Shown here: one piece after another, positions 1-64,000 of the stretch
Layout of the letters: every line of letters begins with the position of its first letter
Position numbering within the stretch: the stretch's first letter is position 1
Assembly: GCA_028293625.1 (NCBI GenBank)
Contig: JAQGOL010000030.1
Coordinates: 434,001-498,000 of the forward strand
Direction: 5' to 3'
From: Chthoniobacteraceae bacterium
GTDB lineage: Bacteria; Verrucomicrobiota; Verrucomicrobiia; Chthoniobacterales; Chthoniobacteraceae
DNA length: 64,000 bases
The notes under the pieces: model-generated
Told to the model about the DNA's origin: nothing
Seen by the model: the letters and a program-made list of their open reading frames with translations, nothing else
Database searches by the model: none
Translations under genes and position numbers: made by a program

Positions 1-68
1 CTCGACCACGCGCGATTCTTAATCAGCGAATCTTATCGTCCAGGCGCTGAAATCAGGAAACCAACAAA

Positions 69-656
69 TCAGACAGGCTCATTGCCGGGCTTCCATTTGA
101 TACTGCATCCGATGCTTGCCTTTTGATCAGGATTCACCGGGCTATCGGCGAGCACGGCTTCGATTGCTTCGCGCAGGTCGCGGCCATCGAGAGTTCCGCG
201 GCCGGGACGCGCCTCGCCTCGGCTTGGACGCGAGTCATCGAGCTGACCGCGGTAGACCAGCGTGCGATCCGGGCCGAAGAGGAAAAAATCGGGTGTGCAT
301 GCCGCGGTATAAGCTTTGGCGATCGCCTGGGATTCATCGTAGAGGACGGGAAAAGTGAACCCGGCTTCGCTGGCCATCCGGGCGGTCGGTTCCGGCGCAT
401 CCTGGGGATATTGAACGGCATCGTTGGAAGTAATGGCGACGATGCCGACGCCTTTTCCCGAGTAATCATAAGCGAGCCGGACCAGCTCGCTGCGAACATG
501 GACGACATACGGGCAATGGGCGCAAAGGAAAATGACTACAAGCGCCTTGTGATCTTGAAAATCCGCGAGTGACACGGTTTTTCCCGAGGTGATATCGGGG
601 AGTGAAAAACCGGGGGCGGCGGTTCCCAGAGCGAGCATGGAAGAAGGTACGGACAT
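69..656 (-). CDS. Thioredoxin-like / redoxin (AhpC-TSA family) protein
   Basis: A 195-residue protein with the peroxiredoxin/thioredoxin fold. After an APGFSLPD-type N-terminal strand there is a CAHC motif at about residues 45-48, followed by PYV. That is the position of the redox CxxC in redoxin-domain proteins. Later it has the VYRGQLDD segment seen in the 'thioredoxin family protein' group related to AhpC/TSA. No signal peptide is visible, so it probably acts in the cytoplasm as a thiol reductase or peroxidase. The ATG start at 656 gives a full-length domain; a second Met lies six codons inside. It diverges from purU with about 120 nt between the starts, which must hold both promoters. The family is clear, but the electron partner and substrate cannot be read from the sequence. 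Confidence 0.85.
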   Translation of the reverse strand: MSVPSSMLALGTAAPGFSLPDITSGKTVSLADFQDHKALVVIFLCAHCPYVVHVRSELVRLAYDYSGKGVGIVAITSNDAVQYPQDAPEPTARMASEAGFTFPVLYDESQAIAKAYTAACTPDFFLFGPDRTLVYRGQLDDSRPSRGEARPGRGTLDGRDLREAIEAVLADSPVNPDQKASIGCSIKWKPGNEPV

Positions 657-775
657 AAGAACTTTATGGGTTGCGGGAGAGACTGCATTTTACAGGCACC
701 TCCAATTTATCGACAATCATATCGCCACCCCTGATTGGCAACCCCGCACTGCCGCTTCCAAACCGACCCGTTTCG

Positions 776-1621
776 ATGTCTCTCCTTCTAAAACTCTCCT
801 GTCCGGATCGCGTCGGTCTTCTTGCGTCGATCGCCGGCTGCATCGCAAAATACGGCGGCAATTTGCTGGAGGTGCATCAATTCACGGACTCGCAGGCGAA
901 ATGGTTTTTCACCCGGATGACCATCGAGACGATCCAGGTTAACCTGCCGGAATTACGCGCGGAATTTGAAGTGATGGCGCGCGGCTTTGATGCGGAGTGG
1001 ACCATTCGAGCTTCCGACAGCCGCATGAAAGTCATTCTGATGGTGAGCAAGCTTGGGCACTGTCTCGCCGACCTTTTGTGGCGGTGGCGCTCGGGAGAAC
1101 TGGCATTCGACATTCCATGCGTGATTTCCAACCACGAGGACTTCCGGTCGATTGTTGAACGCGAAGGGATCGAATTTCATCACGTGCCGGTGGAGCCCGG
1201 CAACAAGGCGGCCGCATTTGATGAAGTGGCGCGCCTGGTTCGCCGGAGCGCTCCGGATCTCGTCGTGCTCGCCCGTTATATGCAAGTGGTGCCCGCCGAA
1301 TTATGCGCGGAATTTCGCGGCCGGATTATGAACATTCACCATTCGTTTCTGCCCTCATTTGTCGGGGCCAATCCTTACCAGCGGGCCTATGAGCGCGGGG
1401 TGAAATTAATCGGTGCCACGTGCCATTACGCGACTGAAGAACTCGATGCCGGCCCGATCGTTGATCAGGAAGTGATTCGGGTGGAACATTTCCACACGCC
1501 CGAGGATCTGGTGCGGATTGGACGCGACTGTGAACGGCTGGCACTTGCGCGCAGCGTGCGATGGCATCTGGATGACCGCGTGCTGATCCACGGCAACAAA
1601 TCGATTGTCTTCCGCGATTGA
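776..1621 (+). CDS. purU: Formyltetrahydrofolate deformylase PurU
   Basis: A 281-residue protein, close to the usual PurU length. The N-terminal ACT regulatory domain begins at once with LKLSCPDRVGLLASIAGCI, and the C-terminal formyltransferase domain carries the hallmark NIHHSFLPSF segment followed by GATCHYATEELDAGPI. PurU hydrolyses 10-formyltetrahydrofolate to formate and tetrahydrofolate, balancing the one-carbon pool and feeding formate to PurT-type purine synthesis. The ATG at 776 was chosen because the ACT domain starts there. The open frame extends upstream to 671, but that extension has no family resemblance. No partner genes lie beside it. Confidence 0.93.
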   Translation: MSLLLKLSCPDRVGLLASIAGCIAKYGGNLLEVHQFTDSQAKWFFTRMTIETIQVNLPELRAEFEVMARGFDAEWTIRASDSRMKVILMVSKLGHCLADLLWRWRSGELAFDIPCVISNHEDFRSIVEREGIEFHHVPVEPGNKAAAFDEVARLVRRSAPDLVVLARYMQVVPAELCAEFRGRIMNIHHSFLPSFVGANPYQRAYERGVKLIGATCHYATEELDAGPIVDQEVIRVEHFHTPEDLVRIGRDCERLALARSVRWHLDDRVLIHGNKSIVFRD

Positions 1622-1776
1622 TCGCCATCTTTTTTCCAAAGCGGGTCCAATACATTACGAATAAGGGGCGCCTTTTTGCCTCTTAAATTCGCGGGTTTTG
1701 CCCATTGGATAATAATAATTATTTCACGCTTGCGGCAGTCTTTCGGCCAGCGATAGTGCCCCGCCCTATCCCTGGT

Positions 1777-4700
1777 ATGAAAAACAGAGCCTGTTCCTTT
1801 CTCGCTTCCGGCATCCTGCGCCTGATTGCGATTGTTTCCTTCCTGGCAATTCCGGCGGCTTCCAAGGCCGTGCCTGTGCTGCAGGATCTGCTTTCTGAGC
1901 CGACCGCGCCAACCGCCACTTTGAAGGTCACACCGACCATTCCCGTCGGTAAGGCGCTCGTTTTTCCCGTCAGCGCTTATGATGACTCCGGCAGCCCATT
2001 GACGTTTACGGTAAAGAGCAGCAACCCGGCGATCATGGCCCGGGTGCGGACTGGCAATCCGCTTTTAAAACTAAATATTTCCCACGCTGCCGGCACCGAT
2101 CCCGCCGTGGATCCCGCTTATAATGGGACACTCGTATTTCAGCTATTCCGTGATTGGACCCCAATGGCGGCCGGCTTCATTGGCGGATTCGCCCAGTCCG
2201 GCAGCCTCGATAACACCAGGTTTCAGCGGCTTTCCGATCTCAACGGAAGCGTGGGTGCGGCTGAGAGCTTCATTTATCAGGGTGGCGGGCAGACGAGTCT
2301 GGGATTCACTTTTGAAAATGAATTGAGGGCTCCCCTGCTCTTCTCGGGACGCGGCCAGCTCGCGATGGCCAACGCGGGAACCGATGCGGTGACCTACACC
2401 GGCACGAACAGCTCACAGTTCTTCATCACCCACGGCAACCTGCCCCGCAGCACAGCCCCCACAGGCAGCGTGATTCCTTTGGGCGGACCGCGGCATCTCG
2501 ATTTCAAGCATACCGTTTTTGGCCAGCTCACCCATGGCTGGGATGTGATGGACAAATTCCATAACACACCGCGCACTTCGGATTCGCCGGTCGTGGCGGT
2601 CAACATCGCGTCAGCCGGTGTCTCGCCCCGGTATGACGATGGCACCCATATTTATACCGATGCGGTTTTGCTGCTCACGGCCAATTCTTCCGGCACGGCG
2701 ACGATCACCGTAAGTGTTACCGACGGACATTCCGCACCGGTGACAAGCACTTTTACGGCCACAGCAAAACCGGATACCAACAACTCTGCGCCTTTTGTCA
2801 TCGCGCCGCAAAACGCAGTGGGGCCGAAAGAGAAGATCTTCAGTGTGCCTTTGGTAAAAGCGGCGGACCTTGAATATGATTACATCTCGACGGCGAGCGG
2901 CCTGGTGAATGGAAGCGGGAGCCATGGGCAGTCGCAACAGCAGTCAGGCCTGGTTTATGTGCTTGGCAGTCCCGGCTTCACGGGTGTGCTGCATCTCGCC
3001 TTTGGGATCACTCAGTTTGACATGAGCTATCGCGGACAGGTAGACGGCGATGCGACCGATTTTTCACAACTTGTCTCGGCCAATCTCGGCGTGGGCGACG
3101 AGCTGGCGAGGCTCGAGCCGATTGGCATTTATGCGCAGCCCGGCACGGCCATGACCAATGTGGCGATCGCCAAATTTCTCGATGATGACAGCCGAGGCGG
3201 CGCGGCGGGCTTTACCGCCAGCATCAACTGGGGCGACGGTTCGGCGCTTAGCACCGGCGTCATCACCGCTGACACCTCACGTCCGGTATTTGCGGGCGCC
3301 CTGGTCATGGGGACGCATACGTTTGCAAAGGAAGGCAATTACACGATCACTACCACGATTTTTGGCGACAAAGGCTTTATTGGCAGCACACGCAGCGCCG
3401 CCACTGTGAGCGCCAAAGCATTGCGCGCGCTTGGACAGGACATCGTTTTCAAAGGCAAAAACGTCTCCAACGTCGTGCTTGCCTCCATCTCGGACACGGC
3501 TCCCGTGGCGCCAAAACAGTATGAGGTGACGATCGACTGGGGTGACGGCACGGTCGGTCCCGGACAGGTAAAGGCCGATCGGACCGGCAAACTTTTTGTC
3601 TTTGGGAACCACACTTATCTCGATGCCGAAACTTTTTCCCTGGGAATCCGCGTGCATAAAACCGGCGGTGACGCCGCCCAGGATGCCCAGACATGGAGTG
3701 CCATCAAGCTGAACGGATTCAATGGCCCATTGCATCTCCCCCCGTTTTCCCAGGCGCATCTTATTGGCGACATTAATCAGGTGGCCAATCTGGCGGTCGG
3801 CAATGCGGCGCCCACTTACAAGAACTTCCGGAGCACGACCGGCACGGGCGCAAACGAACGAACGCTTTTCACCTGCGAGATGGTGATCATCAATTCAGGC
3901 AACCTCCCTTCCAAGCCCGGCAAACTTCGCTTTTACCTTTCAGCCGATAAAAAGCGCACAAAACTCGATCCCGCGGAAAATCCCGCTGACATTCCTTTAA
4001 AAATCGGACCGATTACGGAATTTGATATTCCTGCACAGGCGCCAGGCGCCGGGATTCGATATGTGTGCGACAAACTCTCCAGTGTCGATCTGCGGCTGAA
4101 ACCGTTGCGCGCCCAGGACGTGACCGAGAACGGCACGGGCCTTAATCTTATTGGCGTGATTCGTTATTCGGACCCGCTGGCGGACAAGGAACCGATCGAT
4201 ATCGCCGCGGTGGCCGGCCCATTCAATGGCATCAACGTGCGGCTTATTGGACCTTTGAATCCGAATGGCGGCCTCCAGACCACCAAGGCGGTGGGCGACG
4301 CGCATACAGCCAAATTCAGCGTCTCGATTGATCGGCAGCCCGCGGCGGGCCAGAAGGTGGTGATCAAGGCGACGGTTCTGCATACACGGCTTCTGCCTCC
4401 GGACAATCTGGTGGCGGCGCCGGCGGAAGGAACACTCTCCTCCCTGGAAGATCCGGTCACCAAGCTGCCGACCGACCCGGTGACTTTGACCTTTGATTCC
4501 ACGAACTGGCAATCGGTCAAGGAAGTGACCGTGACAGGCAACGCGGAGAGCGTATTGACCGGCAACACTCCTTATATAATCCAGGTCAGTGTCGACCCAT
4601 TGACGACGACGGATCCCCGTTTCAAGGAGCTTGATCCGGCTGATGTGAGCGTGATCAACCTCGACACGGTGGTGCCCACGATCATCCTTTCCAAGACTTC

Positions 4701-5379
4701 GCTGACCACCACCGAAGCGCTCGGCGCGGGGCACATCGGCAAATTTGGTGTCAAGATCAGCCCCGCGCCGCTGGCCAACCAGTCGGTGGTGGTCCGGGTG
4801 GAAAGTCAAAACACGGCTGAAGGGACTGTCGACAAGGCCCTGCTTACCTTTAACTCCAATAACTTCAATGTTTCCCAGGAGGTAACCGTTACTGGTGTCG
4901 ATGATCAGGTTGTCGATCCCGACGTCACCTACAACGTCCATGTGAGCCGGGACTCCACGACGGTTGATCCACGCTTTAACAACGTGGCCGCCGTTGACCT
5001 GCCGGTCACCAATGTCGATGCGGCGCCCAAGGTGATTGTGAGCCCGACGGCCATCAGCACCAGCGAGGCCGCGGGTGCGGTGCCGGCAAACTTTACCGTT
5101 AAGTTAAGTGAAAAACCGGGCGTCGGAGCCGACGTCACGATCACCCTGACCAACGGCAATCCGGCGCAGGGCACCCTGGATAAAACGACGCTCGTCTTCA
5201 CTTCGGCCAATGCCACCGATGCGCAAACCGTTAGTGTCACCGGGGTGGCCGATCCGCTCCACACCGGGCAGCAGACTTATAAAATCACCGTTAATCCGTC
5301 GGTCTGCAATCAGCTCCGCTTCAACGGGCTCAAAGGGAGCGACGTAACCGTGACCAATCTGAACGACGCGCAGCCATGA
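1777..5379 (+). CDS. Large secreted protein: cyclophilin domain, PKD-like and Calx-beta-like repeats
   Basis: About 1200 residues from the ATG at 1777, chosen because it starts a good Sec signal peptide (MKNRACSFLASGILRLIAI..., Ala-rich end near AASKA). An upstream Met at 1705 is possible but would bury the signal. Roughly residues 80-290 form a cyclophilin-type peptidyl-prolyl isomerase domain: FQR holds the catalytic Arg position, and SSQFFITHG and FGQLTHGWDVMD match family blocks. Residues about 470-670 carry PKD-like repeats (INWGDGS, IDWGDGT). The last 400 residues hold three Calx-beta-like repeats with the pattern F.V.I...P......V.......GT.....LTF....... and VTVTGV. The gene ends in an ATGA overlap with the next gene, so the two are translationally coupled. 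Likely exported; a role in surface or matrix structure is inference. Confidence 0.8.
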   Translation: MKNRACSFLASGILRLIAIVSFLAIPAASKAVPVLQDLLSEPTAPTATLKVTPTIPVGKALVFPVSAYDDSGSPLTFTVKSSNPAIMARVRTGNPLLKLNISHAAGTDPAVDPAYNGTLVFQLFRDWTPMAAGFIGGFAQSGSLDNTRFQRLSDLNGSVGAAESFIYQGGGQTSLGFTFENELRAPLLFSGRGQLAMANAGTDAVTYTGTNSSQFFITHGNLPRSTAPTGSVIPLGGPRHLDFKHTVFGQLTHGWDVMDKFHNTPRTSDSPVVAVNIASAGVSPRYDDGTHIYTDAVLLLTANSSGTATITVSVTDGHSAPVTSTFTATAKPDTNNSAPFVIAPQNAVGPKEKIFSVPLVKAADLEYDYISTASGLVNGSGSHGQSQQQSGLVYVLGSPGFTGVLHLAFGITQFDMSYRGQVDGDATDFSQLVSANLGVGDELARLEPIGIYAQPGTAMTNVAIAKFLDDDSRGGAAGFTASINWGDGSALSTGVITADTSRPVFAGALVMGTHTFAKEGNYTITTTIFGDKGFIGSTRSAATVSAKALRALGQDIVFKGKNVSNVVLASISDTAPVAPKQYEVTIDWGDGTVGPGQVKADRTGKLFVFGNHTYLDAETFSLGIRVHKTGGDAAQDAQTWSAIKLNGFNGPLHLPPFSQAHLIGDINQVANLAVGNAAPTYKNFRSTTGTGANERTLFTCEMVIINSGNLPSKPGKLRFYLSADKKRTKLDPAENPADIPLKIGPITEFDIPAQAPGAGIRYVCDKLSSVDLRLKPLRAQDVTENGTGLNLIGVIRYSDPLADKEPIDIAAVAGPFNGINVRLIGPLNPNGGLQTTKAVGDAHTAKFSVSIDRQPAAGQKVVIKATVLHTRLLPPDNLVAAPAEGTLSSLEDPVTKLPTDPVTLTFDSTNWQSVKEVTVTGNAESVLTGNTPYIIQVSVDPLTTTDPRFKELDPADVSVINLDTVVPTIILSKTSLTTTEALGAGHIGKFGVKISPAPLANQSVVVRVESQNTAEGTVDKALLTFNSNNFNVSQEVTVTGVDDQVVDPDVTYNVHVSRDSTTVDPRFNNVAAVDLPVTNVDAAPKVIVSPTAISTSEAAGAVPANFTVKLSEKPGVGADVTITLTNGNPAQGTLDKTTLVFTSANATDAQTVSVTGVADPLHTGQQTYKITVNPSVCNQLRFNGLKGSDVTVTNLNDAQP

Positions 5380-8300
5380 AAAATCGCCCCAATCTTCTAG
5401 TGAAACTTTGGCGCAAGCTGCGTCCGATCAAACCTGTGCGGCTTCGCGGGACCGAACCCAAAGAACGTCCGGCGCCCCGTGGTCTGAGCATTGAACCGCT
5501 TGAAGGGCGTATTGCGCCGGCCACGCTGTTAAGTCCGACCACGGTCAGTTATCACGATATCGACGGCGATCTGGTAACCATCAAGTTTTCCAAGTCGATT
5601 CTCCCGGCTACATTGACCGACGCGCAGCTCAGCACGGTATTTAAATTCAGCGCGGGCGGCGGAGCCTGGGGACCCGACGCCGATGTCAATCAGCAGCTTC
5701 AGCTGATCGATCTTTCGCTGACCCCCGGCATCAACGGGAAAAATCCCGCGGCTGGTGTTTCCATGACGGTTTCGGTGACGCAAGCCGGCAATGGAGACGG
5801 CCATGCAAACATTGGCGCGATCAAAGGAGGACAGCTTGCACTTGGGGCGATCAGCATCGACGGCGACTTGGGACAAATTGACTGCGGCAACGCCAGGGAT
5901 CACATCGGATTAAAATCCTTGAGCGTCTACTCCCTGGGCGTCGACGCCGGTTCCCAGCTCGGCACCGCCACTTACGAGAGCACGATCATTGGAGTTCTCG
6001 GATCGTTGACGGTCACCACAAATATCCATGAAGCGTATGTGCACGTCATCAATGGCATCCATTTAACCGGGCCTTTGATCGTGCATGGTGACATCGGCAA
6101 GGTCACCGTCGGCGGTTCACTGGAAGGACGCGCCCAAGTGCTCGGCACCAGCGAAAACACCGGCACCATCCTGACCGATGGAAATATCGGCACCGTCAAA
6201 ATCGGGACTTCGGCAACCGATGGATTGAAAGGCGGCGGCGGCAAGAACTCGGGCTCCATCGTTGCCGGCGGCAACATCGGCACCATCACCGTTTCGGGTT
6301 CGCTAATCGGTAAGGATGGGCTCGGCAGCGGCGGCATTTCCGCCAACGGCAATATCGGTAAAATTTTCATCGGCACCGGCATCTCGCCGGTTTCAAGCGG
6401 CGCCACGGATGGATTGATCGGCGGGATCGGGAAAAATTCCGGCTCCGTGACCGTGCTGGGACAAGTCGGCAGTGTCAGTGTCAATGGACATTTGGGCGGT
6501 GGCGAAGGGATCAGCAGCGGTGGCATCACCGTGACGAAAAGCATGGGGGCCGTGAAAATCTTCGGATCCATCGACGGCGGCAAAGGCGTGGGATCCGGCG
6601 TGGTGAGCACAGGCGGCGACCTGGGCGCGGTTACCGTGACGGGGCACGTCATGGGAGGCGATGGGCAGACTTCCGGCGGGATCAAGGCGGGCGGCAGCCT
6701 GGCGAGCTTCACACTCAGCAATACATCACCGGCTGACGGCTTTTTATCGGCGGGCGTGGGTGACGGGACCGGCGTGGTTGCAAGCGCTGGAGCGATGGGC
6801 GCAGTGAAAATTTCCGGCAGCCTGCTTGGCGTCAATGGATTGAGATCGGGCGGAATTTCGGCTGGTGGGAACCTTGCCAGCGTGCTGCTTGGCGGCGGGA
6901 TCGTTGGCGGAAGCAAGCTGGGAGGCGGCTTCATCAAGGCAGGCGGCAACATCGGCTTGGTCACAATAGGCGAATTGGTGGAGAGCAATATCCAGGGCGG
7001 TTCGGGCGACGAAACAGGATTGATCTCCAGCGGCGGAGCGATCGGCACGGTGAAAGTTTCCGGCAGTATTATCGGCGGTAACTATGTCGTGCCGGCACCC
7101 GCGGAAGGGAGCGGCAACCCTGTTGTGATTACCCCTGCCCTAATCGGCTTTAACTCCGGTGGCATTCTTGCCAAAGGGAATTTGGCGGGCGTCACGGTGG
7201 CAAAAAACATCATCGGCGGCACGAAACTCTTTAGCGGTTTTATCGACGGATTAAACGTCGGCACGATCAGGATCAGCGGCGATGTGATCGGAGGCACGGG
7301 AGATCATTCAGGGTCGATTGTCAGTGAATCGGCGCTTCAAAATGTGACGGTCACGGGTGAGCTCAAAGGAGGGGCCGGCGCGTTCAGCGGCTCGATTTTC
7401 AGCAGCGTTGGATCGGGCGTCGGCCACGACCTGGGGTCGGTCACCATTGGCAAATCAATCATCGGCGGCGGGGGCGATAACTCGGGGATGATCAGTGCCG
7501 GCGGCCGGCTCCTGAAGGCGGTCATCGGCACCACGGGCTCGGTAGCCATGCAAGGAGGAGGCGGATCGTTCAGCGGCGGAATTTTTTCCGGATCGTCCAT
7601 TGTTTCGGCGACAATCAACGGGGAAGTGCAGGGCGGCGGCGGAGCGAATTCCGCGTCGATCCAAACAGGCGTTTCAATCGACAAATTAACAATCAATGGC
7701 GCGCTGAAAGGTGGCGGAGGAACCATGAGTGGCTCGATCGTCACGTACGATGCCTTTGAAAGAACCGGCGACATCGGGACCGTTTCCATCACCGGCGGAA
7801 TCGTGGGAGGAGCGGGACGTGATTCCGGTTCAATCGAGGCGGAAGGCTCCATCAAATCAGTGACGCTTGGTTCGATGATGGGCAATGCGGGCGATTACAG
7901 CGGCTCAGTCCTCTCAGGAACGAGCATCTTTCATTCGGGTTCGACCGGCAGCCTGGTGATTTTGGGAAATGTCACCGGCGGTGCCGGAGCGCATTCCGGG
8001 ACCATCGAGGCCGACGGGAATCTTGCGAGTATCAAAATCGGCGTGAATCTCCAACAAAGCGCCATCCGCGCCGGCGACGCCATCGGTTCCATCACGGTCG
8101 CCGGTTCAGTCGATGATTCAGTGATTTCCGCGCGCGGCCAGGTTCTTCAGGGAAAATCGACCGACCTGGCGATTGCCGCGTTTAATGCCGGCTCGGTTTC
8201 CAACTCACAAATTCTTGCCGGATACGACTTGGACGGCGTTGGTGTAAATCCCGATGCGCAGATCGGCGCGATCAAAATCATTGGCGCCTGGGAAGCAAGC

Positions 8301-8606
8301 GATGTGGTGGCGGGCGTTGGCAATGCGGGTGGGAACTTTGGTTCCATCACGGATTTCAAACTCACTGGAACCGATAACGCGGCCATCATTTCCCGAATTG
8401 CCTCGGTGACAATCGGAGGAGCCGTCACAGGAAGCAGTGCTTCCACTAACGATCACTTTGGTTTTGTGGCGGAAGAGATCCTTGCCTTTAAAAACGGCGG
8501 CGCGGTGGTCGGGCTTGTTAAAAACGCGATCGATCCCGTTGCGGAGCTTGATGGAGCCAACCACGACGTCTCGGTGCGTGAGCTTGCACCGGCACAACCC
8601 GTTTAA
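5376..8606 (+). CDS. Giant glycine-rich beta-helix repeat protein with LEGRIAPA-type N-terminal motif
   Basis: A 1076-residue protein whose start overlaps the previous stop (ATGA). The first 50 residues are rich in Lys/Arg and end in IEPLEGRIAPATLL. This resembles the LExRIAPA/LEPR-type motifs that mark the N-termini of large surface proteins in Verrucomicrobiota and Planctomycetota; there is no ordinary hydrophobic signal peptide. From about residue 200 to 900 the protein is a degenerate tandem repeat, SGGI.A.GN(I/L)G.V.(I/V).G...GG.G, with a period of about 38-40 residues. Alternating short hydrophobic strands and Gly turns are typical of a right-handed beta-helix. There are almost no Cys residues. 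No catalytic motif was seen. Function unknown; a surface or adhesive structural role is inference. Confidence 0.8.
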   Translation: MKNRPNLLVKLWRKLRPIKPVRLRGTEPKERPAPRGLSIEPLEGRIAPATLLSPTTVSYHDIDGDLVTIKFSKSILPATLTDAQLSTVFKFSAGGGAWGPDADVNQQLQLIDLSLTPGINGKNPAAGVSMTVSVTQAGNGDGHANIGAIKGGQLALGAISIDGDLGQIDCGNARDHIGLKSLSVYSLGVDAGSQLGTATYESTIIGVLGSLTVTTNIHEAYVHVINGIHLTGPLIVHGDIGKVTVGGSLEGRAQVLGTSENTGTILTDGNIGTVKIGTSATDGLKGGGGKNSGSIVAGGNIGTITVSGSLIGKDGLGSGGISANGNIGKIFIGTGISPVSSGATDGLIGGIGKNSGSVTVLGQVGSVSVNGHLGGGEGISSGGITVTKSMGAVKIFGSIDGGKGVGSGVVSTGGDLGAVTVTGHVMGGDGQTSGGIKAGGSLASFTLSNTSPADGFLSAGVGDGTGVVASAGAMGAVKISGSLLGVNGLRSGGISAGGNLASVLLGGGIVGGSKLGGGFIKAGGNIGLVTIGELVESNIQGGSGDETGLISSGGAIGTVKVSGSIIGGNYVVPAPAEGSGNPVVITPALIGFNSGGILAKGNLAGVTVAKNIIGGTKLFSGFIDGLNVGTIRISGDVIGGTGDHSGSIVSESALQNVTVTGELKGGAGAFSGSIFSSVGSGVGHDLGSVTIGKSIIGGGGDNSGMISAGGRLLKAVIGTTGSVAMQGGGGSFSGGIFSGSSIVSATINGEVQGGGGANSASIQTGVSIDKLTINGALKGGGGTMSGSIVTYDAFERTGDIGTVSITGGIVGGAGRDSGSIEAEGSIKSVTLGSMMGNAGDYSGSVLSGTSIFHSGSTGSLVILGNVTGGAGAHSGTIEADGNLASIKIGVNLQQSAIRAGDAIGSITVAGSVDDSVISARGQVLQGKSTDLAIAAFNAGSVSNSQILAGYDLDGVGVNPDAQIGAIKIIGAWEASDVVAGVGNAGGNFGSITDFKLTGTDNAAIISRIASVTIGGAVTGSSASTNDHFGFVAEEILAFKNGGAVVGLVKNAIDPVAELDGANHDVSVRELAPAQPV

Positions 8607-8697
8607 GCCACGTCAAAGGGTCGGCTGAAGGCGTTCCACGCCGGTTTGGATATCGCGCTTGTTGCACCCGGTGTTGCCGGGATACGGTCGCGAGGTC

Positions 8698-9687
8698 ATG
8701 AAAAAACTTCCCCTCCTCCTTCTGACATCCATCCTCGCCATCGGATGCGGCGCGGCTGCACTCCTACAAATGCGCGCCAACGCAGTGCTTCAGGCATCGG
8801 CGCTTCGATTAAACCAAACCGTCGAAGAACAAGCTGCCGAACTGGGCAAACTTCAGGCCGAGCAGGAAAAAGTGCGAAGCCAGAGTGAAGCGTTCCAGGC
8901 CGAATCGCAGGAATTGCGCAAACTGCTGGCGGCAAAAAATGTTCCGGCCGCAAACGTCGCTTCAAACCCGGTGGAAGAGGGAGTAAACGCCGGCGCAAAA
9001 GAGGGCAAACCCGAGGAGGGCGGATTTATGAAGAAAATGGCGAAGATGTATGACGATCCCGCCATGAAAAAGGTCATGCGCACCCAGCAATTAATGGGGA
9101 TCAAAATGCTCTATGCCGACCTGGGCAAAGAACTCGGTCTATCTTCGGAAGACGCCAGCCAGCTCATGGAACTGCTCGCCGACCGGCAGGTCGATATCAG
9201 CGCCAAAAGCCTGGCGATATTGGGAGAGGGAGGAGATGCGAAGAGCGTGACGGCGAGCAAGGAGGAACACGACCAGCAGATCAAAGGATTGATTGGCGAG
9301 GACCGGATGAAAAAGCTTACCGAGTACGAAGCGGGAATAGGCGATCGGATGCAAATGCAGCAGGTCCAGCAATCGCTGACTTCAAGTGGAATGCCATTGG
9401 ATGAAAAGCAGCGCGCCTCTCTGCTTAGCATCATGAAGGAGGAGCGTCTTGTCACGCCGCCCAATCCTTTCACGGCCAACGCTCAGAATCCGACCGCGCA
9501 AATCAAGGCGATGCAGTCCGGGGAAGGGGTCGATCAATTTGTAAAAAGCACTGAAGACTTCAATCAACGCGTCTCACGCCGGGCGCGAGGCGTCTTAAAT
9601 CCGGACCAGATCAACAGCTTCGATGCCACGCAAAAACAACAGCTCGAAATGATTCAAATGAGCATGAAGTTCATGAAGCAAAAGTGA
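8698..9687 (+). CDS. Membrane-anchored coiled-coil protein of unknown function
   Basis: A 329-residue protein starting at the ATG at 8698; an in-frame earlier start at 8659 only adds a non-hydrophobic leader. Residues 1-25 form a hydrophobic signal or anchor (KKLPLLLLTSILAIGCG). Residues about 30-75 are a coiled coil rich in Glu, Gln and Leu. The remainder is Met-, Lys- and Gln-rich and predicted helical, with segments such as GLSSEDASQLMELLADRQ and RGVLNPDQINSF. These LTxxQ-like patterns occur in periplasmic stress or repressor-like proteins, but I do not recognise the family. It follows the giant repeat protein by about 90 nt and could share its transcript. Confidence 0.7.
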   Translation: MKKLPLLLLTSILAIGCGAAALLQMRANAVLQASALRLNQTVEEQAAELGKLQAEQEKVRSQSEAFQAESQELRKLLAAKNVPAANVASNPVEEGVNAGAKEGKPEEGGFMKKMAKMYDDPAMKKVMRTQQLMGIKMLYADLGKELGLSSEDASQLMELLADRQVDISAKSLAILGEGGDAKSVTASKEEHDQQIKGLIGEDRMKKLTEYEAGIGDRMQMQQVQQSLTSSGMPLDEKQRASLLSIMKEERLVTPPNPFTANAQNPTAQIKAMQSGEGVDQFVKSTEDFNQRVSRRARGVLNPDQINSFDATQKQQLEMIQMSMKFMKQK

Positions 9688-9728
9688 ACGGCATTGCTCC
9701 CGGCGGTGCGCTGACTAGAAACTGATTG

Positions 9729-10388
9729 ATGACCAAGTCAGAAATCATTCAGCGACTCCTTGAGCCAGGCGTCATCGCAATTATCCGCGCCGACTCATCC
9801 GGCCAACTCCTTGCAGCGGCGGAAGCGCTTTATGCCGGCGGCGTGACGGCGATGGAAGTAACCATGACGACACCAAACGCGTTGCAGGTCATCAGTGACG
9901 TAACGACCCGGTTCGCGGGCAAAATCCTCATGGGCGTCGGTTCGGTCCTGGATAGCGAGACCGCGCGCGCGGCGATGCTCGCCGGAGCGGAGTTCGTCGT
10001 GACACCGGTTACGCGGCCGGAGGTCATCCGGATTTGCAACCGGTATGGCAAACCGATTGCCAGCGGCGCTTTCACGGCGACTGAAGCCTTGCTGGCTCAC
10101 GAGTCCGGCTCGGATTTCGTCAAGATCTTCCCTTCTGATCAGGTCGGGCCGGCTTATATCAAGAACCTGCTCGCGCCGTTACCGATGCTCCAGATTATCC
10201 CCACCGGAGGCGTCACGCCGGACACGGCGGCGGCATTTATCCATGCGGGCAGCGTGGCGCTCGGCGTCGGTTCAAGCCTGGTTTCCAAAGAGATTTTAAA
10301 AAGTGGCGACTGGGCAAGACTGACAGAGCTCGCGGCTGAATTTGTGCAGATTACCCGGGGAGCGCGCACTTTCAGCCCGTTGCACTGA
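9729..10388 (+). CDS. eda: 2-dehydro-3-deoxy-phosphogluconate (KDPG/KHG) aldolase
   Basis: A 219-residue class I aldolase of the Entner-Doudoroff KDPG/KHG family. Visible motifs are GVIAIIRAD near the start, MEVTMTTPNA with the catalytic Glu, VGSVLD, and DFVKIFPSD with the Schiff-base Lys. They are followed by IPTGGV and GVGSSLV, which bind phosphate. It cleaves 2-keto-3-deoxy-6-phosphogluconate to pyruvate and glyceraldehyde 3-phosphate, or acts on 4-hydroxy-2-oxoglutarate. The ATG at 9729 is used; a TTG directly before it is in frame. No dehydratase or kinase of a sugar-acid pathway lies next to it, so the exact in vivo substrate is open. Confidence 0.92.
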   Translation: MTKSEIIQRLLEPGVIAIIRADSSGQLLAAAEALYAGGVTAMEVTMTTPNALQVISDVTTRFAGKILMGVGSVLDSETARAAMLAGAEFVVTPVTRPEVIRICNRYGKPIASGAFTATEALLAHESGSDFVKIFPSDQVGPAYIKNLLAPLPMLQIIPTGGVTPDTAAAFIHAGSVALGVGSSLVSKEILKSGDWARLTELAAEFVQITRGARTFSPLH

Positions 10389-10441
10389 TCCTAGCGAAGG
10401 AGCGGCCACGTTTATATGATTGGCACCTCTCACCACTCCTT

Positions 10442-12769
10442 ATGCCCAACTCACTTCGCACCGCAATCCAGCAACTTCTTGGACGCCCGGATTATCAGCC
10501 GATGGACAAGGTTGAACTTTCCAAGGCGCTCGGGTTTGACAGCGACCAGCGCTCTGAGTTGCGCAAGGAACTCAAGCGTCTCGAACAGGAAGGGCTGATC
10601 ACCCGGATTCGCAAGAACCGCTATATCCTCCCCGAGACAGCCGACCTCGTCACCGGCATTCTGCAATTTCATCATGGCGGCAATGCGCACCTTCTGAATG
10701 AGAAAAAGGGTGAGCCCGACGTGTTCGTCTCGCAATCCAACGCGGGGACGGCGATGAACGGCGACCGCGTGGTGGTCCGGTTGATGATCGAGGGAATCAA
10801 ACAACGGGTGGAAGGCGGCCGAATCGAGGGGCGCGTCGTGCGGATTCTTGAGCAAGCCAACGACACGATCGTCGGCACGCTCCAGCAGACCAAAAAGTTT
10901 TTTTACGTTATCCCGGACGATGCGCGGTTTCCGCAAGACGTCTACGTGCGTCCGGCGGGGCCGTCACTGCCAAGGCCGCCGCAGATTGGGGACAAGGTCG
11001 TCGTAAAACTTGATCCGTGGGAAAACCGGCACGTCAATCCGGAAGGCGAAATCATTGAGCTGCTTGGGCCGGCCACCGATCCGGGCATCGACATGCTCTC
11101 GATCATCCGCAAATACCATCTTGAGCAGGAGTTTCCCGAAGCCGTGGTCCGCGAAGCGGAACAGATCTCCGAACAGATCGATGCCGACGAGATTGCCAGG
11201 CGCGAGGATCTGCGCGGGAAAATGATCATCACAATCGATCCCGATGACGCCAAAGATTTCGACGACGCCATTGATGTGGAACGGACTGCGTCGGGTGGTT
11301 GGAAACTTGGGGTGCACATCGCCGATGTCTCCCATTATGTCCGCCCCGGCACTCTGTTAGACAAGGAAGCCCGGGCGCGCGGCAACTCGACCTACCTCGC
11401 CGATCGCGTCATTCCGATGCTGCCCGAACGGCTCAGCAACGGCGTTTGCAGTCTTAAGCCGCAAGTCGATCGCCTCACCACGTCCGCTTTCATCGAGTTC
11501 GATAAAACGGGCAAAATCAAATCTGCACGCTTTGCCAGGAGTGTCATTCACAGCGCGGCGCGGTTTACCTATCGGCAGGCTTTCGCCGTCCTCAACAATT
11601 TGCCGGTGCCGCCGACGCCCAATTACGAACGCGGTGGGAAAGTGCATCTCAGTTCAAAACCGGTCCCGCTGGAGGTTACGCCCGAATTGAGGGAACGGCT
11701 TCACACCGCATGGGAGCTCGCTTCCCTTTTGCGAAAAAACCGGTTCGGCCAGGGCTCGCTGGATCTCGATTTTCCAGAGGTGAAAGTCTGGCTCGATGAT
11801 GAAGGCCGCGCCGTTCGCCTCGAAAAGCTCGAGAACGATATTTCCCATCAGCTCATTGAAGAGTGCATGCTGGCGGCCAATGAAGTCGTGGCCAGGGAAA
11901 TCAAAAACAAACGGGTGCCCGGCATTTATCGCATCCACGACGATCCTGACCCGGAGCGGCTCGCGGAGTTCCGGGAATTCGCGGCGGCGTACGGATTTAA
12001 AGCCGGCGACCTGACACAGCGACGCGAGGTGCAAAAGCTTCTGGAGGCCATTAAAGGCCGGGCGGAGGAGTACCCGGTCAAAATCGCGTTTCTAAAAAGT
12101 CTGAAACGCGCCGCCTACGGAGTGGAACCGCTGGGCCATTACGGGCTTTCCAAGGTTAATTACACGCATTTCACCAGTCCGATCCGGCGTTATGCCGATC
12201 TGGTGGTCCATCGTGTGTTGTCGGGCGTCAACTCGCATATCCGCGACCTGGGCGCCACAGCCGAGCACATTTCCAAAACTGAGCGGACCTCGGCCGATGC
12301 CGAGAAAGATTCCACGATGCTCAAAAAAATGGAGTTCTTCCTGCGCCAGCTCAGCGCGCGCAAACTGGAGGAATTCCGCGCGGTGGTCATCGACGTGCGC
12401 AGCTATGGGCTTTTCGTCGAGCTCCCCGATGTGCTCGTTACAGGACTCGTCCACGTGAGTTCGTTGCCGGAAGATTTCTACGCATTCGATTCAGTTCGGC
12501 TCAGTTTCAGCGGCCGGCGCACAGGGAGACGTTTCCAACTCGGCGATCTGTTGCAGGTGATCGTCTGCCGGGTGGACGCTTATAAACGCCAGATTGATTT
12601 CACGATCGTGGATCACCCGGAGGAACCGGCGAAACGCCCCATACGCACCGAGACCAGGGAACCGCGTTCCGGAAAAGAAAAGCGCCGGGAAAAGCCGGTC
12701 CGCCTCAGCCGCAAGAAAGAAGGGAAACTGATTGGAAAAAATGGCGGCCGCAAGCCGGGACGCCGCTGA
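10442..12769 (+). CDS. rnr: Ribonuclease R (VacB/RNase II family)
   Basis: A 775-residue 3'-5' exoribonuclease that degrades structured RNA and takes part in RNA quality control. An N-terminal winged-helix-like segment (LRKELKRLEQEGLITRIRKNRYILP) is followed by cold-shock domains. The RNB catalytic domain carries the metal-binding DPDDAKDFDDAI block near residues 264-276 and then the GVHIADVSHYV and RGNSTYLADRVIPMLPE signatures. A C-terminal S1 domain (VVIDVRSYGLFVELPD) precedes a Lys/Arg-rich tail, the usual RNase R order. The last base of its TGA is the first base of the rlmH ATG, so the two are coupled. Confidence 0.95.
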   Translation: MPNSLRTAIQQLLGRPDYQPMDKVELSKALGFDSDQRSELRKELKRLEQEGLITRIRKNRYILPETADLVTGILQFHHGGNAHLLNEKKGEPDVFVSQSNAGTAMNGDRVVVRLMIEGIKQRVEGGRIEGRVVRILEQANDTIVGTLQQTKKFFYVIPDDARFPQDVYVRPAGPSLPRPPQIGDKVVVKLDPWENRHVNPEGEIIELLGPATDPGIDMLSIIRKYHLEQEFPEAVVREAEQISEQIDADEIARREDLRGKMIITIDPDDAKDFDDAIDVERTASGGWKLGVHIADVSHYVRPGTLLDKEARARGNSTYLADRVIPMLPERLSNGVCSLKPQVDRLTTSAFIEFDKTGKIKSARFARSVIHSAARFTYRQAFAVLNNLPVPPTPNYERGGKVHLSSKPVPLEVTPELRERLHTAWELASLLRKNRFGQGSLDLDFPEVKVWLDDEGRAVRLEKLENDISHQLIEECMLAANEVVAREIKNKRVPGIYRIHDDPDPERLAEFREFAAAYGFKAGDLTQRREVQKLLEAIKGRAEEYPVKIAFLKSLKRAAYGVEPLGHYGLSKVNYTHFTSPIRRYADLVVHRVLSGVNSHIRDLGATAEHISKTERTSADAEKDSTMLKKMEFFLRQLSARKLEEFRAVVIDVRSYGLFVELPDVLVTGLVHVSSLPEDFYAFDSVRLSFSGRRTGRRFQLGDLLQVIVCRVDAYKRQIDFTIVDHPEEPAKRPIRTETREPRSGKEKRREKPVRLSRKKEGKLIGKNGGRKPGRR

Positions 12770-13209
12770 TGCGCTGGCATATTCTTTCCATCGGCAAACC
12801 GAAACTCTCATTTGCTGCCACGGGGATCGCCGATTACGCGGGCCGCTTGAATCCTTTTGCGCAGATCAAATCCGAGACGCTTAAGGCCGGCACCCGGGAG
12901 GCGGAGAGCGCGGCTTTACTTGAACGGAGCACCGGCATGTTCCGGATCGTGCTGGATGAGCGCGGCGATCATATTACCAGCCGGGCGCTTGCGGCGAAGA
13001 TCGACACCTGGGAACAGCGGAGCGTGAAAAACGTCGCGGTGATCATCGGCGGCGCGGACGGACACACCGAGGAGTTGCGGCGTTCGGCGGACTGGCTCTG
13101 GTCGTTAAGCAAACTTACTTTCCAGCACGAACTCGCACTCCTCGTGACGCTTGAGCAGCTTTACCGCGCTTATACGATCAAGGCGGGGCTGCCGTATCAC
13201 CGGGATTAA
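12769..13209 (+). CDS. rlmH: 23S rRNA (pseudouridine1915-N3)-methyltransferase RlmH
   Basis: A 146-residue SPOUT-class methyltransferase that modifies pseudouridine 1915 of 23S rRNA in the assembled 70S ribosome. It shows the compact RlmH layout: a LDERGDHITSRALA segment, the SAM-binding IIGGADGHTEEL knot motif, and the C-terminal QLYRAYTIKAGLPYHRD, matching the conserved Q-YRA...PYH(R) tail. The ATG at 12769 shares one base with the rnr stop codon. The pairing of RNase R with an rRNA modification enzyme suggests a small RNA-metabolism operon. Confidence 0.95.
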   Translation: MRWHILSIGKPKLSFAATGIADYAGRLNPFAQIKSETLKAGTREAESAALLERSTGMFRIVLDERGDHITSRALAAKIDTWEQRSVKNVAVIIGGADGHTEELRRSADWLWSLSKLTFQHELALLVTLEQLYRAYTIKAGLPYHRD

Positions 13210-13211
13210 AC

Positions 13212-14258
13212 CTATCGGGCAGCGGCCGTGGCGGGCGCCTTAACCAGCTTGCTCACACGGCCTGTTTTATTCCAATCCTGCACGTATAGATTGCCTTGGG
13301 CATCGTACGAAATGCCGTGCGGCGCGGTGAAGATGCCCGTCTTCCACCATTGGGGGGCGACGTCGAACTTCGCCCACTGACCCTTATCCGGATTATCGCC
13401 CAGGGTCGCCACAACCGCGTTGGTTTTATCGATAATCGCGACGCGTCCTTCGAGTTCGGCAATCGCCACATTATCGCCGGAAATGGAAGCCGAGCATGGC
13501 CGGCGCAGATCCTGGGTGATCACCGCGACAAAGTTGCCGTCGAGGTCGAAGTGCTGGAGACGGCGGTTTTCGCGGTCGCACACAAGCAGCAGCGGCGTGC
13601 CGGAACGCGAATCGATCACGATGCCGTGGCAGGTGGAGAATTGGCCGGGCTCGGAGCCTTTGCTGCCGAAAGTCTTGATGTACTTGCCCGTGGAATCGAA
13701 TTTATGGATGAGCGATTTGCCGTAACCGTCCGCCACGAAAATGTCGCCATTGGGAGCCACCGCGACGGCGGTTGGACTATACCCTTTTCCCTCGGGATAA
13801 ACGTTTGCCTCCTTCGGGTAAGGAATGGTGAGCAACGGCTTGCCTTCGAGCGTGAGCTTGACGACTTGCGCTCCTCTCAGATGCGCCCCGTAAATGACTT
13901 CCTCGCCGTTCTCTTCCCGGATGCACATTCCATGGGTGCCGGAAAACTCAGGCGCCATGGTCCGCAGCACGGTTCCATCAGCGGAAAAGACGTAAATGCC
14001 TTTGGGTGAATCGGTGCTCACATAGATGATCCCCTTTTTATCAATAACGATGCCGCCATGTGTCGGCCCGAGGGTCAGCTTGTCGGGGATGCTCGCCCAG
14101 TTGGGCACGGTCTGAAAGGTTTGCGCACCGCTGCCGGTGGTCACCGCCACCGTGACTTTGGTGTCGTCGGCGGGAGCCGGAAGTTTGTCGTCGGTATGAG
14201 CGAACGCGCCAACGGCGAGCACGCTGGAAAGGCAGAGAGGGAGAACGAATTTTCGCAT
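13212..14258 (-). CDS. Secreted NHL-repeat (beta-propeller) protein
   Basis: About 348 residues from the ATG at 14258, which opens a signal peptide (MRKFVLPLCLSSVLAVGAFA). The mature part has repeated six-bladed propeller units: DKKGIIYVSTDSPKGIYVFSADG, VAPNGDIFVADGYGKSLIHKFDSTGKYIKTFG and YDAQGNLYVQDWNKTGRVSKL-like blocks, typical of NHL repeats. Such proteins bind ligands or act as extracytoplasmic lyases or lactonases, and no catalytic residues are certain here. It lies 43 nt downstream of rhaA on the same strand, so it may be the last gene of the rhamnose/lactate unit and could act on a sugar outside the cytoplasm. That link is inference. Confidence 0.8.
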   Translation of the reverse strand: MRKFVLPLCLSSVLAVGAFAHTDDKLPAPADDTKVTVAVTTGSGAQTFQTVPNWASIPDKLTLGPTHGGIVIDKKGIIYVSTDSPKGIYVFSADGTVLRTMAPEFSGTHGMCIREENGEEVIYGAHLRGAQVVKLTLEGKPLLTIPYPKEANVYPEGKGYSPTAVAVAPNGDIFVADGYGKSLIHKFDSTGKYIKTFGSKGSEPGQFSTCHGIVIDSRSGTPLLLVCDRENRRLQHFDLDGNFVAVITQDLRRPCSASISGDNVAIAELEGRVAIIDKTNAVVATLGDNPDKGQWAKFDVAPQWWKTGIFTAPHGISYDAQGNLYVQDWNKTGRVSKLVKAPATAAAR

Positions 14259-14301
14259 GGCCGCCAAGAATGCGTTCCGCCCGCCACCGGTCAAGCCCGT
14301 C

Positions 14302-15552
14302 TTAGCGCCGTTTCAATAACACTTCGCACTCATAACGCTTAACTTCGTCCAGCCAGGCATTGGTCGCCGGGACACCGCATTTTTCGCAGTAGGCTTCCCA
14401 AACCGCGCCGAACGGGAGTGTTTTGAGTTCTTCGAGCAAAGCCAGCCGGGTCGTATAATCGCCCTGCAGCTCGGCCGCGCGCAACGTATCGATCGGCTCA
14501 AGCAAAGCCAGCAAGAGCGCCTTGATGAGGGAACGCGTGCCGATCACCCAGGCGGCAATCCGGTTGATGCTTGCGTCGAAAAAATCGAGTCCGAAGTGGA
14601 TCCGATCGATAAACCCGCCGCGAACGGCTTCCTGCGCGATGGCTTCAAGGTCATCGCTGAGCACAACGACGTGATCGCTGTCCCAGCGCACTCCGCGGCT
14701 CACATGCAACAAAAGCCGGTCGGTCCAGAGCAGGATCGACGAGATCTTGTCCGCGATGGTTTCGGTCGGATGAAAATGACCCGCATCGAGGCAGAGCATT
14801 TTTTTGCGGGAGATCGCATAACCCATGTAAAACTCGTGCGAGCCGACAACGTAACTCTCCGAGCCGATTCCAAAGAGCTTCGATTCAACCGCATCAAGGT
14901 TGTGCCGCGGATCGAGCGGCTCGGAAAAGATGGCGTCGAGCGATTGCGCGAGCCGTTCCCGGGGCGCTTTTCGGTCAATTGGCGTGTCTTTAAAACCGTC
15001 CGGGACCCAAAAGTTGGTGACGCAAGGCGAACCGAGTGATTCCCCGATCGCAGCGCCTACTTTTCGGCAGGCTATCCCATGCTCAATCCAGAACCGGCGG
15101 ATTCCGGCATCGCGATGAGCAAGGGTAAATCCATCGTCCGCCTTGGGATGCGCAAAGTAGCTGGGATTAAAGTCCATCCCGACCCCTTTTGATTTAGCCC
15201 ACTCAATCCAGCCCGCGAAATGGATCGGCTCCAGCGCGTTGCGATCGACTTTGTTCCCGTCGAACTCCGCGTAACAGGCATGCAGATTCAGCCGGTGCGT
15301 TCCCGGAATGAGCGAGAGCGCCATGTCGAGGTCCGCCCGTAACTGATCGGCAGTGCGCGCTTTGCCGGGATAATTGCCCGTCACCGCCAGGCCGCCGCCG
15401 AGTTCGGACCCGCTGTTTTCGAATCCGCCGACATCGTCGCCCTGCCAGCAATGGAGCGACACGGCGATCTTTTCAAGCCGAGCAAGGGCGGCATCGGTAT
15501 CGACGCCGAGCGCCGCGTACCGAAGCCGTGCCAGTTCGTAAGCAGCACTCAT
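14302..15552 (-). CDS. rhaA: L-rhamnose isomerase
   Basis: A 416-residue enzyme, the usual RhaA length, converting L-rhamnose to L-rhamnulose with divalent metals. Family blocks are visible: [14 protein letters not shown] near the N-terminus, [33 protein letters not shown], then [11 protein letters not shown] with metal ligands, and WDSDHVV followed by [13 protein letters not shown]. The start is 15 nt downstream of lutC, suggesting one transcript lutA-lutB-lutC-rhaA. Rhamnose breakdown yields L-lactaldehyde, which can be oxidised to lactate, the substrate of the upstream genes. Rhamnulokinase and rhamnulose-1-phosphate aldolase are not in this window. Confidence 0.95.
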
Positions 15553-15567
15553 AAAACCGCCTCCAAG

Positions 15568-16257
15568 TCAGGGTAAGAGCAGCACCGTCAGTTTTTTTGG
15601 ACCGTGTGCGCCGAGCACCAAAATCCGCTCAATATCGCCGGTGCGGCTTGGGCCGCTGATGAATGAGATGAAACTTGGATAATTGGCGCCGTAACGGGCG
15701 GCGAGCCGTTCGTAGGCGGCTGTCAGATCAGGCACCAGTTGTTCGTGCCGTGCCACGGCCACATGATGATGCGGAAGCACGCTCAAGGCGCGGCCCCCGG
15801 AGCTGAGCGCCGTCACGCAGATCGAACCGGTCTGCGCCACCAGCGTTTCGCATTCGGTTAGACCCGCGTCGCACGTTTCAAGCTCCACCTTGTCGTAGCC
15901 CGATTCGACTTTAAACAACCCGAGCGACTCCGGCAGATGCGGCACGATCGCGTCGTTAATTGTGCCGGGATGAAACGCGAGTTTTTTCCATTCATTGGCC
16001 TCGGCCAGCGCCGCGAGATGAGCGGCGGCGGCGGCGGCATCGGCGCACTCAACGAACTCTGTTTTAAGCACCACACATTGGGTGGAAAAGAGTGCGCGTT
16101 GCGCTTCAAAATCGCTGCCCACGGGCGGAAGCCATGCGCGAAACGGCACGGCAATGCCCGCCTTGGCGCCGGCTGCGGGCGTTTCGTGATGCCGCGGAGC
16201 GGGCACGGCAAGCGCCTCGCTAATTCGGGCCAAAACTTTTTCTCGATCGTCGTTCAT
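15568..16257 (-). CDS. lutC: Lactate utilization protein C (LUD domain)
   Basis: A 229-residue LUD-domain protein, the third subunit of the iron-sulfur L-lactate dehydrogenase complex LutABC. It carries the CDAGLTECETLVAQTGSI region and HHHVAVARHEQLVPDL and FISGPSRTGDIERILVLGAHGP, all characteristic of LutC/YkgG. The ATG at 16257 overlaps the lutB stop as ATGA. Starts further upstream in the same frame would run into lutB. The complex oxidises L-lactate to pyruvate in the cytoplasm or at the inner membrane face. Confidence 0.92.
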   Translation of the reverse strand: MNDDREKVLARISEALAVPAPRHHETPAAGAKAGIAVPFRAWLPPVGSDFEAQRALFSTQCVVLKTEFVECADAAAAAAHLAALAEANEWKKLAFHPGTINDAIVPHLPESLGLFKVESGYDKVELETCDAGLTECETLVAQTGSICVTALSSGGRALSVLPHHHVAVARHEQLVPDLTAAYERLAARYGANYPSFISFISGPSRTGDIERILVLGAHGPKKLTVLLLP

Positions 16258-17660
16258 TTCGAAGTCTCCTTGCGTTTTGCCCACCAATCGTGAAACGACT
16301 CCGGGGCAACTTCGGGAAAATCGCGAGTCTTCGTCCAGGTGCGGACCGGGTCAAAAACGGTGCCGAGCACGAGCGGATGCAGTTTTTGTCCCCAGGGCGC
16401 GAGCTTGTTGGCAATGCGCAGAAACCAGGGACGAGTCATGGTCTGCACAAAGCCAAACCAGATGAGCCGTTCCCACCAGACCTTCTTTTCCGCCACGGCA
16501 TTGCGGCGGTTATGAAGGAGATGATGATGAATGTCGATTTTGACCGGGCAGGTGTCGGTGCATGCCCCGCACAACGAGGAGGCTCCGCTCAGATGTTTCC
16601 AGTCCTGCAATCCGCGGAAATGCGGCGTGATGACGGAGCCGATCGGCCCCTGATACGTTGTCCCGTAAGCGTGCCCGCCGATGTTTTTAAAAATGGGGCA
16701 GACATTCAGGCACGCCCCGCATCGGATGCAGCCGAGCGCATCGCGTTGCTGCGCATCGGCCAGGAGCCGCGTGCGATGGTTATCGAGGAGAACGATATGG
16801 AACTCTTCGGGGCCATCAGTTTCTCCCGGCTGACGCGGCCCGCCATACATCGAGTTGTAACAGGTAATATGCTGACCTGTGCCGGCCGTGGCCAGCATCG
16901 GAAGGAAAAGCGCCAGATCGGCCAGCTTCGGCAGGATCTTCTCAATGCCGATGAGCGCCACGTGGATCTTCGGCATCGCCGTGGTAAGCCGCGCGTTCCC
17001 TTCATTCTCGGTAATCGAGATCATGCCGGTTTCGGCCACGATGAAATTGCCGCCGGAAATCCCCATGTCGGCCTCGATGTATTGCTGACGCAAAAAACGC
17101 CGCGCGATCAGGGTTAGTTCTTCGGGCGAATCAGTCGCCGCGCTCCCAAGCTCCCGTTGAAAAAGCGCGCTGATTTCGTCCCGCTTAAGATGCATGCACG
17201 GGAAAACGAAATGATACGGCGGCTCATGCATGAGCTGCTGGATGAACTCGCCCAGGTCGCTCTCCACCACCTTGTAACCGGCCTCCTCCAGCGCCGGGTT
17301 AAGGTGGATTTCCTCGCTGGTCATCGCCTTCGATTTGACGATGGATTTGACCTGACGCTCTTTCGCCAGTTTCAGGATATAGTCGCGGGCCTGGCCGCTG
17401 TTGCTTGCCCAGAAGATCTTCCCGCCCCGCGCCGTGAATTTCTCCTCGAACTCCTTGAGGTAACCGTCGAGGTGATTGAGCCCGTCGTATTTGATATCGG
17501 CGGCCACGGTGCGCGCCTGTTGCCAGTCGGTAAAGGTCGCCTTGGTTTCGTCGCGCCTGACCTCGTATCCGTGCAGCGCTTTTCGGATAAACGCCCGGCG
17601 CGGCACGTCGGCCGTCGTGCGTTCGGTATCGCGGTGGAACTGTTCCTGGATGGAAATCAT
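16254..17660 (-). CDS. lutB: Lactate utilization iron-sulfur protein LutB
   Basis: A 468-residue protein with an N-terminal LUD domain (AETGMISITENEGNARL) and C-terminal ferredoxin-type iron-sulfur motifs: CIRCGACLNVCP and LCGACTDTCPVKIDIH, giving two 4Fe-4S sites. This is the standard LutB layout. It transfers electrons in L-lactate oxidation with LutA and LutC. The start lies 6 nt after the lutA stop, and the gene overlaps lutC by four bases, so the three are tightly coupled. Confidence 0.94.
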   Translation of the reverse strand: MISIQEQFHRDTERTTADVPRRAFIRKALHGYEVRRDETKATFTDWQQARTVAADIKYDGLNHLDGYLKEFEEKFTARGGKIFWASNSGQARDYILKLAKERQVKSIVKSKAMTSEEIHLNPALEEAGYKVVESDLGEFIQQLMHEPPYHFVFPCMHLKRDEISALFQRELGSAATDSPEELTLIARRFLRQQYIEADMGISGGNFIVAETGMISITENEGNARLTTAMPKIHVALIGIEKILPKLADLALFLPMLATAGTGQHITCYNSMYGGPRQPGETDGPEEFHIVLLDNHRTRLLADAQQRDALGCIRCGACLNVCPIFKNIGGHAYGTTYQGPIGSVITPHFRGLQDWKHLSGASSLCGACTDTCPVKIDIHHHLLHNRRNAVAEKKVWWERLIWFGFVQTMTRPWFLRIANKLAPWGQKLHPLVLGTVFDPVRTWTKTRDFPEVAPESFHDWWAKRKETSK

Positions 17661-17666
17661 AGGGGT

Positions 17667-18386
17667 CTAACGGCTGGCGAGCACTTCAGCGAGATGCAGG
17701 CTTTTGACCGTGCGTGGACTGTTTCGGTCGAGCCATCCCTGGATCTGCATCAGGCAGCTTGAATCGTTGCTGACAACATATTCCACGCCGGTATCGAGAA
17801 TCGAATTACATTTCACCTCGGCCATGGCCGTGGAGATCTCAGGATATTTGACCGCGAACATTCCTCCAAACCCGCAGCACGCCTCCCCCTCGCCCATCTC
17901 AACGAGCTCAAGGCCTTTTACGGCCCGGAGCAGCTGGCGCGGCTCTTCTTTTGTCCCAAGCTCGCGCAACCCATGGCAGCCATCGTGAAAAGTCACCCGC
18001 CCATCGAAGCGTGCCCCGACATCGCGCACCCCAAGTTGATTGACCAAAAAATCCGAGAACTCAAAAGTGCGGGCTGAAAGTGATTTGGCCTCGGTCTCCT
18101 CGGGTTTCCCTTGAAAGAGTTCGGGATAAAAGACCTTGAACATCGCCCCGCAGGAACCCGATGCGGAAACAACCACCTCCGCGTCCTTGAAAAATGCAAG
18201 CTGACGGGAGGCGACAACACGCGCTTCGTCCCAGTAACCGGAGTTGAAAGGCGGCTGACCGCAGCAGGTTTGTCCCTCCGGATAAACCACCTGATGCCCA
18301 AGGCCTTCGAGCACTTTGACCATCGCGACGCCCACGTGCGGGTAAATCGAATCGATAAAACAGGGAATAAATAGCGTGACGCGCAT
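17667..18386 (-). CDS. lutA: Lactate utilization (Fe-S) protein LutA
   Basis: A 239-residue protein, matching LutA length, made of two CCG (heterodisulfide-reductase-like cysteine-rich) domains. The hallmarks are CFIDSIYPHVG, TCCGQPPFNSGY, FHDGCHGLRELG and ACCGFGGMFAVKYPEIS. The ATG at 18386 (MRVTLFIPCF) is used because the family begins directly there. The frame stays open for another 49 codons upstream but without resemblance. It is the first gene of the lut-rhaA unit. The 233-nt gap to the divergent cyclase gene must carry its promoter; I saw no clear operator in it. Confidence 0.93.
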   Translation of the reverse strand: MRVTLFIPCFIDSIYPHVGVAMVKVLEGLGHQVVYPEGQTCCGQPPFNSGYWDEARVVASRQLAFFKDAEVVVSASGSCGAMFKVFYPELFQGKPEETEAKSLSARTFEFSDFLVNQLGVRDVGARFDGRVTFHDGCHGLRELGTKEEPRQLLRAVKGLELVEMGEGEACCGFGGMFAVKYPEISTAMAEVKCNSILDTGVEYVVSNDSSCLMQIQGWLDRNSPRTVKSLHLAEVLASR

Positions 18387-18619
18387 GAAGGAAAAGAGCG
18401 CGAGAGTGCGATGGCACGCCGCTTTGGGCAAATCGGAAATGCATTCGTTTGCACTCCGGCCCGGCGCCATCAATAAGGTCGGCCGCCGCGTGGCTCGCTT
18501 CCGCCTGTTTGAGGACGCTTGGGAGCGTCGCACACTGACGCATGAATTTTACCACCGCGTCCTCTTGGATTGAAAAAAGAAGATGCGTTCTCTCGGGGAG
18601 CGTCGCTTAATCGAGAAGC

Positions 18620-21286
18620 GTGTTCATTCCTGCCCCTCAGTCTTCCCAACAACTTCTCCGACATCTTGTGGTCGTTTACCTGCAGGCGTCCGCGGCTGCG
18701 GTTGTCGTGGTGTTTTTCCTGGTGTTTCTCGGCTTGGAATTCAATTCCCGGCAATGGCTTGTGCTTTTTACTGCGCTCCCTTTCGCCACATCGCTTTATG
18801 GAGGTCCAGATGTCTTTATGATCCGGCGCCATTTCAAGCCGCTGGGCAGGGTGCTCAGCCAGATTGATCGAGGCGAAACCCCGCCCCGCGCCGAGACTTC
18901 CGCCGCCATCGTTCGGGCGCTTAACCTTCCTTATTACTCCTTTCTCCGCGTTATTCTCTTCCACGGACCTGGCGCGGCGTTGTCGGTGGTAATCGCTTTG
19001 GTTCTGGGAAACGTCATTGCCCATGCCGGCTTCCAGACCTGGCAAATCGCCATTTTTTCCACGATCGTCCTTTTTTTTGCCGCGCCCACTCACGGCATCT
19101 TCGAGTTTTTTGCCGTCTCCAAATCGATGACAAACGTCATTGAGCGGCTTTATCCGTTGGTGGGAACCCTCGATCCGGAAAGCCAGGCGGCCCTTAAATA
19201 CACCGGATTGCGCAAAAAGCTGCTCTACCTGGCGATCTTCGTCACCGCGCTGCCGCTCCTGTTTTTGGCGGCTTCGGTGACTTTCAAACTCGGCCTCCTG
19301 TTGAGCCGCTCGGGGGTTAATCTGCCGCCGGGACAAATCTTCGACCTGATGCGGTGGGTCTACGGCGTTGTGGTGCTCTGCGTGGTTGGCGCGTTTATCC
19401 TTTCTCTTTTGACCGCCTCGGAAGTATCGCGCTCGGCTGCCAAACTCATTGCGGCCATGAATCAGGTCGAAGGGGGCAATCTCGAGGGGCGCCTCCAGAT
19501 AACGAGCACGGACGAATATGCCGATCTCTATCGCGGATTTAACCTAATGACGGCCGGCTTGCGCGAGGAGGTCGAGATCCTTGGAATCAGCCACGATCTC
19601 ATGGGCGAACTAAAACTCGAAGTGCTCCTGGAACGGATCATGAGGGCCACGACCGGACTTCTCGACGCAGACCGCAGCACTCTCTTTCTTTTTGACTCGA
19701 AGACCAACGAGCTCTGGTCGCGGTTCGCCGAAGGACTCGCCAGCCGCGAAATTCGGATCAATGTGAATGTCGGAATTGCCGGCGCGGCCTTTACAACGGG
19801 CAAAGTGGAAAATATTGCCGACGCACATCTTGACCCGCGATTTAATGCCGAGGTCGACCGGCGCACCGGTTACCATACCAAAACGGTGCTTGCCGTGCCG
19901 GTCATCAACAAGGCGGGAGCGCGCATTGGTGTTACTCAAGTGCTCAATAAACGCGGCGGCGTTTTCACCGCGCGCGACGAGTCGCGGCTGCGCGCCTTTA
20001 CCGCGCAGATCGCCGTGGCGCTCGAAAACGCCAAACTCTTTGATGACGTCATGCGGATGCAAAATTACAACGAGAGCATCCTGCGCTCGACCAGCAACGG
20101 CATGATTACGCTCGATAACGAGCGCCGCGTGGTGACCGCCAATGCAGCCACCCTTAAGCTCCTCAAAATGACCTCCGCGAACATTGTCGGCGCGGAGGCC
20201 GGGACCCTCTTTGCCGCGCCCAATGACTGGGTGCTCGACAGTCTCGCCAAAGTCGAGGCGACCGGCGAAACCGATCTGGCCGTGGACGCCGAGTTGCAGC
20301 TTCCCTCCGGCGAAATCGCATCAGCCAACCTGACCAGCGTCCCGCTCATTGACGCCAATCAGCAGAAGATCGGTTCCATGCTGATCCTGGAAGACATCAC
20401 TGATGAAAAACGGATCAAGAGCACGATGTCGCGCTACATGAGCAAGGAGGTCGCCGATCAGCTCCTGCAATCGGGCGAAACTGTACTCGGCGGCCAGGTC
20501 CAGCGCGTCTCCATTCTCTTTTCCGATATTCGCGATTTCACCACCGTCTCGGAGGCAATCGGCGCAAGAGAGACCGTTTCCATGCTTAATGAGTATTTCG
20601 CGGAAATGGTCGATGTGATTTTCCGCCACAGCGGCATCCTCGATAAATACATTGGCGACGCGATCATGGCACTTTTCGGCGCCCCCTTCCACGGGGCGCA
20701 GGATGCCGACAATGCGGTGCGAGTGGCCAACGATATGATCGTCACTTTAAGAGCGCTCAACGCGGTGCGCACAGCAAGCGGCCACCGGCCCATTGACATC
20801 GGGGTCGGGGTTAACACGGGCGAAGCAGTCGTCGGCAGCATCGGGTCGCCCAAACGCATGGAATACACGGCCATTGGCGACAGCGTGAACCTGGCATCGC
20901 GGCTTGAGGGAGCCTGCAAAACCTACGGGGTAAAAGTGCTCGTGAGCGAGTTTACACTTGGCGCGCTTACCCACGCGCCCCGAATGCGCGAAATTGATTT
21001 TATGCGGGTTAAAGGAAAACAACAGCCCGTCGCGATCTTCGAAGGGCTCGATCATCACACTACCGCCACTTTTCCAAACATGGATGAAACGGTGGAGAAT
21101 TTCAGCAGCGGCCTCAAAGCGTATCGTTCCCGCGACTGGAAAACCGCGCTTACCCGTTTGGAAACCGCCCTTCAGTTCAACCCGCACGACAAACCCTCGC
21201 GTATCTACCGCGAGCGTTGCCTTCATTTCCTGGATGCTCCGCCCGACAACGATTGGGACTGCGTGTGGGTCTTAAAGGAAAAGTAG
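18620..21286 (+). CDS. Membrane-bound class III adenylyl cyclase with HAMP, GAF and PAS domains
   Basis: An 888-residue protein with a GTG start at 18620; an in-frame TAA four codons upstream rules out an earlier start. The first ~265 residues hold several transmembrane helices and a sensor-like region. Then come HAMP (about 267-313), GAF (about 333-477) and PAS (about 480-590). The class III cyclase domain (about 620-810) has both metal Asp sites (FSDIRDF and YIGDAIMA). The DKYIGD Lys and EYTAIGDSVNLASR Thr are the adenine-selecting pair known from CyaB1-like adenylyl cyclases. VNLASR supplies the catalytic Asn/Arg. A short TPR-like tail ends the protein. It should make cAMP in response to a membrane or ligand signal. 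No cAMP receptor lies nearby. Confidence 0.9.
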   Translation: MFIPAPQSSQQLLRHLVVVYLQASAAAVVVVFFLVFLGLEFNSRQWLVLFTALPFATSLYGGPDVFMIRRHFKPLGRVLSQIDRGETPPRAETSAAIVRALNLPYYSFLRVILFHGPGAALSVVIALVLGNVIAHAGFQTWQIAIFSTIVLFFAAPTHGIFEFFAVSKSMTNVIERLYPLVGTLDPESQAALKYTGLRKKLLYLAIFVTALPLLFLAASVTFKLGLLLSRSGVNLPPGQIFDLMRWVYGVVVLCVVGAFILSLLTASEVSRSAAKLIAAMNQVEGGNLEGRLQITSTDEYADLYRGFNLMTAGLREEVEILGISHDLMGELKLEVLLERIMRATTGLLDADRSTLFLFDSKTNELWSRFAEGLASREIRINVNVGIAGAAFTTGKVENIADAHLDPRFNAEVDRRTGYHTKTVLAVPVINKAGARIGVTQVLNKRGGVFTARDESRLRAFTAQIAVALENAKLFDDVMRMQNYNESILRSTSNGMITLDNERRVVTANAATLKLLKMTSANIVGAEAGTLFAAPNDWVLDSLAKVEATGETDLAVDAELQLPSGEIASANLTSVPLIDANQQKIGSMLILEDITDEKRIKSTMSRYMSKEVADQLLQSGETVLGGQVQRVSILFSDIRDFTTVSEAIGARETVSMLNEYFAEMVDVIFRHSGILDKYIGDAIMALFGAPFHGAQDADNAVRVANDMIVTLRALNAVRTASGHRPIDIGVGVNTGEAVVGSIGSPKRMEYTAIGDSVNLASRLEGACKTYGVKVLVSEFTLGALTHAPRMREIDFMRVKGKQQPVAIFEGLDHHTTATFPNMDETVENFSSGLKAYRSRDWKTALTRLETALQFNPHDKPSRIYRERCLHFLDAPPDNDWDCVWVLKEK

Positions 21287-21310
21287 CGGCGCCGGCCGGT
21301 ACTCAAAAAA

Positions 21311-21343
21311 AATGCGCGCGGCCTTTTTCAGACCGCGCGCATT
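21311..21343. terminator. Intrinsic terminator between convergent genes
   Basis: An 11-bp perfect inverted repeat (AATGCGCGCGG with CCGCGCGCATT, arms 21311-21321 and 21333-21343). On the minus strand the right-hand part of the hairpin is followed by a T run (from the A run at 21305-21312), making a textbook terminator for the gene at 21368-23659. On the plus strand a T run (21351-21357) comes eight bases later, so termination of the cyclase transcript is plausible but weaker. Confidence 0.8.
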
Positions 21344-21367
21344 ACCAATGTTTTTTTCAGCAGTGCT

Positions 21368-23659
21368 TTAGCTGCGACGGCGGCGGCGCAAGCCCGCAAG
21401 CACCGTCAGACCGCCAAGCAATGAGAGGCTCACACCGGGTTCCGGCACAGCCACCAGCATCAGGTCGTTGCCGCCAATCGTGGAATTGGTGTCGAAATCG
21501 GCGTGCGAGTAGAGCGCGAACTGCTGGCCGTCGATCGTAGTCCAGGCATCGGAGCCGGGAAAGAGCGTGGTATCCGGGCTGCTCAGGTTTGCGAAAGTGC
21601 CTCCGATCGAATCGGCGCCATCATTGATAAGAAGCCAATAAGGATGATTGGCGCCAGTCAGACCGCCCGCGACCCAATCGCCATCGAGTACCGCGTCCGT
21701 GAGATCGACGGCGCCGGTCAGGTTGATACGATCCGAGCCACCGAGCGCATTGAAGTTCACGAAGAGCTTGCCGCCGGCTGTGAAGTTCAGATCGCCGGTC
21801 AGGCTAAGTGTGCCGGCTGTTTCAAGCGTGCCGCCGGTAAGGGTGCCTCGCGCACCGATGCGCACCCCACCAACCGTTGAAATTGAGCCCGTACCGCCAA
21901 GCAGCCCCGTGCCCGACGTGTTGTCGATACCGTCACTGTTGCCGTTGCCAACCCGGATCGCGGTGCCGGCAGTGCGGGTCAACGTGCCGTTGACAAAAAG
22001 CGTCCCGCTGGAGCCTTCATTTCGACCGACAAAAAACGAGCCGCCCGAAGTGTCGCTCAGTGATCCGCTGATTTCGACCCGCAGAATCCCACTGCCGCTT
22101 TCGCCCACCGAAATGTCCGACCCGGTATGGTTGATTTCCCCGCCGGTGAGCGTGTAGCTCGCGGAATGGCCCGTGGCGAGTCCAACCACAAACGGGCCTG
22201 CGACATTGAGTGTGCCACCGCTTTGTGTTCCGGTCGCGGTTCCCGCGCCAGTGGAACCGGTGTTCGCGCCTCCCATAAAGAAAGAGGAACGCGAGTTAAA
22301 CGTGCCGCCTCGAAGATCAAATGTCGCGACGCCGTCGTTTTCAGCCATCTGAACAATTTGCGCGTTGGTGATACCATCAATCTGGCGGAAAGTGCCGTTG
22401 CCATTTTGGGCCAGCCGGATTTGAGCAGCTCCGGTATTCTGGAGATCAAGGAGACCGCCATTTACCACCACAAGTCCGGTCGAGCCGCCATCGACGCCGA
22501 CATTAAAATTGGCTCCGGCCGTGGTGAGGAACGTTCCGCCGGCATTGATGGTCAGAGTGCCGTTGCCGCCGCTCTCCTGTCCGATCCAATCCCAGTTGCC
22601 CGAATCGTTCTGCACCAAGCCGCCCGAATTGATGGTCATCGTGCCAGTGCCTCGCAAGCCAATCCGCAGATCGGCCACATCCCCGCCAGCGCCCCGGAGC
22701 AATTGGCCACCGCTCTGAACGATCACACTGCCGATACCCGCTGCCTCGCGGCCAATCAGGATATCGAGCCGGTTGCCGGCGTTGTCGGTTTTGGAAAAAG
22801 TGCTGTTGCCTTCAATCAACATCGAGCCATCTCCATTCCAGCCAATGTCGAGTTCGCCGCCGTCCATTGTCATCTGCGCACCGTTGGTCAGGGTGATCGC
22901 CCCATTGGCACGGCCGCCGCCATTGTCGGGGTCTGAACCAAGTTCCACGGTACCATGCGCGTTAAAGCGGCCACCATTAACGGTAATCGAACTAAGTGCA
23001 TGCGTGGCGGAACCGGCCTGGCCAATACGAATAACCGGGTTGCTCACCCCGCCCGCGGTCCGCACGTCGCCTTCCAAAAGGCCGTCCGAATTAATGACCA
23101 TTGTCCCGACGCCGCCCCCGGCGCTGGACGCAAGGTTCATATTCACCGCAATCACGTTATCGGCCCCGTTGACCAGGGTCCGCAAATTAAGCACGGCAGA
23201 GCCCGCGGCTCCCACTCCATCGCCAACTGTCACCGCGCCGGTGCCGCCCAGAACTCCTACCAGAAAATTGGGTGACTGGGCGGCATCCCCGGCGCCATCG
23301 GTAAAATAAAACGCGCCGTCATTGATCTTCATCGCGCCGGAATCGGTCTGGCCGATGCGAACCCAGAAACCGGTTTGGTTTTGAGTAAGGATGCCGCCGT
23401 CGATGCTGATAAGATGCCCGTTTGAGGTCCCCAGATCGCCCGATCCGGGCAGGCCTACGCCGCCGGGGGTCCAGGTGACGGTCGTTCCCGCGGAAATAAA
23501 GGCGTTGTCAGTTGTGCCGGTCTGAGGATTGCCGGCCGGACTCCATGTTGCCGTATCGGTGCCGTTCCAATTACCAGAAACCACACTGGTGTAATCGGCA
23601 GCATAAACGGCGGAAAAACTCGTGGTGAGAATGACGCAAGCGAGGAATGGGGTACGCAT
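21368..23659 (-). CDS. Autotransporter-like repeat protein with PEP-CTERM-type tail
   Basis: About 763 residues. The ATG at 23659 begins a signal peptide (MRTPFLACVILTTSFSAVYA); an earlier frame start adds only a polar leader. The passenger consists of autotransporter-associated beta-strand-like repeats such as GTLTINAGGTF, GTMTINSGGLV and GSVIVQSGGQL, plus T..DNAFIS and TWTPGG at the start. The C-terminus ends in AVPEPG, a hydrophobic stretch and RRRRRS, the PEP-CTERM sorting layout, recognised by an exosortase that is not in this window. It is probably exported and surface-attached or released. It stands alone with its own terminator. The specific function is unknown. Confidence 0.82.
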   Translation of the reverse strand: MRTPFLACVILTTSFSAVYAADYTSVVSGNWNGTDTATWSPAGNPQTGTTDNAFISAGTTVTWTPGGVGLPGSGDLGTSNGHLISIDGGILTQNQTGFWVRIGQTDSGAMKINDGAFYFTDGAGDAAQSPNFLVGVLGGTGAVTVGDGVGAAGSAVLNLRTLVNGADNVIAVNMNLASSAGGGVGTMVINSDGLLEGDVRTAGGVSNPVIRIGQAGSATHALSSITVNGGRFNAHGTVELGSDPDNGGGRANGAITLTNGAQMTMDGGELDIGWNGDGSMLIEGNSTFSKTDNAGNRLDILIGREAAGIGSVIVQSGGQLLRGAGGDVADLRIGLRGTGTMTINSGGLVQNDSGNWDWIGQESGGNGTLTINAGGTFLTTAGANFNVGVDGGSTGLVVVNGGLLDLQNTGAAQIRLAQNGNGTFRQIDGITNAQIVQMAENDGVATFDLRGGTFNSRSSFFMGGANTGSTGAGTATGTQSGGTLNVAGPFVVGLATGHSASYTLTGGEINHTGSDISVGESGSGILRVEISGSLSDTSGGSFFVGRNEGSSGTLFVNGTLTRTAGTAIRVGNGNSDGIDNTSGTGLLGGTGSISTVGGVRIGARGTLTGGTLETAGTLSLTGDLNFTAGGKLFVNFNALGGSDRINLTGAVDLTDAVLDGDWVAGGLTGANHPYWLLINDGADSIGGTFANLSSPDTTLFPGSDAWTTIDGQQFALYSHADFDTNSTIGGNDLMLVAVPEPGVSLSLLGGLTVLAGLRRRRRS

Positions 23660-24309
23660 AGGGTGGATAGGATAATTTTTATCACACACCAAAGCGCTGT
23701 CACGCGATATTGAAGAGCAATTGTATTAGTTAGCTCCTCAGGAGAGGGCTATCCGCTACGCACCAGGAAAGAAGAATTTCCACTATAAAACGTCACTGCG
23801 GTTACCTGAGAATGACGGGAGATTTCACGCCATCAGGGCACGACCTAAAATCCGAACACACATCTATCTACGGAATGCCCAAAGTGAAAGTGGCAAACGA
23901 AACATCGCTTACGGAAGCGCATTGATCGGGCAAACAATTTAATAAACAAGTTTACGCTGGGGGTAACTTAAAAGCTACGAGGCTTACGTTTCTTCCAACG
24001 TGAATTAATTCCTCAAAAAACAACCTATGGCATCTTGATTCAAAGTCGGAATTTGAAAGGGAGGCCGAAGTCCGGGACGCCCTGTTCGGGCTCACTAAAA
24101 TCTAATAAAAATATAACCCGGAATAGGCAGCCACGTATCCCGGATAATTTTCTTAGAGTATCTTTTAGTTGGATAAATCACGCCCGTTGCCGCATGCATA
24201 AGTGAGTCCTCGCAAAGCGCTGTTTGGGGCGGATGTTCAAACACCACAGAATCGTGGAAATTGCCGGCAATCCGAATGCGTTGCCGCCGCCTCTGCTCAA
24301 AGGGGGAGT
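23660..24309. other. Gene-poor AT-richer region, about 650 nt
   Basis: No open frame here has coding character, and composition is visibly more AT-rich than the surrounding genes. The left end must contain the promoter and leader of the minus-strand gene starting at 23659. Small stem-loops are visible, for example TAGCTCCT...AGGAGAGGGCTA around 23731-23751. I recognise no known RNA family, insertion sequence or attachment site. The region abuts a tRNA gene, which is a common place for integrated elements, but no integrase remnant was seen. Confidence 0.5.
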
Positions 24310-24380
24310 GCCGGGGGGGAGGATTGAACTCCCGACCTAGGGCTTATGAGTCCCCCGCTCTACCACTGAGCTACCCTGGC
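24310..24380 (-). tRNA. tRNA-Met(CAU)-like, two stem mismatches
   Basis: Reading the minus strand from 24380 gives a 71-nt cloverleaf: acceptor GCCAGGG with CCCCGGC, D arm GCTC...GAGC, anticodon loop CTCATAA with CAU, and T arm GGGAG TTCAATC CTCCC. CCA is not encoded. The acceptor stem has an A-C mismatch at position 4-69, and the anticodon stem has an A-G mismatch at 31-39 and a G-U pair at 27-43. The first pair is G-C, which argues against initiator tRNA; elongator Met, or an Ile tRNA with modified CAU, are possible. The mismatches leave open a degenerate copy. Confidence 0.75.
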
Positions 24381-24435
24381 GAAAGGCCGGGGAACCTACC
24401 TTTATCGCCACGCCGGAGGCAAGAGGAAAATGAAT

Positions 24436-24627
24436 TTAAAATTCGCCGGTGCCATTGCGCTTCTTAACCTGCTCCAGAGCGTCGTGGGTTCGGTCAAGCG
24501 GACGCTTCAAGGCGGCAGAGACTTCCGAAGAGGGCGCCGCGGGAACAGAGGGGAGCGCTGGAGCCGGTTTGCGAATCAGAAAAATATAGATCGCGGCAAT
24601 CACCGCCAACGGAAGCAGGAATTTCAT
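24436..24627 (-). CDS. Possible small single-pass membrane protein (63 aa)
   Basis: The sequence starts at an ATG preceded by AAGG and gives MKFLLPLAVIAAIYIFLIRK, a plausible transmembrane or signal-anchor segment. It is followed by a Pro/Ala-rich linker and a charged tail (LDRTHDALEQVKKRNG). That organisation looks like a true small inner-membrane protein and not a random frame. It lies 55 nt upstream of the tRNA gene on the same strand and is divergent from the glycosyltransferase, with only about 15 nt between the starts. The tight spacing is a reason for doubt. Function unknown. Confidence 0.45.
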   Translation of the reverse strand: MKFLLPLAVIAAIYIFLIRKPAPALPSVPAAPSSEVSAALKRPLDRTHDALEQVKKRNGTGEF

Positions 24628-24642
24628 CCTTGCAGCTTTAGC

Positions 24643-25785
24643 ATGAACTCGGCCAGAGGGGTGGTGGTGAGAATTGCCCTGGTCCATTTTTCTTATGCGC
24701 CGGTCATTGGCGGCGTGGAAACGATCCTGGCCGCGCATGCCCGGCTTTTTGCTCAGCACGGGCATGATGTGACCGTGATTTGCAAACGTGGAACCAGTGC
24801 GGAGCCGCGTATAAGAGTGCAAAATTTGGGCGAATCGGCCGATGGCCTGCGGGAGTGGCTGCGTGACCAGGACGTTGTCTTTATCCACAATGTTCTTTCG
24901 ATGCCGTTTGCGCCCGCGTGGACGGAATTGCTTTGGCAGCTCGCTGATGAACTTAAAAAAGTCCGTTTTATTTCGTGGATTCACGATCTGGCCGCGTGCA
25001 ACCCGGATTACGCAGTGCCCAGGGGAAGCCTTCTTGCCAAAGCGCACCCGCGCATTGAGCAGGTCGTCATTTCAGCGCATCGGCAGCAGCAGTTTATCGA
25101 ACTGACCGGGAGCCGGTGCCTCGTTGTTCCAAACGGCATCGATCCGGCGCGCACGCTCGGGCTGACTGAAAATGTCGCGGCATTGGCTGAACAATTTCCG
25201 CTCTGCGGGTCGCCTTGGGTGCTGATTCATCCCACACGATTGTTAATTCGAAAAAATATCGAGCTCAGTTTGCACGTCACGCACGCCTTGCGGTCGAGCG
25301 GCCACGATTGTTATATGGTCGTGACCGGACCCCCTGATGCCCAGAATGCCGCCATGGCGAGTTATGGCGAACAACTCCACAGACTGCGCGATCAGCTGGG
25401 TCTTGCCGACAATGTCCTCTTTTTGCATGACCATTTTGAAGTTGGCGAAACCGACCTGCGCAGTCTTTATCTTCTGGCCGATGCGCTTTTTTTCCCAAGC
25501 CGTCAGGAAGGCTTTGGGCTGCCCGTGCTTGAGGCGGCCCTTTACCGGCTCCCCATTTTCTGTTCTGACATCGCGCCGATGAATGCACTCATTAAAGGGC
25601 TCCTGCATGGGTTTGCACTCGATATGAGACCAAGCGGGATTGCGGCGCTGATTGCCACGACCCTTGCGCATTCACCCGAAACCCAGGCGCGCAAGTCCGT
25701 TTACGGCAAATACGCCTGGGTAACAATTTACGAAAAATTCCTCGCCCCTCTTCTCAACGCAGCCGCATTCTTGAGTCCCCAATGA
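24643..25785 (+). CDS. GT4-type glycosyltransferase
   Basis: About 380 residues with a GT-B fold. The N-terminal domain opens with [18 protein letters not shown], the glycine loop of glycosyltransferase family 4. The C-terminal domain has the nucleotide-sugar-binding segment [22 protein letters not shown] with the E-x7-E motif. The start is uncertain: ATG at 24643, or one of three consecutive GTGs from 24661 that follow an AGAGGGG sequence. It overlaps glgB as ATGA, so the two are coupled, which suggests a role in alpha-glucan or related polysaccharide synthesis. The acceptor and donor cannot be read from the sequence. It is shorter than and distinct from the classical GlgA. Confidence 0.82.
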
Positions 25786-27998
25786 AAACGACCACCTCGG
25801 TGCCTCCCATCCACGAAGGAGCTCTTCACGCGATATTGAAGGCAGAGCATGGCGATCCCTTTGCCGTGTTAGGAATGCATGAAGCGGAAGGCCAGCTTGT
25901 TGTGCGGGTGTTCCGGCCCGACGCGGGCGAAGTGATCGTCGAGAACCTGAACGACGGAACCCTTTACCAGGCGCTCTGCGTCAATGGCGACGGCTTCTTT
26001 GTCACGGGTTGCGACGGCATCACTGAGCGCTTTCCTTACACGCTTCATTTCACCTCGCATGAAGGCCATAAGTGGACGGAGCGGGATCCTTATTCGTTCG
26101 GGACGTTACTCGGCGCGCTCGATCTCCATCTTTTTGCTGAGGGCAATCATTTCGAGATCTACCACAAGCTCGGCGCCCACCTGCGGGAAGTTGACGGAGT
26201 CCGCGGCACGTCGTTCCATGTCTGGGCTCCCAACGCACAGCGTGTCAGTGTCGTCGGTGACTTCAACCGCTGGGATGGCCGCGTCCATGTGATGCGCAAA
26301 TTGCTCGGATGCGGCGTATGGGAAATTTTCCTGCCGGGAGTCAGCGAGGGCGACCACTACAAGTTTGAAGTTAAGCAGGCGCATGGCGAACTTGTCCTTA
26401 AAAGCGATCCGTTTGCCTTCTTTGGCCAGCACGGCAAGGCAACCGCATCACTCGTCTTTGATCTTCACCGGTACACATGGAGTGATGAAGATTGGATGGA
26501 AGCGCGGGGCAAAAAAGATTGGCAGAGGAGCCCGGTCAGCATTTACGAGGTCCACCTCGGTTCCTGGCAAAGGAAGGCGGATGACGGCAACCGCTACTTG
26601 AGCTACCGGGAATTAGCCGACACGCTTTTGCCTTACGTCGTTGAGCTCGGCTATACACACATCGAGCTGCTGCCTGTGTCCGAACATCCGTTTGATGGTT
26701 CATGGGGCTATCAGGTCACCGGTTATTACGCACCGACAAGCCGCTTTGGGAATCCCGACGAGTTTCGCTACTTTGTCGATCGCTGCCATCAGCGCGGCAT
26801 TGGCATTATCCTTGATTGGGTGCCGGGCCATTTTCCCAAAGACGTGCACGGCTTGGCGAACTTTGACGGCACAAACCTCTTTGAACACGCCGATCCGCGC
26901 CAGGGCGAACATAAGGAATGGGGGACGCTGATTTTTAATTACGGCCGCAACGAGGTCCGCAATTTCCTCATCGCAAACGCCCTCTTCTGGTTTGAGCAAT
27001 ATCATATCGACGGGCTCCGGGTCGATGCGGTCGCCTCGATGCTTTATTTGGATTACTCGCGCAATGCCGGCGAATGGCTTCCCAATGTCCACGGCGGCCG
27101 GGAAAACCTCGAGGCGATCTATTTTCTCAAACGCTTCAATGAAGTCTCCTACGAGCGTTTTCCAGGAATCATGACCATTGCCGAGGAGTCGACCGCCTGG
27201 CCGGGCGTCTCGCGTCCCACTTATCTGGGCGGACTCGGCTTTGGTTTTAAATGGAACATGGGCTGGATGCACGACTTCCTGAGCTACATGCAGAAGGACC
27301 CGGTGCATCGCCGGTTTCATCAGGGCGACATTACTTTCTCGCTCATCTATGCCTTTCACGAACATTTTGCCCTTGTGCTTAGCCACGATGAAGTGGTGCA
27401 CGGCAAAGGCTCGTTGATTAATAAAATGCCAGGCGACGTTTGGCAAAAATTTGCCAACTTAAGGATGTTCTATGCCTGGATGTATGCGCACCCGGGCAAG
27501 AAGCTGCTCTTCATGGGAGGCGAATTTGGCCAGTGGCGCGAATGGAACCACGATCAATCGCTCGACTGGCATCTTACGCAGTGGCCCGAGCACGACGGAT
27601 TGCACCGACTGGTTCAGCATCTTAATTGGGTCTATAAGAACGAACCGGCCCTTTACGATCAGGACGACAGCTACGCCGGCTTTGAATGGATCGATTTTCA
27701 CGACAGCGACAATTCCGTGGTCGCTTTCATGCGCAAGGCGCGCTCGGGCGAGACCCTTGTTTTTGTGATTAACGCCACACCAGTGGCCCGCGACTTTTAT
27801 CGAATCGGAGTGAATGCCGAGGGATGGTATGAGGAAATCATCAATACTGACGCGGCGGTTTATGGTGGAAGCAACGCCGGCAACTTCGGCGGCGTCCATG
27901 CGGAAGCGATCTCCTGGCAAGGCAAAAGTCATTCCATTGTTTTGCGTCTGCCACCGCTTGGAGTAGCCGCATTCAAACGGCACGCGCTGAAACCTTAA
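25782..27998 (+). CDS. glgB: 1,4-alpha-glucan branching enzyme
   Basis: A 738-residue GH13 enzyme that forms alpha-1,6 branches in glycogen. The order is an N-terminal CBM48-like module (DPFAVLGMH), a second beta-sandwich ([21 protein letters not shown]) and the catalytic barrel. The nucleophile Asp is in [10 protein letters not shown] (about residue 415), the acid Glu in TIAEES (about 467) and the third Asp in [10 protein letters not shown] (about 535). The family signature YEVHLGSW is present, as are the C-terminal beta domain and WRFFEWN-like [12 protein letters not shown]. Its start overlaps the glycosyltransferase stop. Glycogen synthase and ADP-glucose pyrophosphorylase are not in the window. 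Confidence 0.96.
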
Positions 27999-28024
27999 AA
28001 TTTCTTTCCTCTAAGAATTTTAGA

Positions 28025-28052
28025 TTGCCGCATCGCAAAAGCTTTCTATTCT
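28025..28052 (+). promoter_or_regulatory. Possible sigma70-like promoter for the pseudopilin gene
   Basis: TTGCCG (28025-28030) and TATTCT (28047-28052) are separated by 16 bases and lie about 30 nt before the ATG at 28081. The match is only moderate, and no start-site evidence is available. An AT-rich imperfect hairpin lies just upstream, over the glgB stop codon. Confidence 0.3.
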
Positions 28053-28080
28053 GAGCGAAGTTTCTCTCCAACTAATCCCC

Positions 28081-28773
28081 ATGAAATCCTCCAAACAAGA
28101 CGCGTTCACGCTCATTGAGCTGCTCGTCGTAATCTCGATCATTGCGATCCTGGCAGGCATTGCATTGCCTGTTTTCGGTGAAGTCCAGGTACGCGGCGCC
28201 CAAACCAAGGCGCTTTCCAATGCCAAACAGATTGGCCTTGCCTGCAAACTTTTCGCCACTGATTACAACGGCAATTATCCGATGTATACAGACATCTCCA
28301 AGGACCCGAAGGTCTCTGCCACTCCTGGAAGCTCATCTAACGATGTGCTCCAAACCCTCATGCCTGACTATCTCCCGGATAAGTCGATCTTCGGGATTCC
28401 GAAGTCTGCTTTCTGCAAAAAGGTTGGTGCGGGTCAAACCGGCAATAAGCTGGGCAGTCAGGAAAATGAATGGGCTTATTGCCTTGGCCTGAGCGATACC
28501 TCCAATTCACGCTTCCCGCTTCTCGCCGATGGATTCAAAACCCCGAGCTCCGGCAGCTATTCAACTGATGAAACCGATTTTGGTGGCGTCTGGAAGGGCA
28601 AGAAAGCAATCGTCATCCGCTGCGATACAAGCGGCACGGTTGAAACCCTTCTCTCGACCAACCACACGGTCAAACGCAGCGAAAACAATACTAAAAACGC
28701 CTTCATCGCTGGACCTAATGATGACCCACCATGGTTCGGCACTGGCGTGAGCGTCCTGAATCCTGCTCAATAA
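28081..28773 (+). CDS. Type II secretion / pilin-like pseudopilin (DUF1559-like)
   Basis: A 230-residue protein with an N-terminal prepilin motif AFTLIELLVVISIIAILAGIALP, followed by an amphipathic helix and a globular C-terminal domain containing RCDTSG near the end. The family is very abundant in Verrucomicrobiota and Planctomycetota as stand-alone pseudopilins. The residue before the Phe cleavage site is Ala rather than the usual Gly, which may slow prepilin peptidase. No secretion ATPase or peptidase gene is adjacent. A strong terminator follows 17 nt after the stop, so it is monocistronic. Confidence 0.85.
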   Translation: MKSSKQDAFTLIELLVVISIIAILAGIALPVFGEVQVRGAQTKALSNAKQIGLACKLFATDYNGNYPMYTDISKDPKVSATPGSSSNDVLQTLMPDYLPDKSIFGIPKSAFCKKVGAGQTGNKLGSQENEWAYCLGLSDTSNSRFPLLADGFKTPSSGSYSTDETDFGGVWKGKKAIVIRCDTSGTVETLLSTNHTVKRSENNTKNAFIAGPNDDPPWFGTGVSVLNPAQ

Positions 28774-28790
28774 GCCAGACTTCACTCAAC

Positions 28791-28818
28791 AAAGGCGCGC
28801 CGTAAATGGCGCGCCTTT
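28791..28818. terminator. Rho-independent terminator, probably bidirectional
   Basis: An 11-bp perfect inverted repeat (AAAGGCGCGCC with GGCGCGCCTTT, arms 28791-28801 and 28808-28818) with a six-base loop, followed by T-rich sequence on the plus strand. It ends the pseudopilin transcript and lies 29 nt past the xseA stop on the minus strand, so it may serve both convergent genes. Confidence 0.85.
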
Positions 28819-28846
28819 TCTTTTGCCCCCATGCCGCGTGCCTAGC

Positions 28847-30313
28847 TTAAAAAACCCGGGAACGGACCACGCCGTCGCTGAGGCGCGTCAGCAACTCCAT
28901 GCCGGGACTCGCTTCCGATACCGACTGGATAACACTCCCATCGAGAGCCGTGGTGATACTGAAGCCGCGCTCAAGCACGGTCTGGGGCGCCAGGAGCCGG
29001 AGCATGTCAGCTGCCCGCTGCAGCCGCTGACGCTGCTCTTCCAATCGCCGCTGGGCACAAGGGGTCAGGCGTTGGTTCAATGCGGCAAGTTGCTGCCGGC
29101 GAATGGCAAGAAGTTGATCGGGGCGGTGTTGACGCACCACGGCCAGCAATTCGGAAATGAGCTGCCGCGATTCACTCAAACGCGCTTTCACCCCGCGGCT
29201 TAAAGCGTCACTGGCAAAATCGAGACGTTGCGCCGCTTCATTGAGCCGGCGCCTCGGCTCGCCAAACAGCACACTGCGGCCGAGGTAAAGCAGCTGCGCC
29301 TTTTCGCGTTCAAGCCGCACCATCGCGCAACGCCGAAGCTGATTGCCAACCTGTTCCAGCCGTCGTACCAGTTCGGTTTTCTCGGGCGCAACAAGTTCAG
29401 CGGCGGCGCTCGGGGTCGGCGCGCGCAGATCAGCCACAAAATCGGCGATGGTGAAGTCAATTTCGTGGCCGACGGCCGAGACTACCGGAATGGAGGACGC
29501 TGCAATGGCACGGGCAAGCCGTTCATCATTAAACTCCCATAAATCCTCAATGCTGCCGCCGCCGCGCGTGACAATGATGACATCAACGCGCCGCAATCCG
29601 TTTCCCGGCGCCTCGTTAAGCTCTGCAACCGCCGCCGCCAGTTCCAGGCCGGCCCCCTCACCCTGCACCCGGACCGGGCTGATCAGAATCCTCAGAAATG
29701 GCGCGCGCCTTGTCAGGATATTGAGCATATCGCGCAAAGCGGCGCCTGTGGGCGAAGTCACCAGCGCGATCGAAAGAGGAAACTTCGGCAGGGGCTTTTT
29801 AAGATCCGGATCAAAGAGCCCTTCCTCATCGAGCTTCCGTTTAAGCGCCTCGAATTTGGCCAGAAGCAGTCCGGCGCCGGCCACCTGCACCAACTGGACG
29901 TTCATCTGATACTGCCCCCGCGCTTCATAAACGGTCAGCGCGCCTCGGACCTGCACATGGAGTCCGTCGGAAAGCGGCACCTGTTTTCGCCACGAACCCG
30001 ATCGGGCAAAAAGCACACACGCCAGCTGGCATTGAGCGTCTTTCAACGTAAAATACTGATGGCCGCTTGATTGTTTGCGGTAATTGCTGATTTCCCCTTC
30101 CACCCAAACCACGCCCACGCTTGTTTCCAAGGCGTCCCGCACCGAGCGCGTTACTTCGGTGACCGAATAGATGCGCTCCGAGGCCGTCACGGGTGCGGCG
30201 GCCTCGACGGCCAGCTCAATGGCGGTTACAACCGCCGCAGGCTTTGCCGTCCTGGCCCGCTTTCGAGGTGGCGAATCTGAGGGCTCCGGAAAACCAAAAA
30301 GATCGACAGTCAA
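28847..30313 (-). CDS. xseA: Exodeoxyribonuclease VII large subunit
   Basis: A 488-residue XseA. It has an N-terminal OB-fold (VTEVTRSVRDALE, VWVEGEISNYRKQSSGHQYFTLKD), the catalytic block with ALVTSPTGAALRDML, and DVIIVTRGGGSIEDLWEFNDERLARAI and VSAVGHEIDFTIADFVADLRAPTPSAAAE, all XseA hallmarks. The long C-terminal part is coiled coil. It degrades single-stranded DNA with the small subunit XseB, not found here. The only start giving the full OB-fold is a TTG at 30313, without a visible Shine-Dalgarno, 41 nt after the glcF stop. There may be a better start that I cannot identify. Confidence 0.93.
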   Translation of the reverse strand: MTVDLFGFPEPSDSPPRKRARTAKPAAVVTAIELAVEAAAPVTASERIYSVTEVTRSVRDALETSVGVVWVEGEISNYRKQSSGHQYFTLKDAQCQLACVLFARSGSWRKQVPLSDGLHVQVRGALTVYEARGQYQMNVQLVQVAGAGLLLAKFEALKRKLDEEGLFDPDLKKPLPKFPLSIALVTSPTGAALRDMLNILTRRAPFLRILISPVRVQGEGAGLELAAAVAELNEAPGNGLRRVDVIIVTRGGGSIEDLWEFNDERLARAIAASSIPVVSAVGHEIDFTIADFVADLRAPTPSAAAELVAPEKTELVRRLEQVGNQLRRCAMVRLEREKAQLLYLGRSVLFGEPRRRLNEAAQRLDFASDALSRGVKARLSESRQLISELLAVVRQHRPDQLLAIRRQQLAALNQRLTPCAQRRLEEQRQRLQRAADMLRLLAPQTVLERGFSITTALDGSVIQSVSEASPGMELLTRLSDGVVRSRVF

Positions 30314-30354
30314 AGCGAATAAAGGTGGAAAACGAACTGCGGGAGGTGAGTCCG

Positions 30355-31686
30355 TTATGATTCGTCTTTTTTTCCGCGCCGGTAAGCCCGGGCCAATAAA
30401 GTGATCGGGTGGGCAATCTCGATGGGTTGCCGGGCCGCGCGCGCGCCTGCTTCAAGCTGAACGCAGCAGCCCGGATTGGCCGACGCCACGACTTGCGCGC
30501 CGGTCTTCTCGATATTCTTCAGTTTTCGGGCCAGAAGCTTCGCCGACATCTCGGGCTGCGTGATATTATAAATCCCGGCGCTCCCGCAGCACCACGTCGC
30601 CTCGGGCAGCTCCACAAGATTCATCCCGGGGATTAGCTTCAGGATCTCACGCGGCTGACGGCTGATTTTCTGTCCATGGCAAAGATGACACGCCTCGTGG
30701 TAAGTGGTGAGCGGCTCCTTGTGATCCGATGGCGGGGGTGTAACCGGGCCGATCAAGGCAAGCCATTCATGAATATCCTTGAGCTTTGAGGACCAGAGAC
30801 GCGCCTTTTTTTCATAACGCAAATCGCCCGCCAGCAACGCATCGTAATGCTTCAGATGGGAACCGCATCCCGCCGCGTTGGTGATGATGGCGTCGAGCGT
30901 TTCAAGTCCGCCGGCCACGCGCTCCATCATGTCGATATTGCGCCGGGCCATTTCAGCGGCCCATTCCAATTCGCCATTGTGGGCATGCAACGAGCCGCAG
31001 CACGGTTGCGCTCCCGGAGTCACGACATGGCATCCATTTGCCACGAGTACCTCCACCGTGTCCCGGTTCACATCGGGATAAACCAGATCCTGCACACAGC
31101 CCGTCAGCATCCCGACCCGGTAACGCGGCGGCTCTTCAGGCAACTCGTGTTCGCCAATGAGTGTGTCGGAAAAGTCGCGTTTCACCCGCGGCGTCAACGG
31201 CTCAAGATCCCGAAGAAAGCGCGGCAACAACTCCGTTAATTTAAGCCGGCGCACAAGCGCTTCACCGCCCGAAGCCTGATACCACCGCAGCATCCGCCCC
31301 AAGGCCCGCAATAGCCAGGGCCGGGTGAAAATCAGCCGCAACGCGATTGCACGCACCCAATCGCGCCTCGGATTTTGCAAAACACGGGTATCCTCGATAT
31401 CGCCCCGTGCCGCCTCGAACATCGGCGCATACGCCACCCCGGCCGGACACGCCGTCTCGCAAGCCAGACAGCCAAGGCAAAAATAAAGCTCTTCCCCGAA
31501 TGCCGGTGTCACCTCGAGTTTCCCCTCGGCGATGCTGCGCATCAGGGCAATCCGGCCGCGCGGACTGTTGCGTTCGAGCTTGGTTTCGTCATACGTCGGG
31601 CACGTCGGCAGACACATCCCGCAGTGGATACACTGCTGGAGGATCGAGAAATCAAGCTGCGCGAGATAAAGGGGTTTTACGCTCAC
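30355..31686 (-). CDS. glcF: Glycolate oxidase iron-sulfur subunit GlcF
   Basis: About 443 residues. It has two ferredoxin-type 4Fe-4S motifs near the N-terminus (CIHCGMCLPTCP and CLGCLACETACPAG) and two CCG domains (QPCCGSLHAHNG, ATWCCGSAGIYNI). This layout matches GlcF, which passes electrons from GlcD to the quinone pool during glycolate (or D-lactate) oxidation. The start is uncertain: GTG at 31686 gives the family-like leader VSVKPLYLAQLDFS, while a TTG at 31728 adds 14 non-conserved residues. It lies between glcD and xseA, all on one strand. Confidence 0.9.
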   Translation of the reverse strand: MSVKPLYLAQLDFSILQQCIHCGMCLPTCPTYDETKLERNSPRGRIALMRSIAEGKLEVTPAFGEELYFCLGCLACETACPAGVAYAPMFEAARGDIEDTRVLQNPRRDWVRAIALRLIFTRPWLLRALGRMLRWYQASGGEALVRRLKLTELLPRFLRDLEPLTPRVKRDFSDTLIGEHELPEEPPRYRVGMLTGCVQDLVYPDVNRDTVEVLVANGCHVVTPGAQPCCGSLHAHNGELEWAAEMARRNIDMMERVAGGLETLDAIITNAAGCGSHLKHYDALLAGDLRYEKKARLWSSKLKDIHEWLALIGPVTPPPSDHKEPLTTYHEACHLCHGQKISRQPREILKLIPGMNLVELPEATWCCGSAGIYNITQPEMSAKLLARKLKNIEKTGAQVVASANPGCCVQLEAGARAARQPIEIAHPITLLARAYRRGKKDES

Positions 31687-31769
31687 CGGTGAGTAATTTG
31701 GCGTCGAAAAGTTGGAATCACACCACAAAGAAGAAAGAAAAATAGCCTCTCTTCTTTCGTGGCTTTTGA

Positions 31770-33143
31770 TCAGTCGAAAATCTTGCCTGGGTTTAAAATG
31801 TTATCTGGATCGAGCGCCCGTTTGAGCTGGCGCATCAGCCCAAGGCTCGCATCGCCGATGGCTGCCGGGAGAAACCGCTTTTTGGCAAGCCCGACTCCAT
31901 GCTCGCCCGTGATGGTTCCCCCAAGTTGCACCGCGAACGTGAAGATCTCCGCCATCGCCATCTCGACCCGCTCCATCTCCTCGTGATTGCGTTCATCAGT
32001 GAGGAAGGTCGGATGCAGGTTGCCGTCTCCCATGTGGCCAAAGATGCCGACCTTGAGCCGATGCCGCTCACTGACTTCCTGGATGAAATTAATCATCCGG
32101 GTCAGCTCGCTCCGAGGCACCGTGGCGTCCTCCAAAATCGTCGTCGGCGAGACGCGGGCCAGGGCGGAAAAAGCGGCCCGCCGCGCAGTGGCAAGCTGGG
32201 CGGCATGCTCGGCATCGCGCGCGACAACCACCGATACCGCCCCGCATTCACGGGCGATGCGTTCCATCGTGGCCACCTGCTCCTCCACGACAGCCGGATG
32301 CCCGTCGCTTTCCATCAACAAAATAGCCGCCGCATCCCGTGGAAGGCCCACCTTCGCATAATCCTCCACGCACCCAATGGTCACCCGGTCGAGAAACTCC
32401 AGGGTGCACGGGATGATCTTGGCGGCGATGATCGCCGAGACCGTATCCGCCGCATCCGACATCCGGACAAACGTGGCGAGCACCGTCTTTTTCGCAGCCG
32501 GTTTTGGGACCAGTTTTAAAAGGATTTTAGTCATGATGCCCAAAGTCCCTTCCGAACCGACAAAGACATCTTTCATCGAGTAACCGGCCACGTCCTTAAC
32601 GCATTTGCTTCCAAGCCAGACGAGGTCCCCATTGGCCAGCACCACTTCCATTCCCATCACGTAGTCCCGGGTGATCCCATATTTGAGCCCGCGCAATCCA
32701 CCCGAGTTTTCGGCCACATTGCCTCCAATGGTTGAAATCTTCATCGAGCCCGGATCCGGCGGATAAAGTAATCCGATCCCGTCGGCCGCCTCGGCGACCT
32801 TTTGGGTAATGGCACCTGCTTCCACAAGCACCGTCAGATTCTTCTCATCGAGCTCGAGAATCCGATCCATTTTCACCAGGCAAAGAATGATCCCGCCCGG
32901 CACGGGAATGCTGCCTCCGCTCAAGCCGGTGCCCGAGCCGCGGGAAACAATCGGGATTTTGCGTTGGGCCGCGTATTGCACGATCGCGACAATTTCCGCT
33001 GAATTGACCGGAAGCACGACCACGGAAGCGTCGCCATGCAGTGCTGCCGTGCCATCAAAACCGTAGGTGATTAAATGCTCCGGTTCGCTCAGCACGCGAC
33101 GCGGTTCGAGGAGGGAAATAAGGTCGTCAACAAGGGCGGTCAT
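31770..33143 (-). CDS. glcD: Glycolate oxidase subunit GlcD (FAD-linked)
   Basis: A 457-residue FAD-binding type 4 oxidase. The PCMH FAD domain shows IPIVSRGSGTGLSGG and GLLYPPDPGS, STIGGNVAENSGGLRGLKYG. The C-terminal cap has the conserved GHMGDGNLHP and GTITGEHGVGLAKK motifs. It oxidises glycolate to glyoxylate, or 2-hydroxy acids such as D-lactate. The specificity within the GlcD/DLD family cannot be fixed from the sequence. It starts with an ATG at 33143 and heads a glcD-glcF-xseA unit. GlcE is not present here. Confidence 0.94.
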   Translation of the reverse strand: MTALVDDLISLLEPRRVLSEPEHLITYGFDGTAALHGDASVVVLPVNSAEIVAIVQYAAQRKIPIVSRGSGTGLSGGSIPVPGGIILCLVKMDRILELDEKNLTVLVEAGAITQKVAEAADGIGLLYPPDPGSMKISTIGGNVAENSGGLRGLKYGITRDYVMGMEVVLANGDLVWLGSKCVKDVAGYSMKDVFVGSEGTLGIMTKILLKLVPKPAAKKTVLATFVRMSDAADTVSAIIAAKIIPCTLEFLDRVTIGCVEDYAKVGLPRDAAAILLMESDGHPAVVEEQVATMERIARECGAVSVVVARDAEHAAQLATARRAAFSALARVSPTTILEDATVPRSELTRMINFIQEVSERHRLKVGIFGHMGDGNLHPTFLTDERNHEEMERVEMAMAEIFTFAVQLGGTITGEHGVGLAKKRFLPAAIGDASLGLMRQLKRALDPDNILNPGKIFD

Positions 33144-33249
33144 GGAAGGGGCGCCAAATAAACGCCAAACCGAGCCTCAGGCGAGCATTTAGGCAAACGG
33201 ATCAGCGCTTGTTTTTCGAAAGGTCCTCCGAACTGACAGGCAGAGAAAG

Positions 33250-33936
33250 TCAGCTCCCTTGCTTCACCTTTTCGTAAAAGCGCAGTCCTTCGATCTTGCA
33301 GTTGAGATCGCGCAACGGATGCATCGCCTGCCCGGGATGCGACGCGGGATCGCATGTCAGATAATCAAACCCATCCTTCCCTGCAATCACGACAAAGTGC
33401 ATGCCGCCATCGGGACGCCGCAGTTTGACAATGACCGGATTGCCTCGGGAAAGGTTTGAGTCGATCAGCCGAAACGAGGCGAGATCTTCGTACGCATGCC
33501 GGACCCGGCCGGGCTCAAGTTCAGCGGCTACTTCCCAGTAGATCCACCCTTGCGGGGTATAACCACCGTTCTCAGAAAGAAACGTGTTGAGCCGTTGCGG
33601 ATCGGTATTGATTCCGTAAAAGCTCAAGACCATCGCCGCTGAAGAAAGCGCGCACCCTTTTGCCCCAATCGAGTCGGGGGTCGGACCAAGCAGTTCATCG
33701 CCCCAAGTCGCGTCGTTTTGCCGATAAGTGGGCACCGGCAATTCCAACCGGGAAAAAAAGTAACGACCGCCACTGCCGTCCAGGATTCCCGGCCGATTAT
33801 AATCACTCCAAAAATGGAAGGCCCCGACAAGCAGCAGCGTCAGCACTAGCGCTGCGGTAATGAGAAACCAGCGGCGGCGGTAAAATGCGGGCGTCGCCGG
33901 GACCGGCTCGGGAATCGGCTCAGAAATGTCGCTCAT
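33250..33936 (-). CDS. Membrane-anchored C39-like peptidase family protein
   Basis: A 228-residue protein with a short cytoplasmic leader, a transmembrane segment at about residues 25-47 (FLITAALVLTLLLVGAFHFW) and an extracytoplasmic papain-like domain. The Cys is in GCALSSAAMVLSFYGI, the His in HFVVIAG and an Asp in TCDPAS, the order expected of C39-like domains (PF13529 type). No ABC transporter or bacteriocin peptide lies nearby, so it is not a typical leader-peptide processor. Its substrate is unknown, and it could be a non-catalytic amidase-like domain. Confidence 0.75.
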   Translation of the reverse strand: MSDISEPIPEPVPATPAFYRRRWFLITAALVLTLLLVGAFHFWSDYNRPGILDGSGGRYFFSRLELPVPTYRQNDATWGDELLGPTPDSIGAKGCALSSAAMVLSFYGINTDPQRLNTFLSENGGYTPQGWIYWEVAAELEPGRVRHAYEDLASFRLIDSNLSRGNPVIVKLRRPDGGMHFVVIAGKDGFDYLTCDPASHPGQAMHPLRDLNCKIEGLRFYEKVKQGS

Positions 33937-34012
33937 GCGCTGACAGCTCTACACCCCCTGCCGGCTTCCGTCCCACCCTAATCTCCTCTTCGTAACTTTT
34001 AGCCGTCCAGCT

Positions 34013-35005
34013 TCACTTTCCGGGCGACAACAAAATCTTCCCTGCCCGTCCTCCTTCCTGCACCCGTGCCAGGGCGGCCCCGATCTCTTCCAATGGATAA
34101 ATTTTTTCAACCGGAGAACGGACAACGCCGCGCTGGGCCAACGCAAAGAGCTCGCCAAACATCGCTGAGCGCGCATCGGCAGAAGCTTTCTCATACCAAC
34201 GCGAAACCCAAAAACCGCGCCAGCGGAGATCGTTGAAAATGAGAAGCCCGTTGGGGATTCGCAACGGCTGCCGCCCCATCGCCCCAAAGGTGACGATCGT
34301 GCCGCCTTCAGCCAGCACATTGGCAAGCCGCAGGGCACTTTCACCGCCCACTGAGTTGAGGCCAAGCCGGACAGGAGCACCCCCCGTGGCGGCCTGGATG
34401 TTTTCATCAAGCGTATCGCCTTCCAAAAGAACAGCATCAGCGCCCGCTGATTTGAGTTCGTTAATTAATTCAGGACGGCGAACCACATTGAGAGTTTTCA
34501 GTCCACGCGCATGAGCGATCTGAATCACCGCGCGTCCGACGGCCGAATTTGCCGCGTTCTGAATAATCCATTCCCCCGGCTGCAGATCGACAAAATCGAG
34601 CAGCATGCGCAGCGCCGTGGCCGGGTTCACCCGCAGCATGGCTGCCTGTTCAGGAGGGATGCCGCGTGGAACCGCCACCAACGAGTCGGCCGGGACGATG
34701 GTTTGCTCACACCACGATCCTGCGGCGCGTGGAAGCAACACCAGCTTGCCGGGCTCCAGCGCAGTCACTTCGGAGCCGGCTTCCTCCACAATCCCCGCGC
34801 CTTCGCCTCCCGGCACGGCCGGCCACGAGGAAGGCCGGATCGGGTAGGTCCCTTCTATCGCGTTCAGGTCGGCGGGATTAATCGGGGCAAAAAGCACCCG
34901 TACCCGGACTTGATTGGGCTGCAACTGCGGCAGCTCGATCTCTTCAAGATGCGCCACACTCGATGGCGCGCCGTGCGCGCGGTAGACAATCGCTTTGGTC
35001 TTCAT
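34013..35005 (-). CDS. MDR-family 2-enoyl thioester reductase / quinone oxidoreductase
   Basis: A 330-residue medium-chain dehydrogenase/reductase without the zinc ligands of classical alcohol dehydrogenases. The motifs INPADLNAIEGTYPIRP, GGEGAGIVEEAG, MLRVNPATALRML and QNAANSAVGRAVIQIA closely follow the MECR/ETR1 trans-2-enoyl-CoA/ACP reductases (mitochondrial and bacterial). It probably reduces 2-enoyl thioesters with NADPH in fatty acid synthesis. A quinone oxidoreductase role cannot be ruled out. It is divergent from the CDF gene with about 77 nt between the starts. Confidence 0.82.
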   Translation of the reverse strand: MKTKAIVYRAHGAPSSVAHLEEIELPQLQPNQVRVRVLFAPINPADLNAIEGTYPIRPSSWPAVPGGEGAGIVEEAGSEVTALEPGKLVLLPRAAGSWCEQTIVPADSLVAVPRGIPPEQAAMLRVNPATALRMLLDFVDLQPGEWIIQNAANSAVGRAVIQIAHARGLKTLNVVRRPELINELKSAGADAVLLEGDTLDENIQAATGGAPVRLGLNSVGGESALRLANVLAEGGTIVTFGAMGRQPLRIPNGLLIFNDLRWRGFWVSRWYEKASADARSAMFGELFALAQRGVVRSPVEKIYPLEEIGAALARVQEGGRAGKILLSPGK

Positions 35006-35082
35006 AAAATTTAAGGCTCGATCCTGGAGCCGCAGGTCGCTCGACTCTGATCAATCCCGATCTATACCCGAACACGCACCCC

Positions 35083-36003
35083 ATGTCCGCAGTGACTGCC
35101 TCTTCCCGTGAAATTATACTCCGCCGCCTGGAATCGGGCGCGCGCCTGGCGCTTTTGGGCGTGTTTATCAATTCCGTGCTCGCGATCGCCAAAATCCTCG
35201 CCGGTATTCTTGGCAATTGCTACGCGCTCATCGCCGATGGAATCGAGTCCGCTCTCGACATCTTCAGCTCGCTGATCCTCTGGTTCGGACTCAAAGTGGC
35301 CGCGGCACCGCCCGATGCGGAACACCCTTACGGCCACGGCAAGGCGGAACCGATCGCGGCAGTCATCGTCTCGCTCGCCGTCATTGGTGCCGCGGTCGGG
35401 CTTTCCGTGCAAAGCATCCGTGAAATCGTTACGCCGCATCATGCGCCCGCCCCGTTTACGCTCGGTGTGCTGGTCCTGGTGATCATCGTAAAGGAGACCC
35501 TTTTTAGAAAGGTCATCCATGCGGGCGACGAGATCGGCAGTACCGCCGTCAAAAGCGACGCGTGGCATCATCGCTCCGATGCGATCACATCGGGCGCCGC
35601 TTTCATTGGCATCTCCATTGCCCTCATTGGCGGCCAGGGATGGGAACCGGCCGATGATTGGGCCGCGCTCCTGGCCTGCGGCCTCATTGCTTTCAACGGC
35701 CTGCGTTTGCTTCAGCCCGCCCTTCATGAAATCATGGATACCGCGCCGCCCAAGGAGTTTGAGGATGCGGTGCGCGCTGTTGCGGAAAATGTCGTTGGCG
35801 TGGTGGAGGTTGAACAGTGCCGGATGCGCAAGATGGGGCTCGATTTCTATGTCGACATCCACGTCGGCGTCCAGGGATCGCTCACTGTCTATGAAGGCCA
35901 TCGCATCGCCCATGATGTCAAAGATACCATCCGCGCCTCCGACCCATCGATCGTCGACGTGCTCGTGCATATTGAACCTGCAGAGACCGAAGGCGGCCAC
36001 TAA
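35083..36003 (+). CDS. Cation diffusion facilitator (CDF) family transporter
   Basis: A 306-residue inner-membrane protein with about six transmembrane helices and a cytoplasmic C-terminal domain. The metal-binding positions are visible: ADGIESALDIFSS (TM2 side) and AWHHRSDAITS (TM5 side) with the HxxxD pair, plus HPYGHGKAEPI in the loop. The C-terminal domain (VVEVEQCRMRKMG, YVDIHVGVQGSLTVYEGH) is the dimerising, metal-sensing ACT-like fold. It exports Zn, Fe or Mn against a proton gradient; the metal cannot be assigned. The ATG at 35083 fits the family. Confidence 0.9.
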   Translation: MSAVTASSREIILRRLESGARLALLGVFINSVLAIAKILAGILGNCYALIADGIESALDIFSSLILWFGLKVAAAPPDAEHPYGHGKAEPIAAVIVSLAVIGAAVGLSVQSIREIVTPHHAPAPFTLGVLVLVIIVKETLFRKVIHAGDEIGSTAVKSDAWHHRSDAITSGAAFIGISIALIGGQGWEPADDWAALLACGLIAFNGLRLLQPALHEIMDTAPPKEFEDAVRAVAENVVGVVEVEQCRMRKMGLDFYVDIHVGVQGSLTVYEGHRIAHDVKDTIRASDPSIVDVLVHIEPAETEGGH

Positions 36004-36079
36004 ATCCGCCCGCCTCCTACTTCGCTTATGTCAGTAGTTTGATGCGCCGGAAGCGAATCAAGAACGGATCCCCCCAAAA

Positions 36080-37531
36080 ATGCCTTCATCAAGCCCCTCC
36101 GAGTTTCTTTTAAACTACAAACCGAGCCACGATCTGCCGCCATTGGCCGGCCTCGGCTCCTTTTCCGAGGCGAGCCAACGCGGACTTAGCGTGGAGGAAA
36201 GCGTTACGCGGCTTAAGCGGCATCATTATGCATTCAAACGGCTGCATCATTTGCTGATCGCGCATATTACCGCGCAACCCATCTATGAGCTTAAGATGGC
36301 GTTCAGTTATCATGCATATCTTTGCGCCGAACAGACCACGGCCATGCGTGATCGCGTCAGCGAGATGCGGGAGCCGCCTTTGGGGCTCGATCGCGTCCCG
36401 CATCCGGCGCTGGAACTTTTTTTCGACGAGATTTTGTGCGCGCCCGCCACCGAGCTGATGTTGCTGGGCATTTATGAAGTTGCCGTGCCGGCGCTGGCAA
36501 ACGCACTCGAACTGCATATTAAAGAAAGCCATATCCTGGCCGATCAACCAACCCGCAGGGCGTGCCGGAGCGCGCTTGGGGAAATAGGCGAGCTTCTCGA
36601 TTACGGGCAGTCCGCGTTGAGGGCGCTTCTGTCGGCAAACCGTTCCCTTGAACAAACCCAATTTGCGACCCGGCTTCGTGAACTGCTGGCGATAGCCGGA
36701 GGGATCGACGGGACAGAGCCTGAACTTGCCAAACAGGCGGAGCGGCATTTTTCAGCGACTCCATTTAAGTTCGACTCAAAACCAAGACGCGACGGGCGGT
36801 TTCCTGATCCATATAACATGGGCATCAACGCGGAAGCGTTTCTCTACGATGCCGGCATGCCCGCGGATGCCAAGGTATTGATGATGTTCTATAAGCGGCT
36901 TCGGGAAATCGACGTGCCCGAAATGATGGCCAGCATTCTAACGGAAACCGAATGCAAACCATGGGATTATTATCGCGATCTTACCCGGCAACTCTGGGAC
37001 GAAGCGCGCCACGCCATGATGGGTGAGGTCGGCTTTGTAAGCGCAGGCATTGATTGGCCGCGCCTGGTGATGGTCAACTATACATGGTCGCTCGCACTTA
37101 ATACCCAGTTAACTCCAAAAGAGCGTCACGCCGTTCTCTACTATATCGAGCAAGGGCTCATGCCCAAAAACGGCAAACGCCATGAATGGGAAGTAAGCCT
37201 TGCTTCACGCAATGAACTGGCCTCCACCTTTCAGGACTTCGATTGGGCCGATGAAGTTCTCCATGCCCGGTTCGGCCGCGATTGGTATGTAAGCGACATG
37301 CCATCGCCGCGCGAGGCTGTCTCGTTCGGCGACCAATGCTGGTCGAAAGTATTGGTGAACTGGGAAGGGTATCGCGAGTCAGGCCTCACCGACCATCACA
37401 ACTGGTGGGAGGCTCTTTACTCTGAGTTTTGCAGGCTTCATAAAAAGACTCCGGATCCGGCCGCCGCGGCCTTCAATCAGAGCTACCAGCATATCCGGGC
37501 TGACCTCAAAGAGATCTCCGCTTCGGGATAG
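36080..37531 (+). CDS. Ferritin-like protein with two E-x-x-H sites, function unknown
   Basis: A 483-residue, mostly helical protein without signal peptide. I do not recognise a named family, but the pattern is ferritin-like. The C-terminal half has TETECKPWDYYRDL, WDEARHAMMGE, RNELASTF and DEVLHARFG, i.e. two separated E-x-x-H motifs with upstream Glu residues, as in four-helix diiron carboxylate proteins. The N-terminal half has YHAYLCAEQTTAMRDR and ELHIKESHIL, which may be a second degenerate four-helix bundle. A diiron oxygenase or a storage-type role is inference. It is preceded by the CDF transporter on the same strand, 76 nt away. Confidence 0.65.
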   Translation: MPSSSPSEFLLNYKPSHDLPPLAGLGSFSEASQRGLSVEESVTRLKRHHYAFKRLHHLLIAHITAQPIYELKMAFSYHAYLCAEQTTAMRDRVSEMREPPLGLDRVPHPALELFFDEILCAPATELMLLGIYEVAVPALANALELHIKESHILADQPTRRACRSALGEIGELLDYGQSALRALLSANRSLEQTQFATRLRELLAIAGGIDGTEPELAKQAERHFSATPFKFDSKPRRDGRFPDPYNMGINAEAFLYDAGMPADAKVLMMFYKRLREIDVPEMMASILTETECKPWDYYRDLTRQLWDEARHAMMGEVGFVSAGIDWPRLVMVNYTWSLALNTQLTPKERHAVLYYIEQGLMPKNGKRHEWEVSLASRNELASTFQDFDWADEVLHARFGRDWYVSDMPSPREAVSFGDQCWSKVLVNWEGYRESGLTDHHNWWEALYSEFCRLHKKTPDPAAAAFNQSYQHIRADLKEISASG

Positions 37532-37824
37532 CCGAGAATTGCACGGCACCTGCCGCGGCTTTGGTGGAAGGGAGGAAAAGAGCAGTCGCTGGCCTGCGAG
37601 CATTGGCACGCAGCTATAGCGCCCGCATGCGAGATTGCTGCTTGAATCCGGAACCTCTTCACGACGTGATTGGACGGATTTTCATTACGATCTTGTAACG
37701 ATCAGGAATTTCAATTCCCGGGAGAGGATTTTTTGTTGTTACTAAGGTTTTTACGGCTAAGAAATGCAAAGGCCCGCCCGGTCGAGCCCCCCAAAATCTC
37801 GTCCCCCCGAGAAGTTTATCATCA

Positions 37825-40800
37825 ATGCTTCGCTTATCTTTACGTCTGCGCATCGTGCGTTTCGCACTGGTCGCTTCTCTTGGCGGCGCCGTCGTTACCC
37901 CGGCCGATGCGCAGCTCCCAAACCAGACCATGGCCGACGACATGGCCGTTTTTTACAACGGCGCCATGCAAGCCTTTCAAAAAGGCGAGTGGGCGGCGGC
38001 GGCAAGCAGTCTGGAGAAGTTCGTAGCGATGGTCGAGGCGGATCCCAAACAGGTGGGACGTCTTCAGCCGATCTACTACATGCTCGGCGCCTCCTATTTT
38101 AATGAGCCCAGCTACGACAAGGCCGTGGCGGCGTTTCGAAAGTATCTTGCGAAGTTCCCAAATGGCGAAAAAGCGGGCGAAGTGCGGCTGGCCATCGCCC
38201 AGGCGTTCATGGCGAACAAGAGTTTTCCTGAAGCGATCAAAGCTTACGAGGCGATTGAAGGCGACCCGCTTTACCGCGAACAGGCTCTTACGGCCGAAGC
38301 CGAGGCTTTTAAGGAAATAGGCAAGTCCGATGAGGTGATCCGGGTTTTGGAAAAGCTTGTCGGCGCCGACATTAAATCGACTGCCCAGGCAAACGGGGCA
38401 ATCACGCTGGCGCAGGTTTACGCCGAGAAACAGAAACCGGACAAAGCCATCGCCCTGCTGGGACGGCTCGAATCAAAGACAGCACTTATCGAGAACCTCG
38501 TGGCGCTCAATGGTGTCGCGGTCAATCTCGGGGACGATTTTTACGATCAGAAGCTTTATAAGGAAGCCATCCAGGCGTTTCGCGCCGTGCGCAGCCAGCA
38601 GGAGGTGCTCAAGCTTCAAAGCCAGCGCATCACCATGATGGAGCGCCGCATCTCCGATAATCTGAAGTCGACCGCGGGCAACCCCCAGTTGTTTGTCCAG
38701 ATGACGCAGTGGAATAATCAAATCCGCGTGCGGCAGACTGAAGCCAAAACGCTTCTTGAGGAGTTTGAAAAACTGCCCGATTTCGCCCCGGGCCTTCTCC
38801 TTCGCATGGCGCGATGCTGGTACGATGCCGGCAAAAAATGGGAGTCGCTGGCCGCCTACGACCGCGTCGTAAGCCGGTATCCGAAAAGCGAATTCTATGA
38901 GCCCGCGCTTTTTGCCGAGGTCAGCGTTTTTGCCGAACTCCATGGGCGCCAGAGTAACGAGCCATGCGAAGGCTGCACAGGGATCGCGGCCACGGTGCGT
39001 CCCGCGATTCTTCGCACCAGCCAGACCCAGCAGCTTTGCGAACGTTATTTGAAAGAATTTCCCGACGGGCCCAATGCCGGCACCGTCGGCTATCTGAGCG
39101 GCGCGGTCGCGCTGGAAGCCGAAGATCCGGTGAGCGCGGAGAAGTATTTCACCGAGATCCTTGAGAAACAGCCGACGACTCCTTACCGCGAAGAGATCCG
39201 GTTTCTGCTCGGAAATGCGAAGTTCATGCAGGGGAACTTCGAGCAAGCGCAGAAGGATTATCAGGATTACATCAAAGACTATCCTCAGGGGCAGTATCTG
39301 GAGGACGTTACTTACCGGGTGGCGGTTGCGCAGGTTTTCGCGGGAAAATTCGAGGAAGCGTTTCCGGCGCTTGCCACTTACCTGGAGAAATTTCCCAAGG
39401 GCCAGAGTGTTGCCGACGTTAAATATCGAATAGCGGTCTGCAAATACGCGGCGCAAAACTACGGCGAAGTCATTGCCGCCTGTAACGAGTGGTTCACGAC
39501 ATTTCCCAACAACCCCCAGGAAGGCGAAGTGCAGGCGCTGCTAGGCGACTGTTACGCCGCGCAGAATAAATTGGAAGAAGCGGTGCCCGTTTATCTGCGT
39601 TCCTACAAAACCGCGGCAACCGATGAAGTGATGAACTACTCGCTTTTCGAGGCGAGCAAACATCTCCAAAAGCTCGGCCGATGGAGCGACGTGGCCAAGA
39701 TGTTCGAGGAATTCGTGCGCGACAAACCCGACAGCACCTCGGTCGTCGCCGCGATGTATTGGATTGGTAAATCAAAGGTGCGCGAAGGCAAGTCTGACGA
39801 GGCAAAAGCGTTCTTCGTCGAAACCCTCAAAAAATATATCGCCGAGCCCAAACGCGAGGCGGTCGAGCAGCTTCTCTCCCAGCTCGCGCAGCTTTGCGCA
39901 AAAAAACCGCGTCCGATCCCCCCGCCCCCCGCCGCAGCGCCTGTTGCGCCCGCCCAGCCGGAAGCGGCAACGGCGAAAACCACGTCGGAAACCGCATTGC
40001 CTCTTGCGCCGCCACCGGAACCGCCCGCGCCACCGTATGATCCCGTGGCCGAGCTCAAAAAACAGCTTGCGCCATTGGAGGAAAATGCGAATCCGACGAC
40101 CCAGGCGCGTTTGCTTTACGCACGGGCGGAACTTGCCGCTGCGCGCAAACAGCCGGAGGAACAAGAGAGGATCTACCGCGAGATGGCGGATCGCTTTAAA
40201 CCGCAGGACTTGAGTCCGGTGCTTCTGGCCAATGTCGGCGATTATCTTTTCCAGATCGATGACCGGGCGCGCGCGGAAATCATTTATACGCGCTTAAAGG
40301 ATAATTTCCTCAAGAGCGACTATCTCGATTTTGCTTATGTGGGCCTTGGAGAGATTGCCTTTGGGAAAAAGGATTATGCCAAAGCGCTCGAACTCTTCAC
40401 CGACGCGCTCGAGAAGATTGCCGCTTCCATGAAGGTAAAGGAAGCGACGATTGGCCGCGCTAAGACATTGCTGGAACTTGGCCAGTACGACGAATCGAAA
40501 AAACTCTTTGAGCAGGTGGCCGGCGTGCGCGAATGGCGCGGCGAATCGACCGCGATGGCCATTTATCAAATAGGCGAAGTGGAAGCGCGGCGCGGCAACT
40601 GGAACGAAGCGATCGCCCATTACCGGCGCGTCTTTGTGGCGTATCAAAAGTTCTCCCCATGGGTGGCGAAGGCTTACCTGCGCTCGGCGGAAAGTTTCGA
40701 TAAAATGGGCAAACGCAAGGACGCGATCGATAGCCTGCGCGAGATGCTGCGCATTGATAAACTCAAGCAATTCCCCGAAGTGGAAGAAGCCAAAAAGCGG

Positions 40801-40830
40801 CTTGAAGAATGGGGAGCCCCCGTAGCATGA
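37825..40830 (+). CDS. Large periplasmic TPR-repeat protein (CpoB/YbgF-like position)
   Basis: A 1001-residue protein with a signal peptide (FALVASLGGAVVTPADAQ). The rest is a long array of tetratricopeptide repeats (YYMLGASYFNEPSYDKAVAAFRKYLAKFP, EAIKAYEAI, EEVTYRVAVAQVFAGKFEEAFPAL-like units). It is broken at about residues 692-742 by a Pro-rich hinge (PRPIPPPPAAAP) after which more TPRs follow. TPR arrays bind proteins or peptidoglycan-associated factors. It heads a tight operon with a second TPR protein, ExbB, two ExbD and a TolA/TonB-position protein. That is where the coordinator CpoB sits in Tol-Pal clusters, so a similar role is inferred. It ends in an ATGA overlap. The 293-nt gap before it shows no gene. 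Confidence 0.85.
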   Translation: MLRLSLRLRIVRFALVASLGGAVVTPADAQLPNQTMADDMAVFYNGAMQAFQKGEWAAAASSLEKFVAMVEADPKQVGRLQPIYYMLGASYFNEPSYDKAVAAFRKYLAKFPNGEKAGEVRLAIAQAFMANKSFPEAIKAYEAIEGDPLYREQALTAEAEAFKEIGKSDEVIRVLEKLVGADIKSTAQANGAITLAQVYAEKQKPDKAIALLGRLESKTALIENLVALNGVAVNLGDDFYDQKLYKEAIQAFRAVRSQQEVLKLQSQRITMMERRISDNLKSTAGNPQLFVQMTQWNNQIRVRQTEAKTLLEEFEKLPDFAPGLLLRMARCWYDAGKKWESLAAYDRVVSRYPKSEFYEPALFAEVSVFAELHGRQSNEPCEGCTGIAATVRPAILRTSQTQQLCERYLKEFPDGPNAGTVGYLSGAVALEAEDPVSAEKYFTEILEKQPTTPYREEIRFLLGNAKFMQGNFEQAQKDYQDYIKDYPQGQYLEDVTYRVAVAQVFAGKFEEAFPALATYLEKFPKGQSVADVKYRIAVCKYAAQNYGEVIAACNEWFTTFPNNPQEGEVQALLGDCYAAQNKLEEAVPVYLRSYKTAATDEVMNYSLFEASKHLQKLGRWSDVAKMFEEFVRDKPDSTSVVAAMYWIGKSKVREGKSDEAKAFFVETLKKYIAEPKREAVEQLLSQLAQLCAKKPRPIPPPPAAAPVAPAQPEAATAKTTSETALPLAPPPEPPAPPYDPVAELKKQLAPLEENANPTTQARLLYARAELAAARKQPEEQERIYREMADRFKPQDLSPVLLANVGDYLFQIDDRARAEIIYTRLKDNFLKSDYLDFAYVGLGEIAFGKKDYAKALELFTDALEKIAASMKVKEATIGRAKTLLELGQYDESKKLFEQVAGVREWRGESTAMAIYQIGEVEARRGNWNEAIAHYRRVFVAYQKFSPWVAKAYLRSAESFDKMGKRKDAIDSLREMLRIDKLKQFPEVEEAKKRLEEWGAPVA

Positions 40831-41696
40831 AGAGAAAAATTCTGTTCACCGCCATCGCCCTCGGCGCCCTTTTCGCGGGCAATGCCGGCGCGCAAACGAT
40901 GTTGATGAAAGATGGCCGCGTGATCGTGGCAAAGAGCATGAGGCGCCAGGGCGACCTGATCCTGGCCACGCAGGAACTGCCCGGCGCCCCGGGCAAGGCG
41001 CCAACCATCGGCGAAGTCGGTTATCCTATCGCGCAAATTACCAAACTTGATTTTCCCGAGCCCGCCCAACTCAAAGCCGCCAGGGATCTGCTGCTGCGGG
41101 GAAAAGCCGGCGAAGCGCTTGCGCAACTCGACTCCGCGCTCCGCTATTATGAAAGCTTCTTCGACGCGCCGGGAAGCTGGTGGGCCGAACTTTCATTAAT
41201 CAAACTCAACGCGCTTAACACCTTGGGGCGGGACAAGGAAGCCGATCCGATCGTTGATCAACTTTTGCAGCGCGCCAGCGATCCTGAGATTCTCAGGGCT
41301 GCCAGGGTGCAGGGTGCCGCGAAGATGATGCGGCGCGGCGATTTTCCCAAGGCGCTTGAAACCTGCGAGGTGATTTTGAAAGAGAGCAGCAAGGAAGGAA
41401 CGCTGGCCAATGCGGCGATCATCAAAGGCCAGGCGCATCTTGCCCTCAAACAATGGGATCAGGCGATGCTGGCGTTTTTACAGATCCCGGTCCTTTATCC
41501 CGACGAACGCGTCCTGATGCCGGCTTCAATGCTCGGGAGCGGGCGCGCCTATTTTGCCCTTGAGGACTACAAGAGCGCCAAAGAAACGCTCAATGATTTA
41601 ATGGCGGCCTACGGGGCGACTCCCGAGGCGGCGGCCGCGAAAGTTGAACTCGAGAAAATCCAGATCAAAGAAAAGGCGCTCGAATCGCCGAAGTAA
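40827..41696 (+). CDS. Secreted TPR-type protein
   Basis: A 289-residue protein starting at the ATG overlapping the previous TGA. Residues 1-22 form a signal peptide (KRKILFTAIALGALFAGNAGAQ). Residues 25-80 are a distinctive N-terminal beta segment with MLMKDGRVIVAKSMRRQGD and EVGYPIAQITKLDFPEP. The rest is TPR-like helices (ALAQLDSALRYYESFF, DFPKALETCEVILKESS). It is 16 nt from the ExbB gene. A partner of the first TPR protein in the envelope is the likely role. Confidence 0.75.
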   Translation: MKRKILFTAIALGALFAGNAGAQTMLMKDGRVIVAKSMRRQGDLILATQELPGAPGKAPTIGEVGYPIAQITKLDFPEPAQLKAARDLLLRGKAGEALAQLDSALRYYESFFDAPGSWWAELSLIKLNALNTLGRDKEADPIVDQLLQRASDPEILRAARVQGAAKMMRRGDFPKALETCEVILKESSKEGTLANAAIIKGQAHLALKQWDQAMLAFLQIPVLYPDERVLMPASMLGSGRAYFALEDYKSAKETLNDLMAAYGATPEAAAAKVELEKIQIKEKALESPK

Positions 41697-41711
41697 TCCC
41701 TCCATACCGTC

Positions 41712-42542
41712 ATGACATTCAAACATATCTATCTGGCCATCATGCTCGCCCTGGGCATCCTCTGCGCCTTCAACGGACTCCAGGCACAAGAAGCGAAACC
41801 GGCCGCCGCGGGAGGTGAGAACGGTGCCGCCACGGTGCATAACAAGACGCTCTGGGAGCAGATTCATAATGGCGGCTGGGTCATGTTCCCGATCGCCGCC
41901 TGCTCGATCCTCACCCTTTATCTTATCGGCGACGGCATCGTGCGGACCCGCTCCTCCCGGGTGATCCCGCCGGAGCATCTCGATGCGGTTAAAAGCGCGT
42001 TTCGCAATGGCGATTACGTGGGCGCGTATGAGTTCTGCAAAACCAACCCGTCCCCCTTTTCCAATGTCTGCCGCGCGGCGGTCAGCTCGCTGGGAGACGG
42101 CAAGACCGTGGTGGAGGACGCGACCATGGGGGAGCTTTCAAAGGAAAACTCCCATATGCAAACGTATATCAGTTATCTTTCGGTCATCGGTGTCTGCACC
42201 CCGATGATCGGGCTGCTTGGAACGGTGACGGGCATGATCAAAGCCTTTGATGTCCTCGGCAGTTCTGGTATCGGCGATCCGTCGCATCTCTCCGAAGCCA
42301 TTGGCGAAGTGCTCGTGGCGACCGCTTCGGGTTTGTTTATCGCGATCCCGGCTTTCGGTTCATATTATTTCCTGCGCAATCGCGCCGCCAAAGCGCTTCA
42401 CGATATCCAGGACACCCTTAATTCGCTCTTCCGCAAGATGCCTTATGCCCAGCTTGAAGGGGTGCATATCGGTGATGAAGAGCTTTACGCAGCCGCTCCG
42501 AATTGGGTGCTCCCTACTAACGGAGAAGCCGCCACGGCTTAA
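41712..42542 (+). CDS. ExbB/TolQ-type proton channel protein
   Basis: A 276-residue member of the MotA/TolQ/ExbB family. It starts with a signal peptide (about residues 1-26, ending FNGLQAQ), a feature of the ExbB group in this phylum. The first transmembrane segment follows at about residues 54-74, then a cytoplasmic region and the conserved LLGTVTGMIKAFDVLGSSGI and EAIGEVLVATASGLFIAIPA signatures of TM2 and TM3. It assembles a pentamer around ExbD to convert proton-motive force into mechanical work. It stands directly before two ExbD genes. Confidence 0.92.
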   Translation: MTFKHIYLAIMLALGILCAFNGLQAQEAKPAAAGGENGAATVHNKTLWEQIHNGGWVMFPIAACSILTLYLIGDGIVRTRSSRVIPPEHLDAVKSAFRNGDYVGAYEFCKTNPSPFSNVCRAAVSSLGDGKTVVEDATMGELSKENSHMQTYISYLSVIGVCTPMIGLLGTVTGMIKAFDVLGSSGIGDPSHLSEAIGEVLVATASGLFIAIPAFGSYYFLRNRAAKALHDIQDTLNSLFRKMPYAQLEGVHIGDEELYAAAPNWVLPTNGEAATA

Positions 42543-42577
42543 CCTGCCTGACTTCTATGAACAGGAGGATCAATTAA

Positions 42578-43036
42578 ATGGCTGGCGGAGGAGGCGGCGG
42601 AGAAGGCGAACCGGAGTTCCAGATCGCCCCGATGGTCGACGTGCTTTTGGTGCTGCTCATTTTCTTTATGAGCATCACTTCGGCGCAGGTGCTCAAGATC
42701 GACAAATCAATCAAACTGCCGATCGCCACCGACGCCCTTAAAAAGGACAGCACGCGCAGCGAATCGGTGATCAACGTGCGCTGGGACGCCGCGACCAAAA
42801 AAGCGACCTACGTCATCGACGACCGGATTTATCCCGAGCTGCCCGATCTGACCAAGGCACTGGTGGAAGCCAAAAAAGCCGGTGAAGCGAAGGTGGCACA
42901 TGGGACCAATCCGACTTTCCGTGCCGTGATCCGCGGGGATCGCGAGGCGTCGGCTGTGAGCGTGTCTCGTGCGATGAACTGCGCGGCCGAGGCGGGAATC
43001 AGTGACATCGCGTTTTCAACCACCAACAAAGATTAA
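42578..43036 (+). CDS. ExbD/TolR-type biopolymer transport protein (first copy)
   Basis: A 152-residue protein with a Gly/Glu-rich start and then the family hallmark FQIAPMVDVLLVLLIFFMSIT. The Asp in the transmembrane segment is the proton-conducting residue. The C-terminal periplasmic domain follows. A strong ribosome-binding site (AGGAGG about 10 nt before the ATG at 42578) is present, which is unusual in this window. It is the partner of ExbB. Confidence 0.93.
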   Translation: MAGGGGGGEGEPEFQIAPMVDVLLVLLIFFMSITSAQVLKIDKSIKLPIATDALKKDSTRSESVINVRWDAATKKATYVIDDRIYPELPDLTKALVEAKKAGEAKVAHGTNPTFRAVIRGDREASAVSVSRAMNCAAEAGISDIAFSTTNKD

Positions 43037-43039
43037 CCG

Positions 43040-43489
43040 ATGCGCCGCTTTGATCCCAATGCCGGCAGCGAAGGAAGTGTCGGCTTTCAGATTGCACCAA
43101 TGATCGACGTGGTGTTCGTCATCATGCTCTTTTTCATGGTCATGGCCGGAGCGGTCCGGGTGGAGAAAGAGCTTCCCTCCCAGCTCCCGGGCAACGCGGA
43201 AACGAGCGGCCAGACCGACTTTGTGGATGAACAAGTCATCACCATCGCCGAAAACGGCGAGGTGCAGCTCAATGAGGAGCCGATGGATACTCCGGCGAGC
43301 ACGGATCTGCCGACGCTCAAGGCGACCCTGACCCGGCTGCGAATCGCAAGCGATCAGGCCAAATCGCCCACATTGGTCACCGTGGCCAGCGAGCCGGCCG
43401 CGAAATACGGCCGCACTGTCGATGTGCTAAACGCACTGGCCGTGGCCGGCATTTCCAACGTCACAGTAGCCGTCAGCGACGAAGATTGA
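43040..43489 (+). CDS. ExbD/TolR-type biopolymer transport protein (second copy)
   Basis: A 149-residue paralogue of the previous gene, with GFQIAPMIDVVFVIMLFFMVMAGAVR as transmembrane segment including the conserved Asp. Its periplasmic part differs from copy one. It starts 3 nt after the previous stop, so the two are co-translated. Two different ExbD chains next to one ExbB suggest a heterodimeric plug, known for some ExbB-ExbD-ExbD clusters. That interpretation is inference. Confidence 0.93.
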   Translation: MRRFDPNAGSEGSVGFQIAPMIDVVFVIMLFFMVMAGAVRVEKELPSQLPGNAETSGQTDFVDEQVITIAENGEVQLNEEPMDTPASTDLPTLKATLTRLRIASDQAKSPTLVTVASEPAAKYGRTVDVLNALAVAGISNVTVAVSDED

Positions 43490-43493
43490 ACCG

Positions 43494-44978
43494 ATGAAGC
43501 CCGTTCCTCCTGTTCCTGCCAAAAAGCAGAAATTTCGATTCAAATGGTGGCATAAACTGATCGCGAGCAAGTTCCTGCTGATCAGCATTTTTGTGCATCT
43601 CTTTTTCGGTGTGGGCGCCACGTATTACGTCGTCCAGCAGATCAAAGAGAAAAGAAAACTGACGTTTGCCGAGGGGCCTCCGGCCAACAACGCCAGTTCC
43701 CGCGCGCTTGAGCATAAGGTCTCCATGGCCAAGAAAAAGAACACCATGAGCGCGCCCGCTCAGGCCAAAAGGATCACGACAACGGGCATCTCGCGCGTTG
43801 CGTTGCCCGACATGCCGACGATGCCGCATGCCACCGAAGTCATTGCAAATCGAATGGCCGGCCTCGGCGGAGTCGGCAATGGTTTTGGAACCGGCGGCGG
43901 CGGCGGGATGGGGACCGGCGGCGGCGGGTTTGGATTCGCACTGCCTAAAGCGATGAACGACCGCTGCTCGGCGGCCGCGCGCGCCAATGCAATGCGGCTC
44001 AGCGGAGGCAATCCAAAGAGCGAGGAAGCGATTCTCAAAGCGCTGCGCTGGCTTAAACAGAATCAAAATCCGGACGGCTCCTTTGGACAACAGTATCCGA
44101 TGGCGATGACCGGCCTGGCATTGTTAAGTTTCATGGGCCATTGCGAGCGCCCTACTTCCCAGGAGTTCGGCGATTGTGTGAGAAAGACGATCGACTTTCT
44201 GGTTCAAGGCGCCGGCACCGACGGCAAACTCTCGCGCATCGGTGGCAATGAATGGGTTTACGAGCACGGGATCGCCACTTACGCACTCGGGGAAACCTAC
44301 AGTCTTACCCACGACAAAAAAGTCGAACCTGTGTTTAAAAAGGCGGTGGAAATTATTGTACGCGGCCAGGGAAACGACGGCGGCTGGATGTACAATTTTG
44401 ATAAATCCAAGAGCGACACCTCGGTAAGCGGCTGGCAGATTCAGTCGCTCAAGGTTGCCCATCTCAGCGGCCTTAATATCGAGGGTGTTGAGGAAGCAAT
44501 GAAGAAGGCGATGGGCAATATCCGCCGCGTCAAAGGGCCAAAAGGCGGCTACGGCTATCGTGATCCCGAGGATAAATGGGGCCTGACCGGCGTTGGCGCC
44601 CTTTGCCTGCAAATCGGCGGCAGCGGCGGCTCCGATGTCGGCAAAGCAATCCGGTTTATCATGGACGATCCGGCTTCGCCAAAAATCAAGTATGGCGACG
44701 GCGGCGCGAATCTTTACGCCTGGTATTACGCAACACAGGCGGCATTCCAGCACGGCGGCAGCATCTGGCAGCGCTGGAACAAAGAGTTCCAAATGGAAGT
44801 CGTCGGCAGCCAAAGCGACAATGGCGCCTGGCCGGAAACCGGCGGCGTGGGAAAAGGTGGCGGCGCTTTGAACTGGGTTGGCACAGGCACCGGCAGCGAT
44901 GCGCAGGTTTACAGGACGTCCCTCTGCATTTTGATGCTGGAAGTTTATTACCGCTACCTGGCCAACGTTCGGAGCTGA
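43494..44978 (+). CDS. Membrane-anchored alpha/alpha-barrel protein (prenyltransferase/squalene oxidase repeats) in TolA/TonB position
   Basis: A 494-residue protein. Its layout: a basic cytoplasmic leader (MKPVPPVPAKKQKFRFKWWH), a transmembrane helix at about residues 25-47, a linker and a Gly-rich stretch at about 122-148. A large helical domain follows (about 177-490) with terpenoid-cyclase-like repeats: LKALRWLKQNQNPDGSFG, GNDGGWMYNF and GPKGGYGYRDPED. No DxDD or DDxxD catalytic motif is visible, so an enzymatic cyclase role is unlikely. The start lies 4 nt after the second ExbD stop. Topology and position resemble TolA or TonB, but the periplasmic part is not the usual rod. It may bind a peptide or lipid. 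Function is inference. Confidence 0.7.
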   Translation: MKPVPPVPAKKQKFRFKWWHKLIASKFLLISIFVHLFFGVGATYYVVQQIKEKRKLTFAEGPPANNASSRALEHKVSMAKKKNTMSAPAQAKRITTTGISRVALPDMPTMPHATEVIANRMAGLGGVGNGFGTGGGGGMGTGGGGFGFALPKAMNDRCSAAARANAMRLSGGNPKSEEAILKALRWLKQNQNPDGSFGQQYPMAMTGLALLSFMGHCERPTSQEFGDCVRKTIDFLVQGAGTDGKLSRIGGNEWVYEHGIATYALGETYSLTHDKKVEPVFKKAVEIIVRGQGNDGGWMYNFDKSKSDTSVSGWQIQSLKVAHLSGLNIEGVEEAMKKAMGNIRRVKGPKGGYGYRDPEDKWGLTGVGALCLQIGGSGGSDVGKAIRFIMDDPASPKIKYGDGGANLYAWYYATQAAFQHGGSIWQRWNKEFQMEVVGSQSDNGAWPETGGVGKGGGALNWVGTGTGSDAQVYRTSLCILMLEVYYRYLANVRS

Positions 44979-45043
44979 TTTCAGCCGGCGACCGTCGCGC
45001 TCAGGCGCGCGCAAGAGAGTTTTCAGACCTTCCCCCGGTCACG

Positions 45044-45919
45044 ATGGCTGCTTACCATCTCGGCTCAATGAACCGCTTTGCCTCCGCCGCCGGCGTCTTG
45101 ATTGACCGGATCAGGATTAACACGATCACCCGGCAGGAGCGCGAGGGCCGCGTGGCCTGGATCAAGCGCCGCCGCCCGGCCGCGCGGTTGATTCTTGGAT
45201 TTGCCAACGGATTTTTCCATCTGGCCACGGCCCCCCTTCGCGCGCTTGCCGATCCCCTGCTCTGGCAACGCTGGGAGGTGGAGAGTTTTAACATCCTGCA
45301 TGCACCGGAATTTCACGCTTTTTCACCTGAGCCCGCTTCGGCTGAGGCGGACGAATTGCCGGGCGTCAATCTTACCATTCATCTTGATGGCGGCACCATT
45401 ACTCCTTTGATGGCCGCCGCTGCCGGACGCGAACTTCACCGGGCCCATCAATGCCACTGCCCGCAGTTCAACGGGTTGTGGTCGCACGGCGATCCACATC
45501 TTGGCAACTTCATCTATGACGACCGGACCAATCGGGCGCGTCTGATTGATTTTGAAGTCATGCACCTGCAGGCGCTCCCGGCAAAAGAACGGCACTCGGA
45601 CGATCTCCTCATTTTCCTTCAGGACATGGCAGGCCGGATCCGTAGCGAAGCGTGGATGCCGTGTGCCGAGGCGTTTCTAAAAGCATATGCAAATCCGGAA
45701 CTGACCGGGTTGCTTTTGGAAAAATTGAAGGCGCCGCGATGGGGTTTCGCGCGGCTTTGGTGGATCGTTCGCTTAAGCTACATCTCCGGCAGGGAATGGC
45801 GGGTGCGGTTTGAAAAGCTGCGATGCGCCATTCAGTCGGGAAGCTGTTCGCCGGACAATCCTTCCGCAGCGCACGATCCGAGCGGGTTCCTGATTATTAC
45901 CCAATCGAGCACCGGCTGA
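45044..45919 (+). CDS. Small kinase-like protein (HGDxHxxN motif)
   Basis: About 291 residues, starting at ATG 45044, with an alternative ATG at 45068. The C-terminal half contains [25 protein letters not shown], the catalytic-loop and metal-binding (D..N...DFE) arrangement of small kinases of the APH/Kdo-kinase type. The N-terminal glycine loop is not clear. Candidate roles are phosphorylation of a lipopolysaccharide core sugar or of another small molecule. It follows the Exb block by about 65 nt. Its last 88 bases overlap the 3' end of the minus-strand ferredoxin gene, so both ends are overprinted. Confidence 0.6.
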
Positions 45920-46212
45920 CCACCGAGGATGTGTTCTTCCAAAATCCGCTCAAATCGGGCCGGCGTGATTTCGCCATACCAGACGCCCTCCGGGTAAACG
46001 ACAAGCCACGGCCCGTTTGTGCAGATCCGAAAACAGCCGGCTTTGGTTCGCATCACCGCGATCTTGCTCTCCCTGACGCGCTTTTTCACAAATTCCCAAA
46101 GCGCCTCGCCATCGCGTGCATCGCAGCAATCCGGCCCGATGCACAAAAAGAGATGCCGGGCAGCCTGCTGAATACCGGCCTTTTCAAGTCCTTTTAAAAG
46201 CGAATCATTCAT
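45832..46212 (-). CDS. Thioredoxin-like [2Fe-2S] ferredoxin
   Basis: A 126-residue protein with the thioredoxin-fold 2Fe-2S pattern: CIGPDCC near the N-terminus, then [23 protein letters not shown], giving C-x4-C...C-x3-C ligands as in the (2Fe-2S) ferredoxins of NuoE/Shethna type II. It carries electrons to an unidentified partner. Conserved sequence ends near residue 100; the final ~25 residues overlap the neighbouring kinase-like gene on the other strand. It is divergent from argG by about 125 nt. Confidence 0.85.
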
Positions 46213-46337
46213 TTTTAGATGGAGCGCATGGAAGCGTTCATCGCAGAGAACCAGGCGCGGCGCACCTCGAATTGCGCACTTCTAAAAAATCCGTGTTTCC
46301 TCCGGCGAACTCCACGGCTAAAAGGGCGATCCTTTTT

Positions 46338-47627
46338 ATGAAAATCGTCGTCGCTTATTCGGGAGGGCTCGATACCTCCGTGCTTCTCACTTGGCTGAAA
46401 GAAACCTATAGCGCGGAGATTATCGCGTTTTGCGCCGATGTCGGCCAGGAAGAGGAGCTCGACGGGCTCGAAGAGAAGGCGCTGCGCACCGGGGCGAGCA
46501 AATGTTATATCGACGATCTGCGCGAGGAGTTTGCCCGGGATTTTATTTTCCCAATGATCCAGGCCGGCGCGATCTACGAGGGCCAGTATTTCCTCGGCAC
46601 GAGCATTGCCCGCCCGCTGATCGCCAAGCGGATGGTGGAAATTGCCCGCCGTGAAAACGCTGACGCGGTGGCGCATGGAGCCACCGGCAAAGGAAACGAT
46701 CAGGTCCGCTTTGAACTGACGGCGGCGGCGCTTGCCCCTGAGCTGCAGGTCATCGCGCCGTGGCGGCTTGAGAATTTCCGCGAAACCTTCCCCGGCCGTG
46801 CCGAGATGATTGCGTATGCGGAGGCGAACAAGATCCCCGTCCAGGCGTCGGCTAAAAAGCCGTATTCGATGGATCGCAATCTTTTGCACATCAGCTTTGA
46901 GAGCGGAATTTTGGAAGACCCATGGTTTGACGCAAGCGCTGACGCGGCCCGCGACATGTATGTGTTGAGCGTTTCTCCCGAGGAAGCTCCCGACAAAGCC
47001 GAGCACGTCGAGTTGCTCTTTGAAAAAGGAATCTGCATCGGTCTCGGTTCAGCGGGTCTTGAAGCGCTGTTGCACGATCTGGGGATCGGCAACGGGGTGA
47101 CGTTCAATGCCGATGGACACGCGTTATTGACGCCGCTTTCCATCATGCGGGTTCTGAATAAACTGGGCGGCCGCCACGGGGTGGGCCGGGTCGATATGGT
47201 TGAAAACCGCTTTGTGGGAATGAAATCACGCGGCGTTTACGAAACCCCGGGCGGCGCGATCCTGCACTTTGCCCATCGCCAGATGGAATCGATCACGATG
47301 GATCGGGAAGTAATGCATCTGCGCGATTCATTGATCCCAAAATACGCCTCGCTCGTTTACAACGGCTTCTGGTTCGCGCCGGAACGCGAAGCGCTGCAAA
47401 CCTTCGTTACCGAATCGCAAAAACACGTCACTGGCGTTGTCCGCGTTAAATTGTACAAAGGCAATGTGATCGCCGCCGGCCGCAAGAGCCCGGTAAGCCT
47501 TTACAACCCGGATATCGCAACCATGGAAGCCGATCCGACCAAGGCTTACAATCAGAGTGACGCGACCGGATTTATTGCCCTTAACGCGTTGCGATTGAAA
47601 GTCGCTTCCCGCGTCCACAAAGCCTGA
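46338..47627 (+). CDS. argG: Argininosuccinate synthase
   Basis: A 429-residue protein catalysing ATP-dependent joining of citrulline and aspartate in arginine synthesis. The ATP-binding motif AYSGGLDTS is at the very start, and [11 protein letters not shown] fixes the ATG at 46338. Other signatures are [14 protein letters not shown], FTxxGTVHR-like [32 protein letters not shown] and [10 protein letters not shown]. It is about 25 residues longer than many ArgG proteins, through an insert with [16 protein letters not shown] before the GRHGVGRVD block. The N-acetylglutamate synthase gene of the same pathway is about 10 kb away. Confidence 0.96.
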
Positions 47628-47652
47628 ATCTACCAAAGGGCCCCCCCGTTTT

Positions 47653-48783
47653 ATGTGGAATAAACCCGCCGCATTCGCCGCCCTTGCATCCTTGCTTCTC
47701 GCCCCGATTGCCCGGTGCGCGGAGCCGGCCCCCGAGGACATCACGTCGACGCTGGAACCGATCCGGCAACAAAATGCGGTTCCCGCGCTGGCGGCGGCGG
47801 CGATCCGGGACGGTCATGTGACCTTCATCGGAGCGACGGGGGTGCGCAAATTTGGTTCCCAGGAAGCGGTGACCGTCGAGGACCGATGGCATATTGGATC
47901 ATGCACAAAGTCGATGACAGCTTCCCTGGCCGCGATGCTTGTGGAAGAGGGCAAACTGAGCTGGGAAACGACGGTATCGAAGGTTTTCCCGGAGTTGCGT
48001 GACAAGATGAACCCGCAATGGCGCGAGGTGACGCTTGAACAGCTGCTCACCCATCGCGCTGGCGCACCCCATGATCCGCCGCCGGCTTTGTGGAACGAAG
48101 CGTTCAAACGCAAAGGCACGCCAACCGAGCAACGGCTTGCTTTTATCCGTGGAATCCTCGCACAGAAACCCGAGGCGGATCCCGGCACGAAGTTCATTTA
48201 CTCCAATCAAGGGTATTCAATCGCCGGAGCGATGATTGAACGCATCACCGGAAAACCGTGGGAAACTCTCCTGGCCGCCCGCCTTTTTACGCCTTTAAAA
48301 ATGACATCCGCCGGCTTTGGCGCTCCCGCCACGCCCGGCAGAGTTGATCAACCGTGGGGACATCAAGGTGCCGGCGCGACATTAAAACCGGTGCCGCCCG
48401 GTCCCAATGCGGATAACCCGCCATCCATCGGCCCCGGCGGCACCGTGCATTGTTCGATCGGCGACCTGGTCCGATATGCCGGTTGGCACGCGGCATCCTC
48501 CCGAAACGAACGGCTGCTTCTCAACGATACAAGCTTTACCCGGCTCCACACGCCCGCTTCAGGGCAGGACTACGCGATGGGCTGGAATGTGACCCAACGC
48601 GACTGGGCCGGCGGCACAACCCTGGTGCATAACGGCACAAATACGATGTTTTATGCCGTCATCTGGATTGCGCCGGAGAAAAACGCAGCATTCGTGGCAG
48701 CAACCAATGCCGCCGGACCAGCGGCGGAAAAAGCGTGCGATGACGCCATTTCAGCGCTCGTGCAGCGCCAGCTCGCTCAATAG
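47653..48783 (+). CDS. Secreted serine hydrolase (class C beta-lactamase family)
   Basis: A 376-residue protein with a signal peptide (MWNKPAAFAALASLLLAP). The catalytic serine lies in the SxxK motif SCTKS (near residue 83), the Tyr in YSNQGYSIAG, and a C-terminal HNG-type segment is present (TLVHNGTNTMFYAV). This is the beta-lactamase/D-alanyl-D-alanine carboxypeptidase/esterase fold. Class C resistance activity is not implied: such proteins often are esterases or peptidases. It follows argG by 25 nt but is functionally unrelated. Its last bases overlap the end of the minus-strand rhodanese gene. Confidence 0.87.
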   Translation: MWNKPAAFAALASLLLAPIARCAEPAPEDITSTLEPIRQQNAVPALAAAAIRDGHVTFIGATGVRKFGSQEAVTVEDRWHIGSCTKSMTASLAAMLVEEGKLSWETTVSKVFPELRDKMNPQWREVTLEQLLTHRAGAPHDPPPALWNEAFKRKGTPTEQRLAFIRGILAQKPEADPGTKFIYSNQGYSIAGAMIERITGKPWETLLAARLFTPLKMTSAGFGAPATPGRVDQPWGHQGAGATLKPVPPGPNADNPPSIGPGGTVHCSIGDLVRYAGWHAASSRNERLLLNDTSFTRLHTPASGQDYAMGWNVTQRDWAGGTTLVHNGTNTMFYAVIWIAPEKNAAFVAATNAAGPAAEKACDDAISALVQRQLAQ

Positions 48784-49106
48784 CGGGGCACGGCGGAATC
48801 GATTTCCTGCGACCAGGCATCGATTCCGCCTGTGAGATTCCTCACGTTCGTGTAGCCGTTGCGGATCAAAAAATCGGCTGCGCGCGCCGAACGCCCCCCA
48901 TGATGGCAGTGCACGATCAGAACTTCGTCCTGATCGGTCAGTTTTTCTTCCACCACGGCCGGCCACTCGGAAAGCGCCATCAGTTCCGCGCCGGGAATCC
49001 GGCAAAGTTCCCATTCATCGCTCTCGCGCACGTCGATTAAACGCGCGGGAGCCGGCGACTCCATGAGTGCTTTAGTTTCCTGAACAGTAATAGCTGGAAC
49101 GTTCAC
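48777..49106 (-). CDS. Rhodanese-like domain protein
   Basis: A 109-residue single rhodanese domain. The family DVRESDEWELCRIPGA block is followed by the active-site cysteine loop VHCHHGGRSARAADFL and GYTNVRNLTGGIDAW. It transfers sulfane sulfur, probably as persulfide on Cys. It is cytoplasmic. Its 3' end overlaps the end of the serine hydrolase gene by 7 nt (tail to tail). It starts 6 nt after the L,D-transpeptidase stop on the same strand, so the two may be co-transcribed. Confidence 0.88.
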   Translation of the reverse strand: MNVPAITVQETKALMESPAPARLIDVRESDEWELCRIPGAELMALSEWPAVVEEKLTDQDEVLIVHCHHGGRSARAADFLIRNGYTNVRNLTGGIDAWSQEIDSAVPRY

Positions 49107-49112
49107 AATTGT

Positions 49113-49739
49113 TTACGGGGTAATTACAACAGGAGTGCCGACTGACACGTTTTCAAAAAACTTCTGCGCCATGAATCCCGGCATCCGAATGCATCCATGC
49201 GAGGCAGGGTAACCCGGGAGAAATCCTTCATGCATTCCGACCCCGCCCGTTATCCGCATGAAAAAAGGCATTCTGGCGCCATCGTAAATGGCTCCCGGCG
49301 GTTTTGGATCCTTGGTGTTATCAATATCCTTTTGAATGATGCCGCCATCCCGGTCGACATAATCGCCGTACATCGATGATTTATGATCGATGTCTTTCTG
49401 GATAATCTTGTAATTGCCAACCGGCGTATCATGCCCTTCCCGGCCGGTGGAAAGAACGGAGATGCCGACCAGTTCGCCGCCTTTATAAAAATAAGCGCGC
49501 TGTTCGCTGACACTGATTCGCACTGAAGGTGAACCGGAAACCCCGTTTCCGTCCCAATACGATACATCGTCGTAATTGGCGCGTTTCTGCTCCTTGGGTT
49601 GGGTCTTAAATCCGCCTAGATACACGGTCTCGCCGCTGTATCTCGGATCGTTCATGGCGCAAGCCGCGCTTAACAGCGTCAGCACCGACAAAATGGCTCG
49701 GCCTAATTGTGGCCTTGGGAAAAGGGGTGATTTCAACAC
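49113..49739 (-). CDS. L,D-transpeptidase (YkuD family) lipoprotein
   Basis: A 208-residue protein with a GTG start at 49739. The N-terminus has a lipobox (TLLSAAC), so it is likely an outer-membrane- or inner-membrane-anchored lipoprotein. The YkuD catalytic region is clear: GVGMHEGFLPGYPASHGCIRMP with His and the SHGC(I)R catalytic Cys. An insert near residues 105-150 has repeated IIQKDID units. It cross-links peptidoglycan between meso-diaminopimelate residues (3-3 links) or attaches proteins to it. The substrate peptide cannot be inferred. Confidence 0.9.
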   Translation of the reverse strand: MLKSPLFPRPQLGRAILSVLTLLSAACAMNDPRYSGETVYLGGFKTQPKEQKRANYDDVSYWDGNGVSGSPSVRISVSEQRAYFYKGGELVGISVLSTGREGHDTPVGNYKIIQKDIDHKSSMYGDYVDRDGGIIQKDIDNTKDPKPPGAIYDGARMPFFMRITGGVGMHEGFLPGYPASHGCIRMPGFMAQKFFENVSVGTPVVITP

Positions 49740-49828
49740 GTGCCACTTAACTTCTCAAAACAAACGCGTCAAGAAGGCAGTGGCGCTGAAAAAGAGCCTG
49801 CGATAAAGAAATCTTTCCGTACATTCCA

Positions 49829-49859
49829 ACGGCGCACGAAGCCTTGCCCCGTGCGCCGT
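49829..49859. terminator. Perfect hairpin downstream of the small secreted protein gene
   Basis: A 10-bp perfect inverted repeat (ACGGCGCACG with CGTGCGCCGT, arms 49829-49838 and 49850-49859). It lies about 28 nt past the stop of the minus-strand gene at 49887. No clear T run follows, so it is either a weak terminator or an mRNA stabilising hairpin. Confidence 0.45.
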
Positions 49860-49886
49860 CGGTCGAACTGAAGGGATCGGAAAAAA

Positions 49887-50321
49887 CTATTTCTTTTTCT
49901 CAGCGGTCGCTTCCGGGGATTTACCGGCATCTGCCTTCGGCGCCTCGGCCTTGGCGCCCGTCATGACGCTGACCGCGTCCCATTTGTCGCCATTTTTAGA
50001 GATCTGGCCACGCACCTCCTGGCCCGCCGTCAGGCTATTGAGGTCAGAAGCGGCGCCGTCCTTTGTAATCTTGGTCGAATCAGTGATGTGGAAAACGCGC
50101 TCCTTTTCCTTTCCCTTGATGGTGAAAGTCTTCGCGGTGGCATCGACGGCGGAAATCGTGCCGTGATAGGGCACTTTGGCGCCCGATTCAGCAGTCTTGG
50201 TTTCAGCGGCCTTTGGAGCTTCCACGGCGCCGGCTTCGGTTTTTTTATCGGCAAAGGAAGCCAGCGGCAAAGTCGCGGCAACGAGTGTGAGAACAAACGA
50301 TTTAACGAGGGTCTTTTTCAT
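49887..50321 (-). CDS. Small secreted protein with beta-barrel-like domain
   Basis: A 144-residue protein. Signal peptide MKKTLVKSFVLTLVAATLPLASFA, an Ala/Lys/Glu-rich linker, then a compact domain with GTISAVDATAKTFTIKGKEKERVFHITDSTKI and GQEVRGQISKNGDKWDAVSVM, and a low-complexity charged tail. The repeated beta-strand pattern resembles DUF5666-like OB domains. Function is unknown. It is preceded by no clear partner gene. Confidence 0.7.
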   Translation of the reverse strand: MKKTLVKSFVLTLVAATLPLASFADKKTEAGAVEAPKAAETKTAESGAKVPYHGTISAVDATAKTFTIKGKEKERVFHITDSTKITKDGAASDLNSLTAGQEVRGQISKNGDKWDAVSVMTGAKAEAPKADAGKSPEATAEKKK

Positions 50322-50378
50322 AATGGATAATCAACGTCGGTTTGACGTTTTCACCCTGCGGTGGTTTCAACCGCGCGA

Positions 50379-51116
50379 TCAAGCCTGCGAGGCTGCCCTG
50401 ATAGATCGCTCCGCCACGTAGAGCGATACGATCCCCCCGGTCAGCGGCTTCCATTGCGCCGCGTCAAACCCGGTTTCCTTTAAAAGCGCGCACATGGCCG
50501 CGCCGTGAGGGAAAGTCTCAATCGAATCAGCCAGATAATCATACGCCGCCTTTTCCCCGGTCACAAAAGCGGCAACGCGCGGCAGAACGAAGTGCAGATA
50601 TGGCCGGTAGATCCAACGCAATGGGGCGGGCGGAACCGAGAAGTCGAGGATAAGGAGATGGCCGCCGGGCTTGAGCACACGGTGCATTTCCTGCAGGGCA
50701 CCGGTCCAGGAAGCCATGTTGCGCAGCCCGAAAGCGACCGTGAGCAGATCGAAGGCTTGATCTTCAAACGGCAATGCGAGGCCGTCGGCCACCACGAGGT
50801 TGCGCAATCCCTTGCGTTGGGAGACCTGAAGCATCGGCAGGCAAAAATCCGCCCCGATAATAGTGCTGCCGGGACATGCCGCGGCCAGCGTGAGGGCCAG
50901 ATCGCCGCTGCCGGTCGCCAGATCAAGGATGCGCTCCGGTTTCCATTGCCGCGCCAGCATCGCCGCCCGGCGACGCCATAAAAAATCGAGCCCGCCACTA
51001 AGCAGGTGATTGGCAAGATCGTAACGCCGGGCGATTCCGGCAAACATCGCCTGGACGCGGGGACCTTTATCGTTTGAAGGAACGGGCGAAATCGCCGTTT
51101 TTTGTCGATCGAACAC
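50379..51116 (-). CDS. ubiE: Demethylmenaquinone / ubiquinone C-methyltransferase (UbiE/MenG)
   Basis: About 245 residues. A SAM-dependent methyltransferase of the UbiE/COQ5 family: MFAGIARRYDLANHLLSGG at the N-terminus, the SAM motif LDLATGSGDLAL, GADFCLPML, and DLLTVAFGLRNMASW, then EMHRVLKPGGHLLILDFS, all UbiE-specific. It methylates demethylmenaquinone (or 2-polyprenyl-methoxy-benzoquinol). The start is a GTG at 51116; a longer frame would run through the tRNA-Leu gene and is rejected. It lies 39 nt past the tRNA gene on the same strand, so it may be transcribed with it. Confidence 0.9.
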   Translation of the reverse strand: MFDRQKTAISPVPSNDKGPRVQAMFAGIARRYDLANHLLSGGLDFLWRRRAAMLARQWKPERILDLATGSGDLALTLAAACPGSTIIGADFCLPMLQVSQRKGLRNLVVADGLALPFEDQAFDLLTVAFGLRNMASWTGALQEMHRVLKPGGHLLILDFSVPPAPLRWIYRPYLHFVLPRVAAFVTGEKAAYDYLADSIETFPHGAAMCALLKETGFDAAQWKPLTGGIVSLYVAERSIRAASQA

Positions 51117-51155
51117 GATGGAAAGGTGGGATCGGGAGGGCCCGATCAGAAAAGT

Positions 51156-51235
51156 GCTCGCGAGAGGAGTCGAACCTCCACGGGTTTCCCCATACGATTC
51201 TGAGTCGTACGCGTCTGCCATTCCGCCACGCGAGC
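51156..51235 (-). tRNA. tRNA-Leu(CAG)
   Basis: On the minus strand an 80-nt cloverleaf starts GCTCGCGTGGCGGAATGGCAG and ends in CGCGAGC, pairing perfectly with the acceptor 5' arm. The anticodon loop CTCAGAA gives CAG. The variable arm (TGGGGAAACCCGT) and the Leu-type D arm identify a class II tRNA. The T arm is GAGGTTCGACTCCTC. CCA is not encoded. Confidence 0.95.
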
Positions 51236-51290
51236 AAATTTTCTGAGCGGCTTTCCGCCAGCGGGGCGGAAGGTTTCGCAGAGGGACCTG

Positions 51291-51314
51291 AAAAAAGCAA
51301 AGGGTTTCTTCGCT
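51291..51314 (-). terminator. Rho-independent terminator downstream of dnaN
   Basis: On the minus strand, AGCGAAG pairs with CTTTGCT (one G-U pair), with a five-base loop and a run of six T residues after the stem. It starts about 20 nt after the dnaN stop, so it ends the dnaA-dnaN transcript before the tRNA-Leu gene. A separate hairpin at 51253-51271 (TTCCGCC with GGCGGAA) lies closer to the tRNA. Confidence 0.75.
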
Positions 51315-51334
51315 TTTATAGCGATCAAATCGGC

Positions 51335-52429
51335 CTAGCTGATCCGCATCGGCATGATGACGTAAAGAAATGGACTCTGGATCTTGATGACCCCCGGGCT
51401 CATCTCGTCAATCAGATCGAGGTAGATCTCGTCATTGGGCAGGTTGCGCAATGGCGCCATGAGAAACTCCGGATTAAAAGCAATCGCGAAGTCCTTGCCT
51501 TTGTAAGCCACCGCCAGTGACTCGCGCGCCTCGCCGACGTCCGGCGTATTGGCAGCGATCTCGATATTGTTCTGGCTGAAGACAAGCTTCACCGAATTGG
51601 ATTTATCGCTCGCAAGCAGCGAAACGCGGTGGACGGCATCCCGGAACTGCTCGCGCTCCAATGTGACACGCTCCTTGGCTTCCCCGGGAATCACCTGCCG
51701 GTAGTTGGGATAATTGCCTTCGATCAGCTTGGAAATCAAAAGGGTGCCGTTGATTTCAAACGCCACCTGGTTTTCTCCAACCGTCATGCGCAGAGTCCCC
51801 TGATCGCTAACAAGCCGCTGCAGCTCGGAAACGCACTTGGTCGGCACGATGATTTCGACTTCCTGAGCGGGCGAAAATTCCAGCGCGATATCGACCAGCG
51901 CCAGGCGGCGGCCATCGGTGGCAACCATGGTCAGTTTGTTTTCCTTGAACGAAAAAAGGATCCCGTTGAGGACATACCTCGTCTCGTCCGTGGAGATCGC
52001 GTAAGAGGTCTTTCTTAACGCATCGCGCAGTTCTTTTTGAACGATGGTGAATTCCTTGGCGTTCTCAAATTTCGGCAAGGGCGGAAACTCTTCCTCGGGC
52101 AAGCCGTTGATTTTGAAAAAACTTTGCCCGCACCGGATGGAAGCGACGTTTTTGGCGTCGATATCGACCTGGATCTCATTGGCGGGTAGTTCGCGAACGA
52201 TGTTGGCGAGACGGCGCGCGGGGAGCGTGGTGCCGCCCGGTTCGCTGATCTGCGCCTCGACCACGCCGCAAACGCCCACATCAAGATCAGTGGTTGTCAG
52301 CCGCAACTGCCCGTCGGCGGCCTGCAACAGCACATTGGATAAAATCGGCAGCGTGGTGCGGGTGCTAACAACATTCTGAACGGTCTGGAGGCCTTCGAGC
52401 AGCTTCTCCTTGCTGACGCTAAATTTCAT
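51335..52429 (-). CDS. dnaN: DNA polymerase III beta subunit (sliding clamp)
   Basis: A 364-residue sliding clamp with three related beta-clamp domains. It opens MKFSVSKEKLLEGLQTVQNVVSTRTTLPILSN, ends in PFLYVIMPMRIS, the conserved C-terminal PMR tail, and contains TRYVLNGILFSF and ATDGRRLALVD. It tethers DNA polymerase III to DNA. The gene follows dnaA by about 105 nt on the same strand, the common bacterial dnaA-dnaN order. Confidence 0.97.
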   Translation of the reverse strand: MKFSVSKEKLLEGLQTVQNVVSTRTTLPILSNVLLQAADGQLRLTTTDLDVGVCGVVEAQISEPGGTTLPARRLANIVRELPANEIQVDIDAKNVASIRCGQSFFKINGLPEEEFPPLPKFENAKEFTIVQKELRDALRKTSYAISTDETRYVLNGILFSFKENKLTMVATDGRRLALVDIALEFSPAQEVEIIVPTKCVSELQRLVSDQGTLRMTVGENQVAFEINGTLLISKLIEGNYPNYRQVIPGEAKERVTLEREQFRDAVHRVSLLASDKSNSVKLVFSQNNIEIAANTPDVGEARESLAVAYKGKDFAIAFNPEFLMAPLRNLPNDEIYLDLIDEMSPGVIKIQSPFLYVIMPMRIS

Positions 52430-52533
52430 AGGGGCAAATTAAACAAGTTAAATGAATGAATGGGTTTCTCTACGCAATCACATTTCCCAGCCAATGCGGA
52501 TGGCGCTCACACAGCCAGCCGGCTTTCTCACAA

Positions 52534-53928
52534 TCAACGGTTGAGCTGGCCATCGAGAAACGAAACCACCTGCCGCACTTTTTCTTCGTTAAGAATCTTT
52601 CCTTTCACCAAACGATGCGCATGAAGCACCGTGCCGTGATCGCGCCCTCCAAAGGCGTCGCCGATTTCCGCCAGCGACGATTTTGTCAGCTCGCGGGCAA
52701 GGTACATGGCGATCTGGCGGGGAAACGCGATGTTCTGCGGACGGCGTTTGCTGGTCATGTCGGCCAGCCGCACGTCGAAATGCTCGGCCACCCGCCGCTG
52801 AATCTGGTCGATCGTAATGGCCCTGCGTGCCTCCTCCTGAAGGATGTCCTTCAGCAATTGCTCAATCTTATCGGTGGTCGGGGCGTGTCCGGTCAGCGAG
52901 GCAAAGGAAGCGACCCGCATCAGGGCGCCTTCAAGGCGGCGCACGTTGGTGCGGATCCGTTCAGCCAGAAATTCGAGGATTGAATTGTCGAGTTTGACCT
53001 CGAGGGTTTGCGCTTTTTTTCGAAGAATCGCCTGCCGGGTTTCAATATCGGGCGGCTGAAGCTCCGCCGTGAGGCCCCATTCGAAGCGCGACACAAGCCG
53101 GTGCTCAAGGTTGGCGATTTCCGACGGAGGCCGGTCGCTTGAAAGAACGATCTGCTTATGCCCGTCAAAGAGCGTGTTGAAAGTGTGGAAGAACTCCTCC
53201 TGGGAGCGCTCTTTGCCCGCCAAAAACTGGATGTCGTCAATGAGCAGGACGTCCGCCTGTCGGTAGCGTTTACGGAATTTAACGAGCGTTCCGTTCTGAA
53301 TGCCATCGATAAACTCGTTGGTGAAGCGCTCGCTTGTGACGTAAAAAACCTTCCCCCCTTTTTTGCGGCCCGCGATCTGATGCCCAATCGCATGCATCAG
53401 ATGCGTCTTGCCGAGACCGACTCCGCCGTAAATGAAAAGCGGATTATAGGTTTTGCCGGGGGAATTTGCCACGGCCGAACAGGCCGCATGGGCATATTGG
53501 TTGTTCACGCCGACCACGAACGAATCAAACGTGTTGCGCAGATTCATCCCGTTGGCGGCGGGAGCGGTGGTCTCCTCTTCCGGCTCTTCAGCACCGTTCA
53601 ACGGCGCGGGGACCTGGCGTTGCGACGTGGACGGAGGCGGTGGAACGTTATCCGCCGCCTCGCCATCAAATACGAAACGGACAACGCGCGGACTGCCGAA
53701 AACGAGCATCGTAGCCGAACGTAACAACGGCATGTAGTTGCTCTCAATCCAGAGCTGATAGATGTTGTTTGGAACGCGCAAGGTCACGCTCGCTGAGTCA
53801 AGTTCCACCAGTTCAATTTCTTTGAACCAGCGCTCGAATGTGTCGGCACTAACCTCGGCCTTCATCGCCGCGGCAATCTCCTGCCATACGGCGGTTAAAT
53901 CTTCCACAGGAGCGGATTTATCCACCAT
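52534..53928 (-). CDS. dnaA: Chromosomal replication initiator DnaA
   Basis: A 464-residue AAA+ initiator. Domain I is at about residues 1-85 (VWQEIAAAMKAEVSADTFERWFKEIE), domain II is a Pro/Glu linker, domain III carries Walker A GGVGLGKTHLMH (about 168-178) and Walker B LLIDDIQF. Domain IV has the DnaA-box-binding signature FGGRDHGTVLHAH. The ATG at 53928 gives the family start MVDKSAPVEDL; the longer frame upstream has no resemblance. It binds DnaA boxes to open the origin and activates or represses its own promoter. It lies upstream of dnaN. Confidence 0.97.
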   Translation of the reverse strand: MVDKSAPVEDLTAVWQEIAAAMKAEVSADTFERWFKEIELVELDSASVTLRVPNNIYQLWIESNYMPLLRSATMLVFGSPRVVRFVFDGEAADNVPPPPSTSQRQVPAPLNGAEEPEEETTAPAANGMNLRNTFDSFVVGVNNQYAHAACSAVANSPGKTYNPLFIYGGVGLGKTHLMHAIGHQIAGRKKGGKVFYVTSERFTNEFIDGIQNGTLVKFRKRYRQADVLLIDDIQFLAGKERSQEEFFHTFNTLFDGHKQIVLSSDRPPSEIANLEHRLVSRFEWGLTAELQPPDIETRQAILRKKAQTLEVKLDNSILEFLAERIRTNVRRLEGALMRVASFASLTGHAPTTDKIEQLLKDILQEEARRAITIDQIQRRVAEHFDVRLADMTSKRRPQNIAFPRQIAMYLARELTKSSLAEIGDAFGGRDHGTVLHAHRLVKGKILNEEKVRQVVSFLDGQLNR

Positions 53929-54149
53929 GACACGTCCTGGAAAGAGTTGGGGGCAATAAAGCGGAAGCAGCAGGAGAACGGCACATGGGCGCCCGGAGAC
54001 TGTCATAGTGGCGTGACAAAACAAGCCCGCAATCGGCTCGCGCAGCGGCTCAATTGCACGAGATCAGCCGGAGCATCCGTGGAACACAAAATCGTCGGGT
54101 TCCACAACTTGCAAACGACCCGGCACCACGATTTCAGCCTTTATTCACG
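53901..54149. other. Possible chromosomal origin region with degenerate DnaA boxes
   Basis: The DNA around the dnaA start and the 235-nt gap upstream hold several near-matches to the DnaA box TTATCCACA: TTATCCACC (53918-53926), TTATTCACG (54141-54149), GGTTCCACA (54098-54106) and TCTTCCACA near 53900. An inverted repeat GTGGAAC...GTTCCAC (54079-54085 and 54099-54105) is also present. No perfect box and no clear AT-rich unwinding element was seen. The position next to dnaA is the main support. Confidence 0.4.
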
Positions 54150-54163
54150 CTCTTCCGGCCCGC

Positions 54164-55786
54164 TCACGCCGCGCGGTTAGCCACATGGGCGCGGGCCTTT
54201 TCTATCTGCTCACGCGGTGTCCGAAAACAGACGGCAATGCCAAACGTCAGCAATGTCCCAAACGTGATTCGCCACGGGAACTCGATGGCCGGCAGCCATT
54301 CCGGTTTCCATAAAACGGCTTTCTGCATTCCCGCATCCACCGGATGCATGAGCGCCCAGATGTCGTTGTGCAAACCGCTGATGATGGCCACAAAAACAAA
54401 TCCGCAGAGCATCGCAATGAGATTGCCACGGTTATCGCCCCGGGTGCGTGTCACCATTCCCACCATAAAAACCCCTAGCAGCGAGCCGTATGTATAACCA
54501 AAAATTCCAAGCACGATCGGAATCACCCGCGATTGAAGCACGATGACCGCATACGCCGTGAGCGAGCCGATCACGACCAGCACGATTGAAAACGCGACGG
54601 TACTCCAGCGGGCGGCGCGGACGACCTGCCGATCGGTGGCGCCAGGCCGCACATACGGCACATACCAGTCTTCGGTAAAACTGGTGGCCAGCGCATTGAG
54701 CGCGGTGCTCAGTGAGCCCATCGCGGTTGCAAAAATCCCGGCCACGAGAAGGCCGCGGGCGCCCACCGGCATTTCATCGAGGATATAATGCGCGAAAGGA
54801 TGCTGCATTCCCGGCGTGTGGTAGAAGGCCCAGAGCAGAATTCCCACGAACAAAAAGCAGAGGACGATCGGTAAATCGGCCAGACCCGAGAGAATCAATG
54901 CGAGCCGGCTCCGGGTATGATCCTTGGCGGTGAGCATTCGCTGCACCATGTCCTGATCGGTGCCATGGGTAGCCATCGTGAGAAATGTGGATCCAAAGAT
55001 CGCGGCCCAGATCGTATATTCACTCTCCAGAATCCCTTTGATGTTCCCCCAAATCCCAGCCCCCTCCACAATCCCGCTGTCAAACCAGACCAAGTCTTTG
55101 GGAGCGTTAAGAAACTTTGAAGCGCCGGCCCAGCCACCGGTATGTTCGAGCAAGGTATAGATTGAGAATCCAAGCGCACCGAACATGATCGTGGCTTGAA
55201 TGACATCGGTCCAAACCACGGCCTTGATGCCACCCAAGGCGGTGTAAACGGCCGTAACCGCCGTCAAAAACAGAAGCGCGCCGACGTAGATTCCCACTTC
55301 CTGGTATTGCGTTAAGGGCGCACCACCGATTTTTTCATATGCCAGGACAAGGACGACGGCCGCCACGTAAAGGCGGGTCCCGCTTGCGAGGGCTCTTGTG
55401 ACTAAAAAAACGGCCGACGCAGCGTTCTTGGTGCCGGTTCCAAAGCGTACAAGCAGGAATTCGTAGATCGAGACGACGCGGTAATCGTAATACGGCTTGA
55501 TGAAAAGAAACGCGATGATGATCCGGGCGAGGATCGTGCCAATGGCCAGCTGGGCGTAAGTGAAGTTGCGAAGCGCGTATCCTTCCCCGGGCGCCCCGAG
55601 GAACGTCGCTGCGCTGATCTCCGCTGCCAGGATCGAAGCCAGCACCGCCCACCACGGGATGTTGCGGTCGCCTATCGCGAATCCCTGCATTGTTTTATCC
55701 CCACGCCCTTTATAGAGGCCGATGGAAATAACGGCCACGAAATAGGCGAGGATGACCAGTCCATCGATAAGCAGGGCGTTGTTCAT
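54164..55786 (-). CDS. Sodium:solute symporter (SSS family)
   Basis: A 540-residue integral membrane protein with about 13 hydrophobic helices. Hallmarks are WAVLASILAAEISAATFLGAPGEGY, YTALGGIKAVVWTDVIQATIMFGAL (the SSS signature around the conserved Gly-Gly), ATHGTDQDMVQRMLTAKD and GSLSTALNALATSFTEDWY. It couples Na+ to import of a sugar, sialic acid or similar solute, and the substrate is not readable. It is 18 nt before the N-acetylglutamate synthase gene on the same strand, though they seem unrelated. Confidence 0.93.
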   Translation of the reverse strand: MNNALLIDGLVILAYFVAVISIGLYKGRGDKTMQGFAIGDRNIPWWAVLASILAAEISAATFLGAPGEGYALRNFTYAQLAIGTILARIIIAFLFIKPYYDYRVVSIYEFLLVRFGTGTKNAASAVFLVTRALASGTRLYVAAVVLVLAYEKIGGAPLTQYQEVGIYVGALLFLTAVTAVYTALGGIKAVVWTDVIQATIMFGALGFSIYTLLEHTGGWAGASKFLNAPKDLVWFDSGIVEGAGIWGNIKGILESEYTIWAAIFGSTFLTMATHGTDQDMVQRMLTAKDHTRSRLALILSGLADLPIVLCFLFVGILLWAFYHTPGMQHPFAHYILDEMPVGARGLLVAGIFATAMGSLSTALNALATSFTEDWYVPYVRPGATDRQVVRAARWSTVAFSIVLVVIGSLTAYAVIVLQSRVIPIVLGIFGYTYGSLLGVFMVGMVTRTRGDNRGNLIAMLCGFVFVAIISGLHNDIWALMHPVDAGMQKAVLWKPEWLPAIEFPWRITFGTLLTFGIAVCFRTPREQIEKARAHVANRAA

Positions 55787-55804
55787 GAATTCAGAAAAAA
55801 AGAC

Positions 55805-57112
55805 TCAATCTCTCAGCACCTCGATGGCAGCCGCCGGAACCGTCGCTTTCATTACCACCTTCGATTTGCGGCCGCTCGTCTCCCATTTTTTAAGACGATC
55901 CGCAGGCAGCGTCTCGGGACTGACTTCAATGTAGCCGCCCTTTTGCTGGAAATAATTGTAGGTCTGGGTGGAGAGCGCGAAGATATGCTTCATTCCCTTC
56001 TCGGTGGCGAGCTGCTCGGCAAATGCCATCAGCTTGCGGCCGAACCCCTGCCCTTCCTGTCCTTTATTCACATAAAGGCATGCCATCTCGGCTTTGCTTT
56101 CCGCCGGGAAAAGATGCACCGCGACGCAACCTACCAGGGTGCGGTCGATCTCCAGCACCCAATAATCGCCAAGATGCGCGATAATGTCGGCCCGAGTCCG
56201 GCGCACCAGTTCCTCATTATTGACCGACTGCCGGATCAGCGCCATCACCGCGCGGACGTCTTTCTTAAAAATGCGGCGAATCTGCTGATACTCGTTGGAA
56301 TAAATCATCGTGCCGATCCCCTCAGGGGAAAAGACCTCGCTCAAAATGGCTTCATCGGCGTTGCCATTGAGCAGATGCACCCGGGGCACCCCCTGCCGGC
56401 ACGCACGCGCCGCATAATCGAGTTTGGAGATCAGCGCGGGATCGACCGTCTGCCTTTTCTTTTTCACGATCTCGTCGGCTTCAGCGATCGAGAGCTGCCT
56501 GACGACTTCCCCGCTGGAGACAAGCGAGGTGGCCGTTAGAAAAAGGATCTTCATTGCCTGCAACGTCTCAGCCACCTCAAGGGCGATTCCGTCAGAGTTG
56601 ACCCGGAATGTGCGTCCCTCGCCATCAAAACCGAGCGGCGGGATGATCGGGATAATCCCCTCAGCCAAAAACAGATGCAGCGGTTTGGTATCGACCCGTT
56701 CCACCCGGCCGGTGTTCAGATAATCGACGCCACCGAGGATTCCCGCCGGATGCGCGATGATGGTGTTGGCGTAAGCGGCGCGCAGATCGACCGAGGTAAG
56801 GCCCTGCATCACCTCGTTCATGACATTGGTGGCGGCCTCAATGCTCAGTTTGAGGGTGCGGTCATCGGTGATCCCGGTCCCGTCCGCATTTGAAATTGGC
56901 ACAGCGCGCTCGCTTGAAAGCTGCTCAATCTGTTGGCCCGCTCCATGAACCAAAACCACTTTAATGCTCAGTGATCGCAATACCGCAATATCGAGCAGGA
57001 TATTGGAGAAGTTGGGTGAGGCCACAATCTCGCCATCGACGGCGACCACAAAAATGCGGTCCCGGAAACGAGGTACATACTGCAGGATGCCGCGCAGGTC
57101 GGAAACTTTCAT
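55805..57112 (-). CDS. argA: N-acetylglutamate synthase (ArgA, kinase-GNAT fusion)
   Basis: A 435-residue two-domain enzyme. The N-terminal amino-acid-kinase domain (about 1-290) has KVVLVHGAGQQIE and the region LNGNADEAIL that follows. The C-terminal GNAT domain (about 295-430) has YVNKGQEGQGFGRKLMAFAE, the acetyl-CoA pyrophosphate loop, and ALSTQTYNYFQQKGG. It forms N-acetylglutamate for arginine synthesis. The ATG at 57112 was chosen; an upstream TTG at 57154 would add 14 odd residues. argG lies elsewhere in the window. Confidence 0.92.
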   Translation of the reverse strand: MKVSDLRGILQYVPRFRDRIFVVAVDGEIVASPNFSNILLDIAVLRSLSIKVVLVHGAGQQIEQLSSERAVPISNADGTGITDDRTLKLSIEAATNVMNEVMQGLTSVDLRAAYANTIIAHPAGILGGVDYLNTGRVERVDTKPLHLFLAEGIIPIIPPLGFDGEGRTFRVNSDGIALEVAETLQAMKILFLTATSLVSSGEVVRQLSIAEADEIVKKKRQTVDPALISKLDYAARACRQGVPRVHLLNGNADEAILSEVFSPEGIGTMIYSNEYQQIRRIFKKDVRAVMALIRQSVNNEELVRRTRADIIAHLGDYWVLEIDRTLVGCVAVHLFPAESKAEMACLYVNKGQEGQGFGRKLMAFAEQLATEKGMKHIFALSTQTYNYFQQKGGYIEVSPETLPADRLKKWETSGRKSKVVMKATVPAAAIEVLRD

Positions 57113-57277
57113 CAATTGGAGGGCACTTAACGTGATAGAATGTGCCGAGCGCAAGGCGCAAAAACCGCCGCTTGCTATCGTGGCTCCTTCGGCTTGCGTG
57201 CAAGCAGAAAAGCTCGCCGTGAGCGCCCGTGCAAAGCGGCATCCGCGATTTTATTTCAGATAGATTTGACCACCCCT

Positions 57278-57889
57278 ATGAGCATGCATTCAAGCCGGAT
57301 ACTGATTGCGGAGGACCATTACGTCTCCCGCCATCTTCTCGAACGAAATTTAACGAACTGGGGATTCCAAGTCGTCACGGCCGAAAACGGCGCCAAAGCC
57401 GCGGAGATTCTCGAAAGCGACGACGCGCCTTCGCTCGCCATTTTAGACTGGATGATGCCTGAGATGGATGGCGTGGAAGTTTGCACCCGGGTTCGCCGCA
57501 ACCCCGCCCGGCCCTACATTTACCTGCTTCTGCTCACAGCCAAGAGCCAAAAGGAAGAGATCGCGGCCGGACTCGAAGCCGGCGCCGACGACTACGTCAT
57601 CAAACCGTTTGATCCCGATGAACTGCGGGCACGCTTAAAAGTCGGACAGCGCGTGGTGGACTTGGAACGCACGCTGGCCAAACGCATCACCGACCTCGAA
57701 ATGGCGATTGATGATGTGCAAAAGCTCAAACGGCTCCTTCCCATCTGCATGTATTGCAAGAGCATCCGCGATGATGGCGATTACTGGCACCAAATCGACT
57801 CGTACATCCACGAACATACCGGGACTGATTTTTCACACGGCGTTTGCCCAGCCTGCATGGACATGGTGCGCCGCGGCACAATGAAATAG
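57278..57889 (+). CDS. Response regulator with C-terminal cysteine-rich motif
   Basis: A 203-residue protein. A receiver domain (about 1-125) has the acidic pocket (AEDHYVS), phospho-acceptor Asp57 in AILDWMMPEMDG, Thr in LLTAKS and Lys in VIKPFDPDEL. A coiled coil follows, then ICMYCKSIRDDGDYW, HEHTGTDFSHGVCPACM, i.e. two CxxC pairs. This C-terminal motif occurs in many REC proteins and histidine kinases of unclear output; metal binding is inferred. There is no DNA-binding domain and no kinase next to it. The ATG at 57278 was chosen since the receiver begins there. Confidence 0.85.
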   Translation: MSMHSSRILIAEDHYVSRHLLERNLTNWGFQVVTAENGAKAAEILESDDAPSLAILDWMMPEMDGVEVCTRVRRNPARPYIYLLLLTAKSQKEEIAAGLEAGADDYVIKPFDPDELRARLKVGQRVVDLERTLAKRITDLEMAIDDVQKLKRLLPICMYCKSIRDDGDYWHQIDSYIHEHTGTDFSHGVCPACMDMVRRGTMK

Positions 57890-57902
57890 CGAGCGCCGGC
57901 CC

Positions 57903-59204
57903 TTAAAACTCCCGCTCAAGCTGATCGAGGTAGTTTTTTACAGCACCGTTGCTGCGGGATTTATCTTCCTGCACCATCAGTTCGCTGGCTGCTTTCAAAA
58001 AGCCATCAAAAGCCGCACTCCGGGTATTAACCTGCGTCGCCTCATACCAGTTGAGATAATCCGCGATGGCACTCATTCGGTTGGTCACAGCAGCGCGATA
58101 ACGCGTGACTTCGTCGATTTGTTCCACCACGCCCTTGAACTTTCCGCGGGCCAGACTCGAAAAAATCTGTTCGTAATCGGCGATGATCGGCCGATAAAGC
58201 GCGTTGGTCTGGAGGCTGAGGCGCACCATGGCCGATTGCACACGAGCCATGGTGGACTTGAAAGCGGGCAGCTTTGTGAATTCCTCAAACTTCCCCAGAT
58301 CAAACGCCCGCTTGTCACCCGCTTTATTCAGGACCAAATCAAATCGAAGCAGCGCTGAAAGTTCCTTCTCGGTGGCTTCAGAGGAAAGCCCCTTGTAGCG
58401 GTCAAGCACGGAAAGCCGCGCCAGATTCACCGTCCACCATTTCTGCAAAGCCGTAGGCGAGGCTGCAAGGCCCGGGAATTCTTTGGTAAGTGCGCCGACC
58501 GGGTCACCCTGGCTATCAGGCCAGTTCCGTACAAGCCGGGCCAGGTTTGCCCGTCCATTTGGCTGCTCGATCAACAACCGGACAAGGCAGACGGCGTATG
58601 AGGCATCCACCGCCCGGGCAGTTGAGCCCAGGCCGGCATTGTTGGTCATCAAAAATTCTTTGATTTCGGGCACTTTCTCGGAACCGACGACACTCCTGTA
58701 GAGTCCCGTCTCTACTTCCAACCCACGCGTTGCAAACATTTGCACCATCGCCGCCGTCAACCACCACGGCGCTTCCACATACGCCTCGCCCCCTTTGATC
58801 GCAGGACGATTCCTTAACGAATACTCCAGCAATACCGCCCTCGCGATCAGCTCCTGAAAATGCGCGTCTGCCGGATTTTCTCCAATCTGAATGCTGATCT
58901 GGATGCTGGAACCTCCTGCCGTTTCAAACAATCGAAAAGCTACCGATTCAGCCGCGGCGGTTTCCGCGGGTTTCAGCGAAATAACAACGGGAATTCTCCA
59001 ACTTCCGGTATCGCCAAGGATTTCAAGAATGCTGGCCTTGAGGTCATCGGCCAGACTGGCGGCCCGATTACGCAGTGCGGCGTCCGGACTGAAAACAATA
59101 AACTGTCTTGAGCCGCTCACCGTGCGCGGCGTCAGCTCAAGGGCATCCGCGTGGGAGCCTGCCAGCCAGAACAACGCCAAAAGAAGCGCCCAGCGCGGAT
59201 TCAT
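57903..59204 (-). CDS. Secreted protein of unknown function (433 aa)
   Basis: A signal peptide (LLLALFWLAGSHADA) and a mature part without recognised motifs. The composition is helical; segments such as EAPWWLTAAMVQMFATRG and PWWLTAA.VQ resemble peptidase-like or adhesin scaffold regions, but I cannot confirm a zinc site (no HExxH). The ATG at 59204 overlaps the stop of the preceding zinc-ribbon gene, so both are coupled. The gene closes a minus-strand run beginning with yajC. Function unknown. Confidence 0.65.
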   Translation of the reverse strand: MNPRWALLLALFWLAGSHADALELTPRTVSGSRQFIVFSPDAALRNRAASLADDLKASILEILGDTGSWRIPVVISLKPAETAAAESVAFRLFETAGGSSIQISIQIGENPADAHFQELIARAVLLEYSLRNRPAIKGGEAYVEAPWWLTAAMVQMFATRGLEVETGLYRSVVGSEKVPEIKEFLMTNNAGLGSTARAVDASYAVCLVRLLIEQPNGRANLARLVRNWPDSQGDPVGALTKEFPGLAASPTALQKWWTVNLARLSVLDRYKGLSSEATEKELSALLRFDLVLNKAGDKRAFDLGKFEEFTKLPAFKSTMARVQSAMVRLSLQTNALYRPIIADYEQIFSSLARGKFKGVVEQIDEVTRYRAAVTNRMSAIADYLNWYEATQVNTRSAAFDGFLKAASELMVQEDKSRSNGAVKNYLDQLEREF

Positions 59205-59965
59205 CGTGTCCCTTTGGTAACAAAAGTAATCCGCCCTTTCTCAATGGCGATCGACCGCATTTTTTCCATTTGCGCGTGATCTTTCTTCAAGACCGTCCAG
59301 AGACTTTTGAACGCGATGTCGGCGTAATTCATGAGAAAGGGGGCGATAGCCACGCGCCCAAAATTGCCCCCGCTCTGGGTTGCGACAAACTGGCCGTTTT
59401 TAACCTCCAGCCGATAAGCAATTCCTGAGTAAACAGGAAATCCCCATAGCGATTGCTGAATGTTAATCCGGCAAAGCCCGTTATCGAGCTGCACAAACGC
59501 GCGGTCGAAATTGATCCCGGGAATCGAACCGCCACCGGCTTTTGCGCGAGCCGCCGATTTAAGATAGGTATTGATTTCCGAGTCGGTAAACGAGATCTGC
59601 CGCGGTCCATTGGCGTCCACCGCATCAGCCAATTCACTTCCCACCATCCGTATCCCCGGATCGCTCTTTGGGGAAGGAACTCCATCGGGCGGGCGCACCG
59701 CCTGGATGATCAACGCAACGATCGCCGACCAGACCACCGTTTTGATCGCCGCGCTCACCTCGCGCTTGACGATCTGCGAGCCCGGATTCGTCATTTTTTT
59801 CACCCGCTTCCGGGTCCGGTCGATCGACTCCTTGGCCTGACCCTCATCCTCACGAGGAAGAAGCGAGCGGTCCAGCTTGCTGCCACAATTGTGGCAGTAA
59901 ACTCGCTCGGGTTCATTCACAAATCCGCACTGCCCGCAGGTAAGACTGGTCGTTGGAATAGCCAT
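59201..59965 (-). CDS. Zinc-ribbon membrane protein of unknown function
   Basis: A 254-residue protein. An N-terminal zinc ribbon CGQCGFVNEPERVYCHNCGSKL has two CxxC pairs. A basic stretch follows, then one hydrophobic segment (VVWSAIVALIIQAV, about residues 78-91) and an extracytoplasmic domain (FTDSEINTYLKSAARAK, FVQLDNGLCRINIQQSLWGFPVYSGIAYRLEV) that reads as beta-rich. Its first base overlaps the fmdB stop, and its stop overlaps the next gene, so it belongs to a coupled fmdB-zinc ribbon-secreted protein set. Function unknown. Confidence 0.7.
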   Translation of the reverse strand: MAIPTTSLTCGQCGFVNEPERVYCHNCGSKLDRSLLPREDEGQAKESIDRTRKRVKKMTNPGSQIVKREVSAAIKTVVWSAIVALIIQAVRPPDGVPSPKSDPGIRMVGSELADAVDANGPRQISFTDSEINTYLKSAARAKAGGGSIPGINFDRAFVQLDNGLCRINIQQSLWGFPVYSGIAYRLEVKNGQFVATQSGGNFGRVAIAPFLMNYADIAFKSLWTVLKKDHAQMEKMRSIAIEKGRITFVTKGTR

Positions 59966-60273
59966 TATTCCGTAGCCTTCGGTTTCGGTTTCTCCGCCGG
60001 CTTGCTCTCACTTTTTTTCGGCTCGCTCGATGAAGCGACATCCTTGCTGGCCGAGGCTTTGTATTTGTCGCTCCGATAATCGGTGATGTAGAACCCCGAG
60101 CCTTTAAAAATCAATCCGGCTCCGGTCCCGATCTGACGTTCAACGACTCCCTCGCCCCAGGTCTCCTCGCAGCAAAGCGCTTTAGGACAGACCTTAAACG
60201 CATCGTCCTTCATGGATTGAAAGACTTCAAAGCCCTTGTTACATTTGGTGCACAAATATTCGTATGTCGGCAT
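59965..60273 (-). CDS. FmdB-family zinc ribbon protein
   Basis: A 102-residue protein. It starts MPTYEYLCTKCNKGFEVFQS, the FmdB/regulatory-protein zinc ribbon. The second Cys pair is CPKALCCEE. A glycine-rich VxGTGAGLIFKGSGFYITDYR motif and a Lys/Ser/Glu-rich low-complexity tail follow. The ATG at 60273 is fixed by the family start; the longer frame upstream overlaps secDF. The gap to the secDF stop is about 160 nt. Confidence 0.85.
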   Translation of the reverse strand: MPTYEYLCTKCNKGFEVFQSMKDDAFKVCPKALCCEETWGEGVVERQIGTGAGLIFKGSGFYITDYRSDKYKASASKDVASSSEPKKSESKPAEKPKPKATE

Positions 60274-60433
60274 GATGGCGGGATTTGAGAGAAAGGGGGA
60301 GAGAAACTGGCCAGTTCTATAGCAGAGCAGATTCGGCACCGCAACGGCCGCTCTTGAGCAATCGAGCCGCTTTAAATGACTCGCTGGCGCCGCTTTCCGG
60401 TGACGAAGAAAAGCGGCGCCGCCTCTTTGGAAT

Positions 60434-62839
60434 TCAGACGATGGCTTGTTGCTCGGAACCGCGCCGAACTTCATTGCGCAGATTCTGATCCCCGCGCTGG
60501 CTCCACCAAAGAACGATGGGCGAAGCGATAAAGATCGACGAATAGGTTCCGACAACAATGCCGATAAGGATCGCAAACGCGAAGTCATGCAGCACCGGTC
60601 CGCCAAAGAAAAAGAGCGCGGCCACCGAGAGCAGTGTGCAGCCCGAAGTCAGCAGGGTTCGGCTCAGGGTTTCGTTGATCGATGCGTTCATGATCGACTG
60701 AACCGAGCCACTCCGCCCACTCTTTAAACCTTCCCGGATCCGATCATAGACCACGATCGTGTCATTGATGGAATAGCCGGCAATGGTCAGGATCGCGCCG
60801 ACCATTACGAGGGAAAGTTCACGGCCAAAAAGCGCGAAGACTCCCACGGTGATCACAATATCGTGCAACAGCGCAACGAGGGCGCCGATGGCGAACGAGA
60901 ACTCAAACCGGAGCGAAACAAACAGCAGAATGCCAAGGGCACCAAGTCCAAGCGCCATGAGGGAGCTCTTGGCCATTTCACCGCCAACCAGCGTGCCGAC
61001 GTGGTCGCGTTTATGTTCGGAAAAACCGGCCTTGGGCATCGCTTTAACCAGCTGTTCCTCGACTTTAGCCGAAGTATTTTCCGGGCTGCGGATGCTGATA
61101 TAAGTAGCGTCAACGGTCGACTCTTTCTGAATCACGACATCGCCGAGATCGATCGCCTTCAGCGCCTCGCGCACATCGCCTTCACTCACCAATGGGTCGG
61201 CCGCTTGCAGCATCAAAAGGTCGCCGCCTTTAAAATCGATGCCGAAATTTTTCTCACCGCGGAGGCCGAAGACGCCCATGCTCAAAGCAATCAGGACCAC
61301 TGAAAGGCTGATCCAGAGCCGGCGCCGGCCCATGAAATCAAAGCCCTGGCCGGAGATGAGATGAAGCATCGAGACCTTCTTGATGATGTCAAATTTCAGC
61401 GCCCAGCTAAAGAGCATCCGCGTCACAACCATCGCTGAAAAGACGGATGCGATAATTCCAAGGATCAATGTGACGGCAAACCCTTTGACCGGGCCGCTTG
61501 CCAGCCAGAAGAGGATGCCGGCCGTGATAAGGGTCGTCGCATTTGCATCGAAAATAACGCTGAACGCTTTTTCGTAAGCCGCGCTGACGGCCGCTCCGAG
61601 CGATTTGCCCGCCGCCATTTCCTCACGCAACCGCTCATAAATAAGAACGTTCGCATCAACCGCGAGACCGATAGTGAGAATGACACCCGCGATACCGGGC
61701 AGGGTCAGCACGAAGTTGAGCATCGCCATCAAGCCAAAAAGGACAATGATATTGACGATCAACCCGACCACCGCCACCAGGCCGGCGAACCGGTAGTAAA
61801 TCACCACGAAGATCAGCACGAAAATCAGGCCGCCGACACCCGCCGTGATGCCGCTTTTAATCGAATCCGCTCCGAGCGTGGACGAGGCACTCCGCTCTTC
61901 CTCAATGACCACCGGGGTTTGCAAAGGATTTTGCAAAGCGCTGGCCAGGCCGCGCGCTTCCTTTTCGCTCATATTTCCACCGCTGATCTGCGCTTTGGCG
62001 CCCCAAATCGCACCATGCGTCACGCCCGGTGCTGAGATGATTTTTCCATCGAGCACGATCGCCATTTGCGAGTGCTCCTCATAGACTTGCTTGGTAAGTT
62101 CCCCGAATTTCTGACCGCCTTCGGAATCAAACTCCATGCTCACGCCCCAGCCGCTTGCATCAAGGTAAGCACCGGCACGGGTGACGCGTTCGCCCAGCAG
62201 ATCGGCTTTCTTTTTAATCAATAAACGGCTCTCGACCGCCTTGCCACCGCGCTCGGCTTCCATCGGCTGAATCGTGTAACCGGGAGGCAACACTTCCTGA
62301 CCCGACTCAATGGCCGGCACCAGTCGTGAGCTCTGCGGGTTGACCAGGCGAAACTCGAGCTTCGCCACTTTGCGCAATTGCTCGCGCGCTTCCTCGATTT
62401 TTTCGGGATTTAATCCCGGGATCTGCACAAGAATCCGATCGGTTCCTTCCGGAGTGATGATCGGCTCGCTGACGCCGAATTCATCGACGCGCTTGCGGAA
62501 CGCTTCCATGGCCTGCTCGACCATATCTTTGGTGATCGTTTTGCGCGAGCCCGTCGTGGTGTCGACTGGCGGATCGAGCCGGATCAGGAACGATGTGCCG
62601 CCTTGCAAATCAAGTCCGAGATGGATCTTGCCAGGGATGATAATCGGCTTGCCCTTGGCATCTTTTTTGCCGGTATCGACATCCCGCGGCGGGCTCACCG
62701 ATTGCAAACAGAAAGCCACCAACAGCACCGTCAGGACCGTGCCGAGCACGCGTTTGACCCGGTCGCTGTCGGTGAAAAAATACCAGCCAAAAAGGACCAG
62801 CAACAGCAGCCCGAAAAGAAAAGTCAGGATTGGAGACAT
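60434..62839 (-). CDS. secDF: Protein translocase fusion SecDF
   Basis: An 801-residue fusion of SecD and SecF, each with six transmembrane helices. The SecD part has IHLGLDLQGGTSFLIRLD, GKIISAPGVTHGAIWG and the DANVLIYERLREE motif of TM4. The SecF part begins at about residue 500 (GRRRLWISLSVVLIAL) with NFGIDFKGGDLL and later GYSINDTIVVYDRIREG. It uses proton-motive force to finish Sec-dependent export. It starts 21 nt after the yajC stop, the usual yajC-secDF order. Confidence 0.96.
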   Translation of the reverse strand: MSPILTFLFGLLLLVLFGWYFFTDSDRVKRVLGTVLTVLLVAFCLQSVSPPRDVDTGKKDAKGKPIIIPGKIHLGLDLQGGTSFLIRLDPPVDTTTGSRKTITKDMVEQAMEAFRKRVDEFGVSEPIITPEGTDRILVQIPGLNPEKIEEAREQLRKVAKLEFRLVNPQSSRLVPAIESGQEVLPPGYTIQPMEAERGGKAVESRLLIKKKADLLGERVTRAGAYLDASGWGVSMEFDSEGGQKFGELTKQVYEEHSQMAIVLDGKIISAPGVTHGAIWGAKAQISGGNMSEKEARGLASALQNPLQTPVVIEEERSASSTLGADSIKSGITAGVGGLIFVLIFVVIYYRFAGLVAVVGLIVNIIVLFGLMAMLNFVLTLPGIAGVILTIGLAVDANVLIYERLREEMAAGKSLGAAVSAAYEKAFSVIFDANATTLITAGILFWLASGPVKGFAVTLILGIIASVFSAMVVTRMLFSWALKFDIIKKVSMLHLISGQGFDFMGRRRLWISLSVVLIALSMGVFGLRGEKNFGIDFKGGDLLMLQAADPLVSEGDVREALKAIDLGDVVIQKESTVDATYISIRSPENTSAKVEEQLVKAMPKAGFSEHKRDHVGTLVGGEMAKSSLMALGLGALGILLFVSLRFEFSFAIGALVALLHDIVITVGVFALFGRELSLVMVGAILTIAGYSINDTIVVYDRIREGLKSGRSGSVQSIMNASINETLSRTLLTSGCTLLSVAALFFFGGPVLHDFAFAILIGIVVGTYSSIFIASPIVLWWSQRGDQNLRNEVRRGSEQQAIV

Positions 62840-62860
62840 CGAAAAATCAAAGTAAAAAGT

Positions 62861-63211
62861 TTAGGAATTGGAGTCGGACACGGCGCCTTCGCTCGCCTTG
62901 AGCAGGGTGGCGACAGCCGATTTCTCGATCTCAATTTTCACGTTATTGTCCACCTTCAAGATGAAAGTGCGCTCTTTGACATTGGAAATGATTCCATGGA
63001 TGCCGCCCGAGGTGATTACTCTATCCCCGGTCTTGGTCGCGGCAACCTGCGCAAGCGCTTCTTTCTGGCGTTTCTGTTGGGGCCTGATCGTGATGAAATA
63101 AATCAGCGAAAAAGCGAACAGCATCATCACCACCATCTGCAGTCCCCCGTCGGGCTTGGTGGCGGCGGGTGCGGCAGCTTGGGCAAGAAATAAAAGCGTG
63201 TGTGAGATCAT
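62861..63211 (-). CDS. yajC: Sec translocase accessory protein YajC
   Basis: A 116-residue single-pass protein, matching the family. The N-terminal helix is followed by FSLIYFITIRPQQKRQKE and KTGDRVITSGGIHGIISNVKERTFILKVDNNVKIEIEKSAV, the YajC hallmark. It associates with SecDF to support protein export. It is the first gene of a run yajC-secDF-fmdB-zinc ribbon-secreted protein. Confidence 0.96.
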   Translation of the reverse strand: MISHTLLFLAQAAAPAATKPDGGLQMVVMMLFAFSLIYFITIRPQQKRQKEALAQVAATKTGDRVITSGGIHGIISNVKERTFILKVDNNVKIEIEKSAVATLLKASEGAVSDSNS

Positions 63212-63349
63212 ACGGCGGAGTTGAAATGGGCACCCGGAAGAGATGGATCAACCGGAATTTGGGGAGCGGAAGGTTATTTAGGTGTTCGGGTTTGTCCAAG
63301 GTTTTCTCCGGCCCATCCCAATCTACAAACAACCGTCCTCTTTTTAGTG

Positions 63350-64000
63350 TTAAAGCGCGGTGCGATAACCAGCCGGATCGACTTCTACCGAACCGTAACC
63401 CGCCGCCCGCAGTCCCCTCTCAACTTCCTTCCGAACCGGCGCCAACCGCTCCATCTCATCCGGCGCAATCTGCACCTTGGCGATCGGCGCCGCTTCCAGC
63501 TGCACAAGATGCCGCACGCGGAATACTCGAAATCCCAGGGTCCGTAGAAATGCCTCGCCGCGCTCCACCATCGCCAGCGCGTCGAGCGTGACCGGTGTGC
63601 CGTGAGGGATGCGTGAACTCAGGCAGGGCTGTGCCGGCGCATCGGCTGTCGGCAAGCTGAGCTCCCGTGAGAGCGCGCGGATTTCAGCCTTGGTCAATCC
63701 CGCCTCCTTGAGCGGCGCCAGAACGGCAAACTCCGCGGCTGCCAGCCGGCCGGGACGCACCGCCCGCGCATCGTCCGCGTTTTCTCCATAGGCGATGGCG
63801 CGAAAACCACGCGCCAAAACCAGCTCATCAAGCTTTAGAAAAAGCTCCGCCTTGCAAAAATAACAGCGGTTGATCGGATTGGATGCGTAATCGGGGTTCG
63901 CCATTTCATCGGTTTGAACCACCTCCACCCGGGCGCCGATTTGCGCCGCGAGAGCGAGTGCATCGGCAAGCGCCTGGCGCGGCAGGCTGGGACTATCGGC
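63350..64000 (-). CDS. larE: LarE, nickel-pincer cofactor sulfur transferase (5' end cut)
   Basis: The frame continues to the end of the window, so the N-terminus, with its ATP-binding loop, is missing. The visible 217 codons start ADSPSLPRQAL and contain NPINRCYFCKAELF, whose Cys is in the sulfur-donor region of LarE, then GENADDARAVRPG and QPCLSSRIPHGTPVT. LarE sacrifices a cysteine sulfur to build the Ni-pincer nucleotide of lactate racemase. LarA, LarB and LarC may lie to the right of the window. The link to lactate fits the LutABC operon elsewhere in the window. Confidence 0.9.
   Translation of the reverse strand, partial: ADSPSLPRQALADALALAAQIGARVEVVQTDEMANPDYASNPINRCYFCKAELFLKLDELVLARGFRAIAYGENADDARAVRPGRLAAAEFAVLAPLKEAGLTKAEIRALSRELSLPTADAPAQPCLSSRIPHGTPVTLDALAMVERGEAFLRTLGFRVFRVRHLVQLEAAPIAKVQIAPDEMERLAPVRKEVERGLRAAGYGSVEVDPAGYRTAL

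Follow-up and report, generated by a model that had tools for sequence, protein, structure and literature searches.

The window, a 64,000-nucleotide stretch of a 6.83-Mb Chthoniobacteraceae genome (C31:434001-498000), carries on its forward strand two large genes, here designated cycA and rep. That they encode a pair of giant proteins sharing an ATGA, as a sequence-only reading of this DNA had described, was borne out, CycA comprising 1200 residues and the Gly-rich Rep 1076, with stop and start codons overlapping at 5376-5379. The features of the locus are as follows.

1777..5379, + strand: cycA, 1200 aa, with a Sec-like leader, a cyclophilin domain, a PKD-like pair and C-terminal beta-rich stretches.
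1777..1869, + strand: CycA residues 1-31, a hydrophobic leader at the N-terminus, read from the sequence (Kyte-Doolittle maximum of 2.33 over 15 residues).
2050..2631, + strand: cyclophilin (PPIase) domain of CycA, residues 92-285, from PF00160, VIA and a table of site residues.
3139..3726, + strand: PKD-like pair in CycA, residues 455-650 (PF00801, 20.7 bits, below the cut-off of 23.5).
4339..5376, + strand: C-terminal beta-rich stretches of CycA, residues 855-1200, from internal alignment and an all-beta model; Calx-beta-like by eye.
5376..5379, + strand: ATGA in which the cycA stop and the rep start overlap; the junction is tight in 15/15 readable pairs.
5376..8606, + strand: rep, 1076 aa, Gly-rich, with a Pro-poor body.
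5376..5498, + strand: leader of Rep, residues 1-41, with a basic and Pro-rich composition (12 K/R, 7 P).
5499..5522, + strand: LEGRIAPA tag of Rep, residues 42-49; LE.RIAPA is invariant in 15/15 Reps.
5487..7055, + strand: beta-helix model of part of Rep, covering residues 38-560 (pLDDT 87.5, pTM 0.88).
6063..8075, + strand: Gly-rich repeat region of Rep, with a commonest Gly spacing of 26 residues.
8073..8603, + strand: conserved C-terminal region of Rep, from Rep alignment A2 and a profile match to the C-terminus of CycB.

The cycA ATG at 1777 lies in an open frame that begins with TTG at 1705, and the stop codon ends at 5379. Read from its hydrophobic, Sec-like N-terminus, CycA would be secreted, with cleavage, by our reading, following SKA. 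The distance from the CycA stop to the Rep start ranged from -4 to +14 nt in all 15 readable junctions (the window and 14 others, all from Chthoniobacteraceae), three of the Rep starts having been placed at a conserved internal Met: five pairs had -4 (four ATGA and one GTGA), another five +1, four between +2 and +4, and one +14. Since tight spacing recurs throughout this set despite CycA homologues sharing only 30-46% identity with that of the window, a chance junction was ruled out. The observed ATGA overlap may point to production of CycA and Rep at a fixed ratio. One genome (G002) displays the order cycA-rep-cycA-rep with spacings of +1, -4 and -4. Scans for promoters and terminators around cycA-rep returned nothing clearly exceeding shuffled sequences. 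The gene at 8699-9687 (P0003) was unsupported as an operon member, another gene lying directly 3′ of rep in genome G001, and the 18 fetched loci had no marked homologue of P0003. In G001, cycA and rep are found on separate contigs, both at contig ends. By eye, the genes 3′ of the G001 rep resemble those 3′ of the window's rep, the one directly 3′ appearing homologous to window positions 9726-10388.

The cyclophilin domain of CycA matched PF00160 over residues 116-282 (E 7e-20; 72.2 bits against a cut-off of 21.7). Structure prediction, one of the checks proposed for this protein, placed a cyclophilin fold in the CycA model: the predicted domain aligned with many cyclophilins in VIA with Z scores of 19.1-20.5 and rmsd values of 1.3-2.2 Å, over approximately 150 residues in most rows, these rows bearing mainly on residues 91-285. 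The closest PDB sequences were those of SlrA and PpiA (7L6Z, 7L6Y), cyclophilins that streptococci export. As the sequence-only reading had noted, the FQR arginine (Arg151, positions 2227-2229) and the SSQFFITHG motif are both present, and His245 is encoded at 2509-2511; the pocket comprises Arg151, Phe165, Gln168, Ala198, Phe216, His240, Leu241 and His245. Eleven site residues were compared with those of CypA, namely nine that are named in PMC2911226 and, in addition, Asn102 and Gln111. Nine of the eleven are identical in CycA, which has His in place of Trp121 and Ile in place of Met61; His at the position of Trp121 is permissive for cyclosporin (PMC2911226).

The site was next aligned across 31 chosen proteins (alignment A3), consisting of 18 from Chthoniobacteraceae and 13 taken from the 33 that cyclophilin genes of loci L072-L130 encode with more than 400 aa. 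Equivalents of Arg55, Gln63, Ala101, Asn102 and Phe113 were retained in 31/31 of these homologues, those of Leu122 and Gln111 in 30/31, and those of Phe60 and His126 in 28/31. The Met61 position was Met in four of the 31, and the Trp121 position was His in 15, the window's CycA included. In the CycA of genome G010, the positions of Gln111, Leu122 and His126 are occupied by Asp, Ile and Asn; its domain, one of 18 from CycA proteins, was missed by a motif finder but is present in alignments A1 and A3. Loss of the active site in CycA was ruled out by the residues retained across the 31 homologues, and the cyclophilin is, judging from its sequence, probably active and probably cyclosporin-binding.

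Of the repeats that had been described as fused to the cyclophilin, the PKD-like ones received weak support and the Calx-beta-like ones none from Pfam. Scored in isolation, the PKD-like piece of CycA remained below the PF00801 cut-off; the CycA paralogue G002_A2 clears it with 25.8 bits, and both WGDG motifs of the pair are invariant or almost so in CycA alignment A1. Three C-terminal stretches could be aligned by eye. A self-BLAST detected no repeat, and Calx-beta was rejected at the profile level, the Pfam search having given no match. In the AlphaFold2 model of CycA (mean pLDDT 82.5), the cyclophilin is flanked by a long chain of all-beta structure. The top Foldseek rows for the whole model were other chains of beta-sandwich domains, some of them S-layer proteins; these rows, with very low E-values and TM-scores of ~0.1-0.3, were not taken as a sign of kinship.

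No family was found for Rep in a Pfam and NCBIfam search with E up to 1, a null result that includes the Pfam profile of the TPS domain. The model of residues 38-560 is repetitive, nearly all-beta and confidently folded. Foldseek searches with this piece returned no row with E <1. In VIA, where rows bore mainly on residues 120-523, its predicted fold aligned with a calcium-dependent beta-helical antifreeze protein (Z 18.0, 251 residues, 2.9 Å) and with the secretion domains of EtpA, HMW1, HxuA and FHA (Z 9.4-13.2). Because the Z score to the antifreeze beta-helix is the higher, the likeness to two-partner secretion proteins is probably just that of a common fold; judging from the model, the similarity of Rep to beta-helical proteins in general probably reflects a common fold, not kinship. 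Many Rep homologues end in an IREVA-like motif. No hydrophobic leader was found in Rep, the 15-residue hydropathy maximum being 0.0-1.38 in 15 Reps versus 1.42-2.39 in 18 CycA proteins. LEGRIAPA is an LExRxxP-like motif near the N-terminus of a large protein, and it is from this resemblance to a surface motif that Rep may be read as secreted. Searches with the N-termini of Rep (75 aa) and CycB (82 aa) at E up to 10 yielded no PF07595 row, although with a model this short HMMER filters may mask weak matches.

A third gene, cycB, follows rep in eight loci. It is an open reading frame of 813-910 aa that starts with the tag and has PF00160; in the window's genome, the cycB homologue lies at C31:413954-416812, approximately 19 kb upstream of cycA. 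The active site of CycB is less canonical, in that the Arg is kept in 9/9 proteins, Gln111 is replaced by Glu and His126 is absent in 9/9. The C-terminal part of CycB matched the Rep C-terminal profile with a probability of 94% over 99 columns; a plain profile search found a Rep-like end in only one of nine CycB proteins. The middle regions of CycA and CycB gave no significant match to each other.

Co-occurrence in relatives upheld the pairing that the sequence-only reading had reported from a single locus. Inside the family, neither of the two outcomes that this reading had named as refuting it was seen, since active-site residues are retained and homologues do pair with the repeat gene. Among 40 Chthoniobacteraceae genomes, 15 had CycA (E up to 1e-30) and 14 had Rep (E up to 1e-20 by profile), these 14 being a subset of the 15; the other 25 had neither. 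The lone CycA carrier without Rep, G005 (88% complete), has two tandem CycA genes and no adjoining Rep on a contig that ends 621 nt later; a weak Rep fragment occurs elsewhere in its genome. Presence of the two proteins varies jointly inside genera, carriers making up seven of ten genomes in genus g5 and one of five in g9. Distances between CycA proteins and between Rep proteins were correlated over 15 pairs (Mantel r 0.93; 0 of 9,999 permutations as high), a correlation that is inflated by shared descent, and the two trees were largely congruent, with G010 placed differently in each and support of only ~0.8-0.9 at several of the matching Rep nodes. G002 and G008 each have two pairs, and these were placed in matching clades of the CycA and Rep trees. 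Two unrelated surface proteins might share an operon by descent and do no joint work, and it is in keeping with such hitch-hiking that all CycA-Rep pairs found belong to one bacterial family and that the trees partly track descent. Against it stand the matching clades of paired paralogues within one genome, the joint variation in g5 and g9, and the tight spacing retained by such divergent CycA homologues, so that we consider this explanation improbable.

A cyclophilin can be giant in the absence of Rep, since family genomes that lack the pair hold other long cyclophilin reading frames that are not CycA-like (1158 aa in G006, 1084 aa in G026 and 1156 aa in G029). Outside the family genomes, a Rep-profile neighbor was found for 0/33 cyclophilin genes encoding more than 400 aa in L072-L130, a few of them at contig ends. 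Among the top 80 of 247 candidates, which make up 74 distinct loci (L057-L130), loci titled Planctomycetota encode CycA-like proteins with no Rep neighbor, some with surface-type motifs. These Rep-less giants, together with the modelling of CycA as a long all-beta chain whose top Foldseek rows are beta-sandwich chains, at low TM-scores, would suit a structural or adhesive surface unit in which the cyclophilin merely binds proline or serves as a scaffolding domain, any catalysis being incidental. Retention of the catalytic Arg in 31/31 chosen sequences from what are, by record title, two phyla nevertheless exceeds the obvious needs of binding, and we hold this account to be possible but on balance unlikely.

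That CycA might act as a dedicated foldase, accelerating the folding of Rep at the surface by isomerization of its prolyl bonds, had been proposed from the gene pair. The conserved pairing and active site speak for such a role, as does the extracellular cyclophilin SlrA, which speeds the folding of a secreted client (PMC11853100). Rep bodies, however, contain only 7-18 prolines in 825-1350 residues (0.7-1.9%), and past residue 54 a single alignment column has Pro in at least 8 of 15 rows (11/15), the window's Rep having no Pro there. This scarcity of prolines and of common proline columns argues against prolyl isomerization as the folding step of the repeats. Furthermore, of 17 further loci with Rep relatives, 16 had a Rep-profile reading frame and none an adjoining cyclophilin reading frame; several of these loci are truncated by contig ends, and one of them (L146) is the split partner of the G001 CycA. 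A dedicated folding factor for the Rep repeats thus appears quite doubtful.

The prolines of the window's Rep are densest in its leader and tag, 8 of the 24 falling within the first 49 residues. Long basic leaders were found in 12 of 15 linked Reps versus 7 of 39 unlinked tagged proteins when these were read from the first ATG, or 3 of 39 from the last; leaders of linked Reps were also richer in Pro. The unlinked proteins derive from 40 loci that are a chosen subset of the listed tag hits, L157 having been excluded for want of a start codon, and the P values of the leader comparison overstate independence because linked Reps are related to one another.

We searched 57 genomes with a DNA pattern for LExR[IV]APA and obtained 18 matches in the window's genome. 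All 15 CycA carriers had matches, 12 of them 8-27 and the remaining three (G001, G005 and G033) 1-3, and thus tag, Rep and CycA travel together across genomes. Four of the 42 non-carriers had 1-3 matches and none had more. The reversed pattern, used as a control, gave 0-2 matches per genome. When the Pro codon was replaced by codons starting with A, G or T, those beginning with C being excluded, counts were near the control (3 versus 3 in the window's genome), the largest excess being 7 versus 2, in a non-carrier. The tag proline accordingly looks nearly fixed at the sequence level. It is conceivable, though we think it very doubtful, that the LExRIAPA-tagged surface proteome has CycA and CycB as its dedicated prolyl isomerases. 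They would act on Pro-rich leaders and on the tag's Ala-Pro, providing a cis/trans switch for export, processing or anchoring, and Rep would be a scaffold made along with them.

The reading that we favor, at a probability of about 0.5, is that cycA and rep, joined in many relatives by cycB, act as a single functional unit in building a structure at the cell surface or in the envelope of Chthoniobacteraceae. What was observed in its favor is the order of the genes and their tight junctions, their presence or absence together, trees that agree for the most part, and the kept active site. In this unit, Rep would be an elongated beta-helix whose LExRIAPA tag brings it to the surface, CycA a Sec-exported beta-sandwich chain displaying an intact, probably active and probably cyclosporin-binding cyclophilin, and CycB a tagged cyclophilin whose C-terminus resembles that of Rep. 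The three proteins would meet outside the cytoplasm, where the cyclophilin may bind or isomerize proline segments while the structure assembles; were Rep the client, contact would be likelier at its Pro-rich leader and tag than along the nearly Pro-free helix. The predicted folds, the tag counts, the leader composition of linked Reps, the third-gene position of cycB in eight loci and the C-terminal profile match between CycB and Rep also speak for this reading. Against it weigh the tandem CycA genes of G005 with no adjoining Rep, the Rep-less CycA-like proteins of loci titled Planctomycetota, the other long cyclophilins of non-carrier genomes, the 17 Rep-relative loci that had no cyclophilin reading frame, the contribution of shared descent to joint inheritance, the differing placement of G010, the distant cycB of the window's genome and the single CycB protein in which a plain profile search found a Rep-like end. 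Most cyclophilins are small helpers of general use; those described here are part of giant, probably exported proteins and are passed on together with a beta-helix partner and a surface tag spread through the genome. If the operon serves the export pathway of tagged surface proteins, it would offer a genetic handle on that pathway, and at the minimum it is a clear instance in which to ask what part a catalytic cyclophilin plays beside a nearly Pro-free partner.

Several known systems resemble parts of this unit. SlrA and PpiA of streptococci, the nearest PDB sequences to the CycA domain, are exported cyclophilins with loop insertions (PMC11853100); unlike CycA, SlrA is small (267 residues) and has neither a beta-sandwich chain nor a paired beta-helix gene. 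The AquaCyps, too, are bacterial cyclophilin domains with large extensions and insertions, but they come from marine Alphaproteobacteria, and the accessible part of PMC4898713 mentions no repeat-protein partner. Planctomycete surface proteins of the PF07595 type are very large and share with Rep an LExR-type motif lying close to the N-terminus, a motif "thought to represent" an export signal, and its Tuwongella variant, LxLExLExRxxP, has a Pro, as does the Rep tag (PMC8567305); the tag differs in reading LEGRIAPA and in giving no PF07595 score, and the word "cyclophilin" is absent from the main text of that paper. The beta-helix predicted for Rep may be compared with those of two-partner secretion exoproteins, from which Rep is set apart by the absence of a Pfam match and of Foldseek rows below E 1 and by its higher Z score to the antifreeze protein. 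A report of this architecture or operon was not found in the literature covered, which took in few subscription papers and no bioRxiv preprints. Cyclophilins, surface motifs and beta-helices are themselves known kinds of component.

The gene directly 3' of rep in the window (8699-9687) encodes a protein that by eye appears coiled-coil-like and has a hydrophobic N-terminus. Comparison of this protein with family profiles returned nothing above the cut-off, and no homologues of it were marked among 18 related loci. In two genera (L134:8727-15347 and L139:7252-11443), relatives of Rep with the LExRIAPA-type tag adjoin genes whose products, as judged by eye, resemble polysaccharide chain-length or export proteins at their N-termini.

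The genome from which the window derives harbors another giant cyclophilin (contig C3, L056:594-3605), in which PF00160 is combined with DUF7453 and an ASH-like domain; no adjoining Rep was marked at this locus. The second CycA of genome G002 (L039:8652-13304) displays SdrD_B-like stretches, five of which pass, N-terminal to its cyclophilin domain. Finally, two giant cyclophilin genes lie in tandem, 20 nt apart, on a contig titled Phycisphaerales (L077:2-6732), and a similar tandem with a spacing of 67 nt occurs in a Chthoniobacteraceae locus (L063).
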